A stretch of 64,000 nucleotides of DNA from Chromatiaceae bacterium (GTDB taxonomy: Bacteria; Pseudomonadota; Gammaproteobacteria; Chromatiales; Chromatiaceae), in the NCBI GenBank assembly GCA_013426805.1, contig JACDZG010000008.1, positions 1 through 64,000 on the forward strand, given 5' to 3'. Below the pieces are notes generated by a model. That model had not been told where the DNA came from. It did not search any database and worked only from the letters and a program-made list of their open reading frames with translations. This document shows positions 1 through 64,000 of the stretch, in pieces (within the stretch, counting starts at the first letter, position 1; the number at the start of each line of letters is the position of its first letter). Both the position numbers and the translations under genes were made by a program.

Positions 1-1
1 G

Positions 2-1084
2 TTAAGCAAGCCGCGTGACAGTTCCGGCAACCACATCAGTTTGGATCGCACCCTTGCGCAGCGGGCGGATGGACATGACCGTGTTGGTCGTGGGGCGGAT
101 CTCGGTGAATGGACCGGTGGCCTGGCCCTGGATTCGCCAGCGCCGGATCGGGAACCGGTCGCCATCGGCATAGCGCCCGCCGGCCAGCAGTGTCTTGCCG
201 TCTGCGGACCAGGCGACACTGCCCAGATCGCCGTTGTCCGCACCCTTGGTGTCCGCAGCAAAGCGCGGTGCCAGGGTCTGTCCGTCGAGCACCTCGACCG
301 CCGTGCTGTCTTTGTAGCCCACCGCGAACCGCCGGCCGTCCGGCGAGAAGGCGAGTCCGAAGGGCCGCTTTCCGCCCCGGGTCTCGATGTCGGCCAATCG
401 CTCGAATCCGCGGCCATAGAGCCGCACCCGGCCGTCATAGCTGCTGGTCGCCAAGCGTCCGTCCTGGGCAAAGGCCGCCCAATAACTGTCGTTGCCAAAG
501 CCCGGATCGGTGAAGACCTCGGGCAAGGGTCCGTCCCCGTCGGTAGGGACGCCATAGACCCGCAGACCGTTGGCACCGCCCAGGGTGGCGGCCAACGAGC
601 GGCCGTCCGGGCTGAATGCCAGGTGGAAGACGACGTTCGGCAGCCCCGGAATGCGGTGGCGCAGCCGGCCGTCGGCTCGGTCGAAGATGTAGATGTTCTG
701 TTGGTCTGCCCCGGGGCCGGTCCAACCCCCGGCCGCGACCAGCCCACCATCCGGCGAGATGGCCACCGCATAGACCTTGCCCAGATCGCCCGCGCCGGCC
801 GGCACCCACAGGGTGCGCTCCAAGCGCCCGTCCGCCAGCCGCCAGATCCGGACCGTCTTGTCGTGCGAACCCGAGACCGCCCAGCGCTCGCCCGCATCCA
901 CGTCCATGCGGCTGATCGCAGCCGTATGGCCCCCAGGGTCCAGTCGCAGGATGGGCTCGGCGGGGAAGGGGTCCGGACCCGCGTCCGGTACCGCCAGGGC
1001 CAGGCCCGACAGCGCGAGCGCCAACAGCAGCATGGGCAGCACCCACCGGCCGCGCCGGGTGAAAACGGACAGGCATGAATCCAT
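2..1084 (-). CDS. Secreted WD40 repeat protein
   Basis: A 360-residue beta-propeller protein with an N-terminal hydrophobic signal segment (about residues 14-31, rich in Leu and Ala) that predicts export or membrane anchoring. WD40-type repeats follow, with recurring FSPDGR and AISPDG motifs and one typical unit (SGSHDKTVRIW) near residue 75. The reading frame stays open about 60 codons upstream, but the ATG at 1084 is preferred: the signal peptide starts right there and a GGGG stretch lies just before it. The upstream part is repeat-rich noncoding sequence. The stop codon lies at bases 2-4, so the gene is complete. The ligand is unknown; such propellers usually act as protein-protein scaffolds. 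Confidence 0.8.
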   Translation of the reverse strand: MDSCLSVFTRRGRWVLPMLLLALALSGLALAVPDAGPDPFPAEPILRLDPGGHTAAISRMDVDAGERWAVSGSHDKTVRIWRLADGRLERTLWVPAGAGDLGKVYAVAISPDGGLVAAGGWTGPGADQQNIYIFDRADGRLRHRIPGLPNVVFHLAFSPDGRSLAATLGGANGLRVYGVPTDGDGPLPEVFTDPGFGNDSYWAAFAQDGRLATSSYDGRVRLYGRGFERLADIETRGGKRPFGLAFSPDGRRFAVGYKDSTAVEVLDGQTLAPRFAADTKGADNGDLGSVAWSADGKTLLAGGRYADGDRFPIRRWRIQGQATGPFTEIRPTTNTVMSIRPLRKGAIQTDVVAGTVTRLA

Positions 1085-1227
1085 CTGACGTGCCCCGTAA
1101 GTGAAGTCGACGCGGCGATTGTAACCCGCGCGGGCCGCCCCTGGCCGGAGCGGGGCGGAAATCGGAGCCTTCGGCGATTCTCGGGAATAAAGACCCCGAC
1201 TGCGCATGTCGGCAAGATCCGCAGGGG

Positions 1228-1377
1228 CCGCAGGGGCGACTGAAGTCGCCCCTACAAAACCCACGATTTCTGGCTCCCACGCTCCTGCGTGGGAGCAGGT
1301 GCGGGCGCTCCGCGTCCGGCGCCAAGACCGGACGCGGAGCGCCCGCCCGGCATTCCCACGCGGAGCGTGGGAACGAG
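1228..1377. repeat. Cluster of four intergenic palindromes
   Basis: The 443-bp gap between the WD40 gene and the hsdR remnant holds four stacked palindromes: 1233-1252 (GGGGCGACT/AGTCGCCCC), 1273-1296 (GCTCCCACGC/GCGTGGGAGC), 1303-1345 (GGCGCTCCGCGTCCGG and its complement) and 1353-1373 (TTCCCACGC/GCGTGGGAA). The first recurs at 14927-14946 and, imperfectly, at 42633-42651. Half of the last one (GCGGAGCGTGGGA) recurs at 2974-2986 inside the broken restriction locus. They look like dispersed REP-type elements. I see no gene in this gap. Confidence 0.75.
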
Positions 1378-1527
1378 AAGCCGCGCCGTCGGCGCTTCAC
1401 TTAATGGCATTGACGCTCCAGCGTCCCGTGGTACCGAGACACAGGATTCCTGCCGGCATGACGGGACGATCCCGCGCGGCCCCATCGCGGCCGGAGGCCG
1501 CTCCCACGGGGGACCGCGGGATGGGCG

Positions 1528-2845
1528 TCAGCGACCCTCGACCGGTCGTGGCCCGTCGTCATGCTCCCGCAGCGCCTCCCAAAGCTGCCCTGGTCCCAGC
1601 AGAATGTCCTGAAGACCGCGGCGTACCCGCTCGGAGTCGAGTGCTTGCTTGCTCATGGCGCCATGGGCGGCGCAGGCGTCGATGATCGCGTTCAGCAGCG
1701 CGTTGGCGAGGTCCGGCGAGGTCGCGAACTGCTCTTTGGTGTTGCTCCGGGCCTGCTGAACCAGGGTCTCGGACTCCAAGAGCTTGCCCTTGAGCACGTT
1801 GTTCACATAGACCAGCTTGTCGTCGTCGGTCAGGGCGCCCTCGAAGAGATCGTTGACCGCCGCGATGATCTCGGCGAAACGCGCCCGCGCCTGCTCCCGC
1901 ACGTCCCCGCTGCCGGCCTGCGTCATCGGCGCCAGGCGCTCGCCGCCGGTGAGCGACAGGTTGCGTTTGCCCTGATCCGCCAACCCATGGTGGGTGAGCC
2001 GCCGCTTCGACAGATCCACCCCTTCGCGCGCCTGCCCGAAATCCAGCAGCGGCAGCAGGCGCTTGTAGAAAACGGCCCGCTTCTCGATGGCGGTATTGCC
2101 GTAGTCGAAGATCTGCGAGGGTCTGCACCGCCTGGATGCCGGCCAGGCGTTTGTCCACGTACATGCCGCACAGCAGCGGCTGGTCGAAGCCGGTCTGGAA
2201 CTTGTTGGCCACCAGCAGCAGGTGATAGGCATCGGTCGCGAAGGCCTCGCGCAGATCGCGCCCGCGCAGGGCCGGGTTCAGGACCGCGCTGCGCTCGGTG
2301 AAGGGGTCCGCGCCGGACTCCGGGTCCGACACCTCGCCGGAGAAGGCGACCAGTGCGCCGATCGCATAGCCCTGATCGCGGATGTACCGGGTCATCGAGC
2401 GCACCGCCTCCACCCGGCTGCCGACCACCACCATCGCCTTGGCCTGGCCGTGCAGGAGCGGGGCGATAGTCTCCCGGAAGTGTTCCACCACCACCTGCAC
2501 CTTCTGCGCGATGTTGTAAGGATGCAGCCGGACCCAGCGCAGAACACCTTTCAGCGCCTCGTCGCGGATCACATCCCGCTCGTCCAGTCCGAAGAGCGCC
2601 TCCTGAAGCTGATCGTCCAGCACCCGGCGGTCCGAGACCACCAGCACCATAGGCGCTGCGGTGCCCGTCGGGGTTCGGCGGGTTGCCGGCCCCGCCCGCG
2701 TCGCCGCGATCGAAGGGCAGAAAGCGGGTCTCCGGACCCTGGAGTCGGGTCGTCATGGCGATCCGCGCGTTGCTTATCGCGAAGTGGATCAGCGCACCGC
2801 CCGGGAACGACAGCAGCGGCTCGGGTTGGCCCTGGCCCTTCAGCT
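1528..2845 (-). pseudogene. hsdR: Type I restriction subunit HsdR remnant
   Basis: Fragments of a type I restriction-modification R subunit are spread over different reading frames. In gene order they are: an N-terminal part with LIHFAISNARIAMTTRLQGP and RFLPFDRGDAGGAGNPPNP (about 2835-2660); a helicase part starting VLVVSDRRVLDDQLQEALF (about 2648-2127); and a C-terminal part starting QIFDYGNTAIEKR and running to the stop at 1528. Compared with the usual HsdR order, the Walker A-containing ATPase segment between the first two parts is missing, and so is a stretch of roughly 100 or more residues between VQTL and QIFDY. Both junctions change frame. The gene is too short and frame-broken to encode an active motor/nuclease. 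It was probably part of one operon with the hsdM remnant. Confidence 0.85.
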
Positions 2846-2972
2846 CTCTTCGTTACACATAAGTCAGTAAGTATCTGTTTTATAAGACTCAGTTGCTCTT
2901 GACCAACAGTATGGTCACGTACTGAAATCAACAGCTTGCGATGTGTCAGAGCCACATATGTGTAACGAAGAG
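2846..2972. mobile_element. 127-bp element with 16-bp terminal inverted repeats
   Basis: The left end CTCTTCGTTACACATA (2846-2861) is repeated exactly in inverted orientation as TATGTGTAACGAAGAG (2957-2972). The interior is clearly richer in A and T than its surroundings and has no coding capacity of its own. It sits at the hsdM/hsdR junction and interrupts the end of hsdM. Small size, terminal inverted repeats and no transposase fit a MITE or an internally deleted insertion sequence. The GCTCTTC-like end resembles ISL3-type ends, but I did not find a clear target duplication, so the family is uncertain. Confidence 0.6.
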
Positions 2973-3708
2973 CGCGGAGCGTGGGATAGTCGGTCACGTT
3001 CTCGGCCAATGGGACGTTCTCGGTGTCGCGGAGCTTGGGGTCGGGTTGGGGCTGGCCCTTGGCCTTGCCCTTGTGGCCGAGCACCGGCTGACCGGAGGCG
3101 TCCCGCAGTGGCCGCTCCACGGTGATGGTGCGGTAGCCGAAGACTTCGTTCCTGAAGATGCGCGAGATCGGCATGACCCGGACCTTGCCGTCCTGGGGCG
3201 CGACCGGATCGGCCTCGCCGGCGAGCAGGACCTGGCGGCCCAGTTCCTCGCCGGCCACATCGGTCAGCACCGCCAGCCGCGCCTGAACGAAATCGCCGAA
3301 GAGCCGGGTGACCGTGGCGATGTGCTCGTCGGACATCTCTTTGCGCTTGCTCCCCAGGCTCTTGCGCAGCTTCTGCCAAAAGCGGCTCGCGTCGATGAGC
3401 TGGACCCGCCCGCCGCGGTGCTCGGGCTTGCGGTTGGAGAGTATCCAAACATAGGTGCTGATGCCGGTGTTGTAGAACATGTCCGACACCCTGGGCAGGC
3501 CCGGACCGAAGCGCCCGCTGAAGCCCTGCTGCGCGTACTCCTTGCGCACCGCGGCCTCGATCTTCTTCCATTCCACCCCGAAGGGCGGATTGGACAGCAT
3601 GTAGTCGAACCGCTTGCCCAGCAGTCCGTCGGCGGGCAGGGTGTTGCCGAAGACGATATGGGAGACGTCCTGGCCCTTGATCAGCATGCGGTAGACCCTT
3701 TTCCCGAA
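2973..3708 (-). pseudogene. hsdM: Type I DNA methyltransferase HsdM remnant
   Basis: This is the C-terminal part of an N6-adenine methyltransferase. The catalytic motif IV is present (SNPPFGVEWKK, about 3586-3570). The N-terminal domain and the SAM-binding region are gone; the frame begins near MLIKGQDVSHIVFGNT (3687), right next to the neighbouring alpha-E gene. A second loss lies at about 3481, where LPRVSD joins MFYNTGISTYVW directly; in intact HsdM proteins a block of about 50 residues separates these, so this deletion is in frame. The 3' end runs into the inverted-repeat element after PLAENV. Not functional as a methyltransferase. Confidence 0.85.
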
Positions 3709-3735
3709 TCGACCGCAGCGCCGGGCCGGCCGACC

Positions 3736-4686
3736 TCAGGCCGCGGCGTCAAGCACCAGCGGCGGCGGGAACCAGGTCTTGGCGATCTCGGTGTGGAGTT
3801 CGCCGATCGAGAGCTGCAGCTCGTCCACATAGGCATGGAGTTGCTGCTGATCGAGCAGCCAGGGCTCCGCCGCTTCCAGGTTGCGCTTGACCCGGCCGGC
3901 CACCCGCAGCGCGGCATCTTTGCGCGGCAGCTTTTCCAGGCTCTGGCGGGTCGACTCGATACAGTGCCAGACGGCGCGCGGGAACGCCTTGTGCTGGAAC
4001 AGAAAGCGCAGCACCCGTTCGCGCTGGACCCGCACCTGCTCGCTGCGCCGGTAGGCCTGATACGCGGTCATGGACTTGAGCACGCTGACCCACTGGATGG
4101 TCTCGAAGGGCTGCAGGTCGGTGGTCGCATGCGGCAGCAGGTTGGCGGAGCGCACGTCGATGATGCGGGTGGTCATGTCCGCCCGCTCCATGAAACGCCC
4201 CAGATGCAGAAACTCGTAACCCTGGTCATGCAGCATGGTGCCGGAGAGCAGGCCGTTGATGCCCTGGGTGCTTTGGATGATGTGCTTGAGATAGCCGTGA
4301 CGTCCGCCCTTGGTGGTGCCCCGCTCCAGCTCATCACGGGCGTAGAGGTAAAGCTCGTTGAGCAGTTCCCAGGCCTCGCGCGGCACGAAGTCGCGGATGG
4401 TGCGGCAGTTCTCGCGCGCCGCGGCGACGGCGTAGAGGATGGAGCCGGAGTGACGCTCGTCCCCGATCAGAAAATGCACCACATTGGGTTCGCCGTAGTC
4501 CGGGTAGTGTTCCTCGAACCAGGCGTTGGCCCCAGTGATATAGACCAGCGGCTGCCAGCCCGGTGCGATGCCGCGCGGCAGGTCCAACAGCAGGTTGGCG
4601 TTGACGCTGACGATGCGGGCAGTGTTCTCGGCCCGCTCGACGTAGCGGGCCAGCCAGTAGATATTTTCAGCAACGCGCGACAGCAT
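3736..4686 (-). CDS. Alpha-E domain protein (DUF403)
   Basis: A 316-residue, mostly helical protein of the alpha-E family (COG2307). It starts with the family signature MLSRVAENIYWLARYVERAENTAR and shows the conserved FLHLGRFMERADMTTRIID in the middle. Length is normal. It lies 39 bp downstream of the circularly permuted ATP-grasp gene on the same strand, so the two form an operon; this pairing is near universal. In many genomes the pair occurs with an Anbu-type proteasome homologue and a transglutaminase-like protein. Here Anbu is encoded about 4 kb away at 9948-10739. The biochemical role is not established; a peptide ligase or transferase system is the usual suggestion. The hsdM remnant begins immediately after this gene. 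Confidence 0.88.
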   Translation of the reverse strand: MLSRVAENIYWLARYVERAENTARIVSVNANLLLDLPRGIAPGWQPLVYITGANAWFEEHYPDYGEPNVVHFLIGDERHSGSILYAVAAARENCRTIRDFVPREAWELLNELYLYARDELERGTTKGGRHGYLKHIIQSTQGINGLLSGTMLHDQGYEFLHLGRFMERADMTTRIIDVRSANLLPHATTDLQPFETIQWVSVLKSMTAYQAYRRSEQVRVQRERVLRFLFQHKAFPRAVWHCIESTRQSLEKLPRKDAALRVAGRVKRNLEAAEPWLLDQQQLHAYVDELQLSIGELHTEIAKTWFPPPLVLDAAA

Positions 4687-4725
4687 CGCGGCGGCCCCCT
4701 TCAGTCTGGTCGTTGAGGATGCGGA

Positions 4726-6171
4726 TCAATCGGGCACGATCCAAGTGTCTTTGCTGCCCCCGCCCTGGGAGGAGTTGACCACCAGCGAGCCTTTACGCAG
4801 GGCGACACGGGTCAACCCGCCCATGGTCACCTGCTGGCGGTCGGCCGACAGGATGAAAGGGCGCAAATCGACATGCCGGGGCTCGAGCCCGCGGCCGACG
4901 ATGGTCGGCACGGTGGAAAGCTTGAGCGCCGGCTGGGCGATATAGTTGCGCGGGTCGGCCTGAATCAGCCGCGCGAACTGCGCGCGCTCCGCGGCGGTGG
5001 AGGCCGGACCGACCAGCATCCCGTAACCGCCCGATTCGTTGGCGGGCTTCACCACCATCCGCTCCATGTTGGCGAGGGTGTAGGCCAGCGCCTCGGGCTC
5101 CATGCAGCGGTAGGTCGGCACATTGGGGAGGATGGCGTCCGCGTCCAGATAATACTTGATGATCTCGGGGACGAAGGCATAGACCACCTTATCATCCGCC
5201 ACCCCGGCCCCCGGGGCGTTGGCCAGTGCCACGGTGCCGGCGGTCCAGGCCCGCATCAGGCCCGGCACCCCCAGGGTGGAAGTCGGGTCGAAGGCCTCCG
5301 GGTCGAGGAACAGATCATCGATCCGGCGGTAGATCACGTCCACCTGCTTGGGGCCGTCCACCGTGCGCATGTAGACGCAGTCGTCGGTGTCGACGAAAAG
5401 ATCGCGCCCCTCCACCAGTTCGCAGCCCATCTGCTGGGCCAGGTAGGAGTGCTCGAAATAGGCCGAGTTGTAGATACCCGGCGTCAGCACGGCCACCTGG
5501 GGGTAGTCGGCCGGGCGCGGCGAGAGTGCGGCCAGGGTGTCGAACAGTTGGGACGGATAATCGTCCACCGGCAGCGGGGCATAGTGCTCGAACAACTCCG
5601 GGAAGACCCGCTTGGTCACCAGTCGGTTCTCGAGCATGTAGGAGACGCCGGAGGGGACGCGCAGGTTGTCTTCCAGGACGTAGATGGTCCCGTCCGCATC
5701 CCGCACCAGATCCGAGCCGCAGATGTGCGCCCAGATTCCGAGCGGCGGGTTCACCCCCACGCACTGGGGTCGGAAGTTGACCGATTTGGCCAGCACCGCG
5801 GCCGGGAAGACCCCGTCCTTGATGATGCGCTGGTCGTGATAGAGGTCGTCGATGAACAGGTTGAGCGCCTGGACGCGCTGCTTGAGCCCGGCTTCCACCC
5901 GATCCCACTCGGACTTGGGGATGATGCGCGGGATGATGTCGAAGGGCCAGGCGCGATCGATAGTGCCGCCCTCCTCCGAGTACACGGTGAAGGTGATGCC
6001 CATCTCTTTGATGGCGACTTCCGCCGCCTCCTGGCGCGCGACCAGCTCGTCCGGACCAAGAGCCTTCAGGTCATCAAGGAGTCCGGCGAAGGCGTCACGG
6101 CCCTGGCCGGGGGCGGCCACCAGCTCGTCGTAGAGGTCCTGGCAGGGATAGAGGTTCCAATCGATACTCAT
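4726..6171 (-). CDS. Circularly permuted ATP-grasp protein
   Basis: A 481-residue protein of the circularly permuted ATP-grasp type 2 family (older names DUF404/DUF407, COG2308). Visible family features are GITFTVYSEEGGTIDRAWPF near residue 80, the VLEDNLRVPSGVSYMLENR block near 185, and VVKPANESGGYGM, the glycine-rich nucleotide-binding part, near 370. It is thought to form an amide or peptide bond with ATP; the substrate is unknown. An in-frame GTG nine bases upstream (6180) is an alternative start. First gene of a two-gene operon with the alpha-E gene. Confidence 0.88.
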   Translation of the reverse strand: MSIDWNLYPCQDLYDELVAAPGQGRDAFAGLLDDLKALGPDELVARQEAAEVAIKEMGITFTVYSEEGGTIDRAWPFDIIPRIIPKSEWDRVEAGLKQRVQALNLFIDDLYHDQRIIKDGVFPAAVLAKSVNFRPQCVGVNPPLGIWAHICGSDLVRDADGTIYVLEDNLRVPSGVSYMLENRLVTKRVFPELFEHYAPLPVDDYPSQLFDTLAALSPRPADYPQVAVLTPGIYNSAYFEHSYLAQQMGCELVEGRDLFVDTDDCVYMRTVDGPKQVDVIYRRIDDLFLDPEAFDPTSTLGVPGLMRAWTAGTVALANAPGAGVADDKVVYAFVPEIIKYYLDADAILPNVPTYRCMEPEALAYTLANMERMVVKPANESGGYGMLVGPASTAAERAQFARLIQADPRNYIAQPALKLSTVPTIVGRGLEPRHVDLRPFILSADRQQVTMGGLTRVALRKGSLVVNSSQGGGSKDTWIVPD

Positions 6172-6493
6172 GGCGGACACTCACGGGCCTGGATGTCTTG
6201 GGGTGGGTTACCACGACGACCCGCCGGGAAACGGGCGCGACCGTCGTCACACGTCAGGTCCGGAGTATGCTGGACCCGATACGGGGAAGTCCATCGGTGC
6301 AGTGGTCAATGCGCCGCAAGAGCGCCCCGTGTTTGCGCTGGTGACACGGGCCGCAACTGAGGACCGTCACTGTGCCGTGGTCGAAGCGGCCCAGACCTCC
6401 CGACTCAGTCGCAAACGCGCTTGCCCGGTGTCGTCAGCGCGGCTATGATCAAGGGCCAATCCGGTCTCGGGTGATTGATTTTCCTATCCGTAA
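6172..6493. other. Intergenic region, promoters expected
   Basis: A 322-bp gap between the divergently transcribed ATP-grasp and methyltransferase genes. It should carry both promoters, but I could not identify convincing -35/-10 pairs. No hairpin or small gene that I could support. Confidence 0.5.
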
Positions 6494-7375
6494 ATGCCCG
6501 AGCCTGCGCCAGTCTCCCCGAACCTTCCCCCCTGCCCCGCCTGCACTGGCCGGCTCCGCCCCTGGTTCGTCAAGCGCACGGATCGGGGGGACTACGGCGT
6601 GTGCCGCTGCCGCTCCTGCCGCAGCGGGTTTGTGATGCCGCGCCCGCCCCTTGCGCAGCTCGCCGCGCTGTACCGGAACCCCGGGACAGTCGCGGACCCG
6701 GATCGGCCGACGTCGACGCGGGCGGTGGGCAAACCCGGCGGTGCCCAGCGCATGGCCGCTTGGTTGTCCCGCCTCGCCCCAGGGCCGGGGGTGTTGGATG
6801 TCGGCGCCGGGGACGGCCTCCAAGCCCAGGCCCTGATCGCCGTCGGCTTCGCCGTGGACGCCCTGGAACCGAGCCCGGCGGCCCGCGCCCGCTATCGACA
6901 GAGGAACGGGGTCGAGCCCTTCAACGGCTTCCTCGACGAGGCCTTCGTCGCCACCCGGGCGGCGACCTACGACGCGGTGCTGCTGAGCCAGGTGCTGGAG
7001 CACCTCGCCGACCCCGAGCGCGCCATTACCCTGGTCCGCCAGCTCTTGCGCCCCGGCGGGATCGCCGTCATCGCCGTCCCCCAGTTCCACTCCTGGCTGT
7101 CGCTCCTGAGCGGACGACGCGACATGTTCATCAGCCCGCCGGTGCACCTCAGCTTCTTCACCCGCAGCGGACTCGCCACGCTCATGCGCCGCCACGGACT
7201 GGAGGAAGTGCACGCCGAGAGCGTGACCTGGTTCGATCAGGCCCGCATCGCCGCCCGGGCCCGTCCGCCTGCCTTAGGCCCGGCCCTGGTCCTGGCCTTG
7301 CGCGTGTTCTTCGGCATCGCCGACGCCGCCGGGGGGGGCAACACCCTCGAGGCATACTTCCGAAAGTCCGGCTAG
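6494..7375 (+). CDS. SAM-dependent methyltransferase with zinc-ribbon-like N-terminus
   Basis: A 293-residue class I methyltransferase. The N-terminus has two cysteine pairs, CPAC (residues 14-17) and CRCRSC (about 38-43), that look like a small zinc ribbon. The SAM-binding glycine motif follows (VLDVGAGDGLQAQAL, about residue 98), then an acidic loop (LEPSPAA) and a post-motif region LSQVLEHLADPERA typical of Methyltransf_23 proteins. The same architecture is common among methyltransferases acting on sugars or lipids in surface-polysaccharide clusters, but no such genes are adjacent. No clear ribosome-binding site precedes the ATG. Substrate unknown. Confidence 0.78.
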   Translation: MPEPAPVSPNLPPCPACTGRLRPWFVKRTDRGDYGVCRCRSCRSGFVMPRPPLAQLAALYRNPGTVADPDRPTSTRAVGKPGGAQRMAAWLSRLAPGPGVLDVGAGDGLQAQALIAVGFAVDALEPSPAARARYRQRNGVEPFNGFLDEAFVATRAATYDAVLLSQVLEHLADPERAITLVRQLLRPGGIAVIAVPQFHSWLSLLSGRRDMFISPPVHLSFFTRSGLATLMRRHGLEEVHAESVTWFDQARIAARARPPALGPALVLALRVFFGIADAAGGGNTLEAYFRKSG

Positions 7376-7540
7376 CATCGGGCCCCGACCGGGCGATCCC
7401 CAGCGCCTTGCCCCCGGCCCCGCGGCGCGCCCCCCCTGGGCGAGCGTTCCCGCTACCCGCGATCAGTGTGCTCGTTCTCAGCAGCACTCTGGAATCTTGT
7501 CATACTTAGCGGACCTAATACTGAGCAGACAGGAACCGGC

Positions 7541-9682
7541 ATGGCGGAGCGCAAGGCTGATCCGACACCCTGGGGAGGCAAGCCCTCCCGCGAGGACAAT
7601 GAGGTGCGCTTCCAAAAACTCTTTGAGGAAGCGGATGCCATGTCGATCCAGGGCTATCTCCCCGACGGAACCGTGGTTTACTGGAACCGCGCCTCGGAGC
7701 GCATCTACGGCTACACCGCGGCCGAGGCCCTGGGCTCCAACCTGCTCGACCTGATCATTCCACCCGAGCTGCATGAGCAGACCGCGGCCGCGGTGCGCGC
7801 AATGTTCGAGACCGGGCAGGGAACACCCCCCTCGCGCCTGGCACTCAAACATAAGGATGGCTATCGGGTGCCGGTTTATTCGAGCCATACCATCGTCGCC
7901 GTTCCCGGCCGATCGCCCGTGATGTTCTGCATGGATGCGGACATGAGCGCGCTCGACCAAGCCGAAGCCGAACTGCGCGTTGCCGCCGCGGCCTTCGAAT
8001 CCCAGCAAGGCATGCTCATCACCGACGCCGCGGGCGTGATCCTGCGCGTCAACGAAGCCTTCACCCGAGCAACCGGGTACGCCGCGGCGGAGGCCGTGGG
8101 CAAGACGCCGCGGCTGATCCGGTCGGACCGCCAGTCGCCCGAGTTCTACCGGGCGTTGTGGCAGGATCTGCGCACCGCGGGATTCTGGCAGGGTGAGATC
8201 TGGAACCAGCGCAAGAACGGCGAGGTCTATGCGGACTGGGTGACGATTTCCGCGGTCAAGGATGAACAGGGTCGGGTCACCAACTACGTCGGCACCCAGA
8301 CGGATATGACCCAGCGCAAGAACGCGGAGGCCAAGATCACGCGCCTGGCCTTTTTCGATCCGCTCACCCAGTTGCCGAACCGGCGGCTGATGCTGGATCG
8401 GCTCCAGCGTTCGGTCGCGGCCAACCTGCGCAACCATCGTGCCGGGGCCTTGTTGTTCATCGACGTGGATGATTTTCAAACCCTCAACGACACCCTGGGA
8501 CACGATCTGGGTGATGTCCTGTTGCAGCAGATCGCACAACGGCTCAGCGTTATCGTCCACGAGCGGGATACGGCCGCCCGCCTGGGCGGGGACGAGTTCG
8601 TCGTCCTGCTCGAGGACCTGAGTTCGGATCTGACCGAGGCCGCGGCCGCGGCCAAAACCGTCGGCGACACCATCCTGACCTCACTGAGCCAGGTTTACCA
8701 TCTTCAGGAACAGGAGTACCTGGGCAGCGTGAGTCTCGGCATCACCCTGTTTTCCAAGCAGGAAAGCAGTGTCGATGAGCTATTGAAACAGGCCGATCTG
8801 GCCCTCTACGAGGCCAAGGCGGCGGGCCGCAATACCTTGCGTTTCTTTGACCTGGAGATGCAGGCCGCGGTCACCCGGCGCGCCGCCCTGACGAACGGTC
8901 TGCGGGAAGGCCTGCGCCGACAGCAGTTCAAGCTCTTCTTGCAGCCCCAGGTGAACTGTGACGGTACGCTGGTCGGTGCCGAGGCAGTGGTGCGCTGGCA
9001 CTGCCCGATCCGCGGCCTGGTCTCACCCGCGGAATTCATTGCCGTCGCCGAGGAGTCCGGGTTGATTTTGCCCCTCGGCCACTGGGTATTGGAGACCGCT
9101 TGCGCCCTATTGGCGACCTGGGCGACACAACCGGAAACCGCACACCTGACCTTGGCAGTCAATGTCAGCGCCCGCCAGTTCCTCCAGGCGGATTTCGTCG
9201 ACCAAGTGGTCGCCACCCTCGACCGCTTCCAGACCAACCCGCGGCGACTCAAACTCGAGCTGACGGAGAGCCTGCTGGTGGACCGACTGGATGAGGTCAT
9301 CGTCACGATGTCCGCCCTCAAGGCACTGGGTCTGGGTCTTGCGCTGGACGATTTCGGCACCGGTTATTCCTCCCTCGCTTACCTGCGGCACCTTCCCCTG
9401 GAGCAGTTGAAGATCGACCAATCATTCGTGCGCGACTTGCCGGCGGACCACGATAGCGCGGCGATCGCCCGGACGATCATCGTGCTCGGCCAGACCATGG
9501 GGCTGCGCGTGCTCGCCGAGGGGGTCGAGACCCAAGCGCAGCGGGATCTGCTCGCCACCCTGGGCTGTCATTATTTTCAAGGCTATTTCTTTGGCGAGCC
9601 CATGCCGACGGACGCGTTTCTGGCGCTGACTTCAGCCGCTAAGGTGGATGCGGCGTGCGCGACCGCCGTGCCGGAGTCCTGA
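7541..9682 (+). CDS. PAS-PAS-GGDEF-EAL cyclic-di-GMP protein
   Basis: A 713-residue cytoplasmic signalling protein with no membrane segment. Domains in order: PAS (about 20-130), PAS plus PAC (about 145-265), GGDEF (about 280-440) and EAL (about 455-700). The diguanylate cyclase signature RLGGDEFVVLL is intact near residue 347. I see no RxxD inhibitory site at the usual place upstream (HERD instead). The EAL domain keeps ELTESLL, DDFGTGYSSLAYL, KIDQSFVRDL and LAEGVET; its first motif reads EAVVRW instead of EALVRW, which keeps the metal-binding Glu. Both synthesis and hydrolysis of c-di-GMP are therefore possible. The start at 7541 is chosen because AGGAA precedes it at good spacing. Sensory input unknown. 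Confidence 0.92.
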   Translation: MAERKADPTPWGGKPSREDNEVRFQKLFEEADAMSIQGYLPDGTVVYWNRASERIYGYTAAEALGSNLLDLIIPPELHEQTAAAVRAMFETGQGTPPSRLALKHKDGYRVPVYSSHTIVAVPGRSPVMFCMDADMSALDQAEAELRVAAAAFESQQGMLITDAAGVILRVNEAFTRATGYAAAEAVGKTPRLIRSDRQSPEFYRALWQDLRTAGFWQGEIWNQRKNGEVYADWVTISAVKDEQGRVTNYVGTQTDMTQRKNAEAKITRLAFFDPLTQLPNRRLMLDRLQRSVAANLRNHRAGALLFIDVDDFQTLNDTLGHDLGDVLLQQIAQRLSVIVHERDTAARLGGDEFVVLLEDLSSDLTEAAAAAKTVGDTILTSLSQVYHLQEQEYLGSVSLGITLFSKQESSVDELLKQADLALYEAKAAGRNTLRFFDLEMQAAVTRRAALTNGLREGLRRQQFKLFLQPQVNCDGTLVGAEAVVRWHCPIRGLVSPAEFIAVAEESGLILPLGHWVLETACALLATWATQPETAHLTLAVNVSARQFLQADFVDQVVATLDRFQTNPRRLKLELTESLLVDRLDEVIVTMSALKALGLGLALDDFGTGYSSLAYLRHLPLEQLKIDQSFVRDLPADHDSAAIARTIIVLGQTMGLRVLAEGVETQAQRDLLATLGCHYFQGYFFGEPMPTDAFLALTSAAKVDAACATAVPES

Positions 9683-9727
9683 CACCGAGCGGCGCGCCTT
9701 ATCCAACCCACCGCGGAGCCGGTTTTG

Positions 9728-9756
9728 TAGCGTGGATAAGCGTCGCGCATCCACCA
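9728..9756. repeat. Short imperfect inverted repeat
   Basis: The segment reading TAGCGTGGATAAGCGTCGCG followed by CATCCACCA is an imperfect palindrome (GTGGATaaGCG with CGCatCCAC). It lies between the c-di-GMP gene and the Anbu gene and resembles dispersed intergenic hairpins of this bacterial group. The rest of the 265-bp gap shows nothing I can name. Confidence 0.4.
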
Positions 9757-9947
9757 TCGGCCTCACCGCCGACACTTTGCCGGCCAGGAGCACCCGAATT
9801 TGACACTGCTGTCGCCGCACCCTGCTGCTCGACGCCGCGGCCGCACCATGGTAGACCTGAATAGACACCGCGGACTCCAGCCCGGCGGCGCCGTCGGTGC
9901 ACCGGCGAATGACCCTCTCCCCACATTCCTGACCAGGCCACACCCCC

Positions 9948-10739
9948 ATGACGTATTGCCTCGGCCTTGCCCTCGACGAGGGTCTGGTGATGGCGGCCGA
10001 TTCCCGCACCAACGCGGGCATCGACTATGTCACCACCTTCAGCAAACTCCATGTCTTTCAACCGGCCCCGGACCGGCTCTTCATCCTGTTGTCGGCGGGC
10101 AACCTGGCGACCACGCAGGAGGTGATGAACCGCATTCGGCGCGATCTCGACCGCGCCCAGGATCCGGGCGCCAAGGAATGCGGCCTGCTGACCGCCGATT
10201 ATCTCTTTGAAGCGGCCGATTATGTGGGCCGCGTCAGTCTGGGGGTGCAGCGCGACCATGGTCCGGCGCTGAGCCAAAGCGGGGTCAGCGTCGGGACCAC
10301 GCTGATTCTGGGCGGCCAGATCGCCGGGCAGCCGCATGGGCTCTATCTCATCTATCCCCAGGGCAATTATTTCTCCGCCTCGCCCGAGACCCCCTATCTG
10401 CAGATCGGTGAGAACAAGTACGGCAAGCCGGCCCTGGACCGTATTGCCAAGCCGGGGCTCTCATTGGAAGACGGGGCGCGACTGTGCGTGGTGTCGCTGG
10501 ATGCCACGTCCCGCTCCAATGTCACGGTCGGGCCGCCCTTCGAGGTCGCCATCTATGCCAAGGACACCCTGACCCTGACGCACCGGCTCAAGCTCACTGC
10601 CGACCACCCGGCCCTGCGCGCCCTCTCCACCAGTTGGAATCAGGGGATCCGCAGTGTCTTCGACGGACTGCCGCGCTTCGACTGGGAGTCGATGGGCGAG
10701 CAGGCGGAGCCGGCTCCGCCGGGTCAGCCCCTCCCGTAA
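9948..10739 (+). CDS. Anbu-type proteasome homologue (Ntn hydrolase)
   Basis: A 263-residue protein of the Anbu / bacterial proteasome-type protease family (COG3484), self-assembling relatives of HslV and 20S beta subunits. Family hallmarks: MTYCLGLALDEGLVMAADSR at the N-terminus, where Thr2 is the expected nucleophile after Met removal; RTNAGIDYVTTFSKLHVF, whose Asp and Lys match the proteasome active site; and LSAGNLATTQEVMN. The last ~12 residues (EPAPPGQPLP) appear to be read-through into a remnant of an antisense retropepsin gene. The alpha-E and ATP-grasp partners usually linked to Anbu are at 3736-6171. A broken second copy lies at 14018-14283. No clear Shine-Dalgarno sequence. Confidence 0.9.
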   Translation: MTYCLGLALDEGLVMAADSRTNAGIDYVTTFSKLHVFQPAPDRLFILLSAGNLATTQEVMNRIRRDLDRAQDPGAKECGLLTADYLFEAADYVGRVSLGVQRDHGPALSQSGVSVGTTLILGGQIAGQPHGLYLIYPQGNYFSASPETPYLQIGENKYGKPALDRIAKPGLSLEDGARLCVVSLDATSRSNVTVGPPFEVAIYAKDTLTLTHRLKLTADHPALRALSTSWNQGIRSVFDGLPRFDWESMGEQAEPAPPGQPLP

Positions 10740-10752
10740 TGCCGGACCGGAC
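10697..10752. repeat. Tail repeat copy 1 (Anbu 3' end)
   Basis: First of three related segments (also 12935-13117 and 14247-14431). The core GGTCAGCCCCTCCCGTAATG is, on the minus strand, the last codons of a retropepsin-like protease (RHYGRG and stop). Only about nine such codons remain here. On the plus strand the segment supplies the C-terminal codons and the TAA stop of the Anbu gene. Confidence 0.8.
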
Positions 10753-10753
10753 G

Positions 10754-10833
10754 ACAATCCTCGGGCAATGGCTGTGATCTTCGTTGCACACAGCCGGACG
10801 CTGCCGAGGTATCGAAGAACATGCAGGTCTATA
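10754..10833. repeat. About 80-bp direct repeat, copy 1
   Basis: Nearly identical to 13248-13324 (a few substitutions and a 3-bp length difference). It contains TCGGGCAATGGCTGTGATCT and ends in ATGCAGGTCTATA. In copy 2 that final ATG opens a short TIR-like reading frame; here it stops after five codons (MQVYKP would end at TGA). The two copies bracket the Uma2, VWA and protease-fragment block. The rest of the gap up to 11003 holds nothing I recognise. Confidence 0.8.
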
Positions 10834-11003
10834 AACCATGATTTCATGGAACACAGAGGCCTGGTCGCGTTGAAGGGCGATCTCCACTCCCCCGTGGCTG
10901 CAATTTTGCTCAAGGCCGACGGTACGGATGTCCTGGCCCACCCGGCTCACCAGGGCAGGTTGCTCGGGCGTTCGTACGTGCGCATCGGCACTCGCCTGAA
11001 CCC

Positions 11004-11816
11004 CTATCCCTTCCGCGGGTTTGGATTGCCCGGCCCGGCCAGCAGCGCGCGCAGGCGGGCGAGTTCCTGTTCGGCTTGCTCGGCCCGTTCCCGCTCGGTC
11101 TGAGCGCGCATGCGTTCAGTCTCGGCCCGGGCCTGTTCGGCGTCGGCCCGCAGCCGCTCGGCCGCGGCGCGCGTCTCGGACGCCGCGGCCCGTCGGCTGG
11201 CGACCTCGACCGGCAGCGGCAGCAACCCGTCCCGATCAGCCCAGCGCAGCCAGGTCGCGGCGATGCCGTCGAACTCACCCTCCCACAGCACGAGCTTGAG
11301 CCCGAGCACCGCCACCGGCAGGCTGCCGTCGACATCGCGCATGAGGGGACGGTAGCGGTTACCACGCAGCACAAAGCCGGCGCGGTCCTCGGGGTTGAAG
11401 GGGTCGAACCAGTAGTAGGCCGGCACCCGCAACTGATCCTGATACACTAACCGCTTCTCGCCCTTGTCGAAGGCGGCGGTACTCTCGGAAAGCAACTCGA
11501 CGACGGCGTCCGGGCCCTTGCCCTCCTCCCAGACCACCCAGGACTTGCGCTCGCGGCGGCGCACACCGGTGACCACATAGATATCCGGGCCGCGGAACTG
11601 GCGTCCGCGAACCTGCGCGCCGCTGAAATAGACGAACTGGTTGCCGCCAACCGCCACGTCGCCGCGGGCGATGGCCCAGGGCAGCAGGGTCTGGATCAGC
11701 AGTTCGAGCTGGGCAAAGTGTCGCGCGGACTCCATCGGAATACCGTCCTCATAGGGGAGATCGTCCTCGGTGGGCAACCGCGGCAGGACGGGTATCTGTA
11801 ACGCGGGAACGGACAT
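11004..11816 (-). CDS. Uma2 family protein with C-terminal coiled coil
   Basis: A 270-residue Uma2-type (DUF820) protein of the PD-(D/E)XK nuclease superfamily. The fold residues include FRGPDIYVVTG, GPDAVVELLSEST (the Asp and Glu-x-x pattern) and KRLVYQDQLRVPAYYWFDP. After about residue 195 comes an Arg/Ala/Glu-rich coiled coil with many ER, AE and TER repeats. The ATG at 11816 (MSVPAL) is chosen because the open frame upstream has no family similarity. Uma2 proteins are abundant in cyanobacteria and purple sulfur bacteria; function is unsettled. It sits between two repeat blocks, consistent with acquisition as accessory DNA. Confidence 0.82.
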   Translation of the reverse strand: MSVPALQIPVLPRLPTEDDLPYEDGIPMESARHFAQLELLIQTLLPWAIARGDVAVGGNQFVYFSGAQVRGRQFRGPDIYVVTGVRRRERKSWVVWEEGKGPDAVVELLSESTAAFDKGEKRLVYQDQLRVPAYYWFDPFNPEDRAGFVLRGNRYRPLMRDVDGSLPVAVLGLKLVLWEGEFDGIAATWLRWADRDGLLPLPVEVASRRAAASETRAAAERLRADAEQARAETERMRAQTERERAEQAEQELARLRALLAGPGNPNPRKG

Positions 11817-11937
11817 GGGCGGATACCTGACAAGGGGTTCGCTGCCGCGCAAGCATACGCGGGACCCGGCCCGACGCAAGGGACAAGCGGCGGACCCAGG
11901 TGCTGGGCCGTGCGCTCTTGATCAGGCGCGCGGCTCG

Positions 11938-12971
11938 GCGCGATCGCGGTCTACGCCGGGGCCGCCGGCCTGGTGCTCGAACCCACCCCCGGCAACCAGC
12001 AGGCGAAGATCGAGGCCGCCTTGGACCGCCTGAGCGCGGGCGGTTCCACCAACGGCGGGGCCGGCATCCAACTCGCCTACAACCTGGCCCGCGAGGGAGC
12101 CGTGCAGGGCGGCATCAATCGCGTCATTATCGCCACCGACGGCGATTTCAATGTCGGCGTGGTCAGCTTCGAGGCCCTGAAGAACCAGGTGGAGACCGAG
12201 CGCAAGAGCGGCATCGCGCTGACCACCCTGGGCTTCGGGACCGGCAACTACAACGACCGGCTGATGGAGCAGCTGGCGGACGCCGGCAACGGCAATTATG
12301 CCTACATCGATACCCTGCAGGAGGCCAACAAAATCCTGGTGGAGCAGCTCGGCGCCACCCTGCTGACCATCGCCAAGGACGTGAAGATCCAGATCGAGTT
12401 CAATCCCGCGGCGGTCGAGGAATACCGGCTGATCGGCTATGAGAACCGTGTCCTGCGGCGCGAGGATTTCAACAATGACGCGGTGGACGCCGGCGATATC
12501 GGCGCCGGTCACCGGGTCATCGCTCTCGATGAGATCGCCCTGAAGGGGAGCGGCGGCGCCCTGACCGAGCCGTTGCGTTATGCGCAGCCGGACGCGGCCC
12601 CCGCGGTCCGGGGGGACGAGCTCGGGTTGCTGCGACTGCGCTATAAACAGCCGGACGGCGACACCAGCCAACTGATCGAATGGCCGCTCACGCGCGCCCA
12701 GGTGCTTCCCGACCGGCACGCGGCCAGCGAGCGCTTCCGCTTCGCCGCGGCGGTCGCCGGTTTCGGCCAATTGTTGCGTGGCGCACGCTACACCGGGGAC
12801 TTCGGTTACGACCAGGTGCTCGCGCTGGCCCGTGACGCCCGCGGTCACGACCCCTACGGCTACCGGGGCGAGTTCCTGGCCCTGGTCGGACTGGCGCGAT
12901 CGGTGGCGCCGCCCGCGGGCGGCACGCCGGGGCCGACGGAGCCGGCTCCGGCCGGTCAGTCCCTCCCATAA
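11938..12971 (+). pseudogene. VWA / DUF3520 (YfbK-like) gene, 5'-truncated
   Basis: About 340 codons of a von Willebrand A domain protein of the YfbK type. Recognisable similarity begins at LGAIAVYAGAAGLVLEPTPG near 11938, so the N-terminal half and the first metal-site motif (DxSxS) are missing and no start codon fits the family. What remains includes GGSTNGGAGIQLAYNLA, VIIATDGDFNVGV and the C-terminal DUF3520 part (FRFAAAVAGFGQLLRG). The last residues (EPAPAGQSLP) match the tail of Anbu at 10739, because both 3' ends are fused to the same repeat. Translation from an internal start is possible but would give a partial domain. Confidence 0.75.
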
Positions 12972-13117
12972 TGCCGGGCCGGACGGGACTGGCGCCCGGT
13001 GAGAAAGGAGCGGCCGGGGTCCATCAGGGCGCGTCCGGCAAACGCGGTGCGTCCAATCAACATGCGAAACAATATGGTCTCGCGGTTGGACAGGACGCGC
13101 GCGATGGGCCAGGTCGA
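12935..13117. repeat. Tail repeat copy 2
   Basis: Similar over about 180 bp to 14247-14431, which is the 3' end of the intact retropepsin-like gene, and over its first ~50 bp to 10697-10752. It forms the end of the truncated VWA frame on the plus strand. Confidence 0.82.
12956..13117 (-). pseudogene. Retropepsin-like protease, C-terminal fragment
   Basis: About 52 codons matching the C-terminus of the intact protease at 14270-14758: LSNRETILFRMLIGRTAFAG, then a conserved segment ending RPARHYGRD. The frame continues upstream to 13210, but that part has no similarity and lacks the catalytic DTGA motif. It is a truncated duplicate and cannot be an active protease. Confidence 0.8.
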
Positions 13118-13247
13118 CGCTGCTGAATGGCGATGCGACGACCTTCTGCGCGGCCAGCCCAGGTCCAACAGGTCCCGCGGCGACCAGTGAAACGCGACCG
13201 ATGCGGACATTGCCGCGAACGCGTGCCGGTCAGCCCGGAAATGGACT

Positions 13248-13324
13248 ACAATTCTCGGGCAATGGCTGTGATCTTCGTTGCACGCAGCCGGGCGCTGCCG
13301 AGGTATCGAATATGCAGGTCTATA
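13248..13324. repeat. About 80-bp direct repeat, copy 2
   Basis: Second copy of the segment at 10754-10833. Here it ends in the start of a short reading frame beginning MQVYISHARAD. Confidence 0.8.
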
Positions 13325-13428
13325 TTAGCCATGCGCGCGCGGACGCCAAGTTGGCCGATCGCAAAGACCCGGACACCGACGACGCGGGGTTACAGCAGAT
13401 CGCGCAGGCACTCAAGGCGGCCGCGTAG
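13312..13428 (+). CDS. Short TIR-like N-terminal fragment
   Basis: A 38-codon frame, MQVYISHARADAKLADR and a short helical tail, stop at 13426-13428. The YISHARAD start resembles the first strand and loop of TIR domains (F/YISH..D). A full TIR domain is about 130 residues, so this is at best a fragment. The start lies at the end of the direct repeat, with GAGG twelve bases before. It may be the relic of a TIR gene whose body was lost; expression is uncertain. Confidence 0.35.
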   Translation: MQVYISHARADAKLADRKDPDTDDAGLQQIAQALKAAA

Positions 13429-13446
13429 CGCCTGGGTCTCGGTATC

Positions 13447-13612
13447 ATGATACCCAATGAGGCATTCCTCTCGCACTGCAGCCTCGATCACGACTTCACC
13501 ATCCGCGTGGCCGCCACGTTGCGCCGACACGGCGTACCCCTGTGGTTCAGCCAAACGAATATCATGGGAGCGCAGCAGTGGCACGACGAAATCGGGTCGG
13601 CCCTGCGCAGGT
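13447..13612 (+). pseudogene. TIR domain fragment
   Basis: About 55 codons of a TIR domain: NEAFLSHCSLDHDFTIRVAA, HGVPLWFSQTNIMGAQQW and HDEIGSALRR. This covers roughly the first 40 per cent of a TIR_2 domain. The frame stays open to 13743, but after IGSALRR the sequence turns into repeat-rich noncoding DNA. The loop carrying the catalytic Glu of NADase TIRs would lie further on and is absent. A remnant of a defence or signalling protein. Confidence 0.6.
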
Positions 13613-13665
13613 ATCTAAGGCCCGTTCCTGCCACCTTCCCCCGCGGCCCAGCAACGACAGGTTCA

Positions 13666-13730
13666 TCCACAGATGTCGCAGGTCAACACAGAGGTTTTTC
13701 TTCATCTGTTACATCTGTGACATCTGTGGA
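13666..13730. repeat. Hairpin with 9-bp triplicate ACATCTGTG
   Basis: TCCACAGATGT at 13666-13676 is complementary to ACATCTGTGGA at 13720-13730. The right side carries three tandem 9-bp units (TCATCTGTT, ACATCTGTG, ACATCTGTG; 13702-13728). Intergenic, AT-richer than its flanks, and of the TCTGTGGATAAA type seen dispersed in related genomes. Confidence 0.65.
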
Positions 13731-13799
13731 TAAATCCGGGTGAGCGCTGTGGCCGGAGCGACGATCATGGACAAACTGAGATTGATGGGCAATAGCGCA

Positions 13800-13843
13800 G
13801 CATGCCCATCCTTGCGACCTCGACGCAGCACGGATGGGCATGC
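13800..13843. repeat. Inverted repeat, 12-bp arms
   Basis: GCATGCCCATCC (13800-13811) pairs perfectly with GGATGGGCATGC (13832-13843) across a 20-base loop. No T-run follows, so a dispersed hairpin element is more likely than a terminator. The stretch from here to about 14017 contains no gene I can support. Confidence 0.65.
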
Positions 13844-14017
13844 CCGATCGACGCCAGGTCCAGACCATCGCGCGCGGGCTTTGCCCGTCCTCGTATGTTC
13901 TTAAGGCGTTCGTGCGACCACATCGGTTTTTGATCGCACCCGGCCGCAGCGTGGTAGACATGAGGCCGCTGCGCCGACCACCCGCCAACCCCACCGCCAA
14001 GACCTAATCTTCCATTC

Positions 14018-14283
14018 CTTGATTGCCGCAGCCTGCCCCTTGACGAGGGCTTGGTGATGGCGGCCGATTACCGCACCAACGTAGGCATCGACTAGGTCAC
14101 CACCTTCAGCAAATTCCATGTCTTTCAGCCAGCCCCGGATCGGCTCTTCATTCTGTTGTCCGCGGGCAACCTGGCGACGACCCAGGAAATGATGAACCCC
14201 AATGTCTTCGACGACCTCCCGCGTTTGGATTGAGAGTCCATGGGCGAGCAGACGGAGCCGGCTGGCGGGTCAGCCCCTCCCGT
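14018..14283 (+). pseudogene. Degenerate second copy of the Anbu gene
   Basis: Clear similarity to the Anbu gene at 9948-10739: LPLDEGLVMAADYRTNVGID, a TAG stop (14093-14095) where the intact gene has TAT, then VTTFSKFHVFQPAPDRLFIL and SAGNLATTQEMMN. At about 14200 it jumps to NVFDDLPRLD, which matches the last residues of the intact gene (SVFDGLPRFD), so about 170 codons are deleted. A TGA at 14231-14233 replaces the Trp codon. The start codon and nucleophile Thr are not preserved. Non-functional duplicate, somewhat diverged. Confidence 0.9.
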
Positions 14284-14431
14284 AATGCCGAGCCGGACGC
14301 GACTGGCGCCCGGTGAGAAAGGATTGGCCGGGGTCCACCAGGGCGCGTCCGGCAAACGCGGTGCGTCCCAGCAACATGCGAAACAGCATGGTCTCGCGGT
14401 TGGACAGGCCGAGTTCGATGGGCCAGGTCGC
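14247..14431. repeat. Tail repeat copy 3
   Basis: The third and longest-context member of the tail repeat. It spans the end of the Anbu pseudogene (plus strand) and the 3' end of the intact retropepsin-like gene (minus strand). This copy is probably closest to the original arrangement, an Anbu gene and a protease gene overlapping tail to tail. Confidence 0.8.
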
Positions 14432-14758
14432 ACCGCCCAGCGTCAATCGGGTCAGGATCACGTAGCGCTGCTCGCGGTGTCCGCCGGAGTCCGAGACCCG
14501 GCGGCGATCGATGACCGGCGCCTCGGCGTGAACCACCACGTCGGTGCGTCCGCGCAGCGGATGGATGCCGAAGCGCGCCCAGGGCGCGCCGCACCGCTCG
14601 AAGGGGTCGACGTAGAAGGCATGCAGGGTGGAGGTGCGCGCCCCGGTGTCCACCTTGGCCTTGATCAGCGTCAGCCCGAGATCCGGCAGGGCCGCCCACT
14701 CGCGCCAGCCGAGCAGCAACGCCGCGCCATTCGCCGCCGCGAGCGCGGGGACGCTCAT
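14270..14758 (-). CDS. Retropepsin-like aspartic protease (RimK-associated type)
   Basis: A 162-residue protein of the family called ATP-dependent zinc protease (PF05618, COG4067), now regarded as retropepsin-like. The active-site loop VDTGARTSTLHA sits near residue 35; LSNRETMLFRMLLGRTAF is the conserved second half. Relatives are often linked to RimK-type ATP-grasp ligases, which fits a peptide-processing role beside the ATP-grasp/alpha-E/Anbu genes of this region, though no RimK gene is visible. The stop codon overlaps the Anbu pseudogene end on the opposite strand. Two truncated copies of its 3' end lie at 10725-10752 and 12956-13117. Confidence 0.85.
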   Translation of the reverse strand: MSVPALAAANGAALLLGWREWAALPDLGLTLIKAKVDTGARTSTLHAFYVDPFERCGAPWARFGIHPLRGRTDVVVHAEAPVIDRRRVSDSGGHREQRYVILTRLTLGGATWPIELGLSNRETMLFRMLLGRTAFAGRALVDPGQSFLTGRQSRPARHYGRG

Positions 14759-14926
14759 CGCCGAAGCGCCGGCGGGGTCAGACCCCGCGGCGGATCAGCG
14801 GCGTCTCCCACGGGTCGGCGCCAGCCGCTGCTAGACGAAACGGGGTGAAACACGGGGCTATCCATGATGCGGACTCCGCGGGCTTGAGGTGATTTCCGGA
14901 ACAGGATTCGGCGACCTGTAGTGTGG

Positions 14927-14962
14927 GGGGCGACTAAAGTCGCCCCTACAGTCGCCCCTACA
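14927..14962. repeat. Dispersed palindrome GGGGCGACT/AGTCGCCCC
   Basis: GGGGCGACT aa AGTCGCCCC at 14927-14946, followed by an additional half-copy AGTCGCCCCTACA (14950-14962). The same element occurs at 1233-1252 and, with a mismatch, at 42633-42651. Confidence 0.75.
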
Positions 14963-14964
14963 GC

Positions 14965-15006
14965 CCCGACGGATCTTGCCGACAGGCACCGTCGGGATGT
15001 TTTTTC
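14965..15006 (+). terminator. Possible rho-independent terminator
   Basis: CCCGACGG (14965-14972) pairs with CCGTCGGG (14989-14996), followed by ATGTTTTTT. No plus-strand gene ends just upstream, so it may end a transcript from the pseudogene region or protect the downstream gene. Confidence 0.5.
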
Positions 15007-15180
15007 CTGGGCATCGCCTGAGGTTCGTCCACGGGCATCGACACCAGCGCCGATTTACCGGATGGGGTCAGGGGGGCTATCATCCTCAAGCCTAGCGCAC
15101 CGCTCCGCCGTTCTGCTACCGCGGACCCGATGCGAACCCTACCACCGAGCACAAACCCTTGATTTAGGAGTCGAGCAACA

Positions 15181-15441
15181 ATGACGCGTTTACTGTCCGC
15201 ACTTCCCCTCGCCCTGTTCCTGGCGGCGGCCTTTCCCGTGTTCAGCCTCGCCGAAGACACGGCGGACGCCTGCCGCCAGATGGCGATCGACGATGAGGTC
15301 GCCCCGGAGGACATGGACGATTACATCGCCGAGTGCCTCGCGGTCGTCCAATCCGACTCGCCCGAGGAGGCCGGGGAGGCGATGGAGCAATTGGAGGCGA
15401 TCACGACCGGCACCGACGCCGCTCCCGACCCAGCGCCCTAG
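15181..15441 (+). CDS. Small secreted acidic protein
   Basis: An 86-residue protein with a clear signal peptide (MTRLLSALPLALFLAAAFPVFSLA, cleavage expected near residue 24). The mature part is short and very acidic (many Asp and Glu), with two cysteines about 20 residues apart that could form one disulfide. AGGAG precedes the ATG at good spacing. It is followed within about 110 bp by another secreted protein gene on the same strand, so the two may be co-transcribed. I do not recognise a family. Confidence 0.7.
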   Translation: MTRLLSALPLALFLAAAFPVFSLAEDTADACRQMAIDDEVAPEDMDDYIAECLAVVQSDSPEEAGEAMEQLEAITTGTDAAPDPAP

Positions 15442-15549
15442 CGCGGCAGCGCCGCGCCGCGCCGCGGGCATCCGGTCATCGGCGCGACGGCAGACTTGGC
15501 CCGTTCAAGCGGCCCAGCGCCAGCGCACTACCGTCCAGCAGGTCCTTTC

Positions 15550-16221
15550 ATGGTCAAACGCGTCACACTGCTCGCCCTCGCCGGCCTCGCCGCCGCCCTC
15601 CCCGCGTGGGCAGAGCAGGGCACGGCCAAAATCCTCGCCCCGTGGGAGGCCAACGGTCAGATTTACCAGGTGGCCGTGGACAAACTCCAGTTCATCGGCA
15701 CCTTTGAGGGCATCATGTACATCGAGCACGGCCAGGGACTCCTGGATGCCGCCCTGTTCACCTGTCCCTCGACCCAGATCACCGAGATCCTCGCCAACAC
15801 CATCAAGGGCCAAGGCTACTGCACCATCGAAAGCCCGACCGGCGACTACATTTATGCCGAGTTCACCTGTGACGGCGAGCCGGGCTCCTGCACCGGCACC
15901 TTCAAACTGACCGGCGGGACCGGCAAACTCACCGGCATCACCGGCGAGAGTGATCTGATCGTGCGCACCGCGCTGAGCGGGACCACCATCGATCAAGCGA
16001 CCGGCGGGACCGTGTCCGCCGCCAAAGGCCTCGCCATCTGGCCGGAGATGCGCTTCGAAATCCCGGGCAAGAGCACCGAAGCGGTCAACATGCTCGGCAC
16101 CGGCATCGCCGGCGCCAAGAGTCCGCCGTTCCAGCCCAAGCCGCCGACCTCACCGGCCGAGGACCCCAAGCCGGGCGGTCTCACCAGGCCGTTGGTGCCC
16201 AGTGAGCCCGTGCGCAAGTAA
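15550..16221 (+). CDS. Secreted beta-rich protein of unknown function
   Basis: A 223-residue protein with a signal peptide ([21 protein letters not shown]). The mature part is rich in beta-type and Gly/Thr segments such as [19 protein letters not shown], a pattern reminiscent of allene-oxide-cyclase-like barrels. Four cysteines could make two disulfides. The C-terminus is a proline-rich tail. The ATG at 15550 is taken as the start because the signal peptide begins there. It precedes trpG by 49 bp, but a role in tryptophan synthesis is not suggested. Function unknown. Confidence 0.72.
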
Positions 16222-16270
16222 CCCGGCCGGCCGCGCCGGGGTCGCCCCCACCCCCCAGGGAACCTTCGCA

Positions 16271-16852
16271 ATGCTGTTGATGATCGACAACTACGACTCA
16301 TTCACCTACAACCTGGTGCAGTATTTGGGCGAGTTGGGCGCCGAGGTGCGGGTGGTGCGTAACGATGAGCTGAGCGTGGCGCAGGTGGCCGCGCTGAACC
16401 CGGAGCAGATCGTGATCTCCCCTGGCCCCTGCACCCCGAACGAGGCCGGAATCTCGGTGCCGCTGATCCAGGCGATGGCGGGACGGGTGCCGATCCTGGG
16501 GGTCTGCCTGGGGCACCAGTCGATCGGCCAGGCGTTCGGCGGGCAGATCGTCAAGGCGCGCCGGGTGATGCACGGCAAGACCTCGCCGGTGCACCATCGC
16601 AATCAAGGGGTGTTCAGCGAACTGGCGAACCCTTTCGCGGCGACCCGCTACCACTCGCTGGTGATCGCGCGCGACAGCATCCCGGATTGTCTGGAGATGA
16701 CCGCCTGGACACAGACCGATGCCGGCGCCCCTGACGAGATCATGGGCGTGCGCCATCGCACGCTCCCGATTCAGGGGGTCCAGTTCCACCCGGAATCGAT
16801 CCTGACGCAACAGGGTCACGATCTGCTCAAGAATTTCATCATGGGGCGCTGA
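16271..16852 (+). CDS. trpG: Anthranilate / aminodeoxychorismate synthase glutaminase
   Basis: A 193-residue class I glutamine amidotransferase that supplies ammonia to TrpE or PabB. It begins with [19 protein letters not shown]. The nucleophile Cys lies in [15 protein letters not shown], and the catalytic His and Glu in QFHPESILT near the end. [12 protein letters not shown] is the oxyanion region. Only seven bases separate it from trpD, so trpG-trpD(-trpC) is an operon; trpE is not in this window. Products of this type often serve both tryptophan and folate synthesis. Confidence 0.95.
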
Positions 16853-16859
16853 GTAACCG

Positions 16860-17882
16860 ATGGATATCAAATCGGCGATTACCTCCTGTGTGGAGGGGAA
16901 GCACCTCGATAGCGCGCAGATGACATCGGTGATGCGCACGATCATGACCGGCGGGGCGACCGCGGCGCAGATCGCCGGATTTCTGGTGGCGCTGCGCATG
17001 AAGGGCGAATCGGTCGCGGAGATCGCGGCGGCCGCCGGCGTGATGCGCGAACTGGCGGCCGGGGTGGATATCACCGGGCTCGACTTCCCGGTGGACATCG
17101 TCGGCACCGGCGGAGACGCCAGCGGCACCTTCAACGTCTCCACCACCGCGATGTTCGTGGCCGCGGCCGCGGGCTGCCATGTCGCCAAGCACGGCAACCG
17201 CTCGGTGTCGAGCAAGTCCGGCGCGGCGGATGTCCTGGAGGCGGCGGGGGTGCGCCTCGACCTCAACCCGGCGCAGGTCGCGCGTTGTGTGCGCGAGGTG
17301 GGCGTCGGATTCATGTTCGCCCCCGGCCATCACAGTGCGATGAAGCATGCCATCGGACCGCGACGGGAACTGGGTGTGCGCACGGTCTTCAATGTGCTGG
17401 GTCCGCTGACCAATCCGGCCGGCGTGCCCAATCAGTTGCTCGGGGTCTTCAGCGAGTCGCTGCTCCAGCCGCTGGCGGAAGTCCTGCAGCGCCTGGGCAG
17501 CCGGCAGGTGCTGGTGGTCCATGCCCGCGATGGCCTGGATGAGATCAGTATCGGGGCTGAAACCGAGGTAGCTGAACTCAAGGATGGGGTGATCAGCCGC
17601 TACCGGATCAGTCCGGATGACTTCGGTTTGCCCCGCGCCGGGCTCGACCGCATCCGGGTGGCGGATCCGGCCGCCAGCCTGCTCATGCTGCGCGGGGTGC
17701 TCGCCAACGAACCCGGCCCACCGCGTGACATCGTGTTGCTGAACGCGGGCGCCGCGATCTATGCCGCGGGGCGGGCGAAGACCCTGGCGGAGGGGGTCCG
17801 GCTGGCCGATGCCGCCATCGCGAGCGGTGAGGCACTGCGGCGGCTGGAGTCGCTGGTTGCGCTGACCTCAACCATCGCTTAG
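16860..17882 (+). CDS. trpD: Anthranilate phosphoribosyltransferase
   Basis: A 340-residue enzyme that joins PRPP and anthranilate in tryptophan synthesis. Family motifs are intact: VGTGGDASGTFNVSTTAMF (PRPP binding, near residue 80), KHGNRSVSSKSGAADVLEAAG and PLTNPAGVPNQLLGVF. VHARDGLDEIS is also conserved. Length is normal. Second gene of the trp operon. Confidence 0.96.
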   Translation: MDIKSAITSCVEGKHLDSAQMTSVMRTIMTGGATAAQIAGFLVALRMKGESVAEIAAAAGVMRELAAGVDITGLDFPVDIVGTGGDASGTFNVSTTAMFVAAAAGCHVAKHGNRSVSSKSGAADVLEAAGVRLDLNPAQVARCVREVGVGFMFAPGHHSAMKHAIGPRRELGVRTVFNVLGPLTNPAGVPNQLLGVFSESLLQPLAEVLQRLGSRQVLVVHARDGLDEISIGAETEVAELKDGVISRYRISPDDFGLPRAGLDRIRVADPAASLLMLRGVLANEPGPPRDIVLLNAGAAIYAAGRAKTLAEGVRLADAAIASGEALRRLESLVALTSTIA

Positions 17883-17957
17883 GAACCGTTCACTCGGATC
17901 GCGAAGGGTTTTCGTCTTCGAGTTTGACTCTACCGTTCAGCACGAGATGCCTCAGCC

Positions 17958-18755
17958 ATGCCCGGAACCCCTGATATCCTGAAAAAGATCTGTCATCGCA
18001 AGGTCGCGGAGGTGGCGGCTCGCGCCGCGCACCTGCCGCTGGCCGCGCTCCAGGCCAGGCTGGCCGCGGCACCACCGGTACGCGGCTTCGCCGCGGCCCT
18101 GAAAACACGCATCGCGGCAGGCCAACCGGCGGTGATCGCCGAGATCAAACGCGCCAGTCCGAGCAAGGGGATACTGCGGGCGGATTTTGCTCCGGGGATG
18201 ATCGCGGCAAGCTATGAACGCGGCGGGGCCACCTGCCTGTCGGTGCTGACCGACATCGATTTCTTCCAGGGCAGCGATGCCTATCTCGTCGAGGCGCGCG
18301 CCGCCTGCGGTTTGCCGGTGATTCGCAAGGATTTCATCATTGACCCCTACCAGGTATACGAGGCGCGCGCGATCGGCGCGGATTGCATCCTGCTGATCGC
18401 GGCCTGCCTGGACGATGCGCGGTTACGCGACCTGAGCACCCTGGCCCAGGGACTGGGCATGGACGTGCTGGTAGAGGTGCACGACGCCGCCGAGTTGTCG
18501 CGCGCCTTGGCCGTTCCGGGGCGACTGGTCGGGATCAACAACCGGAACTTGCGCACCTTTGAAGTAACCCTGGACACCACGCTGGAACTACTGGACGCGG
18601 TGCCCGCCGACCGGCTGCTGGTGACCGAGAGCGGCATCCTGAGCGTGGAATCAGTCACCCTGATGCGCAACCATGGGGTCCACGCCTTCCTGGTCGGCGA
18701 AGCCTTCATGCGCGCCCCCGACCCGGGCACCGAGCTGCGGCGGTTGTTTTTCTGA
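17958..18755 (+). CDS. trpC: Indole-3-glycerol phosphate synthase
   Basis: A 265-residue TIM-barrel enzyme that closes the indole ring in tryptophan synthesis. Visible active-site segments: [11 protein letters not shown] (residue ~55), [16 protein letters not shown] (~120), [22 protein letters not shown] and VTESGI. Monofunctional, with no TrpF fusion. It lies 75 bp after trpD and converges on crp with a 13-bp gap. Confidence 0.96.
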
Positions 18756-18768
18756 TGCGACGCCCATC

Positions 18769-19422
18769 CTAGCGGGTGCCGAAGACGACGATTGTCTTAC
18801 CCGCCACGCTGATCAACCCCTGTTCCTCCAGGCTCTTCAACACCCGCCCGGCCATCTCACGGGAGCAGCCGACGATGCGCCCGATCTCTTGGCGCGTGAT
18901 GCGAATCTGCATGCCGTCCGGATGCGTCATGGCGTCTGGCTGTTTACACAAATCAAGTAAGGTGCCGGCGATCCGCCCGGTCACGTCGAGGAAGGCCAAG
19001 TGCCCGACTTTACGGCTGGTCTGGCGCAACCGCGTCGACAGCTGCAGACCGACGGCATAGAGAAACTCCTTGGCCACATCCTTCAATTCGTTGTCGAGCA
19101 GCCGATCGAGACGCTGATAGGTGATCTCCGCAACCTTGCATTTCATGCGGGTCCGCACGATGACGCTGCGGGTGTTCAGCGGCATGAACAGCCCCATTTC
19201 GCCGATGAACTCACCCTTATTGATATAGGCCAACAAGAGCTCGCGGCGCTCTTCGTCGTCGATGACGGCGGCCACCGAGCCCTCAATCAGGTAATAGATA
19301 CTCTCCGCCGGCTCGCCGACGCGGATGAAGTCCACGTTCTTGTCGTAGGACTTGGTATGGCAGTGAGACAGGAATGGCTGGAGCCAGCGGGGTTCTTGCT
19401 TGGGCGGGATCAGGATAGTCAT
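18769..19422 (-). CDS. crp: cAMP receptor protein (Crp/Vfr)
   Basis: A 217-residue global regulator. The N-terminal cAMP-binding domain has GEFIGEMGLF with the Glu, and NTRSVIVRT with the Arg-Ser pair that contact cAMP. The hinge LAFLDVTGRIAGTLLDL and the helix-turn-helix RQEIGRIVGCSREMAGRVLK are nearly those of E. coli Crp, and the last residues are GKTIVVFGTR. The ATG at 19422 is chosen; the frame upstream has no family similarity. It is divergent from the OsmC-family gene, an arrangement shared with E. coli crp-yhfA and Pseudomonas vfr. Confidence 0.94.
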   Translation of the reverse strand: MTILIPPKQEPRWLQPFLSHCHTKSYDKNVDFIRVGEPAESIYYLIEGSVAAVIDDEERRELLLAYINKGEFIGEMGLFMPLNTRSVIVRTRMKCKVAEITYQRLDRLLDNELKDVAKEFLYAVGLQLSTRLRQTSRKVGHLAFLDVTGRIAGTLLDLCKQPDAMTHPDGMQIRITRQEIGRIVGCSREMAGRVLKSLEEQGLISVAGKTIVVFGTR

Positions 19423-19576
19423 TGGTCGCGGCCTTCGTGGGGCAATGGCGCTGCGGGGCAACGCGCGAGTTAACTTGGAATCTTAGGCGAGCAGCTGCGC
19501 CTTGTCGAACTATGGTAGCCTGCGGCGTCAGTGGACGCCGCGGCGGCGTCCCGGATCGGTTGTTCAGGGGGTGTTC

Positions 19577-19993
19577 ATGAAGGCTCGGGTGAAGTGGATC
19601 GATGGGGTTGCCATGCTCGGCGAGTCCGAGTCCGGACATGGGATCGTCATGGACGGCCCGCCGGACGCGGGCGGACGCAATGTCGGGGTGCGCCCGATGG
19701 AGTTGCTGCTGTTGGGGATGGGCGGCTGCTCCGAGTTCGACGTGCTCTCGATGCTGCGCAAGGCGCGGCAGCAGGTCACCGATTGCGTGCTCGAACTGAC
19801 CGCCGAGCGGGCACCCGCCGACCCCAAGGTCTTCACCTGCATCCATGCCCACTTCATCCTGACCGGACGAGGCCTGGACCCCCGCCAGGTGGAACGTGCG
19901 ATCAAGCTGAGCGCCGACAAGTATTGCTCCGCCTCTATCATGCTCGGTGCCGTCGCTACTGTCACCCACGACTTCGAGATCCGCGATGCTTGA
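19577..19993 (+). CDS. OsmC family protein (YhfA-like)
   Basis: A 138-residue OsmC/Ohr superfamily protein. The two family cysteines are present: GMGGCSEFDVLSML near residue 57 and ADKYCSASIML near residue 118. This spacing is used for thiol-dependent peroxide reduction in Ohr/OsmC, though YhfA-type members are not proven peroxidases. It is divergent from crp across 154 bp. Its last codons overlap the ATG of the next gene (19986). Confidence 0.88.
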   Translation: MKARVKWIDGVAMLGESESGHGIVMDGPPDAGGRNVGVRPMELLLLGMGGCSEFDVLSMLRKARQQVTDCVLELTAERAPADPKVFTCIHAHFILTGRGLDPRQVERAIKLSADKYCSASIMLGAVATVTHDFEIRDA

Positions 19994-21362
19994 CGCGACG
20001 GCCGCATTCGACGCGGTCGTCGCGGAATTTTATGAAGGTTGGTTTCGCTATCACCCGGACCGCGCCCTGGAACTTGGCCTCCCGGTGTCGGGCCGCATGC
20101 TCCCGCCGCAAGAGGATGATGATCTGGCCGCCCTGCGCGGCTGGATCGAGACCCTGATCCTGAGCCTGGATGAGATCGCATTCACCAGGCTGGACGCGGA
20201 TCGGCAACTGGATTTCGAACTGCTCGCCGGCGCTGCGCGGATCGAGCATCAGGAGTCCCTGACGCGCGACTGGCGTCGGCTTGACCCACTGCACTTTCTG
20301 CCGGTCGCGGCGATCGACCGCCTGACCCTGGACCCGACGCGGGCACTGGACGGTGCCCTGCCCCTGCTCCTGGAACAGATACCGGAACACCTGCGCCAGG
20401 CGCAGGCCCAACTGCGTGAGATGGCGGCGGCGCTCAGCGCGCCCCTGGTGCGCGTCGCCGCCGCGGAGGCCGCGAGCGGATGCTGTTCGCTGCGTCACCT
20501 GGCGCGGGGCACTTGGCTACGCGAGCGTGCGCAAGCGCCGCAGGAACTGCAACTCCTGGCGGAGTCGGCCGCCGATGCCCTGGCCGGCTTCAGCCACCTG
20601 CTGACCACCGAGTTGGCCGCGCGCGCGCGGGGGGAACCCGGTTGCGGGAGCGCGCACCTGCAACTGCGGTTGCGCTATCTTCATGGCATCGACTGCGATC
20701 CGGCAACCCTGGATGAGTCCATTGCCGGGATGCTGCGCGCGACTGAAGACGCGCTGGATCACTTGGCGGACGCCCCGGCCGGCGACCGGAATCAGGATGC
20801 CGTGTCAGGCTGCGCAGCGCCGGTCGCGGCGTCGGCCCGACTGCAACAGTTTCGCGAATTGCTGGCCGACGCGGCGCGAGCGCGGCGCTTGCCGCGCCGA
20901 CTCGCCAACGCCGTCTCACTGACGGGGGGCTGGCACCTCTATGTAACGGACCGGCCGGGACGCACGACTGTTCACGCGGGCGACCAGCACCGTTGGACAC
21001 TGATCGCCCGGCGCGACTGCCTGCGGCGGGCCGCACTGGACCTGCACCTGCATACCGGTCGCATCGATAGCGATCAGGCGCTGGCACGCCTGCGCCAACT
21101 CGGGCTCACGGTGACAGCCGCGGAGGCGGCCTTCGCACGCATCGTGCTCGCCCCGGGTGATGCACTGGCCGCCGTGCTCGGCTGGCGACTGCTGGACGCG
21201 GCGCGGGCGCACGAGGAAGCACGCGACGGCACGGGGTTCGCCGAGCGGGCCTTTCATGACCGCCTGGTCTCCCAGGGACCGATCCCGTTGGCACTCGCGC
21301 TCCGCTATGGCCTGAGCGAACCGCTTTGGCAGAGCGCGGCCGCAATGGTGTTCGGTCCTTAG
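19986..21362 (+). CDS. DUF885-like protein lacking the metal site
   Basis: A 458-residue protein. The N-terminal part (FDAVVAEFYEGWFRYHPDRALELG, LDFELLAGAARIE) and the C-terminal part (LAPGDALAAVLGWRLLDAARA, then AFHDRLVSQGPIPLALA) match DUF885 proteins, which resemble zinc carboxypeptidases. Normal members are about 550-600 residues and carry HExxGHH and EGW. Here the region before TGGWHLYV contains no HExxH, and the Glu of EGW is Gly, so a metalloprotease activity is unlikely. It overlaps the OsmC gene by 8 bp, suggesting co-translation. Function unknown. Confidence 0.6.
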   Translation: MLDATAAFDAVVAEFYEGWFRYHPDRALELGLPVSGRMLPPQEDDDLAALRGWIETLILSLDEIAFTRLDADRQLDFELLAGAARIEHQESLTRDWRRLDPLHFLPVAAIDRLTLDPTRALDGALPLLLEQIPEHLRQAQAQLREMAAALSAPLVRVAAAEAASGCCSLRHLARGTWLRERAQAPQELQLLAESAADALAGFSHLLTTELAARARGEPGCGSAHLQLRLRYLHGIDCDPATLDESIAGMLRATEDALDHLADAPAGDRNQDAVSGCAAPVAASARLQQFRELLADAARARRLPRRLANAVSLTGGWHLYVTDRPGRTTVHAGDQHRWTLIARRDCLRRAALDLHLHTGRIDSDQALARLRQLGLTVTAAEAAFARIVLAPGDALAAVLGWRLLDAARAHEEARDGTGFAERAFHDRLVSQGPIPLALALRYGLSEPLWQSAAAMVFGP

Positions 21363-21453
21363 GCAGCAGCGCCGCGCGCCCTTCGCTTCGCCGCCGTTTG
21401 CCTTTATGCTTTCCGCTACCGACGATTCAACCATCCGCCAGGCCCATACTCCG

Positions 21454-21942
21454 ATGGCATTCAAGACCGCCGACCTCTACGACCACTACGAGACCCAGGT
21501 GCGGGTCTGTGATCCCATCTTCCGGGACTTCGGCGGACGCCGCGCCTTTGCCGGTGCGGTGGTGACCGCCAAGTGTTTCGAAGACAACACCCAGATCAAG
21601 GCGCTGCTGGCCGAACCCGGTGCCGGTCGCGTGCTGGTTGCCGACGCCGGTGGCTCGCTGCGCTGCGCCATGCTCGGCGACCTGATCGCCGCGGGCGCGG
21701 TCGCCCAGGGGTGGGCCGGGGTGATCCTGTTCGGCTGCGTGCGTGATACGGATGAACTGGCCGGGATGGACCTGGGGATCAAGGCCCTGGCCGCCAACCC
21801 GCGCAAGAGCCAGCGCCGCGGTGAAGGACAACGCGACCTGGCGGTGAGTTTTGCCGGAGTCAGCTTCGCGCCCGGCGACTGGGTCTACGCTGACGCGGAC
21901 GGCATCCTGGTCGCCGCCGCCCGACTCGACCGCGCGGACTGA
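21454..21942 (+). CDS. rraA: RraA, RNase E inhibitor / aldolase family
   Basis: A 162-residue protein of the RraA / HMG aldolase family. It starts MAFKTADLYDHYETQVRVCDP and contains VLVADAGGSLRCAMLGDLIA and GWAGVILFGCVRDTDEL, the conserved core. Family members bind RNase E and reduce mRNA decay in E. coli; some have aldolase activity. The length matches the RraA subgroup. It lies 10 bp before aceK and is probably co-transcribed with it. Confidence 0.88.
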   Translation: MAFKTADLYDHYETQVRVCDPIFRDFGGRRAFAGAVVTAKCFEDNTQIKALLAEPGAGRVLVADAGGSLRCAMLGDLIAAGAVAQGWAGVILFGCVRDTDELAGMDLGIKALAANPRKSQRRGEGQRDLAVSFAGVSFAPGDWVYADADGILVAAARLDRAD

Positions 21943-21952
21943 GGAGAGCGCA

Positions 21953-23701
21953 ATGGCCTGGACCGAAGCAAAGCAGATCGCGGAGTGCATCCTGGATGGC
22001 TTCGACAGCCATTACCGGCAGTTCCGGGAAGTCACCGCCAAAGCGCGGCAGCGCTTTGAGAACGCGGATTGGGCCGCGGTCCAGACCGCCTCCCGCGAGC
22101 GCATCGACTACTACGATCAGCGCGTGGTGGAAACCGTGGGCATCCTGCGCCGCGAATTCCACCTGCATAACCGCGACGAGCGCCTGTGGCGGCGGGTCAA
22201 GGTGGAGTACCTGCGCCTGCTGCCGCAACACCGCCAGCCCGAATTGGCCGAAACCTATTACAACTCGGTGTTCTGCCGCCTGTTCGACCGCCGCTATTAC
22301 AACAGCGCCCATATCTTCGTGTGGCCGGTGTTCTCCACCGAACATCTGGAGGCGGAAAACCCGATCTTCCGCCCCTATTACCCGGCACGTGACGGCATGG
22401 TCAAGATCATCGGCGCGATCATGGACGGACTCGGGTTCACGCTCCCCTTCCGCGACCGCCGCCACGACATCCGCAACCTGATGCACGCCATCTGTTCCCG
22501 CTTCCCGGACAATCGGGCGCTGGCGCAGAACTTCCAGATCGCGGTGCTGACCGAGCCCTTTTTTCGCAACAAGGGGGCCTATGTCATCGGCAAGATCATC
22601 AATGGGGCGGACCAAACCCCCTTCGCGGTGCCGATCCTCAACGACGAACAGGGCGGACTCTATTGCGATGCCCTGTTGCTGGGCAACGACGAAATCACCG
22701 ACATCTTCAGTTTCTCCCGCGCCTATTTCATGGTGAACACCCAGGTGCCGGCCGCGGTCGTGGACTTCCTGCGCCCACTCCTGGCGCGTAAGTCAAAAGC
22801 CGAGTTCTATACCGCCATCGGCTTTCAGAAATACGCCAAGGCCGAATTCTACCGTGACTTCCTGAAACACCTGCGGTATTCCTCGGACGAATTCAAAGTC
22901 GCACCCGGCATCCGCGGCATGGTGATGTGCGTCTTCACCCTGCCGTCATTGTCGTTCGTCTTCAAGGTGATCAGGGACCGGTTCGCACCACCCAAGGAAA
23001 TGACCCGCGAGATCGTCAAAGAGAAATACCTGCTGGTGAAAATGCACGACCGGGTCGGGCGCATGGCGGACTCCTGGGAATACTCCCACGTCGCCTTCCC
23101 GCTGGCGCGCATCTCAGCGGATCTGCGCGCGGAACTGGAGTCGGAATGCGCCGGCAGCCTGGAGATCGACGGCGATCAGATCATCATCAAGCACCTCTAT
23201 ATCGAGCGGCGCATGACCCCGCTCAATCTCTATCTGCATACAGCCGATCAAGATGAGATTCGTCATGCCATCCGGGAATACGGCGACGCCATCAAGCAGC
23301 TCGCCGCGGCCAACATTTTTCCCGGTGATTTTTTATTCAAGAATTTCGGTGTCACCCGTGCCGGGCGGGTCGTCTTCTACGACTACGATGAACTATGCTA
23401 CCTCACCGAATGCAACTTCCGGGAGATTCCGGAGCCACCCTACCCGGAGATGGAGATGGCGGCGGAGCCCTGGTATACGGCCGGACCGGACGACGTCTTT
23501 CCGGAAGAGTTCGCGACCTTCCTGCTCACCGACCCGCGGATACGCAAGGTCTTTCTCGAACTGCACCGCGACCTGCTCGACCCCGCTTGGTGGCGCGCCC
23601 GCCAAGCGGTGATCCGCAGCGGCCGTCTCGACGACATCTTCCCCTATCCCCAAGAGCGCCGCTTCCGGCGCGCCATTTCCCAAGAAACCGCTCGCCAGTA
23701 A
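21953..23701 (+). CDS. aceK: Isocitrate dehydrogenase kinase/phosphatase
   Basis: A 582-residue bifunctional enzyme that phosphorylates and dephosphorylates isocitrate dehydrogenase, diverting isocitrate to the glyoxylate shunt on acetate. Kinase-fold features: ALAGI-like region APGIRGMVMCVFTLPS, VFKVIRDRF (ATP-binding Lys), LYIERRMTPLNLYL, and FPGDFLFKNFGV followed by VFYDYDEL (catalytic and metal Asp). GAGGAG precedes the ATG. The presence of an ActP-type acetate permease gene at 35 kb fits acetate use; aceA/aceB are not in the window. Confidence 0.95.
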   Translation: MAWTEAKQIAECILDGFDSHYRQFREVTAKARQRFENADWAAVQTASRERIDYYDQRVVETVGILRREFHLHNRDERLWRRVKVEYLRLLPQHRQPELAETYYNSVFCRLFDRRYYNSAHIFVWPVFSTEHLEAENPIFRPYYPARDGMVKIIGAIMDGLGFTLPFRDRRHDIRNLMHAICSRFPDNRALAQNFQIAVLTEPFFRNKGAYVIGKIINGADQTPFAVPILNDEQGGLYCDALLLGNDEITDIFSFSRAYFMVNTQVPAAVVDFLRPLLARKSKAEFYTAIGFQKYAKAEFYRDFLKHLRYSSDEFKVAPGIRGMVMCVFTLPSLSFVFKVIRDRFAPPKEMTREIVKEKYLLVKMHDRVGRMADSWEYSHVAFPLARISADLRAELESECAGSLEIDGDQIIIKHLYIERRMTPLNLYLHTADQDEIRHAIREYGDAIKQLAAANIFPGDFLFKNFGVTRAGRVVFYDYDELCYLTECNFREIPEPPYPEMEMAAEPWYTAGPDDVFPEEFATFLLTDPRIRKVFLELHRDLLDPAWWRARQAVIRSGRLDDIFPYPQERRFRRAISQETARQ

Positions 23702-23775
23702 GCAAGCGTATGTTCAGCAGGAAACGGTGTGCGCGATCCGCTGTTTCTAGGTTAGCTGCTTTCTCACCGGCTTCA

Positions 23776-25239
23776 TCAATCTTTGATCTTCACGAAAAAC
23801 AACAGCGCCATGGCCGGCAGCGAGGCGAGAAAACCGATTATGAAGAGCCCGATATAGTCGACCTGCTCGACAATGACCCCGCCCATACCGCCGAATAGTG
23901 CGGAGAACACCGACATGAAGGCCGACCCGATGGCGTAATGACCGGCCTTGAATTCGGGTTTGCAGGTGCGCAGGATATAGACGATGAGCACGGCGTTACC
24001 CAGACCCGCGGCGATCTGCTCGATTGTATAGACGGTCCCGATGGTCAGGAATCCCAGCGTGCTGGTCGCCAGGGGGCGCTCATAGGCCAGCCAGATATAG
24101 GCGAGGATATTGATGTTCATCAACAGCGTCAGCGGCCAGATGGCCCGACGCAACCCGGTGCGTTTGATCCAGAGTCCGCCGATCGTGGTCCCGATGATGG
24201 AACCCACCAACCCCAGCAGACCGCTCATCCAGGCGAGCTGGGTGTTGTCCACTAATAGATAGCGCTTGAGGAACGGCGTGCCCATGGAGAAAATGATCTC
24301 ATCGCCGATCTTGTAGAACATAATAAAGGCCAGGCTCAGCGCAATCACGGGTTTAGCCTGGGCCAGCAGCGCGATCAGCATGAAGGCGAAACCATAGGTC
24401 AGGGCCGGTACCCCAGGAACGCCCAGCGCCAAGAGTACCGCACTCAGGGCCAAGCCAAGCAGGGGGGCGCTGATCAGGGCGATGAGCGAGCGACGCGGCG
24501 AGACCTCGAGGTAAGCGGCGAAGGAGTTCAGGAAGGCCGCGCCCGCGTGGCGACCACCGACGCTGCGTTCCCGCGGCGACTGGTAGCGCGGGAGCTTGAC
24601 CAGATGCACTATCGTCAGAACAGCCATCACCGCCGCCCCTGCCGCGAAGCCGCAACCCCAGGCGCTGTACAGATTGCCGCCAAAGGCGTGCTTGGCGACC
24701 TCCGCAACCGCCAGAATGATCCCAAAGCGCGCCACGATCATCGCCAGACGGTAGGCCGTGACCCGCAACCCGGTATAGCCCGCCTGTTGTTTGGGGTCGC
24801 TGATTCCCTCCATGTAATAACCATCGATGGCGACATCATTGGTGGCCGCGAGAAACGCCATGAGGATGAAAAGACACACCAGAATGGCATCGGGTAACCC
24901 TGCCCCATCCCCGCGGACGAGGCAGAGTCCGGCCAGCAGCGCCGTCAGCACGGTGAGCAGAGCCTGGATCAGGATCATCCAGGTGCGCCGGGTGGAGTAG
25001 ATATCCACGAAGGGCGCCCACAAGAACTTCAGATTCCAGGGCAGGCCCAGGAAGTTGAGATAACCTAATGCGCGTTCGGACATTCCGACATCGGTGAAGA
25101 AGACCGACGACATGGCACGCACAACCATGTAGGGGAAGCCTTGGGCGAAATAGGTGGAAAAGACCCACCACCGCGGATCACCGAGTGGATCGGGGAGTGC
25201 AGCAGATCGACACGCGTCGCGGTCTGCGGGGCTATCCAT
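23776..25239 (-). CDS. AmpG-like MFS permease
   Basis: A 487-residue membrane protein with about 12 hydrophobic segments. N-terminal features fit the AmpG/PAT group of major facilitators: FSTYFAQGFPYMVVRAMSSVFF, FLGLPWNLKFLWAPFVD (the conserved W-KFLWAP-D) and ATNDVAIDGYYME. AmpG imports anhydromuropeptides during wall recycling; some relatives carry other solutes. The ATG at 25239 is supported by AGGAGG five bases upstream, and it overlaps the end of the preceding reductase gene by 8 bp. Substrate not certain. Confidence 0.82.
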   Translation of the reverse strand: MDSPADRDACRSAALPDPLGDPRWWVFSTYFAQGFPYMVVRAMSSVFFTDVGMSERALGYLNFLGLPWNLKFLWAPFVDIYSTRRTWMILIQALLTVLTALLAGLCLVRGDGAGLPDAILVCLFILMAFLAATNDVAIDGYYMEGISDPKQQAGYTGLRVTAYRLAMIVARFGIILAVAEVAKHAFGGNLYSAWGCGFAAGAAVMAVLTIVHLVKLPRYQSPRERSVGGRHAGAAFLNSFAAYLEVSPRRSLIALISAPLLGLALSAVLLALGVPGVPALTYGFAFMLIALLAQAKPVIALSLAFIMFYKIGDEIIFSMGTPFLKRYLLVDNTQLAWMSGLLGLVGSIIGTTIGGLWIKRTGLRRAIWPLTLLMNINILAYIWLAYERPLATSTLGFLTIGTVYTIEQIAAGLGNAVLIVYILRTCKPEFKAGHYAIGSAFMSVFSALFGGMGGVIVEQVDYIGLFIIGFLASLPAMALLFFVKIKD

Positions 25240-26137
25240 GAACCTCCTGGTGCGCACTGCGACCGCCGCTCATGGCCTCCAGGACCTTATAGATGGCCGC
25301 GGAGTCCTCTTCACCCAACCCTTGGCCGACCAGGGCGTTGAGGTATTGGGCGATGGTCGCGGCGCTCGGCAATGCCAGGCCAAGTTCAAGCGCGGACTCG
25401 CCGACGATGCGCATGTCCTTCTGGTGCAGCCGCGCCTTGAAGCCAGGGGCGAAATTGCTGTCGATCATGCGCTGTCCGTGGACCTCCAGGATACGACTGG
25501 CGGCGAATCCGCCCAGCAAGGCCTCGCGGACCCGCGCCGGATCGACGCCGGAGGCACGCGCCAGCAGGATTGCCTCAGCCACCCCGACGATGGTCGCGCC
25601 CACCACGATCTGGTTGCATGACTTGCAGACCTGGCCGGCACCGCTCCCACCGACATGGACGATGTTGCGCCCCAACACCGCGAATAGCGGTCGAACCCGA
25701 TCGACGACCTCCGCCTCACCGCCGACCATGATCGATAGCGTGCCCGCGATGGCACCGGCCTCACCGCCCGAGACCGGGGCATCGAGCATGGCCAGACCGC
25801 GCTCGCGCAACCGCGCGGCGAGGGAGCGGGTGACGGCGGGCGAGATGGTGCTCATATCCACCAGCACGGCGCCGGGGCTCGCCCCTGCGATGACCCCCTC
25901 CGGCCCGAGGATGACCTGCTCCACGTCGGCGGTGTCCGCCACCATGGTGAAGATGATGTCCGCGTGGCGGGCAACCTCAGCCGGACTAGCGCAGGTCGCG
26001 GCGCCGGCCGCGGCCAGGGGTTCCATCGACTCCGGGCGACGGGCATGGACGGCCAGGTCCCACCCGGCGCGCAGCACATTCAGCGCCATGGGGCGACCCA
26101 TGATCCCCAGCCCGATGAAACCGACGCGCTCTGCCAT
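25232..26137 (-). CDS. glxR: 2-hydroxy-3-oxopropionate reductase
   Basis: A 301-residue beta-hydroxyacid dehydrogenase. The NAD(P) motif is GFIGLGIMGRPMA at the N-terminus; the substrate signature DAPVSGGEAGAIAGTL lies near residue 120, and the catalytic Lys in GQVCKSCNQ near residue 171. The family includes 3-hydroxyisobutyrate dehydrogenase and tartronate semialdehyde reductase. The adjacent glcF-glcE genes favour the latter: glyoxylate to tartronate semialdehyde to glycerate. The glyoxylate carboligase gene is not in view. Assignment of the exact substrate is inference. Confidence 0.82.
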   Translation of the reverse strand: MAERVGFIGLGIMGRPMALNVLRAGWDLAVHARRPESMEPLAAAGAATCASPAEVARHADIIFTMVADTADVEQVILGPEGVIAGASPGAVLVDMSTISPAVTRSLAARLRERGLAMLDAPVSGGEAGAIAGTLSIMVGGEAEVVDRVRPLFAVLGRNIVHVGGSGAGQVCKSCNQIVVGATIVGVAEAILLARASGVDPARVREALLGGFAASRILEVHGQRMIDSNFAPGFKARLHQKDMRIVGESALELGLALPSAATIAQYLNALVGQGLGEEDSAAIYKVLEAMSGGRSAHQEVHG

Positions 26138-26170
26138 GCTGGTTACTCTAGCGGATTTGAACCTGACGCT

Positions 26171-27385
26171 TCAATTGCCTGGGTCCAAGAGTTCGAGCCA
26201 GTGTACCACCGGGACCCCACTGCCGGCCCCCAGGTGCAGTTGACAACCGATATTGGCAGTCGCGATCAGTTCCGGCGCACCAGATTCCAAGGCGGCGACT
26301 TTGTTCGAGCGCAACTGAAGCGACAACTCGGGTTGAGTCAGCGAATAGGTGCCGGCGGAGCCGCAACACAGGTGAGCGTCCGGCACGGCGCTTAAGGTAA
26401 AGCCGAGCCGGGTGAGAATACCTTCGACCACACCCTTGATCTGTTGCCCGTGCTGGAGCGTGCAGGGGGCGTGGAAGGCAATGCGCCGACCCCGACCCGG
26501 TGTCCCCAGCGGGCTCAAGTCCGCCGCCGCCAGCCACTCGGCCGGATCGCGGGCTAAGGCCGACACCCGCGCGGCCTTCTCGGCATAGACAGGATCATCG
26601 CGCAACAGGTCGCCGTAGTCTTTCACCATGCCCGCGCAGGCGCTCGCGGTGACCAGGATAGTCTCGCAACCAGCCGCTATCTCAGGCCACCAGGCGTCGA
26701 TGTTACGGCGCATGGCATCCAGGCCCTCGTCTTGGGCATTGAGGTGATACGCGACCGCCCCGCAGCATCCGGCGGCGGGACTGGTGATCAGGTCGACACC
26801 AAGCCGGTCGAGCAGGCGGGCCGCCGCCGCATTGGTCAGGGGTGTGGCGACCGACTGAACACAGCCGGCCAACACCAGGCAGCGCCGCCGACCGCGCGGC
26901 GCGGGCCAGTCCCCGGCCGGACAGGCCCGCGGCACCTTGGCCGCCAGCGCGGCCGGCAGCAGGGGCCGCACCAGCCGACCGAGGCCGAGCAGCGGACGCA
27001 GCCGGGCCGGGTGCGGCAGCAGCCGGACCAATGCGGTGCGCAGCAGCCGCTCGCCGACCGGCCGCGCGACCCGCTCTTCCACCAGATGACGGCCGATCTC
27101 GGCCAGCCGGGCATAGCGCACCCCGGACGGACAGGTGGTCTCGCAGGAGCGGCAGGTGAGACAGCGGTCCAGGTGCTGCTGCGTGATACGCGTCGGGGTA
27201 TGGCCTTCGAGGACTTGCTTGATCTGGTAGATTCGCCCGCGTGGTCCGTCCAGCTCGTCGCCCAATAACTGATAGGTGGGGCAGGTGGCGGTACAGAAAC
27301 CACAGTGGACGCAACTGCGCAGGATGGCATCGGCCTCGCGTCCCGCGGGGGTGGCAAGAAACTCCGGAAGGATCTGGGTCTGCAC
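26171..27385 (-). CDS. glcF: Glycolate oxidase iron-sulfur subunit
   Basis: A 404-residue protein with two [4Fe-4S] motifs near the N-terminus, CVHCGFCTATCP (~26-37) and CLTCRSCETTCP (~75-86). Two CCG-type domains follow (AGCCGAVAYHL and CCGSAGTYSLTQ, with LAGCVQS). GlcF passes electrons from the GlcD/GlcE flavoproteins to the quinone pool. It lies 9 bp downstream of glcE, so both are in one operon. In an autotroph this pathway recovers the glycolate formed by RuBisCO. Confidence 0.92.
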   Translation of the reverse strand: MQTQILPEFLATPAGREADAILRSCVHCGFCTATCPTYQLLGDELDGPRGRIYQIKQVLEGHTPTRITQQHLDRCLTCRSCETTCPSGVRYARLAEIGRHLVEERVARPVGERLLRTALVRLLPHPARLRPLLGLGRLVRPLLPAALAAKVPRACPAGDWPAPRGRRRCLVLAGCVQSVATPLTNAAAARLLDRLGVDLITSPAAGCCGAVAYHLNAQDEGLDAMRRNIDAWWPEIAAGCETILVTASACAGMVKDYGDLLRDDPVYAEKAARVSALARDPAEWLAAADLSPLGTPGRGRRIAFHAPCTLQHGQQIKGVVEGILTRLGFTLSAVPDAHLCCGSAGTYSLTQPELSLQLRSNKVAALESGAPELIATANIGCQLHLGAGSGVPVVHWLELLDPGN

Positions 27386-27394
27386 GGGTGGCCC

Positions 27395-28495
27395 TCAAAG
27401 GTCCTGATACAGTCGGCCGGGATTGAGAATACCGGCGGGGTCGAAGGCACGCTTGAGGTTGCGATGCAGGGCCAGCAGCGGCGCCGACAAGGGCTGGAAA
27501 ACCTCGCCGGTGCGGTCACCGCCACGGAACAGCGTTGCGTGACCGCCCGCGCGGGCGACCAGCGCGCGGATCACCGCGGGCGCGGCACCACTACGCAGCC
27601 AGCGCTGGGCACCGCCCCACTCCAGGAGTTGCGGACCCGGCAGGTCCAGGGGCGGCGTCGCTGCCGGCAGAGCGCAGCGCCACAGGGGTAAGTCGCCTTG
27701 GAAAAAGGCGTGGCCCTGTTCACGGACCTGATCCTCCCAGAAAGCGACGGCATCCGCATCCGCCAGCGGTTCGCCGCCGATGCGTTCGGCCGCGGCGCGG
27801 ACCCCTTGGGCGGCCCCGGCCAGACGCACCCACAGCCGTCCGCCGCCCCCGGAGTCGACCCAGCAGGAGGCCGTGATGGGCAGGGGCTGCGCCGCCCACC
27901 GCTCCATCCGCACCAGGGCCTCGGCTTGACTACAATCCTGCATCAGGGTCCGGGACTCGGCCGGAGACGGCAACACCTTGACGCTGATGTCCAGGAGCAC
28001 GCCCAGGGTCCCGAACGCCCCGACCATGAGGCGGGAACAATCGTAACCCGCCACGTTTTTCATCACCTCGCCCCCAAAGCGCAGGATCTCCGCCCGGCCG
28101 GTGAGAATGCGGGCACCCAGCACCAGGTCGCGGATTGCGCCGCCGGACGGCCGGGCGGGGCCGGAGAGACCGCAGGCGACGGTGCCGCCCAGGGTCGCGC
28201 CGACACCCAGCCGCAGCGGTTCGCAGGGGAGATGCTGGCCGTGCTCGGCCAGCGCGGCCTCGATGGCCGCCAGGGTGGTCCCAGCGCGGGCGGTCACCAC
28301 CAGCTCCTTGGGCTGGTAATTGATGATCCCGGCATGTCCGGACAGATCCAGCGGCGTGGTGCCCGCCGCGACCTGACGGCCGAGCCGGGTCTTGGTTCCG
28401 GCTCCGCGCAGGTTCAATGAGCGGCCAGTCGCCGCGGCCGCCCGCAGCTGATCGAGCAGCGCGGCCGTGAGATCGCCATCGGCGTCGGTAGTCAT
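27395..28495 (-). CDS. glcE: Glycolate oxidase FAD-binding subunit
   Basis: A 366-residue FAD-binding type 4 oxidase subunit. LRGAGTKTRLGR near residue 23 and VVTARAGTTLAAIEAAL are FAD contacts; GGTVACGLSGPARPSGGAIRDLVLG is the conserved pyrophosphate region. It ends AFDPAGILNPGRLY, as usual for the family. It is the first gene of the run; glcD, normally upstream, is not here, because the next upstream gene runs in the opposite direction. Confidence 0.92.
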   Translation of the reverse strand: MTTDADGDLTAALLDQLRAAAATGRSLNLRGAGTKTRLGRQVAAGTTPLDLSGHAGIINYQPKELVVTARAGTTLAAIEAALAEHGQHLPCEPLRLGVGATLGGTVACGLSGPARPSGGAIRDLVLGARILTGRAEILRFGGEVMKNVAGYDCSRLMVGAFGTLGVLLDISVKVLPSPAESRTLMQDCSQAEALVRMERWAAQPLPITASCWVDSGGGGRLWVRLAGAAQGVRAAAERIGGEPLADADAVAFWEDQVREQGHAFFQGDLPLWRCALPAATPPLDLPGPQLLEWGGAQRWLRSGAAPAVIRALVARAGGHATLFRGGDRTGEVFQPLSAPLLALHRNLKRAFDPAGILNPGRLYQDL

Positions 28496-28693
28496 ACCGG
28501 CTGATGCCCACTAACGAAGGCTTGCAGCGGCTTGGTTTGTTGGTCCACGGAATCCTCCAGTGCTTTTGCGTCGCGTCGGCACATCGACTATGTTACTTGT
28601 GAGTTGCGTGACCTTGCCATCCGCCGTCATCAATGGGATGCCGGGGTCGGAATTGCAACCGTGAGGCCGACACCCGTCTGGAGACCGCTGTTC

Positions 28694-30163
28694 ATGGGCT
28701 ATCTGAGTCTCTCTCGCGCCGCCCGCCTGGCCGGGGTCACCCGCGCCGAGATCCAGCGGCGTATCCGCCGCGGCGACCTCGAGACCTTCGAGGGTGCCGT
28801 CGCGATCCAGGATTTGTTGCTGCTCTACCCGGCGGTGAGTCTTCATGACGACGAGGCACTGATCCGGGTGGAGCGGATCAAGTCCGCTGCCGTGCCGAAG
28901 TCTCAGCACGCCGATACCATCCTGCCCAGCCCCGAGGTCCTGGTCGCACGTCTGCGCGGCCTGAGCGCGACGCTGGTCGAGCGGATGTCGGCCCTGACCG
29001 CAACCGAGGCGCTGCTGGACGAGGTCGGCGCACGGCTCCTGGCCCTCCCGTGCGGTGATCAGGGCCCATCCGCGGCGGCGATCAGCGCATTGCAAGACTG
29101 GTTTGCACAAGCCCGCCAGGCACTGGCGAAGCGACCAACGACAGACCAGAAGGCCCAACTGCTGGCGAAAGACACTTTCCTGCGCATCATGGCTGCCAAC
29201 TGTAAACTGATCCCGAGCGGGCACGACTTCTTCATTGAGGGCGCCGAATCCATCCTGGATGCCTCGGTGCGCGCCGGCCTCAAGCTGGGTTACGGCTGCG
29301 CCAGCGGCAACTGCGGGGAATGCAAGGTCCGCGTGCTGAGCGGTGAGGTCGCCAGGACGCGCGATCACGACTATGTGCTGAGCGAGCGCGAGAAACAGTT
29401 GGGCTACATTCTCACCTGCTCGACGACGGCGGTCACCGACTTGGTCCTTGAGGCGGCCGAGGCGCTGTCGGTGCAAGACCTGCCGCACCAGGAGATCCGC
29501 GCCAGCCTGCGCAAGCTGGAGTCGCTCGCCCCGGATCTGGTAAGCCTGAATGTCCAGACCCCACGCACCCACACGTTGCGCTTCATGGCCGGCCAGCGTG
29601 TCACCTTGACCCTGGAGGGCGGCGCCAGCCGTGACCTGCCGATTGCGAGCTGTCCGTGCAACGGACGCAATCTCTGGTTCTACGTCCGCCGCGGGACGGA
29701 CGCCTTCTCGGCGGCCGTGTTCGACGGACTTAACGCCGGGCAATTGATTAAGGTGACCGGTCCGCAGGGGACCTTCGTACTGCGCGAGGACGCACCGGAA
29801 CCCACGGTATTCATCGCAATCGGCGACGGCATCGCGCCCATGAAAAGCCTGATCGAGCACGCCGTCTCCATCGATCTGATCGAGTCATTCCACCTCTACT
29901 GGGGTACCATCTACCCCGAGGGGCACTACCAAAGCCGCTGGGGACGCGCGCTCAAAGACGCCTTGGACAATTTCAGCGTTACGCTGCTGACCAGCGACGC
30001 GGCGGGGGACCTGATCGCAGCACTTCAAACGGACCATGCGGATCTCAGCGGCCTGCGCTTCTATCTCGCCGGGCCGGCCGCCGCGGTGCACGCCAGCGCG
30101 GCGGCGCTGAGCGCGCTTGGCGTCGCCCAGGAACAGATGGCAAGCGAATACACGGAGACCTGA
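28694..30163 (+). CDS. 2Fe-2S flavoreductase with HTH-like N-terminus
   Basis: A 489-residue fusion. Residues 4-50 (YLSLSRAARLAGVTRAEIQR and DLETFEGAVAIQD) look like a small helix-turn-helix of the MerR/excisionase kind. Residues 75-165 are helical. Residues 170-255 form a plant-type 2Fe-2S ferredoxin with Cys202, Cys207, Cys210 and Cys242. Residues 265-480 are a ferredoxin-NADP reductase-like flavin/NAD unit with GDGIAPMKSL near 377 and YLAGP near 457. The usual flavin RxYS motif is DLPIAS here. The start at 28694 is a choice among few options and lacks a good ribosome site. Partner unknown; electron transfer to an oxygenase or desaturase is typical for this architecture. Confidence 0.78.
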   Translation: MGYLSLSRAARLAGVTRAEIQRRIRRGDLETFEGAVAIQDLLLLYPAVSLHDDEALIRVERIKSAAVPKSQHADTILPSPEVLVARLRGLSATLVERMSALTATEALLDEVGARLLALPCGDQGPSAAAISALQDWFAQARQALAKRPTTDQKAQLLAKDTFLRIMAANCKLIPSGHDFFIEGAESILDASVRAGLKLGYGCASGNCGECKVRVLSGEVARTRDHDYVLSEREKQLGYILTCSTTAVTDLVLEAAEALSVQDLPHQEIRASLRKLESLAPDLVSLNVQTPRTHTLRFMAGQRVTLTLEGGASRDLPIASCPCNGRNLWFYVRRGTDAFSAAVFDGLNAGQLIKVTGPQGTFVLREDAPEPTVFIAIGDGIAPMKSLIEHAVSIDLIESFHLYWGTIYPEGHYQSRWGRALKDALDNFSVTLLTSDAAGDLIAALQTDHADLSGLRFYLAGPAAAVHASAAALSALGVAQEQMASEYTET

Positions 30164-30287
30164 TCGATTCGGGCAAACTCCGGCCGACTGTGGCCGGCCC
30201 GTTTGTAAAGAATTGTTTAGGACAGATCTTGCAAGACGCTTTAGCGGCTAAAATCGGGGCGAGGAGGTTCAACCCCAAAAGCCGAGT

Positions 30288-31223
30288 ATGACGATCGCTG
30301 CTCCGACCCCTGCTACGCTGCTGCTGATCCTTTCGATTGGCTCGGCGGTCAGTTTTGCCAAGGTATATCAATGGCGAGATGCCGATGGCAACATGCAGTT
30401 CAGCGACCACCCACCTGATGCGCTCCCGGCACAAGCAACCCAACCGGACACGGCTTCGTCAAACCCGACCAAGGCCGACACCGGATTGATCGTTCGCGTC
30501 GTGCCGGTCGACTTCCGCCTGCACGATCGCATCAGCCATATGGTCGAATCGATTCCGCGTGCGGTCGACAAGGTTTATCGAAGACGATGTGATATAGACT
30601 TCCCGACCCGGCCGACCCTCACCATCCGGCTGCTTCCTGACCAGAGGGCCTACGACCGCCTGGTTGAAACGGCTGCCGCACCGGGCCACCAGGACGCTCC
30701 CGCGACCGACGAACTCGTCACCTGGTACAGACCCAGCCCGGATGCGATGGCGCAAGCCTTGGCGGGGGAGACGAGCGAGATCTTGTTGCATAGCGATTTC
30801 CCGTACGCACCCTGCTGGCTGCACGCCGGACTCACGCGTTATTTCCAGTTGCTGCGGGTCTTGAGCGATACCACCGCGGTCTTTTCAGACCCGCCGCTGG
30901 ATCGGACGGTGCAGACTTTGCGGAATACCGACAGCTTGCTCCCGACGGCCGAATTGCTGGGTCTGTCGCAACCCGACTGGCAGCGCGAAAACGCGCCGAA
31001 TCAGCGCGCCGAAGCGCAGTCCTGGTCCTTGGTGTATTTCCTGATGTCAATACCGGAAGGCGGACCACTCATCGGCGAGATCCTGAAACGCTCCCAAGCG
31101 ACCGCGGGCGAGCGTTCGGCATCCGCGTCCGTCATCGGCTCACGTTTCCCCGGTGGCGTGGATGGGCTTGACGCGCGCTGGCGGGCGTGGTTGTCAACTC
31201 ACAAGGCCGCGCATTACTACTGA
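30288..31223 (+). CDS. DUF4124 protein with degenerate peptidase-like domain
   Basis: A 311-residue exported protein: a hydrophobic signal segment (residues ~8-23) followed by a DUF4124 domain (KVYQWRDADGNMQFSDHPP). The rest resembles DUF1570-type peptidase domains. At the position of the expected HExxH the sequence reads GETSEILLHSDFPYAP, so the first His is Gly and the second is Glu. The following glutamate motif (W-x-x-E-G) reads WLHAGLTRYF. Zinc peptidase activity is therefore unlikely. Convergent with ubiG at a 6-bp gap. Role unknown. Confidence 0.72.
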   Translation: MTIAAPTPATLLLILSIGSAVSFAKVYQWRDADGNMQFSDHPPDALPAQATQPDTASSNPTKADTGLIVRVVPVDFRLHDRISHMVESIPRAVDKVYRRRCDIDFPTRPTLTIRLLPDQRAYDRLVETAAAPGHQDAPATDELVTWYRPSPDAMAQALAGETSEILLHSDFPYAPCWLHAGLTRYFQLLRVLSDTTAVFSDPPLDRTVQTLRNTDSLLPTAELLGLSQPDWQRENAPNQRAEAQSWSLVYFLMSIPEGGPLIGEILKRSQATAGERSASASVIGSRFPGGVDGLDARWRAWLSTHKAAHYY

Positions 31224-31229
31224 TATCGC

Positions 31230-31982
31230 TTAATGGTCACATCGCTGCATCACGAGCATATAGTTCACCCCCATCCAGCTGGTCAGGGAGAAGACCCGGT
31301 TGAACGGGTTGACTCGCACCCCGGTCCGATCCAAGACCCGATAAGCCGCGCCCAGACCGGCGATCACCTCGCCCGGACGCACCAGTTTGCGGTACTTGTG
31401 GGTCCCTCTCGGTAACCAGCGCAGGACGTATTCCGCCCCCAAGATCGCGATCAAAGCCGCCGCGGCGGTCCGGTTGATGCTGGACACGACCATGACGCCG
31501 CCGGGCCGAACCAGGCGCGCACAGTGCGCAAGAAAGTCCGGGAGCCGCTCGACATGCTCCACCACTTCCATGTTCAGCACCAGGTCGAAGACTGCCCCGG
31601 AATCGGCAAGTTGATCGACGGATGCTAACCGGTAGTCAATCGTCAAGCCGCTCCACCGGGCATGCATGCGTGCCACACCGAGGTTTTTCTCGGTTACATC
31701 GACGCCGACCACCGCGGCACCCAGGCCTGCCACGGACTCGCTTAAGATGCCGCCGCCGCAGCCGATATCGAGCACCTGCAAACCCGCAAACGGACGCTCC
31801 TGCCGGGGATCCAAACCCAGCGTATTCGCAACCCGATCACGCAGGTAACCGACGCGAAAGGCATTGAGTCGGTGCAGGGGCCAGAAAGGCCCGGTGGTAT
31901 CCCACCAACGGTGGGCCAAGCGTTCATAGTAGGCGACTTCGGCCGGATCAATGTTGGCGCCAGTCAGTTGAGCAGATGCCAT
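31230..31982 (-). CDS. ubiG: Ubiquinone biosynthesis O-methyltransferase
   Basis: A 250-residue SAM-dependent methyltransferase that makes both O-methylations in ubiquinone synthesis. It begins with NIDPAEVAYYERLAHRWWD and has VLDIGCGGGILSESVAGLGA (SAM motif), GVDVTEKNLGVAR and VLNMEVVEHVERLPDFL. The ATG at 31982 is preferred over the TTG at 31991 because AGAGG lies nine bases upstream. It fits the other ubi genes at 51.8-54.3 kb. Confidence 0.93.
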   Translation of the reverse strand: MASAQLTGANIDPAEVAYYERLAHRWWDTTGPFWPLHRLNAFRVGYLRDRVANTLGLDPRQERPFAGLQVLDIGCGGGILSESVAGLGAAVVGVDVTEKNLGVARMHARWSGLTIDYRLASVDQLADSGAVFDLVLNMEVVEHVERLPDFLAHCARLVRPGGVMVVSSINRTAAAALIAILGAEYVLRWLPRGTHKYRKLVRPGEVIAGLGAAYRVLDRTGVRVNPFNRVFSLTSWMGVNYMLVMQRCDH

Positions 31983-32127
31983 CGTATGCAACCTCTCGTT
32001 GACGTTAGAAACGCGTCAGGAACGACGACAATGACCGAGACGCCGAAGGCGTTCTCCAATGGACTTGTTTGGCATCTCGATGGTGCTTGACATGCCACTG
32101 AGCGGACGCGATTACAAGCACCGTGAG

Positions 32128-32907
32128 TCAACGCAGCAGCAGCCAACCCAGCCCGACGCACACCAGCCCCGGCCAAAATAGCGCTACCGAAACAAGTAGC
32201 TTGGGCTCGGCCAGAAGACGCGGCCGCGTCAACAGATCGGGTTGGGAAACGAACCAACCGAGCACTGAACCGAGGACGCGCGTGGCCGGCATGCGCTCCC
32301 AATTGATGGTCCTGGGCCACCGGTAGCTCTCCAGCTCGGTCGGATAAAAGGCGACTTTGGAGGCCGGACCCCGTTCGGCGGCAAGCGCATGAATGCGCGC
32401 CGCGAAGCGTTCCGGCTGCTGCTTGAGTTGCGACACCCCAAGCAGCCCCCCGACACCGTCCGGAAACACGATATCGAATACCGGGTCGGCGACGGCGCGA
32501 AAACCGGGCAACCGGGTTTCCACCACCGTGTGCGTGGGCCGGGTATAGTCCGGCGCGTAGAGCATCACCAGTGTACTGGGAATACCCAACTCGTCGAGCA
32601 TGGCCGCCAGCAGCCTGGATTTGTCGGCACAATCGCCGCCTGATTCCAGCACCTGCAACGGCGTCGGGCCGAATCGCGGACTCAGGAAATAACGCGAATT
32701 CTTGGCGAACCCCTGGTTGTCGTAGACCCAACGGGTGAGTCGTTCCAGCGTGCGCGCGGGGTCGCGCCGGGGGTCAGCGCCGACGGCTGCGACCGCACCG
32801 ATCGCCGCTTCGCGCAGGACATCTGACTCCTGACGATACTCGACGTACAACAGTCCCGCGCCACCGAGCAGCACGACCCCGATCAGAATCGCGAGCATCC
32901 CTGCCAT
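32128..32907 (-). CDS. Membrane-anchored transglutaminase-like protein
   Basis: A 259-residue protein with a hydrophobic N-terminal helix (MLAILIGVVLLGGAGLLYV) and a second one at the C-terminus (VSVALFWPGLVCVGLGWLLL). Between them is a transglutaminase-like fold with the Cys in SGGDCADKSRLLAAMLDELG, the His in TRPTHTVVETRLPG and the Asp in AVADPVFD, so the catalytic triad looks complete. The catalytic domain probably faces the periplasm. It lies six bases downstream of thrC on the same strand. Similar proteins act as peptidases or amidases; substrate unknown. Confidence 0.8.
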   Translation of the reverse strand: MAGMLAILIGVVLLGGAGLLYVEYRQESDVLREAAIGAVAAVGADPRRDPARTLERLTRWVYDNQGFAKNSRYFLSPRFGPTPLQVLESGGDCADKSRLLAAMLDELGIPSTLVMLYAPDYTRPTHTVVETRLPGFRAVADPVFDIVFPDGVGGLLGVSQLKQQPERFAARIHALAAERGPASKVAFYPTELESYRWPRTINWERMPATRVLGSVLGWFVSQPDLLTRPRLLAEPKLLVSVALFWPGLVCVGLGWLLLR

Positions 32908-32913
32908 ACCGGC

Positions 32914-34314
32914 TCAGCCCGGCCCGGCACCCACCGCGCCCAAGGTCTCCCGGATGTGCTCCCTCACCGCCTGGGTGGTCGCGTCCAACTCCGTGCAGCG
33001 TGTCGGCTTGTCCATGAGTCCGCGCAATGACTCAGGCGCCGGAGCGTCCTGACCGATGGCCGCCTGCACGGCCTCATTGAACTTGGCGGGGTGGGCGGTG
33101 GCAAGGCACACCGCATTGCCCCGCACCCGCGCCGCCCAAACCCCGGTGGCGGTATGCGGGCAGAGGATGTAGCCACTGCCGGCGAAGGTGGTACGCATCT
33201 GCTCCAGCGTATCGGCATCGGACACGGCTGTCGCATCGAAATCGGCTCGTACCTGATTGAGTCGCGACCCTTTCACCGTGAGCCGGCCGCTCGCCTGCAT
33301 CTGCTCGACCAGGTCGCGGACGATCGCGGCATCGCCGCCGTGGAGAAAATACAAATAACGCTCGAAATTGGAGGCGACCTGGATGTCCATCGCCGGACTC
33401 AGGGTCTGGTGGACCTCACCGGCCGCGTAGATTCCGGTGTGCACGAAATCCGTGAGAATCGCGTTGCGGTTGGTGGCGACGATGATCCGGTCCGCTGGCA
33501 ACCCCATCCGCTTCGCCAGATAACACGCGAAGCAGTCACCAAAGTTTCCGGTCGGCACCGAGAAGCTCAGGCGCCGCTCCGGGTCGCCGCCGCTCACCCG
33601 GCCCCACGCATAGAAGTAATAGATCGTCTGCGCGAGGATGCGCGCCCAGTTGATCGAGTTGACCGCGCCCAGGTGATACTCGGCCTTGAAGGCCAAATCG
33701 TTGAACAGGTCCTTGACGATGCGCTGGCCATCGTCGAAGGTTCCGCGGATGGCGATGTTATGGACGTTGGGGTCCAGCACCGTGGTCATCTGCCGTTCCT
33801 GGATTGGCGAGATCCGGCCCTTCGGATGGAGGATCAGTATCCGGATACGTTCCTTACCCCGCACCCCGGCGATGGCGGCCGACCCGGTGTCACCTGACGT
33901 CGCACCAAGAATATTCAGGTGTCCGCCGTCGCGCTTGAGCAGGTATTCGAACAGATTCCCCAGCAACTGCAAGGCCACGTCCTTAAAGGCCGCGGTTGGA
34001 CCGTGAAACAGCTCGAGAATCTTGAGGCCCCCGGCCTCGACCACCGGCGTCACCTCCGGATGGGAGAAGCCGGCGTAGGCGCGGGCGATGAGTCCGCGCA
34101 GGTCCTCGCGCGGGATTTCACCGCCCACATAGGGAGACATGACCTCCAGCGCGAGGTCCTGGAACGATAACCGCGACCAGTCGCGCAGGGTGTCCGTCCC
34201 AACCTGCGGGATGACGGCGGGGACCAGCAGGCCGCCGTCGGTCGCCAGCCCCATCATCACTGCCTCAGCGAAACCGACGGGGCTGACCCGTCCGCGAGTA
34301 CTCACATAGTTCAT
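32914..34314 (-). CDS. thrC: Threonine synthase
   Basis: A 466-residue PLP enzyme that converts O-phosphohomoserine to threonine. It starts MNYVSTRGRVSPVGFAEAVMMGL with the Thr_synth N-terminal domain. The PLP Lys is in HGPTAAFKDVALQLLGNL, and SATSGDT-type phosphate binding appears as GATSGDTGSAA; FSVPTGNFGDCFA is also conserved. The open frame extends another 112 codons upstream without family similarity, so 34314 is taken as the start. Confidence 0.95.
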   Translation of the reverse strand: MNYVSTRGRVSPVGFAEAVMMGLATDGGLLVPAVIPQVGTDTLRDWSRLSFQDLALEVMSPYVGGEIPREDLRGLIARAYAGFSHPEVTPVVEAGGLKILELFHGPTAAFKDVALQLLGNLFEYLLKRDGGHLNILGATSGDTGSAAIAGVRGKERIRILILHPKGRISPIQERQMTTVLDPNVHNIAIRGTFDDGQRIVKDLFNDLAFKAEYHLGAVNSINWARILAQTIYYFYAWGRVSGGDPERRLSFSVPTGNFGDCFACYLAKRMGLPADRIIVATNRNAILTDFVHTGIYAAGEVHQTLSPAMDIQVASNFERYLYFLHGGDAAIVRDLVEQMQASGRLTVKGSRLNQVRADFDATAVSDADTLEQMRTTFAGSGYILCPHTATGVWAARVRGNAVCLATAHPAKFNEAVQAAIGQDAPAPESLRGLMDKPTRCTELDATTQAVREHIRETLGAVGAGPG

Positions 34315-34769
34315 AATTTTGACGATCCTGCAAGTAAAGCCCCGCACCGGACTGGGCGTTCGGCCAAGCCTGCATAGTAAGAGAGCCCTGGTAGCTTGGC
34401 AAAGCCTGAGCAGGCGTGATAACAGGGGCCAGGCACCCAACCCGCACGCCCGGCGGACGGCCCGTCCGTAGCGTTTGCGCAGAAAGATCCCAGATAGCGT
34501 TGACACGCATTGCGCTGGGGCAACACAATCGGCCCGTCCCGCCGTACCGCTCGGACGTTCAATGGACACGCAGGCCGGCCCGCTGCGCTCTCGAACACCA
34601 ACTGAAAACGGGGCACGACCTGGACTCCGGTCGACCGCGCCTGGAAGCAACTCGTGTTCGTACTTTGGATGCAGACAAGTGCCGATAGGCTGCCCACGGA
34701 AAGGTTAGGCCCGCCCGGGCGGGACAATCGCAACACCACTCAGACTTTTTCAATCAACCAGGTAAGCCC
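34315..34769. other. Divergent promoter region of thrC and the DUF485 gene
   Basis: 455 bp between divergent genes. It must carry at least two promoters, but none stands out. A frame of about 110 codons continues upstream of thrC on the minus strand; its composition (many Arg and Pro) and lack of similarity speak against coding. No small gene supported. Confidence 0.45.
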
Positions 34770-35078
34770 ATGACTACTGACTCGGTCGAGGCCATCACCC
34801 GACACCCGCTCTACGCGGAGCTTGTCACAAAACGCAAACGCTTCGCATGGATACTGACGTTCCTGATGTTCCTTTTCTACTACGGATTCATCATGATCGT
34901 CGCCTACGCCCCGAAATCACTGGCCGTGCCGCTGTGGACCGGCTCAGTGACGACCGTCGGCATCCCGGTTGGTCTTTCGGTCATCATCTCGGCCTTTCTC
35001 CTGACCGGGGTCTATGTCTACCGGGCCAACGGTGAGTTCGATCGCCTGACCAAGTCGATCCAGGAGGATCTGCGATGA
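34770..35078 (+). CDS. yjcH: DUF485 small membrane protein (YjcH-like)
   Basis: A 102-residue inner-membrane protein with two hydrophobic helices ([20 protein letters not shown] and [18 protein letters not shown]). DUF485 proteins are encoded just upstream of ActP-type acetate permeases. Here the last codon and stop overlap the ATG of actP by four bases (ATGA), so translation is coupled. Thought to be an accessory subunit of the symporter; exact role unknown. Confidence 0.9.
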
Positions 35079-36784
35079 AACGTCTGTCCCCCTGGGCCAT
35101 CCTGGCCGCACTCCTCGTCCCCTTCGCCTTGGTGGCCGCGCCCGCGGTCACCGGCGCGGCTGACAAGCAGCCGCTGAACATGACCGCGATCTACATGTTT
35201 GTGATTTTCGTCGGTGCGACCCTGGGCATCACCTACTGGGCGTCCAAGCGCACCCGCACCGCGCGTGAGTTCTACACCGCCGGCGGCGGCATCACCGGCT
35301 TCCAGAACGGTCTCGCGATTGCCGGCGACTATATGTCCGCGGCCTCCTTCCTGGGTATCTCCGGCCTGGTGTTCGCGTCCGGCTTCGACGGCCTGATCTA
35401 CTCCATCGGCTGGCTGGTCGGCTGGCCCGTCATCATGTTCCTGATCGCCGAGCAGATCCGCAACCTGGGCAAGTTCACCTTCGCGGACGTGAGTTCGTAC
35501 CGCTTCGGGCAGACCCAGATCCGCACCATGGCGGCCATCTCCTCACTGGTCGTCGTCATCTTCTATCTCATCGCGCAGATGGTCGGTGCCGGCAAGCTGA
35601 TTCAGTTGCTGTTCGGGCTGGAGTATTGGATGGCGGTCATGATCGTCGGCGCGCTCATGATGATCTACGTGATCTTCGGCGGCATGACGGCCACCACCTG
35701 GGTGCAGATCATCAAGGCCGTGCTGCTGCTGTCCGGCGCCACCTTCATGGCCCTGGCCGCCCTGAATCATTTCGGGTTCTCCCCGGAGGAAATGTTCCGT
35801 CAGGCAGTCGCAACGCACGGCAAGCACGACGCCATCATGGGTCCCGGCGCCCTGATCAAAGACCCGATCAATGCCATCTCGCTGGGTCTCGCGCTGATGT
35901 TCGGCACCGCCGGTCTGCCGCACATCCTGATGCGCTTCTTCACCGTGCCGAACGCCAAGGAGGCGCGTAAGTCGGTCTTTTACGCGACCGGCTTCATCGG
36001 CTATTTCTACATCCTGACCTTCATCATCGGCTTCTCGGCCATCGTCCTGCTCGCCCAGAACCCGGCCTACTTCTCAGCCGGCGCCCTGGTGGACGGCGTG
36101 ATCACGGACCCGAAGGGCCTGCTCGGCGGCACCAACATGGTCGCCATCAAGCTGGCTGAGGCCGTGGGCGGTAACCTGTTCCTGGGCTTCATCTCGGCGG
36201 TGGCCTTTGCCACTATCCTGGCGGTCGTCTCCGGCCTGACCCTGGCCGGCGCCTCGGCCATCTCCCATGACCTCTATGCCAGCGTCATCGCCCGCGGCCG
36301 CAGCAACGAGACCATGGAACTGCGCGTATCGAAGTTCGCGACCCTGGGTCTGGGCATCATCGCCATCATCCTCGGCATCATCTTCGAGAAGCAGAACGTC
36401 GCCTTCCTGGTCGGCCTCACCTTCGCCATCGCGGCCAGCGCCAACTTCCCGGTGCTGGTGGCCTCGATCTTCTGGGGCAAGATGACGACCCGCGGCGCGC
36501 TGGTCGGCGGTTTCGCCGGACTCATCAGCGCCTTGACGCTGACCGTGATGTCCAAGGCAGTCTGGGGCGAGACGCTCGGCCACATGGGCGCAGACGGCAA
36601 GCCTGTCGGCCTGATCTTCCTGGACAATCCGGCTATCATCTCCATCCCCTTGGCCTTCATCTGCATCTGGCTGTTCTCCATTACGGATAACTCCAAGCAG
36701 GCCCAGAAAGAGCGGGCGCTCTTCCCGGCGCAACGGGTTCGGTGCGAGACCGGTATCGGCTCCGAGGGAACCGCCAGCCATTAG
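35075..36784 (+). CDS. actP: Acetate/cation symporter
   Basis: A 569-residue sodium:solute symporter of the ActP (YjcG) group. A cleavable or first hydrophobic segment ([18 protein letters not shown]) is followed by about 12 further helices. Conserved parts: [52 protein letters not shown] and [16 protein letters not shown]. It brings in acetate and similar short acids, which links to aceK in this window. Translationally coupled to the DUF485 gene and followed by a strong terminator. Confidence 0.92.
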
Positions 36785-36863
36785 CAGGACGACGGTTTGC
36801 GGAACAGGGAGGTTCCGCGGCAGCACAGCGGGCCGGGCCAGGGTTCCGGTCACCGTGCATCCA

Positions 36864-36898
36864 GAAGCCCAGGGTCGTGTTGCGACCCTGGGCTTCTG
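36864..36898 (+). terminator. Strong hairpin downstream of actP
   Basis: AGAAGCCCAGGGTCG (36864-36878) and CGACCCTGGGCTTCT (36884-36898) form a perfect 15-bp stem with a 5-base loop. It is followed by GTCTTTGTG, which is only moderately T-rich. It most likely ends the DUF485-actP transcript. Confidence 0.8.
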
Positions 36899-37028
36899 TC
36901 TTTGTGCTCACGTCGGTTGACATACGCAGCAGGACCACCCAACAATGCCGACACGCTAACGACGTCCCCTAATGGGCTGAACAGTTCCTCAGCCCCACCC
37001 AAGCCACTCCCGCTGGAGCCGGACACCC

Positions 37029-37295
37029 ATGACACCTATGACACCAGAGCATCGTTCCGCCTATTGGAGGGCGAATCTGCGTTTGATCACCAGCCTGCTG
37101 ATCTGCTGGTTCACCTGTTCTTTCGGATTCGGCATTCTGTTGGTCCATCCGCTGAATGCGATCGTGATCGGCGGCTACCCAGTCGGTCTCTGGTTTGCCC
37201 AGCAGGGGGCGATCTACTGCTTCATCCTGCTGATTTTCGTCTACGCCTTGGCCATGCATTGGCTCGACAAGAAATTCGAGATCCACGAGGACTGA
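37029..37295 (+). CDS. DUF4212 small membrane protein
   Basis: An 88-residue protein with two hydrophobic helices (SLLICWFTCSFGFGILL and AIYCFILLIFVYALAMHWL). The WRANLRLI start and the GGYPVGLWFAQQGAI centre are typical of DUF4212, which is encoded upstream of a second class of sodium:solute symporters. A later ATG at 37038 is also possible. Twelve bases separate it from the symporter gene. Confidence 0.9.
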   Translation: MTPMTPEHRSAYWRANLRLITSLLICWFTCSFGFGILLVHPLNAIVIGGYPVGLWFAQQGAIYCFILLIFVYALAMHWLDKKFEIHED

Positions 37296-37307
37296 GGAAT
37301 CGCTGCC

Positions 37308-39101
37308 ATGACATCATTACAGATTTGGCTGTGGCTCATCGTCGGTGGCTCGGTCGCCGTCTACATCGCCATCGCCTTCTGGTCACGCGCCGGCTCCACA
37401 CGCGACTTCTATGTGGCCGGCCAGCATGTTCATCCGATCGCCAACGGGCTGGCGACCGCCGCTGACTGGATATCCGCCGCCTCCTTCATCTCGCTGGCCG
37501 GTTTGATCGCCTTCGCCGGTTATGACGCTTCGGCGTACCTGATGGGGTGGACCGGCGGCTATGTGCTGCTCGCCCTGCTGCTCGCGCCTTATTTGCGCAA
37601 ATTCGGCAAGTTCACGGTGCCGGAGTTCATCGGCGAACGCTACTATTCCCAGACCGCCCGACTGGTCGCCGTTATCTGCCTGATCGTCATCTCCGTCACC
37701 TACGTGATCGGCCAGATGAAGGGTGTCGGTGTCGCTTTCTCGCGGCTGTTCGAGGTCGATCTCGAAATCGGCGTCTATATCGGCATGAGCATCGTTTTGA
37801 TCTATGCCGTGATGGGCGGCATGAAGGCCATTACTTACACGCAGATTGCGCAGTATTGCGTGCTGGTCTTCGCCTATAGCGTCCCGGCGGTTTTCATCTC
37901 ACTGCAACTCACCGATACCGGCGTGCCCCAGCTGAGTCTGGGCGCGGAGTATCTGCGCGACGGCGCCGGCGGCGGGCTGTCCCTGCTCGATAAACTCGAT
38001 CAGGTCGTCACCGATCTCGGGTTCAGCGCCTTCACCGCCCAGAAGGACAGTACCCTCAACCTGTTCCTGCTGACCCTCTCGCTGATGATCGGCACCGCCG
38101 GGCTCCCGCATATCATCGTCCGGTTTTTCACCGTACGGCGAGTGGCGGATGCGCGCTCTTCCGCGGGGTGGGCGCTCCTGTTCATCGCCGTTCTCTACAC
38201 TGCCGCGCCGACCATCGGCGCCATGGCGCGACTGAATCTCACGCAGACCATCCAGACCGGCCCGGTCGGCGAAGCCTCGACAAACCTCGAAATCGCTCAG
38301 GTCCCGGACTGGATGAACCGCTGGCGTACCACCGGGCTGCTGGAGTGGCAGGACCGCAACGGCGACGGCCGTATCCAATACTATAACGACCAGAATCCGG
38401 CTTTCGCCGCCCAGGCCGCGGGGTTTGGCTGGAAAGGCAACGAACTGACCGAGATCGATAACGACATCATGGTCCTCGCCAACCCGGAGATCGCCCACCT
38501 GCCCGCTTGGGTGATCGCCCTGGTTGCAGCCGGCGGCCTGGCCGCGGCACTCTCCACCGCCGCCGGTATTCTGCTTGCCATCGCCTCGGCCATCTCGCAC
38601 GACCTCCTGAAGGGCATGATCCTGCCGGCCTGTTCGGAGACAACCGAGCTGATGGCGGGGCGGATCGCGATGGCGGCCGCCATCGTCGTCGCCGGCTACC
38701 TGGGTATCAACCCGCCCGGCTTCGCCGCGGAAGTGGTGGCCCTGGCTTTCGGCCTGGCCGCGGCATCCCTGTTCCCAGCCTTGATGTTAGGTATCTTTGA
38801 TCGGCGCGCCAACCGAACCGGGGCCATCCTCGGAATGCTGGCCGGTCTACTCTCGACCCTCACCTATATCTTCTGGTTCAAAGGCTGGTTTTTCGTCAGG
38901 GGGACGGAGATGACTGCCAATCTGCCGGAAAATTGGTTCCTGGGGATCTCCCCGGAGGCGTTCGGCGCCCTGGGTGCGGCAATCAATTTCGCCGTTGCCT
39001 ATGCGGTCTCCCGTCTCACCGCCGAACCTCCGCAGGCGATCCAGCAATTGGTGGACGAGATCCGCTTACCCAAAGCCTCTCAATCCGTTGTGCAATCCTA
39101 A
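37308..39101 (+). CDS. Sodium:solute symporter (VC_2705 type)
   Basis: A 597-residue permease of the SSS family with about 13 helices. REFYVAG-like TRDFYVAGQHVHPIANGLATAADWISAASF near the start and GLPHIIVRFFTVRRVADAR are family marks. Between two helices a hydrophilic loop carries DRNGDGRIQYYN, an EF-hand-like calcium loop. The DUF4212-symporter-DUF294-exonuclease order is a recurrent cassette in proteobacteria. Substrate probably a short carboxylate such as acetate or pyruvate; this is inference. Confidence 0.9.
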   Translation: MTSLQIWLWLIVGGSVAVYIAIAFWSRAGSTRDFYVAGQHVHPIANGLATAADWISAASFISLAGLIAFAGYDASAYLMGWTGGYVLLALLLAPYLRKFGKFTVPEFIGERYYSQTARLVAVICLIVISVTYVIGQMKGVGVAFSRLFEVDLEIGVYIGMSIVLIYAVMGGMKAITYTQIAQYCVLVFAYSVPAVFISLQLTDTGVPQLSLGAEYLRDGAGGGLSLLDKLDQVVTDLGFSAFTAQKDSTLNLFLLTLSLMIGTAGLPHIIVRFFTVRRVADARSSAGWALLFIAVLYTAAPTIGAMARLNLTQTIQTGPVGEASTNLEIAQVPDWMNRWRTTGLLEWQDRNGDGRIQYYNDQNPAFAAQAAGFGWKGNELTEIDNDIMVLANPEIAHLPAWVIALVAAGGLAAALSTAAGILLAIASAISHDLLKGMILPACSETTELMAGRIAMAAAIVVAGYLGINPPGFAAEVVALAFGLAAASLFPALMLGIFDRRANRTGAILGMLAGLLSTLTYIFWFKGWFFVRGTEMTANLPENWFLGISPEAFGALGAAINFAVAYAVSRLTAEPPQAIQQLVDEIRLPKASQSVVQS

Positions 39102-39113
39102 GAGGGATTCAGC

Positions 39114-40979
39114 GTGGACGTTGAACTCGTTGAGATCCAGGAATTCCTGGCCAACCACCCACCCTTCGACAAACTCCCGGCGGAAACCCTGGAGCGGTTG
39201 CCGAAACGGCTCTCGGTACGCTACCTGCGCCGCGGCAGCGCCTTCCCTCCAGAGGATGCGGATCAGCCTTATCTCTACATCGTGCGCCGCGGGGCCGTGG
39301 AGTTGCGTGACCCTCAGGGCGACCTGGTCGGCAAGCTGGCCGAGGGCGACCTGTGGGCCAAGCCCTGCGAACCAGACGGGAACGACCCCAACGTTCGCGG
39401 CAACGCCGCCGAGGACGCGCTGTTCTATCTGCTGCCCTGCGAGGACCTCCAGACCCTGCGCGCACAGCATACGGCCTTCGCCGAACATTTCGAGCAATCG
39501 GCGACCAACCGGCTGCGGCGCGCCCTGGACGCCATGATCGAGACCCCGGCCGCGGGCTCCGGTCTGATGACCGTGAACGTCGGCCGCCTGGTCAACCGCA
39601 TCCTCGTCCCCGCGACCCCGGACACCAGTATCCGCAAAGCGGCGCAGCTCATGTCCGAGCTCCAGGCGTCCTCCCTGCTGATCATGGACGGCGAGCGGCT
39701 CGCCGGCATGATCACCGATCGGGACCTGCGCCGCCGCTGTATCGCCGCGGGACTTTCCTACGACCGGCCGGTCCGCGAGATCATGACCGAACGGCTGACC
39801 ACGGTTGACGCCGAGACTCTGGGCTTTCAGGCCCTGATCACCATGACCCGGCTGAATGTCCACCACCTGCCGGTGATGGAATACGGCCGCGTCGTCGGCA
39901 TTCTCTCGACGACGGACTTGACCCGCGTCCAGAGCGCCAACGCCGTCTATCTGGTCGGCGACGTGCATCGCGCCCGCGACCTGGACACCCTGGTGCAGAT
40001 CAGCTCCAAGTTGGGCGAATTGCAGGTGCATCTGGTGAGCAGCGGTGCCACCGCGGATCAGGTCGGTCAGGCGATCAGCGCCATCAACGACGCCATTACC
40101 CTGCGCCTGATCGAGTTCGCCGAGGAGGAGTTAGGCCCCCCACCGGTCCCCTATGCCTGGATGGTTGGAGGCTCCCAGGCCCGGCGCGAGCAATCCGCCC
40201 ACTCCGATCAGGACAATGCGCTGCTGATCGCCGACCACATGAAACCGGAGGACGACGCCTATTTCGCCACGCTGGCCGGCCTCGTCAACGATGGGCTCAA
40301 TGCCTGCGGCTACATCTATTGCCCGGGCGATGTCATGGCCCGAAACCCCAAGTGGCGTCAACCGTTGCGTTTGTGGAAAAAGTATTTCAACACCTGGATT
40401 CAGCGCCCGGACCCCATGGCCTTGATGCTGTGCAGCGTCTTCTTCGACTTGCGGCCGGTGTATGACCCGGAGGGCATGTTCGAGGAGATCCACGACCAAG
40501 TCCTGCGGTTGTCGAAGAACAGCCGGATTTTCATCGCCTATTTGACCGCGAACGCCATCCAGCATCGTCCGCCGCTCGGCTTCTTCCGCAACTTCGTGCT
40601 GATCCACGGCGGCGATCACGACCAAACCTTCGATATCAAGCACCGGGGCACCGTCCCCATCATCGATCTGGCGCGGGTCTACGCCCTGTCCAGCGGCATC
40701 ACCGAAACCAACACGCTGGAGCGACTGCGCATCGCGGCCGAAAACGGCGCACTGAGCCGCGAGGGCGCCGCCAATCTGACCGACGCCGCCGAATTCATCG
40801 GAACCCTACGGATGCGCCACCAGGCGGCGCAGCTGCGCCGCGGTGAAAAAGCGGACAATTTTGTCTCCCCGGAAGAACTCTCACCTCTGGAACGCGGACA
40901 TCTGAAGGACGCCTTCATCCTGATCGACCGGATGCAGGAGGCGCTCGGGCAGCGTTACCAGACCGGCCGCTTCACCTAA
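39114..40979 (+). CDS. cNMP/CBS/DUF294 nucleotidyltransferase-like regulator
   Basis: A 621-residue cytoplasmic protein: a cyclic-nucleotide-binding-like domain (~1-130), a pair of CBS domains (~155-275; LLIMDGERLAGMITDRDLRRR, VVGILSTTDL), a DUF294 nucleotidyltransferase-like domain (~300-440; VGGSQARREQSAHSDQDNAL, the GS-x10-DxD pattern) and the DUF294 C-terminal helical domain. It resembles the uridylyltransferase fold of GlnD. The start is GTG with AGAGGGA upstream. It follows the symporter by 12 bp and probably senses nucleotides to control it. Confidence 0.9.
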   Translation: MDVELVEIQEFLANHPPFDKLPAETLERLPKRLSVRYLRRGSAFPPEDADQPYLYIVRRGAVELRDPQGDLVGKLAEGDLWAKPCEPDGNDPNVRGNAAEDALFYLLPCEDLQTLRAQHTAFAEHFEQSATNRLRRALDAMIETPAAGSGLMTVNVGRLVNRILVPATPDTSIRKAAQLMSELQASSLLIMDGERLAGMITDRDLRRRCIAAGLSYDRPVREIMTERLTTVDAETLGFQALITMTRLNVHHLPVMEYGRVVGILSTTDLTRVQSANAVYLVGDVHRARDLDTLVQISSKLGELQVHLVSSGATADQVGQAISAINDAITLRLIEFAEEELGPPPVPYAWMVGGSQARREQSAHSDQDNALLIADHMKPEDDAYFATLAGLVNDGLNACGYIYCPGDVMARNPKWRQPLRLWKKYFNTWIQRPDPMALMLCSVFFDLRPVYDPEGMFEEIHDQVLRLSKNSRIFIAYLTANAIQHRPPLGFFRNFVLIHGGDHDQTFDIKHRGTVPIIDLARVYALSSGITETNTLERLRIAAENGALSREGAANLTDAAEFIGTLRMRHQAAQLRRGEKADNFVSPEELSPLERGHLKDAFILIDRMQEALGQRYQTGRFT

Positions 40980-40990
40980 GGCGCCGGGGC

Positions 40991-41668
40991 GTGCTGTCCC
41001 CGCTCGACTGGCGCCGACGCTGGCAGTTGCGGCGCACCCCGCGCTGCCCGCTGCGCGACTATCTGGCACAACCGCTGCCGCTCAAGGGCCAGGACTATCG
41101 GACCACCGACTTTCTGGCGATCGACCTGGAAACGACCGGACTGGATGCGGCCCGCGATCTGATCCTGAGCGTCGGCTACGTCGTATTGCACGGCAACCGC
41201 ATCGATCTGAGCAGTACCTGCCACCGGGTCGTGCGGATCGACCGCTCCATCCCGGAGGCCAGCGCCGTGATCCATCAGATTACGGACGACCAATCCGCCG
41301 GGGGTCTGGAAATCGTCGACGTGATGACTGAACTGTTGGATGTCCTGGCGGGCAAGGTCCTGATCGCCCACCACGCCAGCATCGAATGCGGTTTCCTGGG
41401 CAACGCCTGCCGTCGGCTCTGGGGCGGCGGGTTGCCGGTGCAGGTCGTGGATACCCAAGTGCTTGCCCACCGGACCTTCGAGCGGCGCCAAACCGCCTTC
41501 AAGGCGTCGGATCTGCGTCTGCACTCCCTCGGCGAGCGCTTCAACCTGCCGCGTTACGGCGCCCACAACGCGCTCAGCGACGCCCTGGCCGCCGCCGAAC
41601 TCTTCCTGGCCCAGGCGGCTTACCGTGACAACGGCCAGGGGCTGCCGCTCAAGGAATTTCTCTGGTGA
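40991..41668 (+). CDS. DnaQ-like 3'-5' exonuclease
   Basis: A 225-residue DEDD-family exonuclease. ExoI: FLAIDLETTGLD (Asp and Glu); ExoII: LIAHHASIECGFL; ExoIII: YGAHNALSDALAAAEL with His and Asp. The N-terminal 35 residues are basic. GTG start. It sits at the end of the symporter-DUF294 cassette with an 11-bp gap; exonuclease genes of this kind commonly accompany that cassette. A link to nucleotide signalling rather than to replication is possible. Not the replicative epsilon subunit, as far as the context tells. Confidence 0.85.
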   Translation: MLSPLDWRRRWQLRRTPRCPLRDYLAQPLPLKGQDYRTTDFLAIDLETTGLDAARDLILSVGYVVLHGNRIDLSSTCHRVVRIDRSIPEASAVIHQITDDQSAGGLEIVDVMTELLDVLAGKVLIAHHASIECGFLGNACRRLWGGGLPVQVVDTQVLAHRTFERRQTAFKASDLRLHSLGERFNLPRYGAHNALSDALAAAELFLAQAAYRDNGQGLPLKEFLW

Positions 41669-41768
41669 GTCGGACCGGCTGACGGCTTGAGCCGGCGTGG
41701 CGCCTGGCGTAATCTGACGACCTGGCCAGCGTCGGCCTGGTTCACCGTCGGCAACCGACCCATCCCTG

Positions 41769-42179
41769 ATGCGCAAGCTGGACGACACCGATTTCGCGAG
41801 ACTGACCAATCTCCTGCGCGACGCGTCCGAACTGGTGGCCGGTTATTGCTTCGGCTCCCAGACGGACCCCAAGTGCCAGCATCCGCGCGATCTGGATCTT
41901 GCCGTGCTGGCGGCGCAACCGCTCTGCTTGCGACGCCTGCTGGAACTGGGCGCCGACATCACCGATCGCATTGCCAACGACGCGGTCGACCTGATCGATC
42001 TCCACCAGGCCGGCCCCGTGCTCAAGTTCCAGGTCATCAAATCCGGACATCTGTTGTTCGCCCGCGATCAATCGCTGGTCAATCGCTTCGAGCTTGCCGT
42101 CATGCGCGAATACCAGGACTCCGCCTACCGTCGCCGGGCCCAATTCAGCGCGCTCTGTGCACGGCGGACAGCAGCGTGA
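41769..42179 (+). CDS. mntA: MntA antitoxin (minimal nucleotidyltransferase)
   Basis: A 136-residue MNT-domain protein with the hallmark GS-x10-DxD: GSQTDPKCQHPRDLDLAVL near residue 29. A third acidic residue, DLIDLHQ, lies near residue 77. MntA proteins neutralise HepT by adding AMP to its active-site tyrosine. The stop overlaps the start of the HepT gene (GTGA). A compact type VII-like toxin-antitoxin pair. Confidence 0.88.
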   Translation: MRKLDDTDFARLTNLLRDASELVAGYCFGSQTDPKCQHPRDLDLAVLAAQPLCLRRLLELGADITDRIANDAVDLIDLHQAGPVLKFQVIKSGHLLFARDQSLVNRFELAVMREYQDSAYRRRAQFSALCARRTAA

Positions 42180-42616
42180 CACTGGAACCCCGCGTCGTTG
42201 AACAACGCCTGAAGAAACTCGACGAGACCATGCGTCGGCTGGAGCCCTTGGCGGCGATCCCTCGCGAGGCATTCATCGCCGATTTCCGCACCCACTGGGC
42301 CGCCGAGCGCGGCATCCAACTCGCGGCAGAGGCGGCATTGGACATTACCAACCACATCCTCGCCGGGCACTTCGACCGCTTTCCGGAAACCCATGAGCAG
42401 GGTCTGGACGCACTCTTGGAGACCGGTGTCATTTCCGCCCACACCCGCGCCCGTTTGCGGGGCTTCGGTCGTTTCCGCAACATCCTGATCCACGGCTACC
42501 TCGAACTCGACGTTGGCCAGGTCTACGACCACCTTCAACGGATTCCCGCGGACCTCGGTGCATTCATTCGAGACGTCGCGCACTGGCTGGCAGGGGCTGG
42601 AACAGCGGCGGGTTAA
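42176..42616 (+). CDS. hepT: HepT toxin (HEPN ribonuclease)
   Basis: A 146-residue HEPN-domain protein. The RX4HXY motif reads RNILIHGY near residue 101, with the tyrosine that MntA is expected to modify. AAERGIQLAAEAALDITNHILA is the conserved helix. The start is GTG at 42176, overlapping the mntA stop by four bases and so translationally coupled. HepT toxins cut tRNA or mRNA when not neutralised. Confidence 0.88.
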   Translation: MTLEPRVVEQRLKKLDETMRRLEPLAAIPREAFIADFRTHWAAERGIQLAAEAALDITNHILAGHFDRFPETHEQGLDALLETGVISAHTRARLRGFGRFRNILIHGYLELDVGQVYDHLQRIPADLGAFIRDVAHWLAGAGTAAG

Positions 42617-42632
42617 GGTGAGGTGACATGTC

Positions 42633-42651
42633 GGGGCGACTTCAGTGCCCC
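42633..42651. repeat. Imperfect copy of the dispersed palindrome
   Basis: GGGGCGACTTCAGTGCCCC, matching the elements at 1233-1252 and 14927-14946 except for one arm base. It lies just after hepT. Confidence 0.6.
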
Positions 42652-42700
42652 TACCGACAACGACAACGATTGAGTCCGTGTTTCACTCGTGCTTGACGCG

Positions 42701-42904
42701 TTACCCAGACTCCCATCCCGCCAGCACGGTCAGGCAACTCAGGCACAGACAGTCGCGATACTGCTCCTGAATGCGCAGCAGGGTCTCTTCAGACAAGTGG
42801 ACCCCGGCGCACTCGCAGTGCACCGGATTGTTGAGCTTGCACTCGAACACCCGGCCGCAGCGCGGGCACGTCTTGATCTCGTGTTTGATCCAAAGCGCGA
42901 CCAT
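42701..42904 (-). CDS. Cysteine-rich CWC family protein
   Basis: A 67-residue protein with seven cysteines: CPRCGRVFEC, CEC, and CLCLSC. The spacing fits the cysteine-rich CWC family, a zinc-binding ribbon. A GTG nine bases upstream (42913) is also possible; the GGAGG motif lies 3 bases before the GTG and 12 before the ATG, so neither spacing is ideal. It is the next gene downstream of the phosphomannomutase gene on the minus strand, 33 bp after it. Function unknown. Confidence 0.75.
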   Translation of the reverse strand: MVALWIKHEIKTCPRCGRVFECKLNNPVHCECAGVHLSEETLLRIQEQYRDCLCLSCLTVLAGWESG

Positions 42905-42937
42905 GGTCTTCACAGTCCTCCGACAACGATGCCGAGC

Positions 42938-44425
42938 CTAATCACGCCACCCCGCCAACACCTCCAGACAGATGGCGTTCATCCGCGCCGCCCGTTCCGG
43001 GCTCTCCGCCTCGGTGTAAGCACGCAGCTCAGGCGCATTCCCGGACGGGCGCAGGTGGGCGATTTCCCCGCTGGTGAAGGTGATGCGCAGCCCGTCGGTG
43101 CAGTCAATCCCGAACACCGGACCGAAATGGCGGCCAAACAGCGCTTCCACGGCCTGGATGTCATGCGCCATATCACCACTGGTCAGGGCCGCAATGTGCG
43201 CCTGGCTGACCGCGGTCGGGAAATCCCGGATGCGGTCGCTGTGGGTGAAACGCGCGGGCAGATCGTCGGTCAGGTCCGACAGGCTCCGACCCTGCTGCGC
43301 GGCGGCCTGGAGGAGACTGAGTGCGACTAGGACCGCGTCACGGGTCGGCAGGGCAGCCAGGGTGCGGCCGTCGCACCGGATCGGAGTCTCCAGCAGAAAT
43401 CCGCCGTTGGCCTCGTACCCGGCTACCGGAGCCAGTCCCTGGGAGCTCAGTTGCTGCATGCCCTCGATCACGAAGGGCGAACCGATGCGGGTGCGCAAGA
43501 CCTTGGCAAAGGCGCCGCAGCGCTCCACCGCGGTGTTGCTGCTCACCGGGGTCGCGACCGCACTGACCCCGAGTTGGCGCGCGCACAAGATCCCCGCGAT
43601 GTCGCCGCGCAGCCAGGTACCGGCGGCGTCGGCCACCAGCGGCCGGTCACCGTCGCCGTCGGCCGACACCAGCGCATCGAAGGCTCCGCCCGCCGCCCAA
43701 TCACGGGCCAGGGTCACATCCTGCGGGCGGATCGCCTCGGTATCGACTGGAATGAACCGCTCGGCGAAACCCAGACGCGTGACCTGGGCACCCAGCCCGG
43801 TCAGAATATCCCAGTAGGCCTCGCGCGCGACGCTGGAGTGTTCATAACTGCCGATCCGCCAACCGCGCAGACAGCCGGCCGGAAAAAAGTCCAGATAGCG
43901 CCGCACATAGGCATCATAGGCCGCCGACTCCGCTATCGGCAGCGCGAACGGCGTCCCATCCGCGAGTGTCCCGGCCGCGTCGAACAGCCCCGCCGGGAGG
44001 GTCACCGCTTGGGCGCGGATGCCTGCCTCGTCGGCCTTGAGCACCTCGCCGGTCGGCAGGTTGAACTTGATCCCGTTGCGATCATCCGGGATGTGACTGC
44101 CCGTTACCATCAGCGACGGACAGCCGTGGGCGATCCCCCACGCGGCCACCGCGGGGCTGGGAATGCGGCCGAAGTGGCGCGGTTGAAAGCCCAGATCGCG
44201 AACGGCGCGGGCACACGCGGCCAGGATGCGCCCGGTACTGGGCCGCAAATCGCCGGCCAGACCGACGCCCACGCCCGGCCGCACGGCTCCCGCGGCGAGC
44301 AGATAGCCAAGAAACCCGGCCGTGTAGGCGTAACAGACCTGATCGGTCATCGCCGCCGCGAGTCCGCGGGCACCACTGGTCCCGAACGCCACCCCACTCT
44401 CGTTCATCAAATCGTCGATATACAT
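42938..44425 (-). CDS. Phosphomannomutase
   Basis: A 495-residue alpha-D-phosphohexomutase. The phosphoserine loop is SLMVTGSHIPDDRNGIKF (~105), the metal loop SADGDGDRPLV (~245), the sugar-binding loop GYEANGGFLLET (~335) and the phosphate-binding loop RPSGNAPELRAY near the C-terminus. TGSHIP rather than TASHNP marks a distinct subgroup usually annotated phosphomannomutase. Probably makes mannose-1-phosphate for surface sugars; the substrate is inferred. Divergent from the secreted-protein gene at 44643. Confidence 0.9.
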   Translation of the reverse strand: MYIDDLMNESGVAFGTSGARGLAAAMTDQVCYAYTAGFLGYLLAAGAVRPGVGVGLAGDLRPSTGRILAACARAVRDLGFQPRHFGRIPSPAVAAWGIAHGCPSLMVTGSHIPDDRNGIKFNLPTGEVLKADEAGIRAQAVTLPAGLFDAAGTLADGTPFALPIAESAAYDAYVRRYLDFFPAGCLRGWRIGSYEHSSVAREAYWDILTGLGAQVTRLGFAERFIPVDTEAIRPQDVTLARDWAAGGAFDALVSADGDGDRPLVADAAGTWLRGDIAGILCARQLGVSAVATPVSSNTAVERCGAFAKVLRTRIGSPFVIEGMQQLSSQGLAPVAGYEANGGFLLETPIRCDGRTLAALPTRDAVLVALSLLQAAAQQGRSLSDLTDDLPARFTHSDRIRDFPTAVSQAHIAALTSGDMAHDIQAVEALFGRHFGPVFGIDCTDGLRITFTSGEIAHLRPSGNAPELRAYTEAESPERAARMNAICLEVLAGWRD

Positions 44426-44642
44426 GAAAAACCTCGCTGGTGCCCTTACCTTGCGGCGAGGACGGTTAGAGCCCGCGGGCGGGCAATTCAGGGCCGGCCG
44501 CGACGCACCCGGCGGGGAGCGAGTATGCAACTGTACCCGGTCCCCGCCACTGAGCACGAGGGAGCACAAGGCGCTGTCGGCACCGTCCTCCCGCGCACTG
44601 AAGCACGTCAATCGATTCGCAAACACTCTTGGAGACCTCCGC

Positions 44643-45497
44643 ATGTTCGCTATCCCCCGAGTTCTGTCAATCGCGTCCGCGGCCGCCCTCACCCTGGCCC
44701 TGAGCCAGGGTGTGGTCCGGGCGGATCAACCACCCGCGGCCCCGGCGCAGGCCGCTCCGGCCCCAGTCGGCCAAACACCTGCCGCAACCCCTGCGCCCGC
44801 GGCCGCGCCGACCGCAATGGACACCGCGCGTGCCAAGTCCGAGGCACGTCGCGCGGAGATGGATGCGGAGCGCGTCAAACGCTACGAGGAATTGCGCGCG
44901 CGGGCCGCCGAGATCGGTGTGGACTTGCCCGCAACACCGCCCTGGGCCGGCGCGACTGCCGGGTCCGACCTGCCGCGGATGCCTGAGATGCCGCCTCACG
45001 GCGCCGCAATGACACCCGAGGAGATGAACGCGATGCGCGCTCAGCGGGAGGCCATGCGTGAGAAGATGCAGAAGATGACGCCGGAAGAACGCAAGGCCGC
45101 CCGGGAAGCGCATTGGCAGGAGATGCGTACGCGCGCCGCCGAGCGCGGGATCGAGATGCCGGAGTCCCCACCCTGGGCCGAAGCCGAACAACGTTATAAG
45201 GCCGCCCAGGAACAGTTCGATAAGTACCGCAAGACCATTGATGAACTGACCCCCGAACAACTGGAAGCGGCACGGGCGGTCTTCGGCCGCGGCGGCTCCG
45301 GCATGCCGGGCATGAACGGCCCCATGCCGCCGGTGGGTCCGCGCGGGCAGATGCCTCAGGGCGGCTATGGGTATGGTCCTCAAGGCGGCTATCCGGGATA
45401 CGGTGGCTATCCGGAGGGACCGGGGCCGATGGCATCGCCAGTTATGCCCGATGCCGGCGGTATGGAGCAGGCACCCCCCCCGCCACAGGGCCACTGA
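44643..45497 (+). CDS. Secreted Pro/Met/Gly-rich repeat protein
   Basis: A 284-residue exported protein with a signal peptide (FAIPRVLSIASAAALTLALS). The mature part has an Ala/Pro linker, a charged helical part, and two copies of a motif: RARAAEIGVDLPATPPWA (~residues 90-107) and RTRAAERGIEMPESPPWA (~160-177). Met-Thr-Pro-Glu-Glu repeats follow (MTPEEMNAMRAQ, MTPEERKAAR). The C-terminus is rich in Gly, Pro, Met and Tyr (GYGYGPQGGYPGYGGY). GGAG precedes the ATG. Methionine-rich exported proteins can bind copper or act as chaperones; no function can be given. Confidence 0.75.
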   Translation: MFAIPRVLSIASAAALTLALSQGVVRADQPPAAPAQAAPAPVGQTPAATPAPAAAPTAMDTARAKSEARRAEMDAERVKRYEELRARAAEIGVDLPATPPWAGATAGSDLPRMPEMPPHGAAMTPEEMNAMRAQREAMREKMQKMTPEERKAAREAHWQEMRTRAAERGIEMPESPPWAEAEQRYKAAQEQFDKYRKTIDELTPEQLEAARAVFGRGGSGMPGMNGPMPPVGPRGQMPQGGYGYGPQGGYPGYGGYPEGPGPMASPVMPDAGGMEQAPPPPQGH

Positions 45498-45559
45498 TCC
45501 AGCGCGTTGCGGGTCCGCGGCTCGCCCAGAGCGGTCAGCGCTGACCGCTCGCTCCAGGT

Positions 45560-46207
45560 TCATCCGTCTTCGTTTGCGCCCGGATCCGGATCCGCTTCGC
45601 CATCCGACAACTCCGCCACCCCGAGCCAGCGGTCCAGTACCGCCTGCACCGCGCCCACCCCGATCCGCTCCATGGCCGAGAAGGTCAGCACCAGGACCTG
45701 CCCGTCCGCCGCGGTCTCGCGCTCCACGCCGAGTTGCGCGGCGAGCACCGCCCCGCGCTTGAGCTTGTCGGCTTTGGTGAGGAGCAGCAGCACCGGCAGG
45801 TCGGCACGCCGCCCCCAGGCCAACATCTGCCGGTCATAATCGGTCAGCGGATGACGGATATCCATCACGATGACCAATCCGGCGAGTGCTCGACGGCGTT
45901 CGAGGAACTCCGCCATATGCGCCTGCCACTCGAGTTTGATGGATTCGGAAACCCGCGCGTAGCCATAGCCCGGCAGGTCCACCAGTCGGCGCTCGTCGTC
46001 CAAGCGAAAAAAGATCAACTGCTGGGTGCGGCCCGGCGTCTTGCTGGTCCGCGCGAGTGCGCGTTGATGGCAAATGGCGTTGATGGCACTGGACTTGCCG
46101 GCATTGGAGCGGCCGGCGAAGACCACCTCGCGCCCCAGATCCTCGGGCGCCTGGTCGAACCGGGTGGCGGCGGTCAGAAACCGCGCGCCTTGATAGTAGG
46201 AATTCAT
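45560..46207 (-). CDS. engB: Ribosome-biogenesis GTPase EngB/YsxC
   Basis: A 215-residue essential GTPase for large-subunit assembly. G1 is GRSNAGKSSAINAI, G2 is TPGRTQQL, G3 is DLPGYGYARV, G4 is LTKADKL and G5 is TFSAM. The first codon overlaps the moaC stop (TGATG), so they form one operon. Normal length. Confidence 0.95.
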   Translation of the reverse strand: MNSYYQGARFLTAATRFDQAPEDLGREVVFAGRSNAGKSSAINAICHQRALARTSKTPGRTQQLIFFRLDDERRLVDLPGYGYARVSESIKLEWQAHMAEFLERRRALAGLVIVMDIRHPLTDYDRQMLAWGRRADLPVLLLLTKADKLKRGAVLAAQLGVERETAADGQVLVLTFSAMERIGVGAVQAVLDRWLGVAELSDGEADPDPGANEDG

Positions 46208-46725
46208 CAGACAGTCACCTCGGTCGCGCCGGTCGCGCCGGTCACGTCGGTGGACCGCGACCAGGCACCCGAGGTGCCGCCGGCCTTTTCGAGCAGACGC
46301 ACCTGTTCGATGGTCATCCCGCGGTCCACCGCTTTGCACATATCGTAGACGGTCAACAGACTGATCTGAACAGCGCACAGCGCCTCCATCTCGACGCCGG
46401 TTTGGCCAGTGGTCTCAACCCGTGCACGGCAGTAGACAGCCGATGCGGCGGTGCGGACCTCGAGCGCGATCTCCACCCCGATCAACGCCAGCGGGTGACA
46501 CAGCGGCACCAGATCCGCGGTCCGCTTGGCGCCCATGATCCCGGCGATGCGGGCAATGCCGAGCACATCCCCCTTCTGGTGCCCGCCCGCGGCGATCAGG
46601 GCCAGGGTCGCCGGCAGCATCCGGATCAAGCCCTCCGCGACCGCCACCCGGCGGGTGACCGCCTTGGCGCCCACGTCCACCATGTGGGCCTCGCCGCCGG
46701 CATTGAAGTGCGTCAGTTGGGACAT
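46207..46725 (-). CDS. moaC: Cyclic pyranopterin monophosphate synthase
   Basis: A 172-residue enzyme of molybdenum cofactor synthesis. [16 protein letters not shown], the [29 protein letters not shown] segment, [23 protein letters not shown] and [12 protein letters not shown] are all typical. The final residues are a simple-sequence tail ([10 protein letters not shown]), unlike the usual end; it comes from a GTC/GCC-rich tract. Stop overlaps the engB start. Confidence 0.95.
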
Positions 46726-46748
46726 TGCGAATTTTGCCGGAAATCGCC

Positions 46749-47297
46749 CTAGAACGCCGGCTTCTCCGGGGCTTCCTCGAACATCTTCACACTGGCCATG
46801 ATCTCGGCCCGCGCTTCATCCACCCCGCCCCAACCGCCCACGCGGACCCACTTTCCCTCATCCAGGTCTTTGTAATGCTCAAAAAAGTGGGCGATCTGGT
46901 CGAGCATGTGCACCGGCAGATCGCGGAAACTCTCGATGTTGCGGAAGCCCTTATAGAGCTTATCGATCGGCAGGGCCAGGATCTTGGCGTCATCGCCCGA
47001 CTCATCCGTCATGGTCAGCACGCCAACCGGCCGGCACTTGATGACCGAACCCGAGATCAGGGGGTAAGGCGTCATGACCAGCACGTCGACCGGGTCGCCG
47101 TCGGAGGATAAGGTATGGGGCACATAGCCGTAGTTGCAGGGATAGTGCATGGCGGTGGACATGAAGCGGTCCACGAACATGGCCCCGGTGGTCTTGTCCA
47201 TCTCGTACTTGACCGGATCGGAGTGGGACGGAATCTCAATGATGACATTGATTTCATTTGGAACATTAGCGCCGCGGGAGACCTTCGAAAGATCCAT
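46749..47297 (-). CDS. ppa: Soluble inorganic pyrophosphatase
   Basis: A 182-residue family I PPase. Conserved metal-site residues: [35 protein letters not shown] (the three acidic residues) and [10 protein letters not shown]. The ATG at 47297 is chosen; an upstream frame has no similarity. It hydrolyses PPi in the cytosol, which competes with the membrane PPase and PPi-PFK encoded just upstream. Separated from hppA by its terminator, so regulated separately. Confidence 0.95.
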
Positions 47298-47474
47298 GAC
47301 TCGACCTCGTGGGAACTGAAAAGGGTGACGGGAAAAGGCACAAAACAGCACAGGACCCTCAGGGGTCCCGCCTCGGCGCCAATCTGTCCAATTGTATGCC
47401 AAAAACCCCCCGCAAATCCCAATGGTGGGGGTTTCCGGGCGGCTGAGCGTCCGATCAGGTCCCGGCTGACAATA

Positions 47475-47498
47475 GAAAAAAGGCCCTTGCGGGCCTTG
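47475..47498 (-). terminator. Rho-independent terminator of hppA
   Basis: On the minus strand AAGGCCC gcaa GGGCCTT is followed by a run of Ts (AAAAAA at 47475-47480 on the plus strand). A second hairpin, GCGTCGGCA/TGCCGACGC, lies at 47506-47527 between it and hppA. Confidence 0.85.
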
Positions 47499-47574
47499 TA
47501 AAGGGCGTCGGCATGGCTGCCGACGCCGACTGCATTGTCCGGGACGCGAGTCGCGCCCCGGACAGCAGGATCGA

Positions 47575-49599
47575 CTACAACAAGGGCACGATCAGCAGTG
47601 CGACGATGTTGATGATCTTGATCAGCGGGTTCACGGCCGGGCCGGCGGTGTCCTTGTAGGGGTCGCCGACAGTGTCACCGGTGACCGCCGCCTTGTGGGT
47701 CTCGGAGCCCTTGCCGCCGAAGTTACCGTCCTCGATATACTTCTTGGCATTGTCCCAGGCACCGCCGCCCGCGGTCATGGAGATGGCCACGAAGAGACCG
47801 GTGACGATGGTGCCGATCAGCATGCCGCCCAGGGCGATGGGGCCTAAGATCAGGCCGACCAAGATGGGCAGGCCCACCGGCAGCAGGGAGGGGATCAGCA
47901 TCTCGCGGATGGCGTCCTTCGTCAGCATGTCCACGGCGCGGGAATAATCCGGCTTCTGGGTGCCGGCCATGATCCCAGGCATCTCGCGGAACTGACGACG
48001 AACCTCGTTCACGATGCCGCCGGCCGCGCGACCGACCGCCTCCATGGCCATGGCGCCGAACAGATAGGGCACCATGCCGCCGATGAAGAGCCCGATGATG
48101 ACCATGGGGTCATTCAGACTGAACTCCGTGTTGCCGCCCAGCGCGTGGGTGTAGTCGGCGAACAGGACCAGGGCCGCCAGACCGGCGGAGCCGATGGCAT
48201 AGCCCTTGGTGACGGCCTTGGTGGTGTTGCCGACGGCGTCCAGCGGGTCGGTGATGGCGCGGATCTTCTCGTCCATCTTGGCCATCTCGGCGATGCCGCC
48301 GGCGTTGTCGGTGATCGGGCCATAGGCGTCGAGGGCCACGATGATGCCGGTCATGGAGAGCATGGCCGTGGCGGCGATGGCGATGCCGTAGAGTCCGCCG
48401 AGCCAGTAGGAGGTCAGGATCGCCAGGCAGATGACCAGCACCGGGGCGGCGGTCGCCTTCATGGAGACGCCGAGGCCGGCGATGATGTTGGTGGCATGAC
48501 CGGTCTGGGAGGCGGCGGCGATGTGACGCACCGGGGAATACTCAGTGGCGGTGTAATACTCGGTGATGACCACCAGCAGTCCGGTCAGGCCCAGACCCAC
48601 CAGGGCGGCCAGGTACAGGGACAAGTTGCTGTGGGCCGCGGCATACTCGCCGCTGCCGATCGGGTTGAACAGGAAGGTCAGGGGCAGGAAGGCCACCGCG
48701 GCGATGCCGCCGGCCACGATCAGGCCGCGATAGAGGGCGTTCATGATCTTCTCGCCTTCCTTCGCCTTGACGAAGAAGGTGCCGACGACCGAGGCGATGA
48801 TGGACACGCCACCCAGGACCAGCGGGAAGACGACGGCGTTGGTGTCCTTGATCAGGAGCCAGCCGAGCAGCATGGTGGCGACCGTGGTCACCGCATAGGT
48901 CTCGAACAGGTCAGCGGCCATACCGGCGCAGTCGCCGACATTGTCGCCCACATTGTCGGCGATGACCGCCGGGTTGCGTGGGTCATCCTCGGGGATGCCG
49001 GCCTCGACCTTGCCCACCAGGTCAGCGCCCACGTCGGCGCCCTTGGTGAAGATGCCGCCGCCCAACCGGGCGAAAATTGAGATCAAGGAGCCGCCGAAGC
49101 CCAGACCGACCAGGGCGTGCAGGATTGCGTCCTGTTTGAGCGGATCGGCACCGCCCAGCAGGGCGTAATAGCCGGCGACGCCCAAGAGCCCCAGACCGAC
49201 CACGAGCAGACCGGTGATGGCGCCGCCACGGAAGGCGACCTGAAGGGCGGCGTCAAGGCCGTTATGGGCGGCTTGGGCGGTGCGCACGTTGGAGCGCACC
49301 GAGATGTACATGCCGATATAGCCGGTGGCCCCGGAGAGCACCGCACCGATCACGAAGCCGAGCGCGGTCTCCCAGCCCAGAAAGAGCAGGATGAGGACGG
49401 CGAGCACACCGCCGACCATGGCGATGGTGGTGTACTGGCGATTGAGATAGGCCTGGGCGCCCTCTTGAATGGCGGCGGCAATCTCGCGCATCCGCGCGGT
49501 GCCGTCGGGCAACGCGAGTATCCACTTGACTGACCAGAGGCCATACCCGATCGCCACCAGGGCGCACAGGATGGCAAAAGTCGTACCGAACGATGACAT
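47575..49599 (-). CDS. hppA: Proton-pumping membrane pyrophosphatase, K+-independent type
   Basis: A 674-residue integral membrane protein with about 16 helices that couples PPi hydrolysis to proton transport. Catalytic parts: [51 protein letters not shown] and the C-terminal DNAKKYIE with [21 protein letters not shown]-type residues. The diagnostic site reads GNTTKA; a Lys here marks K+-independent H+-PPases, whereas K+-dependent ones have Ala. GAGGAG precedes the ATG. Lies close to genes for PPi-PFK and soluble PPase. Confidence 0.95.
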
Positions 49600-49637
49600 A
49601 GTGACGTGACTCCTCGATCATTAAACCCTGAAATGGG

Positions 49638-49865
49638 CTAGGTTTGCGGATTTGGGCCCGGCGGGCGGCCGACCCCGCTGAAATCGGTTCCGGGCTTCAG
49701 ACCGAAGGCGGCCTCAAGCTCCAGTTCCCGGATCAGCCCGTCCACTGCCCCTTGGCCGTGCGCGCGACTGATCTCTCCCAGCATAAGCCTTACAGCGTTG
49801 CGGTTATAGCCGCCGCCGAACTGCAACTGGGTTCGGATCAAGTCACGTGCCTGGTCGAGAGTCAT
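49638..49865 (-). CDS. Small hypothetical protein
   Basis: A 75-residue protein starting MTLDQARDLIRTQLQFGGGYNRNAVRLMLGEI. It appears alpha-helical with a Gly/Pro-rich C-terminus. A TTG start 24 bases upstream is possible but less likely. It lies between hppA and the PPi-PFK gene on the same strand, so it may belong to that operon. No recognised domain; the clean frame, position and good composition support it. Confidence 0.6.
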   Translation of the reverse strand: MTLDQARDLIRTQLQFGGGYNRNAVRLMLGEISRAHGQGAVDGLIRELELEAAFGLKPGTDFSGVGRPPGPNPQT

Positions 49866-49934
49866 GGCGGGCCTGTTCTTATGATGCAAGCCGGGCCTCG
49901 GCAGGAGGCAGCGACCCCCTGCCGACCAAGTAGG

Positions 49935-51188
49935 TCACAGTGCGAACGCACCGAGCCGGCGCGCGACCGGGGCGTTCGTCAGAGTGACATACTTGGGCAG
50001 GCCGTTCTCATAGGGCGGGTAGTCCTCCCCTTGGATGAGCGGATACAGATATTCACGGCACTTATCGGTGATGCCGAAACCGTCCTCGGAAATGTAATCC
50101 TTGGGCATGAACTTCTCGACATTGGCGACCGCCGACAGGGGCGCCTGACCAATCTCCCAGACGTAGGGGGACGAGGACTTGCGCACCACCGTGGGCATGA
50201 TGGAGCCGTGGCCGGCGATGGCGTACTCCACCGCTGCCTTGCCCAGGGCATAGGCCTGCTCCACGTCCGACTTGGAGGCCAGATGGCGGGCCGCCCGCTG
50301 GAGATAGTCGGCCACCGCCCAGTGGAATTTCAGGCCCATGGCCTCCTTGATCATGTTGGCGACCACTGGGGCGGCGCCGCCAAGCTGGGCATGGCCAAAG
50401 GCGTCGCGTGTGCCCTGCTCGGCCAGGAAACGGCCGTCGGGCCAGTGACAGCCCTCGGAGACACAGATGGTGCAATACCCATGCGCCGCCACCTTGGCCT
50501 TGACCGCGGCCAGGAACCGCTTCTGATCGAACTCCACCTCCGGGAACAGGGTGACGACGGGGATACCCTGATCGGCCACCAGTGCGCCGGCGGCGGCGAT
50601 CCAGCCGGCATGACGCCCCATCACCTCGATCACGAAGATCTTGGTCGATGTGGCGCACATCGAGCGCACGTCGATCGAGGCCTCGAGCGTCGAGGTAGCG
50701 ATGTACTTGGCCACCGACCCGAAACCGGGGCAGTTGTCGGTAATCGGCAGGTCGTTGTCCACCGTCTTCGGCACATGGATGGCCTGGACGGGGTAGCCCA
50801 GGGTGGCGGAGAGTTGCGATACCTTGAAGCAGGTGTCGGCCGAGTCGCCGCCGCCGTTGTAGAAGAAATAGCCGATGTCATGCGCCTTGAAGACCTCGAT
50901 CAGGCGCTCGTACTCGCGCTTGTTCGCCTCCAGGCTCTTGAGCTTGTAGCGGCAGGAACCGAACGCGCCCGAGGGCGTGTAGCGCAGGGCCGCGATATTC
51001 TCGGCCGCCTCCAGGTTGGTATCGATCAGATCCTCGGTGAGTGCGCCGATGATCCCGTTGCGGCCGGCGTAGACATTGGCGATCTGGTCCGGATGCGCAC
51101 GGGCGGTCTCGATCACGCCGCACGCTGAGGCATTGATCACGGCCGTGACGCCGCCGGATTGGGCATAGAAGGCATTCTTCGCGGTCAT
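49935..51188 (-). CDS. pfp: PPi-dependent 6-phosphofructokinase
   Basis: A 417-residue phosphofructokinase of the PPi-using clade. Instead of the GGDGS of ATP enzymes it has NGGGDSADT (~residue 92), and PKTVDNDLPITDNCPGFGS (~120), where the Lys after Pro is typical of PPi use. EVMGRHAGWIAAAGAL and PEVEFD follow. Reversible, so it can work in glycolysis or replace fructose bisphosphatase. GGGGAG precedes the ATG. hppA lies just downstream on the same strand, as in methanotrophs, where pfp and hppA are known to be co-transcribed. Confidence 0.92.
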   Translation of the reverse strand: MTAKNAFYAQSGGVTAVINASACGVIETARAHPDQIANVYAGRNGIIGALTEDLIDTNLEAAENIAALRYTPSGAFGSCRYKLKSLEANKREYERLIEVFKAHDIGYFFYNGGGDSADTCFKVSQLSATLGYPVQAIHVPKTVDNDLPITDNCPGFGSVAKYIATSTLEASIDVRSMCATSTKIFVIEVMGRHAGWIAAAGALVADQGIPVVTLFPEVEFDQKRFLAAVKAKVAAHGYCTICVSEGCHWPDGRFLAEQGTRDAFGHAQLGGAAPVVANMIKEAMGLKFHWAVADYLQRAARHLASKSDVEQAYALGKAAVEYAIAGHGSIMPTVVRKSSSPYVWEIGQAPLSAVANVEKFMPKDYISEDGFGITDKCREYLYPLIQGEDYPPYENGLPKYVTLTNAPVARRLGAFAL

Positions 51189-51262
51189 TGGTCTCCCCTC
51201 GTTTGGTTCAGTCTCGAATATTGTTCTTACAGCGCACGGGCCCTGATCATCGGTCGCATCGC

Positions 51263-51625
51263 TCAGGGGCCGGCGGACGGCAGGTCGCCACGTTGTTCGG
51301 CCGCATAGTCCGCCTGAGCCTGCAAAATCGCCACGGCACACTCGGCGAGGTCGTCGTAGGCTTCGATGCCCGTGCCCATCTGCTTGTAAGGTTTATAGAA
51401 AAATTGACATCTGTACTGCTGCTCGCCCGTCTTGAACAGGACGAAACTGCAGCCGTCGTCGGCTTGCCAGAAGAACACGGGGCAGGTTGTCAGCTCCCGA
51501 TCGGCGGCATTCAGCCGGATATCGGCATCCGCAAGTTGATACGCGGGATCCCGCCCGTAGCGCTCCCGCAGGGTCGTCTGAATGACCCAGCGTTCGGTGT
51601 CGGTGATGTCCGGAACTGATGCCAT
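51263..51625 (-). CDS. Hypothetical protein
   Basis: A 120-residue soluble protein beginning MASVPDITDTERWVIQTTLRERYG. It has a plausible alpha/beta composition with FFWQADDGCSFVLFKTGEQQYRCQFFYKPYK and a helical C-terminal part. Upstream of the PPi-PFK gene by 74 bp on the same strand. I do not recognise the family; coding is supported by composition and a frame distinct from the flanking noncoding DNA. Confidence 0.6.
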   Translation of the reverse strand: MASVPDITDTERWVIQTTLRERYGRDPAYQLADADIRLNAADRELTTCPVFFWQADDGCSFVLFKTGEQQYRCQFFYKPYKQMGTGIEAYDDLAECAVAILQAQADYAAEQRGDLPSAGP

Positions 51626-51817
51626 AGGATCTCAACACTCGGAACGAAACCAGTGGGTCGGGGTCACAGCCTACCAGCGCGGTCGGCGCTGAGCGGGCAG
51701 CGAACGCATCGACAACCGACGCTGCACGTGACCATCGCGTGTCGTAAGGCCGTCAGACCGGCCCGGACCGGGCGCAAGGCTACCCAAAATGTGCGTCCAC
51801 TCCAAGTCTAATTATTT

Positions 51818-53026
51818 TCAGGACCGCGCCAACGGCGGCAGACCGGGGCTCAGACCCAAGGCCCGGTCCATGAAGCGTCGCTTCAGGAGCGCCGTCCGGT
51901 CGGTCAGATCGAGCCCCCAACTGCGGAGCGCGACAACCGGCGCGATGTCATTTCCAAACAGACGCTTGAACCCGTCCATCGCGGCCAGCATCACCAAATT
52001 GTCGCCGCGACGGGCGCGCTCGTAACGACGCAAGGTCCATAGTGATGCGAGGTCGCGACCGCGCGCCAACGCAACATCCAGCGCGGCAACCAGTTCAGCG
52101 GCATCGAGCAACCCCAAGTTGACTCCCTGCCCTGCCAATGGGTGGATTGCATGGGCGGCATCGCCGATCAGGGCGAGCCCCGGCTCCACGTAGCGCTCTG
52201 CATGCTGTAAACGCAGTGCTACCGACGCCCGCGGACCATCGACCCGGACCTGGCCCAGACGGCGCTCGAACGCGTCGGTGAGCGCCTGACCGAACGCGGC
52301 ATCATCCAGCGCCAGCAGGTCATCCGCCCGTGACCCGCCCGCCGACCACACGATGGAGCAACGCCCGTCGCGCAGGGGCAGGAACGCCAGTGGACCGGTC
52401 GGCAGAAAGCGCTGCCAGGCGGTCTCCTGGTGCCACCGGGCCGTGACGACCGTAGCGACGATAGCGCTTTGATCGTAGTCCCAGCCGTGGGTGGGGATGC
52501 CCGCCAGGTCGCGGATCAGCGAATCACGGCCATCCGCGGCCACCAGCAGCCGCGCCCCCAGGCGCCGCCCATCGGCCAGCACCAGTGCGGGGCCGGCGGC
52601 CGTGCGCTCCAGCGCGGCGATGGTCGCCGGACAGATCAGCGTCAGGTCCGGCAGCGACTCCAGCCGCTCCCAGAGCGCCAGTTGAATCACCCGGTTCTCG
52701 ACGATGTGCCCCAGATCCGGTTCGCCCAGATCCGTGCTGTCGAAATGGATGCTGCCGCCGCCGATGGCGTCCCAGACCCGCATCTGTCGGTAGGGGCTGG
52801 CGCCCAGGTCGCCAATGCGCTCCCAGGCACCCAGTCGCGCCAGCATCCGCTCACTGGCGCGCGACAGGGCCGAAACCCGCAGATCGACCTCGCCGGCCGG
52901 CCACGCGCGGCGCGGCGGGCGCGCCTCGACGATGCCGATATTCAGGCCCTTGCCGGAGCAGGCCAAGGCAAACGCGGCACCGACCATGCCGCCGCCGACG
53001 ACCAGCAAATCATAATCTGTACTCAT
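51818..53026 (-). CDS. Ubiquinone hydroxylase (UbiF/UbiI family)
   Basis: A 402-residue FAD monooxygenase of the UbiH/UbiF/VisC family. The FAD motif is LLVVGGGMVGAAFALAC; RVSALSRASERML, LLVAADGRDSLIR (DG motif) and GDAAHAIHPLAGQGVNLGLLDAAEL are conserved. It adds a hydroxyl to the ubiquinone ring; which position cannot be read from the sequence alone. Overlaps the end of the ubiH gene by four bases. Confidence 0.88.
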   Translation of the reverse strand: MSTDYDLLVVGGGMVGAAFALACSGKGLNIGIVEARPPRRAWPAGEVDLRVSALSRASERMLARLGAWERIGDLGASPYRQMRVWDAIGGGSIHFDSTDLGEPDLGHIVENRVIQLALWERLESLPDLTLICPATIAALERTAAGPALVLADGRRLGARLLVAADGRDSLIRDLAGIPTHGWDYDQSAIVATVVTARWHQETAWQRFLPTGPLAFLPLRDGRCSIVWSAGGSRADDLLALDDAAFGQALTDAFERRLGQVRVDGPRASVALRLQHAERYVEPGLALIGDAAHAIHPLAGQGVNLGLLDAAELVAALDVALARGRDLASLWTLRRYERARRGDNLVMLAAMDGFKRLFGNDIAPVVALRSWGLDLTDRTALLKRRFMDRALGLSPGLPPLARS

Positions 53027-54327
53027 GGGCGTTCACTCGCGGCTGGATTTCGACTCAGGGGCAGACCACGCGCCAGACGCGGCGCCCGCCCCCCGGTTCC
53101 CATGAAATAGCGCGCCACCGCGTGCCGCGCCGGCGGCAGCAGGTCGAGCCCCAGCAGGCCCAGGTTACGCCCCAACCGCAGCGGCAGCCAAGGATTGACG
53201 AAAAGCCGGGCCAGCGTGTCGGTGAGGGTGGCCGTACGCTGCTGATCGCGGCCGCGCCAGGCGCGGTAGGCCGCGAGCACCGTCGCCGCGCCCGGATCGA
53301 AGCCGCGCTCACCGGCCGGCTCACCAATGGGGGCCAGCACCTCCGCCAGGGCGGCCACGTCGCGCAGCCCCAGGTTGAACCCCTGACCGGCCACCGGATG
53401 CAGGGTGTGAGCGGCATTGCCGATGAGCACCAGCCGCGGCCGGATGGTCTCGGGCGTGAACAGGAGCTTCAGCGGATAGGCGCGACGCGGCGCCGCCTGA
53501 CCCAGCCGACCCAACCGAAACCCAAAGCGCCCCTGCAGCCGGGCCAGGAAGTCGGCATCCGACAGCCCCAGCAGCGCCGCGGTCTCGGTATCCCGACAGG
53601 TCCAGACCACCGAGTAGCGTCCCCCGGTCATGGGCAACAGCGCCAGCGGCCCGGTGTCGGTAAAGCGTTCAAAGGCCCAGCCGGTCAGCGGCCGGTCCGG
53701 TGTCACCGTGCTGATGACGGCGTGCTGTCCGTAGGGACGCTCGTCAACCGCGATCCCTTGGTCGCGCCGGATCAGCGAATCGCCGCCGTCCGCGGCCACC
53801 AGGAGGCGCGTGCTCAGGTGGCGCGTCTCACCGCCGCATTGAACTTCGAGATCCACCCGGTCGGCGTGCAGCCGCTGGCTGATCAAGCGCGCGGGGCACA
53901 GCCATTCCACCCGCGGCGCCGCCGCCAAGGCCGTCCGGATGGCCGCCCCCATGGCGCGCGCGCCGGCCACGTAACCCAAGGCTTCAACCCCCAACTCGGC
54001 GTGGTCGAGCCGGGTGGTGCCACAGCCGCCGCGCTCGGCGATATGAACCCGCAGGATAGGCTCCGCCTCTGGTGCAATCCCGTTCCACAAACCGATGGCT
54101 CCCAGGATGCGACGGCTGCCCAAGGACAGGGCGATCACCCGTTCGTCGTAGCTCGGCTGGACCGCGGCATCCGCCGCCACCGCCTCGATCACGGCCACCC
54201 GCAACCCGGTGTCGGCCAGCGCACAGGCCAGCGACCCGCCGATCAGCCCGCCGCCGACGATCGCCAGATCGAAGTGAGCCTGGCACGGGGCGGGTGAGGA
54301 ATGGCGGGTGCTTGGTTCTGGATGCAT
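53023..54327 (-). CDS. ubiH: 2-polyprenyl-6-methoxyphenol hydroxylase
   Basis: A 434-residue FAD monooxygenase. FDLAIVGGGLIGGSLACALAD is the FAD motif; YDERVIALSLGSRRIL, LVAADGGDSLIRR and GNAAHTLHPVAGQGFNLGLRDVA follow. It lies in the usual place between pepP and the second hydroxylase gene. ATG at 54327 preferred over the upstream open frame. Part of aerobic ubiquinone synthesis at the inner membrane. Confidence 0.9.
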   Translation of the reverse strand: MHPEPSTRHSSPAPCQAHFDLAIVGGGLIGGSLACALADTGLRVAVIEAVAADAAVQPSYDERVIALSLGSRRILGAIGLWNGIAPEAEPILRVHIAERGGCGTTRLDHAELGVEALGYVAGARAMGAAIRTALAAAPRVEWLCPARLISQRLHADRVDLEVQCGGETRHLSTRLLVAADGGDSLIRRDQGIAVDERPYGQHAVISTVTPDRPLTGWAFERFTDTGPLALLPMTGGRYSVVWTCRDTETAALLGLSDADFLARLQGRFGFRLGRLGQAAPRRAYPLKLLFTPETIRPRLVLIGNAAHTLHPVAGQGFNLGLRDVAALAEVLAPIGEPAGERGFDPGAATVLAAYRAWRGRDQQRTATLTDTLARLFVNPWLPLRLGRNLGLLGLDLLPPARHAVARYFMGTGGRAPRLARGLPLSRNPAASERP

Positions 54328-54397
54328 GGACGCTCGAATGAATGTGAAAATCAAAAACAGAAACGGAAAACTGCACTGGCCGGTACGATCTAAGGCT

Positions 54398-55708
54398 CTA
54401 AGACTCTCGCGCCATCACCGCCTCGATCGCGTCCGGGTCCTTGGGTGCTGCCGCGGACAGGACCTCATTGCCGTCCTCGGTGATCAGCACATCGTCCTCG
54501 ATCCGGATGCCGATCGACCGATAGGGCGCGGGGACCGCGTCGGTCGCCGGCATGTAGAGTCCGGGCTCCACGGTCAGCACCATGCCCGGCTCCAGGATAC
54601 GCCAGGCGCCATCCTGCTTGTAGTGTCCGACGTCGTGCACGTCCATGCCGATCCAGTGGCCGGTCCGGTGCATGTAGTAGGGCTTATAGGCTTCGTCCTT
54701 GATCAACTGCTTCGGTTTGCCGGCCAGCACCCCTAGCCGGATCAGCCCCTTGGTCAACACCTTCAGTGCTGCCTCGTGGGGGTCGATCCAGCGGTTGCCG
54801 GGGCGCGCCTGGGCGATCGCCGCCAACTGCGCCGCCAGGACCAGTTCGTAGAGTTCCCGCTGAGGTGAACTGAAGCGACCGTTGACGGGGAAGGTCCGGG
54901 TGATATCGGAAGCGTAGCCGCCGAGCTCGCAGCCCGCATCCACCAGCACCAGATCGCCGTCCGCAAGGCACGCGTCGTTCTCCACGTAATGCAGAATACA
55001 GCCGTTGACCCCGCCACCGACGATCGTTGGATAGGCCTGACAGCGGGCGCCCTGCAGGGCACAGTGGTGCTGGAACTCGACCTCCAGTTCCGACTCGACC
55101 CGACCGGGACGACAGCGGCGCATGAGGTGCCGGTGCGCTTCGGCGGAAATCCGTGCCGCTCGGCGCATCCGCTTGATTTCGGAATGGCTTTTCCTGAGTC
55201 GCTGCTCGTGCAGCACCGCCTCGATGGTCACGAAGGTGTCGGGCGGGGACGCTCCCTTGCGCACGTTGGCACGCACCTGATTGACCCAGCCCAGCACCCG
55301 TGCGTCGAACGCCGGATCGGCACCGATGGGATAGAAGAGCCGGTCACGTCCGTCGATCAGTCCCGGCATGAGCCCGTCAAGATCACTCAACGGATACGCC
55401 TGCGCCGCGTGATAGGTCGCCACCGCCCCCTCCACGCCGGCCCGACGACCATCCCACTGCTCCCGCTCGGGGTCACGCGGACGGCAAAACAGAATGAACT
55501 CGCCCTCCTTGCGCCCGGGGGCAAAGACAGCGACCGCAGCGGGCTCAGGAAACCCGGTCAGATAGGCGAAGTCGCTCGATTGGCGAAACGGGTAGTGGAC
55601 ATCCCGGTTGCGTACCACCTCGGACGCGGCCGGCAGGATCGCAAGTCCCGCGGGGCCGATCGACTTGAGCAAAGCGCGCCGACGGCGCTGGAACTCGGCG
55701 GGCGTCAC
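54398..55708 (-). CDS. pepP: Xaa-Pro aminopeptidase P
   Basis: A 436-residue M24B metallopeptidase that removes N-terminal residues before proline. Metal ligands: LVDAGCELGGYASDITRTF (two Asp), HRTGHWIGMDVHDVG (His), TVEPGLY (Glu) and GIRIEDDVLI (Glu). GTG start at 55708 with AGGAGG five bases upstream; it overlaps the ygfB stop (GTGA), so translation is coupled. Confidence 0.95.
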   Translation of the reverse strand: MTPAEFQRRRRALLKSIGPAGLAILPAASEVVRNRDVHYPFRQSSDFAYLTGFPEPAAVAVFAPGRKEGEFILFCRPRDPEREQWDGRRAGVEGAVATYHAAQAYPLSDLDGLMPGLIDGRDRLFYPIGADPAFDARVLGWVNQVRANVRKGASPPDTFVTIEAVLHEQRLRKSHSEIKRMRRAARISAEAHRHLMRRCRPGRVESELEVEFQHHCALQGARCQAYPTIVGGGVNGCILHYVENDACLADGDLVLVDAGCELGGYASDITRTFPVNGRFSSPQRELYELVLAAQLAAIAQARPGNRWIDPHEAALKVLTKGLIRLGVLAGKPKQLIKDEAYKPYYMHRTGHWIGMDVHDVGHYKQDGAWRILEPGMVLTVEPGLYMPATDAVPAPYRSIGIRIEDDVLITEDGNEVLSAAAPKDPDAIEAVMARES

Positions 55709-56325
55709 CGCGCCTCCTGGCGGGGGAGTCCCCGCTCGTCATGGATCAACATGGCGGCCACCCAAACGAACTCGATCAACTCGGCGAGCGCCGCTTCATC
55801 CTCCTCGTCCTCGTTCAGCGCGTCGAGATCCATACGGGTGAGAGTCGCAAAATCGCTCAAGACCTCGCGGCCCTGCTCGGAAAGCTCAGGCGCGGACACC
55901 CCCAACACGCCTAATGCGAACAAAAAGCCACGGATCCAATCGTATAAGGCGGTCGCCCGTTCGACCAGGGGCCGATCGTCGGCGGGCAGCAGCAGCGTAA
56001 ACCCGATATCCGCGCCCTGGATCTCGTCCAAGGTGCGCTGTGCCAGCGTATGCAGCCCGTCGCGCGCCGCCGCACAGCGTGGATCGGCCGGTTCAGTGCC
56101 GAACCCAACCTCCAGCACCTGGGACGGATCCCGATTCGGATCCGTCAGAGGCGTCTGTAGCAACTGGTTGAGCCAGACACGCTCCGGGTCCGGTTCACCG
56201 CCGCAGATCAGACCGCACAGGATGCCCTGCGCCTCGCTCGGAGTCGGGGAGAGCGCGCTGACCTCGAGCAGTTGCCCGATCTGATTCCAGTTCTGATCCC
56301 CGCTCTGTTGAGAGTGAATATCCGT
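55705..56325 (-). CDS. ygfB: YgfB (UPF0149) family protein without a standard start codon
   Basis: About 200 residues of the UPF0149 family. The frame contains VSALSPTPSEAQGILCGLIC, ERVWLNQLLQTPLTDPN and ELSEQGREVLSDF. There is a stop (TAA) at 56338-56340, then GGAGG (56331-56335), then codons reading ACG GAT ATT CAC TCT. No ATG, GTG or TTG occurs before the conserved domain. The family usually begins about where ACG or ATT lie; ACG (five bases after GGAGG) or ATT (56319) would have to serve. Upstream of pepP, as in E. coli. Confidence 0.8.
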   Translation of the reverse strand, partial: TDIHSQQSGDQNWNQIGQLLEVSALSPTPSEAQGILCGLICGGEPDPERVWLNQLLQTPLTDPNRDPSQVLEVGFGTEPADPRCAAARDGLHTLAQRTLDEIQGADIGFTLLLPADDRPLVERATALYDWIRGFLFALGVLGVSAPELSEQGREVLSDFATLTRMDLDALNEDEEDEAALAELIEFVWVAAMLIHDERGLPRQEAR

Positions 56326-56411
56326 GGCAGCCTCCGGTTAGTCGGTGGGGGTCGGGCGCCGCGGTGCCCGCCTTTACGTCGGTCGCGATCATAGCACGCG
56401 CTTCGGCCTGA

Positions 56412-56440
56412 TTGACCATGCCTCGCACCCCTTCTATAGT
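56412..56440 (+). promoter_or_regulatory. Sigma-70 promoter for the TIGR02449-zapA-6S region
   Basis: TTGACC (56412-56417), a 17-bp spacer, and TATAGT (56435-56440): close to the -35/-10 consensus. Transcription would start near 56447, 20-25 bases before the proposed TTG start at 56469. It lies in the divergent ygfB/zapA intergenic region. Confidence 0.8.
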
Positions 56441-56468
56441 GCGTAAAATTGCTTGGGAGCCCCGCATC

Positions 56469-56678
56469 TTGGCCAATTTCGACATCGCTCAGCTCGAACG
56501 CCGGGTGGACGGCCTGATCCACCTCTGCCGTCGCCTCCGAGAGGAAAACACCTCCTTGCGCGCCCGCCAGGATGTTCTGGTCGCGGAGCGCGGCGAGTTG
56601 ATCGAAAAGACCGAACAGGCGCGCAGTCGGGTCGAGGCCATGTTGTCGCGGCTGCGCGCGATGGAGGAGAGCCTGTGA
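56469..56678 (+). CDS. TIGR02449 coiled-coil protein (ZapB-like)
   Basis: A 69-residue coiled-coil protein, with QLERRVDGLIHLCRRLREEN and heptad-like Leu/Arg spacing. Members sit directly before zapA in many gammaproteobacteria. A TTG start at 56469 is chosen: GGGAG lies nine bases upstream and the sigma-70 promoter excludes the earlier in-frame TTG and ATG. The stop overlaps the zapA start (GTGA). Possibly assists in cell division; unproven. Confidence 0.8.
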   Translation: MANFDIAQLERRVDGLIHLCRRLREENTSLRARQDVLVAERGELIEKTEQARSRVEAMLSRLRAMEESL

Positions 56679-57004
56679 CCGAACAACCCATCGGAGTCGA
56701 CATCAAGATCCTGGACAAGGATTACCGGATCGCCTGTCCGGCGGAGGAACAGAACGAGTTGCTGGTGTCGGCGCGCTTCCTCGACAGCCGGATGCGCGAG
56801 ATTCGCCAGACCGGACGCGTCATCGGCACCGACCGCATTGCGGTCCTGGCCGCGCTGAACATCGTCCATGAATTGCTGCAGGTGCAAAACGGACAGCCCG
56901 GCCTGGACAGCGATCTCGCGCGGCGGCTGGCTCGACTGGAGGAGCGGATCGGGGAAGCGCTTTCCGCCGAAGCGGGTCTGGACTCATCGCCCGAAAGGGT
57001 ATAG
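56675..57004 (+). CDS. zapA: Cell division protein ZapA
   Basis: A 109-residue ZapA protein, which bundles FtsZ filaments. It starts at GTG (TEQPIGVDIKILDKDYRIACP) and shows ELLVSARFLDSRMREIRQTGR and RIAVLAALNIVHELL, with a C-terminal coiled coil. It overlaps the upstream gene by four bases. The order zapA-6S RNA-5-FCL gene agrees with E. coli. Confidence 0.93.
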   Translation: MTEQPIGVDIKILDKDYRIACPAEEQNELLVSARFLDSRMREIRQTGRVIGTDRIAVLAALNIVHELLQVQNGQPGLDSDLARRLARLEERIGEALSAEAGLDSSPERV

Positions 57005-57016
57005 CCTACTCCTCAG

Positions 57017-57200
57017 ACACCCCCTGTAGTGTTCGACCGTGGCCTGGGTATTTTCTTGAGCCTAATTTGTACCCCGGGAGCATGACCCTGAGGCTGTTGC
57101 GCAAGTCCGCCACGAGCGGAAAGCCTGAAGCCAATGCGACTGTTCCCACTTGAACCCTGCGGTTCAAGAACAAAGGTCACGACGGCACAGACGGGGGGTG
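57017..57200 (+). ncRNA. ssrS: 6S RNA
   Basis: The 370-bp gap between zapA and the cyclo-ligase gene holds the expected 6S RNA. The 5' closing stem (ACCCCCTGT, 57019-57027) pairs with ACAGACGGGGGGT (57187-57199). GTTCGACCGTGGCCTG resembles the 5' arm of 6S, and CTTGAACCCTGCGGTTCAAG is the conserved 3' hairpin next to the central bubble. Length about 180 nt is normal. 6S binds sigma-70 RNA polymerase in stationary phase. A GTGTCCCCTTTTT stretch follows, perhaps the terminator. Confidence 0.9.
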
Positions 57201-57210
57201 TCCCCTTTTT

Positions 57211-57265
57211 AGTGGATAGTGGATAGTGGATAGTGGATAGTGGATAGTGGATAGTGGATAGTGGA
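57211..57265. repeat. Tandem heptamer array (AGTGGAT), about 7.9 copies
   Basis: Seven perfect copies of AGTGGAT plus six bases of an eighth, directly after the 6S RNA terminator region and about 115 bp before the start of the next gene. Such an array can change in copy number by slippage. Confidence 0.9.
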
Positions 57266-57381
57266 GCGTCTTCGGGCTCGGTTCTGACCAGTGCCGATGA
57301 TCGCGAACCGATTGACCGATGCACCACGCCCGCCGCTGACCACGGCCAACCCGTCCCGCCATCGGCGGTATCGGCTGTCCA

Positions 57382-57999
57382 TTGCGGGCTGCCACGCTGA
57401 GCGCGCTTCGAGCATTAAGGCGTGACCTGCGCGCGGCGCGGCGTCGGCTCTCTGCGCAAGAACAACGCGACCATACCATCGCCTTGACCCGAATGCTGGG
57501 ACGCGCGCCGGCTTTTCTGAGCGCGCGCCGGATCGCCGCCTACTGGCCCGCGGACGGAGAACTGAACCCCGGACCCCTCCTGCAAGCAGCCATCGCGCGC
57601 GGCCGGCGCGGCTTCCTGCCGATGTTGCGACCCGGCAAGGGCCGTAAACTCTGGTTCCTGCCCTATCGACCCGGCGAGCCGATGCGTGCCAATCGCTTCG
57701 GCATACCGGAACCAGCCCGGCGGCGACGACGCCGGGTGCTCGCCTGGACCCTGGACCTCATCCTGGTGCCCTTGGTCGGATTCGATGCCGACTGCAACCG
57801 CCTAGGCATGGGCGGCGGCTTCTATGACCGCACCCTGAGCTTCCTGCGCCGGCGCGCACACTGGCACCGACCCTGCCTGATCGGCATTGCGCACGAATGC
57901 CAGCGGGTGGAGCGTATTCAACCCCAACCCTGGGACATCCCGCTGGACGCGGTGGCGACCGAACGGGGACTTTATCGGCGAAGCAGCAGCATAGGGTAA
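57382..57999 (+). CDS. 5-formyltetrahydrofolate cyclo-ligase
   Basis: A 205-residue protein of the 5-FCL family (E. coli ygfA/fau). LRRDLRAARRRLSAQEQ at the start, NRFGIPEPA, DLILVPLVGFDADCNRLGMGGGFYDRTLSFL (ATP- and substrate-binding) and PLDAVATE are conserved. It converts 5-formyl-THF to 5,10-methenyl-THF. Start TTG at 57382, consistent with its position downstream of 6S RNA, which is often co-transcribed with this gene. Confidence 0.9.
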   Translation: MRAATLSALRALRRDLRAARRRLSAQEQRDHTIALTRMLGRAPAFLSARRIAAYWPADGELNPGPLLQAAIARGRRGFLPMLRPGKGRKLWFLPYRPGEPMRANRFGIPEPARRRRRRVLAWTLDLILVPLVGFDADCNRLGMGGGFYDRTLSFLRRRAHWHRPCLIGIAHECQRVERIQPQPWDIPLDAVATERGLYRRSSSIG

Positions 58000-58145
58000 C
58001 CAAGGCCATCAGGGGACGCCGTGGGCGTCTCGGTCGTTGTCGTTGTTTAGGCCGTAGGGCGGACGAAACCCTGATCAAAGCCGCCATCGCCTGGGCAACG
58101 CATTGAATTCTCTGTGTTCTCTGTGGTGAACAGTCCGGCCAAGGA

Positions 58146-59696
58146 TCAACCGGTATCGGAGTCAGGCAAGCGCCCCGCGAAAATCCGATAGGCCGGATTG
58201 TCGGTCTCATCCCAATGCGGATAGCCCAGAGCGTCGAGTGAGCGGCGGAATGCGGCCTGTTCATCGGCCGGCACCGTCGCCCCCATCAGCACCCGACCGT
58301 AGGCCGCGCCATGGTTGCGATAATGAAACAGCGTGATGTTCCAGCGCTTGCCGAGCCCGGTCAGAAAATCGAGCAAGGCACCAGGGCGTTGCGGAAATTC
58401 AAAGCGCACCAGGGTCTCGGTCGCACCGCAGGCCGCGATGCCTGGGGCGTGACCGCCCACCATGTAGCGGATATGCAACTTTGCCGTTTCGTTGTCCGTC
58501 ATGTCCAGCACTCCGAACCCCTTTTCGATGAGCCGCGCGATCAACTCGGCGCGCTCCTCGTCGCCGCGGCCGAGCTCCACGCCCACGAAGACTTGGGCGC
58601 GCTGCGCATCCGCATAGCGATAATTGAACTCGGTGATCTGGCGCCTGCCGATCACCCGGCAGAAGGCGAAGAAACTTCCCGGCCGCTCGGGAATCTCTAC
58701 CGCCAACAGAGCCTCGCGCCGCTCGCCCAATTCAGCACGCTCGGCGATATGCCGCAGACGGTCGAAATTCACATTGGCGCCGCTCTCGATGGCCACCAGG
58801 TGCTCACCACGGCAACCGGTGCGCTCAACATAACGCTTCAGACCCGCCACCGCCAAGGCCCCGGCCGGCTCGGCGATGCCGCGGGTGTCGTCGAAGATGT
58901 CCTTGATCGCGGCACAGATCTCATCGGCGCTGACCAGGATCACCTCATCCACCCGGGTACGCGCCAGACGGAAGGTCTCCTCCCCGATCAGCCGCACCGC
59001 CACGCCGTCGGCGAACAGACCCACCTGCGGGAGTTCCACCCGCCGCCCGGCCGCCAGTGCCGCGTGCAGGGTCGGCGCGTCCTCCGGTTCCACACCGACG
59101 ATCCGCACCTGCGGCATCAGCCACTTCACATAGGTGCTGATTCCCGCGATCAGACCGCCGCCGCCCACGGGGACGAAGATGGCATCGGGCGGCCGCGGAT
59201 GCTGGCGCAGGATCTCCATGCCGATCGTTCCCTGCCCGGCGATGACTTCCGGATCGTCGAAGGGATGCACGAAGGTCAGGCCGCGCTCCGCTACCAACTC
59301 CATCGCATGGGCATAGGCGTCGTCATAGGAATCACCGAAGAGCACCGCCTTGCCGCCCAAGGCCCGCACGGATCGGACCTTGATGGCCGGGGTGGTCCGC
59401 GGCATGACGATGGTGGACGCCACCCCCAGGCGCGTCGCCCCCAGGGCCACGCCCTGCGCATGGTTACCCGCGCTGGCCGCGATCACCCCGCGGGCGCGTA
59501 CCTCCGGGCTCAGATGCACCAGCTTGTTGTAGGCCCCGCGCAGCTTGAAGGAGAACACCGGCTGCAAGTCCTCACGCTTGAGAAACACCTGATTCCCCAG
59601 GCGCGATGACAGTTGGGCGGCCAGGGTCAGGGGCGTTTCCTGGGCGACCTCGTAGACCCGCGCCCTCAGGATCCGTTCGATGTAGCTGTCCGGCAT
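58146..59696 (-). CDS. ilvA: Threonine deaminase (biosynthetic)
   Basis: A 516-residue PLP enzyme that starts isoleucine synthesis. The PLP Lys is in VFSFKLRGAYNKL (~51). Glycine-rich GGGGLIAGISTYVK is the phosphate loop. The long C-terminal part (from about residue 325) has two ACT-like domains for feedback control by isoleucine, so it is the biosynthetic form. Divergent from rpiA. The frame upstream of 59696 has no similarity. Confidence 0.95.
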   Translation of the reverse strand: MPDSYIERILRARVYEVAQETPLTLAAQLSSRLGNQVFLKREDLQPVFSFKLRGAYNKLVHLSPEVRARGVIAASAGNHAQGVALGATRLGVASTIVMPRTTPAIKVRSVRALGGKAVLFGDSYDDAYAHAMELVAERGLTFVHPFDDPEVIAGQGTIGMEILRQHPRPPDAIFVPVGGGGLIAGISTYVKWLMPQVRIVGVEPEDAPTLHAALAAGRRVELPQVGLFADGVAVRLIGEETFRLARTRVDEVILVSADEICAAIKDIFDDTRGIAEPAGALAVAGLKRYVERTGCRGEHLVAIESGANVNFDRLRHIAERAELGERREALLAVEIPERPGSFFAFCRVIGRRQITEFNYRYADAQRAQVFVGVELGRGDEERAELIARLIEKGFGVLDMTDNETAKLHIRYMVGGHAPGIAACGATETLVRFEFPQRPGALLDFLTGLGKRWNITLFHYRNHGAAYGRVLMGATVPADEQAAFRRSLDALGYPHWDETDNPAYRIFAGRLPDSDTG

Positions 59697-59770
59697 GCAG
59701 AAACCTTCAGAGGCGAGAGAGATGACGCTTGGCACCGCGCGGCGCCCCGGAGCTTGCGCTTGGGCGGGGG

Positions 59771-59788
59771 CCAAGGCTGAAGCCTTGG
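59771..59788. repeat. Small hairpin between ilvA and rpiA
   Basis: CCAAGGCT ga AGCCTTGG, a perfect 8-bp inverted repeat in the divergent promoter region. It may be a dispersed element or an operator; I cannot tell which. Confidence 0.4.
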
Positions 59789-59885
59789 ACTCTTGGAGCC
59801 TGAGCCACACGAAGCGGCGCGTCCAGCCGCGCGGAAGCGGCTATGATACCCCTTGGTTCATCGTCGGATTCAGCGAGGTCCATCC

Positions 59886-60545
59886 ATGCAACAAGACGAG
59901 CAAAAGAAACAGGCCGCCAAGGCGGCTCTGGCTTATGTGGAAGGCGGTATCATCGGCGTGGGCACCGGGTCCACGGTCAATCACTTCATCGACGCGCTGG
60001 CGACCATCAAGGGCCGTATCGACGGCGCGGTGTCCAGCTCCGAGGTCTCCAGCGCGCGCCTGAAGGGCCACGGCATCCCGGTCTATGACCTCAACGCCGT
60101 GGGCGACCTGGCACTCTATGTAGACGGCGCCGACGAGACCAATCGTCAGTTGCAACTCATCAAAGGCGGCGGCGGGGCCTTGACGCGCGAGAAAATCGTA
60201 GCGGCGGCGAGCGCGCACTTCGTCTGTATCGCCGATGAGACCAAACTGGTGGACGTCCTCGGCCGCTTCCCGCTGCCGGTGGAGGTCATCCCCATGGCAC
60301 GCAGTCTGGTGGCCCGGCAACTGGTTCAACTGGGCGGCACCCCGGTGTGGCGCGAGGGCTTCGTCACCGACAACGGTAACCTGATCCTGGATGTCCAGCA
60401 CCTGAGCATCCTGGAGCCCGCCAAACTGGAGCAACAGATCAACAACCTGCCAGGCGTGGTGACGGTCGGGATCTTCGCCCTGCGGCCGGCCGATGTGCTG
60501 ATCCTGGGGACGCCTCAGGGGCCGAAGACGCTCAAGGTGGAGTGA
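59886..60545 (+). CDS. rpiA: Ribose-5-phosphate isomerase A
   Basis: A 219-residue enzyme that interconverts ribose-5-phosphate and ribulose-5-phosphate. [39 protein letters not shown] and CIADETKLV carry the active-site residues. It serves the pentose phosphate pathway and the Calvin cycle. A bidirectional terminator lies between it and the porin gene. Confidence 0.95.
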
Positions 60546-60627
60546 CCGCGGGGGGCTGACAGGTCCGAAATTTCTTGACAGGAAGGCGATTTCCGAATAA
60601 GACGCTATCAAGAATCAAGCTCCGTGG

Positions 60628-60701
60628 GAGCCCGCTTGCGGGCGACGTGACCTGCCGGACTCGAGTCATTGCGCCCCCACCCGTCGCCCGCAAGCGGGCT
60701 C
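60628..60701. repeat. REP-type inverted repeat, 20-bp arms
   Basis: GAGCCCGCTTGCGGGCGACG (60628-60647) is perfectly complementary to 60682-60701. Each arm is itself a hairpin (CCCGCTTGCGGG). A paired extragenic palindrome; a shorter related hairpin GCCCGCAGGCGGGC lies near 60816. Confidence 0.8.
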
Positions 60702-60770
60702 CTACGGGTCGGATCTTTCGCGGAAATTACCTAAGACCTCCATTCCTGCCGATGCTGGCCGCAACAAGAC

Positions 60771-60800
60771 AAAAAAACGGGGCCTGAAGGCCCCGTTTTT
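60771..60800. terminator. Bidirectional terminator rpiA / porin
   Basis: AACGGGGCC tgaa GGCCCCGTT flanked by A7 on the left and T5 on the right, so it works in both directions between the convergent rpiA and porin genes. Confidence 0.88.
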
Positions 60801-60839
60801 AGTCCATCCCTGGCCGCCCGCAGGCGGGCTTCTAAGTCA

Positions 60840-62537
60840 TCAGAAGCTGTGCATCATGCCGATCGAGAAGCCGCTCCAATCCGCATCCTCGATGTTGTCC
60901 GTGACCTGGGTATACAGGGCGAACGCGGTGGTGCGCTTGCTGAAGTTGTAGTCATACCCGACGGCCCAAGAACTCTTCTCGCTGTTCTGGACCAGGATGC
61001 TGTCGGCAAAGTACTCGCCCAAGGCGCTCGACGGGCAGGTGTAACGGAAGCCGACATTGTTCGGATCGGCGCAACGGTTCAGGTCGGCACGGCCCCACAT
61101 CGCCTTGATCATGTTGTTGCCGAACGCATAGCCGGCCTGGACCTGGAAGAAATTGCCGTCGGCATCTTCCGGGGCACCATAGATGTGCTCACGGTCTTCA
61201 TAGATCGCGGTCAGGCTGAAGCCGTTCCAGTCCAGCAGGCCCAAACCAACACGCCACTTGTTGTCGGACTCGGCGGTCATGCCGGGACCGTATAGCAGCT
61301 CGTAGTTGGCGTCGTCAGCCGCAAAGTTTTCAGCCTCCAGCGACTCGTAGGCAACAGACCCATAGAAAGGCCCGTTCTTGTAGATCGCGGCCAGGGAGTA
61401 GGCGCCGGCGATGGAGTCTTCATCCTCGTTGAACACGCCAAGCGCGGTCGCGCCACCCTGCGGAATGATGGCTGCCATGAACTGGAAGCCGCTCCAGCTC
61501 GGGGACACATAGGCCACCGTGCTGTCGGCGCGCAGATCCTGATAACCGATGGTGTTGTTGTAGTCCGCCAGAGTGTCGGAGAAGAGATCCAGCTTGCCGG
61601 TGGAGATCTTCAGCGGGGTGTCGTGACGGCCCAGCAGGAAGGTACCCCAATCGCCGGCCAGACCAACGAAGGTATTCCGGAAGGCAAAACCGTCAGCGCG
61701 GTTACCATTGACGATGTTGTTATCGCGGTAGGCGTTGGTCATGTCGACGCCGAGTTCGATCTGGTAGACCGCCTTCAGACCGTTGCCCAGATCTTCAGAG
61801 CCCTTGACACCGACGCGCGAGGCCGGACCGAACCAGCTCTGATCCATGCCCCAGCCCTTAAACTTCGTGCCGGACTTGAAGGCCCCGACGGCTGCGGACC
61901 CGACCGCGATGCGCTCCAAACTAACGAGCCGCTCAACCTGATCCAGGTACTGGGTTTCGGTCATCCGACCGAGCGCATAGTTCTGCTCAAGCAAGTCAGC
62001 CTGGGCACTGAAATAATTGTTAAGCGACGTATAACCAGCCACGGCCCCGCCGGTCGCGAAGGCAGCTTCCCGGGCGCTCTCGATATTCGCGACCTGGGCC
62101 GCGCGTTCGGGGCTGTCCACAGGGAACTTAGTAGGATCGGTGCTGTACAAGTTCGCGGCGGCGACACCGGCTGCTTTAGCCTCGTCCTGACTTGCGCCCG
62201 AATTCAAGGCCGCAGTCGCTGCGCTGTAATAGGCCGCCGTCGCATTGCTGCTCAGGCCGTTTGTCGTCAGCGTGCCCAGAGCCGCGGTGCCGGCCGAGTA
62301 GACGGGGCTGAAGGTCCCAAGGCTCGTGGTCGGGTCGATGGTGCCCGTGCCGTTGAAGGTGGCCATGTTGAACCGGGGGCCGACCTGCTGCCCAGGACGG
62401 AAGAACGTGGCGTTCTGCTCGACATCGATATAGTCAAGCGAGACATTGACCTTGCCGTAGAGGATGGCTTCGGCAGAGGCGATGGCCGGGGCGGCCATGG
62501 CGGCAGCGACTGCCAGGGTGAGTAACTTCTTGTTCAT
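60840..62537 (-). CDS. Outer-membrane porin with large insertion
   Basis: A 565-residue Gram-negative porin (porin_4 type). A signal peptide (MNKKLLTLAVAAAMAAPAIASA) precedes AILYGKVNVSLDYIDVEQ, the first beta strand. Normally the next strands follow at once; here about 190 Ala/Thr/Ser-rich residues (about 40-225) come before SRVGVKGSEDLGNGLKAVYQIE. The protein then continues normally (FLLGRHDTPLKIS) to the C-terminal aromatic residue of GMMHSF. Typical members have 350-400 residues. GGAG precedes the ATG. Confidence 0.88.
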   Translation of the reverse strand: MNKKLLTLAVAAAMAAPAIASAEAILYGKVNVSLDYIDVEQNATFFRPGQQVGPRFNMATFNGTGTIDPTTSLGTFSPVYSAGTAALGTLTTNGLSSNATAAYYSAATAALNSGASQDEAKAAGVAAANLYSTDPTKFPVDSPERAAQVANIESAREAAFATGGAVAGYTSLNNYFSAQADLLEQNYALGRMTETQYLDQVERLVSLERIAVGSAAVGAFKSGTKFKGWGMDQSWFGPASRVGVKGSEDLGNGLKAVYQIELGVDMTNAYRDNNIVNGNRADGFAFRNTFVGLAGDWGTFLLGRHDTPLKISTGKLDLFSDTLADYNNTIGYQDLRADSTVAYVSPSWSGFQFMAAIIPQGGATALGVFNEDEDSIAGAYSLAAIYKNGPFYGSVAYESLEAENFAADDANYELLYGPGMTAESDNKWRVGLGLLDWNGFSLTAIYEDREHIYGAPEDADGNFFQVQAGYAFGNNMIKAMWGRADLNRCADPNNVGFRYTCPSSALGEYFADSILVQNSEKSSWAVGYDYNFSKRTTAFALYTQVTDNIEDADWSGFSIGMMHSF

Positions 62538-62609
62538 CGTGATCTCCGCTGTTGTGGATTTAGCAACAAGGACTGCATAAACCAAAAGCAATCGTGCTTT
62601 GCAGGGCTA

Positions 62610-62638
62610 ATCATAGAGGACGCACGAGCCCTTTGCAA
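62610..62638 (-). promoter_or_regulatory. Sigma-70 promoter of the porin gene
   Basis: On the minus strand TTGCAA (62638-62633), a 17-bp spacer and TATGAT (62615-62610). The transcript would start near 62603 and have a leader of about 66 nt before the porin ATG at 62537. Confidence 0.75.
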
Positions 62639-62923
62639 CACGATCGAGAAAAAAAAGAGACACCCGTGACGAATGTTGCGTTTTCGGCACAGGGAGTAGG
62701 GGCTCGACTCCCATGCCGGCGGCCGGGCGACAGACCACGTCCTGGCGCACTGGCGTGGAATCCTGCTTCCCCAAACCAGCCCGACGCACCGGACAGTTGC
62801 CAACAGCATTGCCACACACCGCTACAGAACCGGTTGAAGACTTGACAGTGCACAGGCCCGGCTGGCCCGACGCTTTCCAACAACTCACTGTTTAGGAAAT
62901 CATCTTTCGCTCGGCCTGGCCCT
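62639..62923. other. Intergenic region, porin / hydrogenase
   Basis: Stretch between the divergent promoters of the porin and hydrogenase genes. No gene supported. Confidence 0.4.
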
Positions 62924-62939
62924 TGGCCCGGCATTTGCT
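62924..62939 (+). promoter_or_regulatory. Sigma-54-like promoter of the hydrogenase gene
   Basis: TGGCCCGGCATTTGCT matches the -24/-12 consensus TGGCACG-N4-TTGCW at all but one position, with the GG and GC dinucleotides at the right spacing. Transcription would start near 62950, giving a leader of about 55 nt. Hydrogenase operons in several proteobacteria are driven by sigma-54 with an NtrC-type activator. Confidence 0.6.
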
Positions 62940-63004
62940 GAATCCGTGCTGCGCACTCAGCCGCGGCCATCGCCGGCGGCCGACTACCTTGAGGGGATGA
63001 GCAG

Positions 63005-64000
63005 ATGCCGACCACCGAGACCTTCTATGAGGTCATGCGGCGCCAGGGGATCACCCGCCGCAGTTTCCTGAAGTTCTGTAGCCTCACGACCGCGGCCCTA
63101 GGTCTGAGCCCGGCGGCCGCCGCCCAGGTCGTAGAGGCCATGCAGACCAAGCCGCGCATTCCGGTGCTGTGGCTCCACGGGCTGGAGTGCACCTGTTGCT
63201 CGGAGTCCTTCATCCGCTCGGCCCACCCGCTGGTGAAGGACGTAGTGTTATCCATGATCTCGCTGGACTACGACGACACCATCATGGCCGCCTCGGGCCA
63301 CCAGGCGGAGGCGATCATCCACGAGATCCGCGAGAAGTACCGGGGCAACTATATTCTGGCGGTCGAAGGCAATCCGCCGCTCAACCAGGACGGCATGTCC
63401 TGCATCATCGGCGGGCGCCCCTTCCTCGAACAGCTCAAAGAGGCCGCCGCCGACTGCAAGGCGGTGATCGCCTGGGGCTCTTGCGCCTCCTGGGGCTGCG
63501 TGCAAGCGGCGCACCCCAACCCCACCCACGCGGTACCGATCCATCAGGTCATCCACGACAAACCCATCATCAAGGTCCCGGGCTGCCCGCCGATCGCGGA
63601 AGTGATGACCGCGGTCATCACCTACCTGCTGACCTTCGAGCGCATTCCGGAACTGGACCGCCAGGGTCGGCCGAAGATGTTCTACGGCCAGCGCATCCAC
63701 GATAAATGTTACCGCCGGCCGCATTTCGACGCCGGCCAGTTCGTCGAGCGCTGGGACGACGAGGGCGCGCGCCGCGGCTATTGTCTCTACAAGATGGGCT
63801 GCAAGGGGCCGACCACCTATAACGCCTGCTCCACCGTGCGCTGGAACAACGGCGTGTCCTTCCCGATCCAGTCCGGCCACGGCTGCATCGGCTGCTCCGA
63901 GGACGGTTTCTGGGACAAGGGCAGTTTCTACGACCATGTCACCGACACCCGGGTCTTCGGCATCGAGGCCAACGCCGATCGCGTGGGCCTGGTCGCGGCC
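63005..64000 (+). CDS. hupS: Uptake [NiFe] hydrogenase small subunit, partial
   Basis: The first 332 codons; the gene continues past the window end. The N-terminus carries a twin-arginine export signal ([13 protein letters not shown]). Cluster ligands: ECTCCSESF (~residue 62), GSCASWGC (~159), PGCPP, and [10 protein letters not shown] near 300. The extra cysteines in ECTCC and SWGC give the six-Cys proximal cluster found in O2-tolerant membrane-bound hydrogenases (group 1d, HyaA/HoxK/HupS). GAGGGG precedes the ATG. The large subunit is expected downstream. Oxidises H2 at the periplasmic face. Confidence 0.93.

Follow-up and report, generated by a model that had tools for sequence, protein, structure and literature searches.

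The gene at positions 28694–30163 of the window, the whole 64,000-nucleotide stretch of DNA analysed here, encodes a 489-residue protein in which a MerR/Xis-like helix-turn-helix (HTH) domain, here called the head, is joined through a helical spacer to a body made up of a 2Fe-2S ferredoxin (Fer2) domain and a degenerate FNR fold. The real context of this gene family, which an earlier sequence-only reading of the same DNA did not mention, is the Dsr sulfur-oxidation system. Reverse Dsr is a main route by which stored sulfur is oxidised in purple sulfur bacteria and in many symbionts. The best-supported reading of the family, held tentatively and at slightly less than an even chance, is that of a Dsr-associated redox-responsive regulator with putative DNA binding by the head; its chief rival is an electron-transfer accessory of Dsr. 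A conserved two-part gene set at the ends of dsr operons is a candidate either for control of the pathway or for an unrecognised electron-transfer step, and the family may supply a missing redox switch or helper of stored-sulfur oxidation.

Architecture of the protein

The gene and its parts, all on the forward strand, are as follows.

28694–30163, +, whole gene, 489 aa: HTH, helical spacer, 2Fe-2S ferredoxin and degenerate FNR; the ATG start is kept in close relatives
28694–28834, +, predicted MerR/Xis/BldC-like winged HTH, aa 1–47, with recognition-helix residues R17, Q21 and R25 and an acidic TFEG wing
28853–29191, +, helical spacer, aa 54–166, poorly conserved, with predicted helices at 54–65, 80–117, 127–146 and 152–166
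29195–29461, +, 2Fe-2S ferredoxin domain, aa 168–256, with invariant cluster cysteines C202, C207, C210 and C242
29489–29788, +, FAD-type beta-barrel lobe, aa 266–365, RxYS lost
29651–29659, +, invariant Cys-Pro-Cys (C320-P321-C322), adjoining the lost flavin motif
29789–30160, +, NAD-type lobe, aa 366–489, with the GGTG loop changed to xGDG and the CGP-type motif to AGP

In Pfam searches with the window protein, the Fer2 match was significant (E 4.7e-12), while FAD_binding_6 fell exactly at its cut-off (21.1 bits) and NAD_binding_1 below it. The NCBIfam BenC model matched with an E value of 1.8e-33, though at 116 bits this misses the curated equivalog cut-off of 430, and all other BenC-type curated cut-offs were also missed by a wide margin. 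The best PDB matches were GcoB and BenC, and the whole-chain fold is that of the BenC/NqrF/Fre-type reductases (Z 25–27). Among named cultured relatives, Lamprocystis purpurea DSM 4197 is the closest (93% identity). The genome of the window (approximately 7.6 Mb) contains one fused gene, one canonical ferredoxin-reductase paralogue (C27) and a weak third match.

The motifs of 60 fused proteins were compared with those of 20 sister enzymes encoded in the same set of genomes; a putative 21st sister (L210) carries the Cys-Pro-Cys motif and is itself a family member. The four cluster cysteines are kept in 60/60 fused proteins. The RxYS motif is not: R is found in 27, F or Y at position 315 in 3 and S316 in 10 of the 60, and each is present in 20/20 sisters. 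In the GGTGxxP loop, T378 remains in a single fused protein but in all sisters, and position 376 is mostly F, L, H, K, I or C in place of G, with the GxxP part retained. The Cys-Pro-Cys at 320–322 is found in 60/60 fused proteins and 13/13 unfused relatives but in 0/20 sisters. As RxYS and GGTG are degraded family-wide, with an invariant Cys-Pro-Cys instead, the label flavin reductase is doubtful, and a flavoenzyme fold seems to have been repurposed in this family. The altered flavin motif that the sequence-only reading had pointed out in the window protein (DLPIAS for RxYS) is thus a property of the family. Its description of the reductase unit as complete holds for the fold but not for the set of catalytic and cofactor motifs, and its proposal that the protein reads NAD(P)H flux is unsupported, since degraded NAD and flavin motifs are a family-wide feature. 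The family has a second signature, R-x5-L-D-x-F at 29939–29980 (aa 416–429), which is present in the head-bearing and most of the split proteins and absent from the sister reductases.

The head was modelled with AlphaFold both as part of a module comprising aa 1–169 (57-row alignment; mean pLDDT 84.8, and 92–97 over residues 1–40) and in the full-length protein (56-row alignment; mean pLDDT 82.7), and both models give a strand-helix-turn-helix-wing-helix. Because FNR folds took up the list of matches to the full-length model, the head was searched on its own; families missing from either list are not thereby excluded. Residues 1–47 superpose on BldC (6ama; Z 6.4, 47 aa, 1.7 Å) and on Pukovnik Xis (4j2n; Z 6.3, 47 residues, 1.8 Å), and more weakly on SoxR (2zhh; Z 4.6, 48 residues, 2.9 Å), with CbpM (3ucs; Z 4.6) also among the fold neighbours; as Z values below 8 may reflect a common arrangement, the assignment leans on matches that span almost all of a 50-residue domain and on the large number of DNA-binding proteins among the relatives listed. 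Foldseek alone returned no row at E ≤ 0.001 for the head. No Pfam HTH model exceeded its curated cut-off for the window protein (HTH_17 scored 16.1 bits against 27), so the head is sub-threshold by sequence alone; the best HTH_17 match in any family member had an E value of 4.2e-5. At the level of predicted fold, the HTH is confirmed as real. The MerR/excisionase-like segment noticed by the sequence-only reading is therefore borne out as a predicted winged helix at high pLDDT matching BldC and Xis, the structure prediction that it proposed having returned an HTH, and predicted helices likewise bear out the spacer that it placed between head and ferredoxin.

Over 61 aligned family members, one of them a split protein (L080), mean entropy is 0.82 bits at head positions 4–46, 0.78 in Fer2 and 2.05 in spacer positions 76–165. 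Among 15 close genes, dN/pS is 0.27 for the head, 0.21 for Fer2, 0.78 for the spacer, and 0.41 and 0.52 for the FNR lobes. As its dN/pS is near that of Fer2 and well below that of the spacer, selection acts on the head as on a functional domain, and this conservation rules out a spurious extension. The recognition helix is basic in 53/57 sequences, and R17 and Q21 are invariant in an 18-row alignment (A2). Most members have an acidic wing (mean charge −1.4; positive in 6/57), unlike typical DNA-contacting wings.

Split and fused forms and their link to Dsr

A profile of the head module found matches in 81/146 genomes of the window's taxonomic family; an 82nd match (E 3.8e-4) was discarded. In the class, 49/274 genomes were positive with a head profile at E ≤ 5e-6; of the 81 class genomes at E ≤ 0.001, the other 32 were dropped as partial matches of at most 35 positions; at most 25 candidates were scored per genome, so head absences in the class are soft. 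Many of the matches are free-standing genes of approximately 145–180 residues that consist of head and coil only, and the N-terminal part of the spacer is a component of this free-standing module. At eight loci (L075, L077, L078, L080, L132, L135, L140 and L142), a free-standing head gene is followed directly by a separate ferredoxin-reductase gene, which it overlaps in L140. In four other cases (L126, L127, L128 and L137), the free-standing head gene lies after a gene of approximately 136 residues with weak Xre/ParS similarity; L126–L128 also have an unmatched gene of approximately 110 residues and, further upstream, a dihydrolipoyl-dehydrogenase-like gene.

The search for the same fusion in other genomes that had been suggested was successful. 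In a tree built from 139 ferredoxin-reductase domains, the 82 fused proteins all group in a single clade (support 0.953) that is nested among unfused proteins and includes no head-less body; the deeper nodes of this tree are weak to moderate (0.33 to 0.92). An open frame of fused length was also matched in G647, from another class of the phylum, in a search where 5/269 genomes, including the window's own, passed E 1e-85.

The body was found in 55/274 class genomes at a threshold of at least 320 bits. Matches at E ≤ 1e-50 occur in 149 genomes, the rest being mostly paralogues at 300 bits or less, and the threshold misses at least two members, in G207 (296 bits, with the CPC motif; L210) and G212 (279 bits, with a fused-length frame). 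No convincing head was found in 16 of the 55 body-bearing class genomes, and a recheck with a longer profile was negative (18 genomes, best E 0.0018), from which we conclude that the body can work without a head.

The presence of either part tracks dsrA closely. While dsrA (TIGR02064) is present in 92/274 class genomes, it was found in 45/49 of those that bear the head (odds ratio 42.6, p 4e-21) and 51/55 of those that bear the body (odds ratio 55, p 4e-25); each set has four exceptions, and these include G322 and G330, two genomes that are 72% and 81% complete. The association with soxB, used as a control (115/274 class genomes), was weaker. Where soxB is present without dsrA, the head occurs in 3/33 and the body in 4/33 genomes; each occurs in 5/10 genomes with dsrA but not soxB, and genomes with neither gene have the head in 1/149 and the body in 0/149. 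Counting by taxonomic family, which limits the effects of kinship, a dsrA-carrying genome is found in 34/34 body-bearing and 30/31 head-bearing families versus 59 of approximately 168 overall, the last figure being the highest family label in the set. The window's own taxonomic family cannot discriminate this association because dsrA is too common there (125/146 genomes). The window's genome carries dsrA, on a different contig.

Several of the genes lie in or close to dsr clusters. Three complete clusters (L243, L244 and L245) end in dsrN-dsrR-dsrS-body, and dsrS is followed by head and then body in the complete cluster L250 and in the partial clusters L075, L077, L078 and L080, of which L075 and L250 come from the same genome (G042). 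In L248, again a complete cluster, dsrS is followed by a head gene; in L247 the head lies approximately 4 kb after dsrR, and in L246 the body is near dsrS, approximately 10 kb from dsrA. Here, dsrA was identified with TIGR02064 and dsrO with NF045797, and the remaining dsr genes were named after their order in A. vinosum as given in the available part of PMC3368242; dsrS was named by position as it had no family match of its own. The same part of that paper describes dsr as a single transcription unit with additional promoters at dsrC and dsrS, and shows that dsr mutants of A. vinosum are available. In L234, L236 and L237, the body is found beside a DsrC/TusE-like gene that lies outside the main dsr cluster.

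The window gene is flanked by an FAD_binding_4 (glcE-like) gene and a DUF4124 gene, with no dsr linkage at this locus. Across the 40 loci examined, with gene layouts for all but L080, the neighbours of the fused gene differ and no conserved operon partner was found. As the fused gene stands alone in the window's lineage, co-occurrence is the only linkage to Dsr that can be claimed there. Nothing visible connects the fused gene with the reverse-strand genes at 23776–28495 of the window, which are an AmpG-like transporter gene (identified by eye), a 3-hydroxyisobutyrate-dehydrogenase-type gene and glcF/glcE-like genes.

A palindrome upstream of dsrA

The sequence CTATCCC-N4-GGGATAG, or a close form of it, is found upstream of dsrA in nearly all of 18 loci from the window's taxonomic family. 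Exact copies of TATCCC-N4-GGGATA are present in 77/146 genomes of that family, and a reversed control pattern in 7/146. In 58 of the 119 dsrA genomes scored there (the 125 positive genomes minus six with fragmentary or low-ranked matches), an exact copy lies 178–538 bp (median 248) before dsrA. At least 10/12 palindrome positions match before dsrA in 17/20 class genomes, including 5/5 that are head-less. The palindrome does not track the head, being present in 36/74 genomes with it versus 22/45 without. As it is equally frequent without the head, it is a class-wide dsr control element and not a pointer to this protein as its reader, and in its simple form the proposal that TATCCC-N4-GGGATA is the operator of the fused protein is ruled out. 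Palindrome copies at L147–L165 and L167–L186 lie approximately 130–540 bp before dsrA, and in many Chromatiaceae a conserved block of the GTGGAATGG type is found approximately 30 bp after the palindrome. Exact copies in G031 C41 and G128 C4 (L197 and L198) lie inside a gene, presumably soxA, and are possibly due to chance.

In G008, a free-standing head gene is preceded, at a distance of 30 bp, by a perfect copy (C1:6874–6889; L136), and the only other exact copy in that genome precedes dsrA. Weaker copies (9–10/12) lie 16–19 bp before the head genes of L075, L077, L192 and L193, with shuffle p values of 0.015 and 0.06 for the last two, and none was found before five other free-standing head genes examined. 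Upstream of the fused genes the palindrome reaches at most 9/12, as by chance, and within the window it is not significant (one match at two mismatches versus 1.33 expected). No motif shared by the regions upstream of 49 fused genes was found; the dyads AGCC-N2-GGCT and ATCA-N3-TGAT seen there were rejected as artefacts since, with one exception, they stem from upstream coding sequence that is homologous among close relatives.

Candidate roles and related systems

In a redox-responsive regulator, the 2Fe-2S cluster, probably helped by the Cys-Pro-Cys dithiol, would sense the cytoplasmic redox or sulfane-sulfur state during oxidation of stored sulfur. A reductase fold that holds Cys-Pro-Cys without the normal flavin and NAD motifs would form part of the sensor, and its state would be relayed to the MerR-like head by the helical spacer, which probably dimerises; the head would then bind DNA at target promoters. 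Species with separate head and body genes would use them as a two-protein pair, and the window's family as one chain; the pattern of fused and split forms supports this reading, as a sensor-regulator pair would be expected to show it. The regulator is further supported by a head as conserved as Fer2 next to a spacer free to vary, by the fold match to DNA-binding MerR/Xis/BldC domains with a basic recognition helix in 53/57 sequences, and by the eight split neighbours and the single fused clade. Co-occurrence with dsrA, scarcity in genomes with soxB only and the position after dsrS also favour it, as do the degraded flavin and NAD motifs combined with an invariant Cys-Pro-Cys and intact cluster cysteines and, locally, the perfect palindrome shared by the head gene and dsrA in G008. 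The redox-sensing regulator of the sequence-only reading thus stands as to a conserved MerR/Xis-like head fused to an electron-transfer chain, with a split version in the same operons, but not as to NAD(P)H flux as the signal. A regulator is weakened by the acidic wing, by the failure to find a shared motif upstream of the fused genes, by the 16/55 body-bearing class genomes without a convincing head and by the window gene not being next to dsr, and its simplest version by a dsrA palindrome that does not track the head, no DNA target having been found. A more specific version is rather unlikely, namely a putative dsr regulator in which the flavin motif of a pseudo-flavoreductase has been rebuilt as a Cys-Pro-Cys switch that responds to sulfane sulfur or to the redox state in the cytoplasm and, with the 2Fe-2S ferredoxin, drives the MerR-like head, split in some sulfur oxidisers and fused in purple sulfur bacteria.

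Alternatively, and with a probability that is appreciable though clearly lower than that of a regulator in general, the body may shuttle electrons to or from a Dsr component such as DsrL, DsrAB or DsrC, with the head as a protein-docking module like CbpM, whose MerR-like domain was solved in a protein-protein complex and docks a J-domain. The body alone directly after dsrS in three complete operons, the 16 head-less genomes, the invariant Fe-S cysteines, the acidic wing and CbpM among the fold neighbours of the head all fit such an accessory. However, the degraded flavin and NAD motifs cast doubt on the usual NAD(P)H input, no target Dsr subunit was identified, and the recognition helix, basic and with R17 and Q21 invariant (A2), is what DNA binding would conserve. 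While the body-only operons are better explained by an electron-transfer accessory, the basic helix and the split pair are better explained by a regulator. The fold (Z 25–27) and the BenC match would suit a conventional NAD(P)H:flavin or ferredoxin reductase whose N-terminal extension is incidental, but we consider this improbable given the loss of RxYS (F/Y at 315 in 3/60 and S at 316 in 10/60, versus 20/20 sisters) and of T378 (1/60), a score of 116 bits against a curated 430 and a head under strong purifying selection. Least probable by far is that the N-terminus is a decayed structural leftover of the fusion, an option that the sequence-only reading had kept: sub-threshold Pfam HTH models and the acidic wing are in its favour, but it is contradicted by the entropy and dN/pS of the head and by a fused clade of 82 without a head-less body. 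No proven partner enzyme that would explain the N-terminus emerged. Grimm et al. reportedly proposed in 2010 that DsrC may bind dsr DNA.

Judged by titles and the beginnings of abstracts, no HTH-ferredoxin-FNR protein linked to dsr has been described in the open-licence PubMed Central literature, and the available parts of the dsr and sulfur-repressor papers examined name no dsr regulator of this kind. The head and body genes of relatives share their position in the dsr cluster with dsrL, dsrN, dsrR, dsrS and dsrT, but are not among the Dsr accessory genes named in the available parts of PMC3368242 and PMC11406059. The proposed role resembles that of sHdrR and the ArsR-type SoxR, sulfane-sulfur repressors with two conserved cysteines that act on sulfur-oxidation genes, in a pathway other than dsr (PMC12423496, available part); here, the head is MerR-like and is combined with a 2Fe-2S domain and FNR fold, and sulfane-sulfur sensing is putative. 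The BenC/GcoB/NqrF-type reductases have the same Fer2-FAD lobe-NAD lobe order and fold, but the present family has an additional HTH and coil, has lost RxYS and GGTG, and has gained the invariant Cys-Pro-Cys. BldC and phage Xis, which share the predicted fold of the head (47 residues, 1.7–1.8 Å), are short free-standing DNA binders, whereas here the head is joined to a redox chain and its wing is acidic. The MerR-family SoxR is alike in combining a MerR-like head (Z 4.6 over 48 residues) with a 2Fe-2S cluster. In SoxR, the cluster that is read out through the head is held in a short C-terminal cysteine loop, whereas the cluster site in this family is a whole plant-type Fer2 domain accompanied by an FNR fold.
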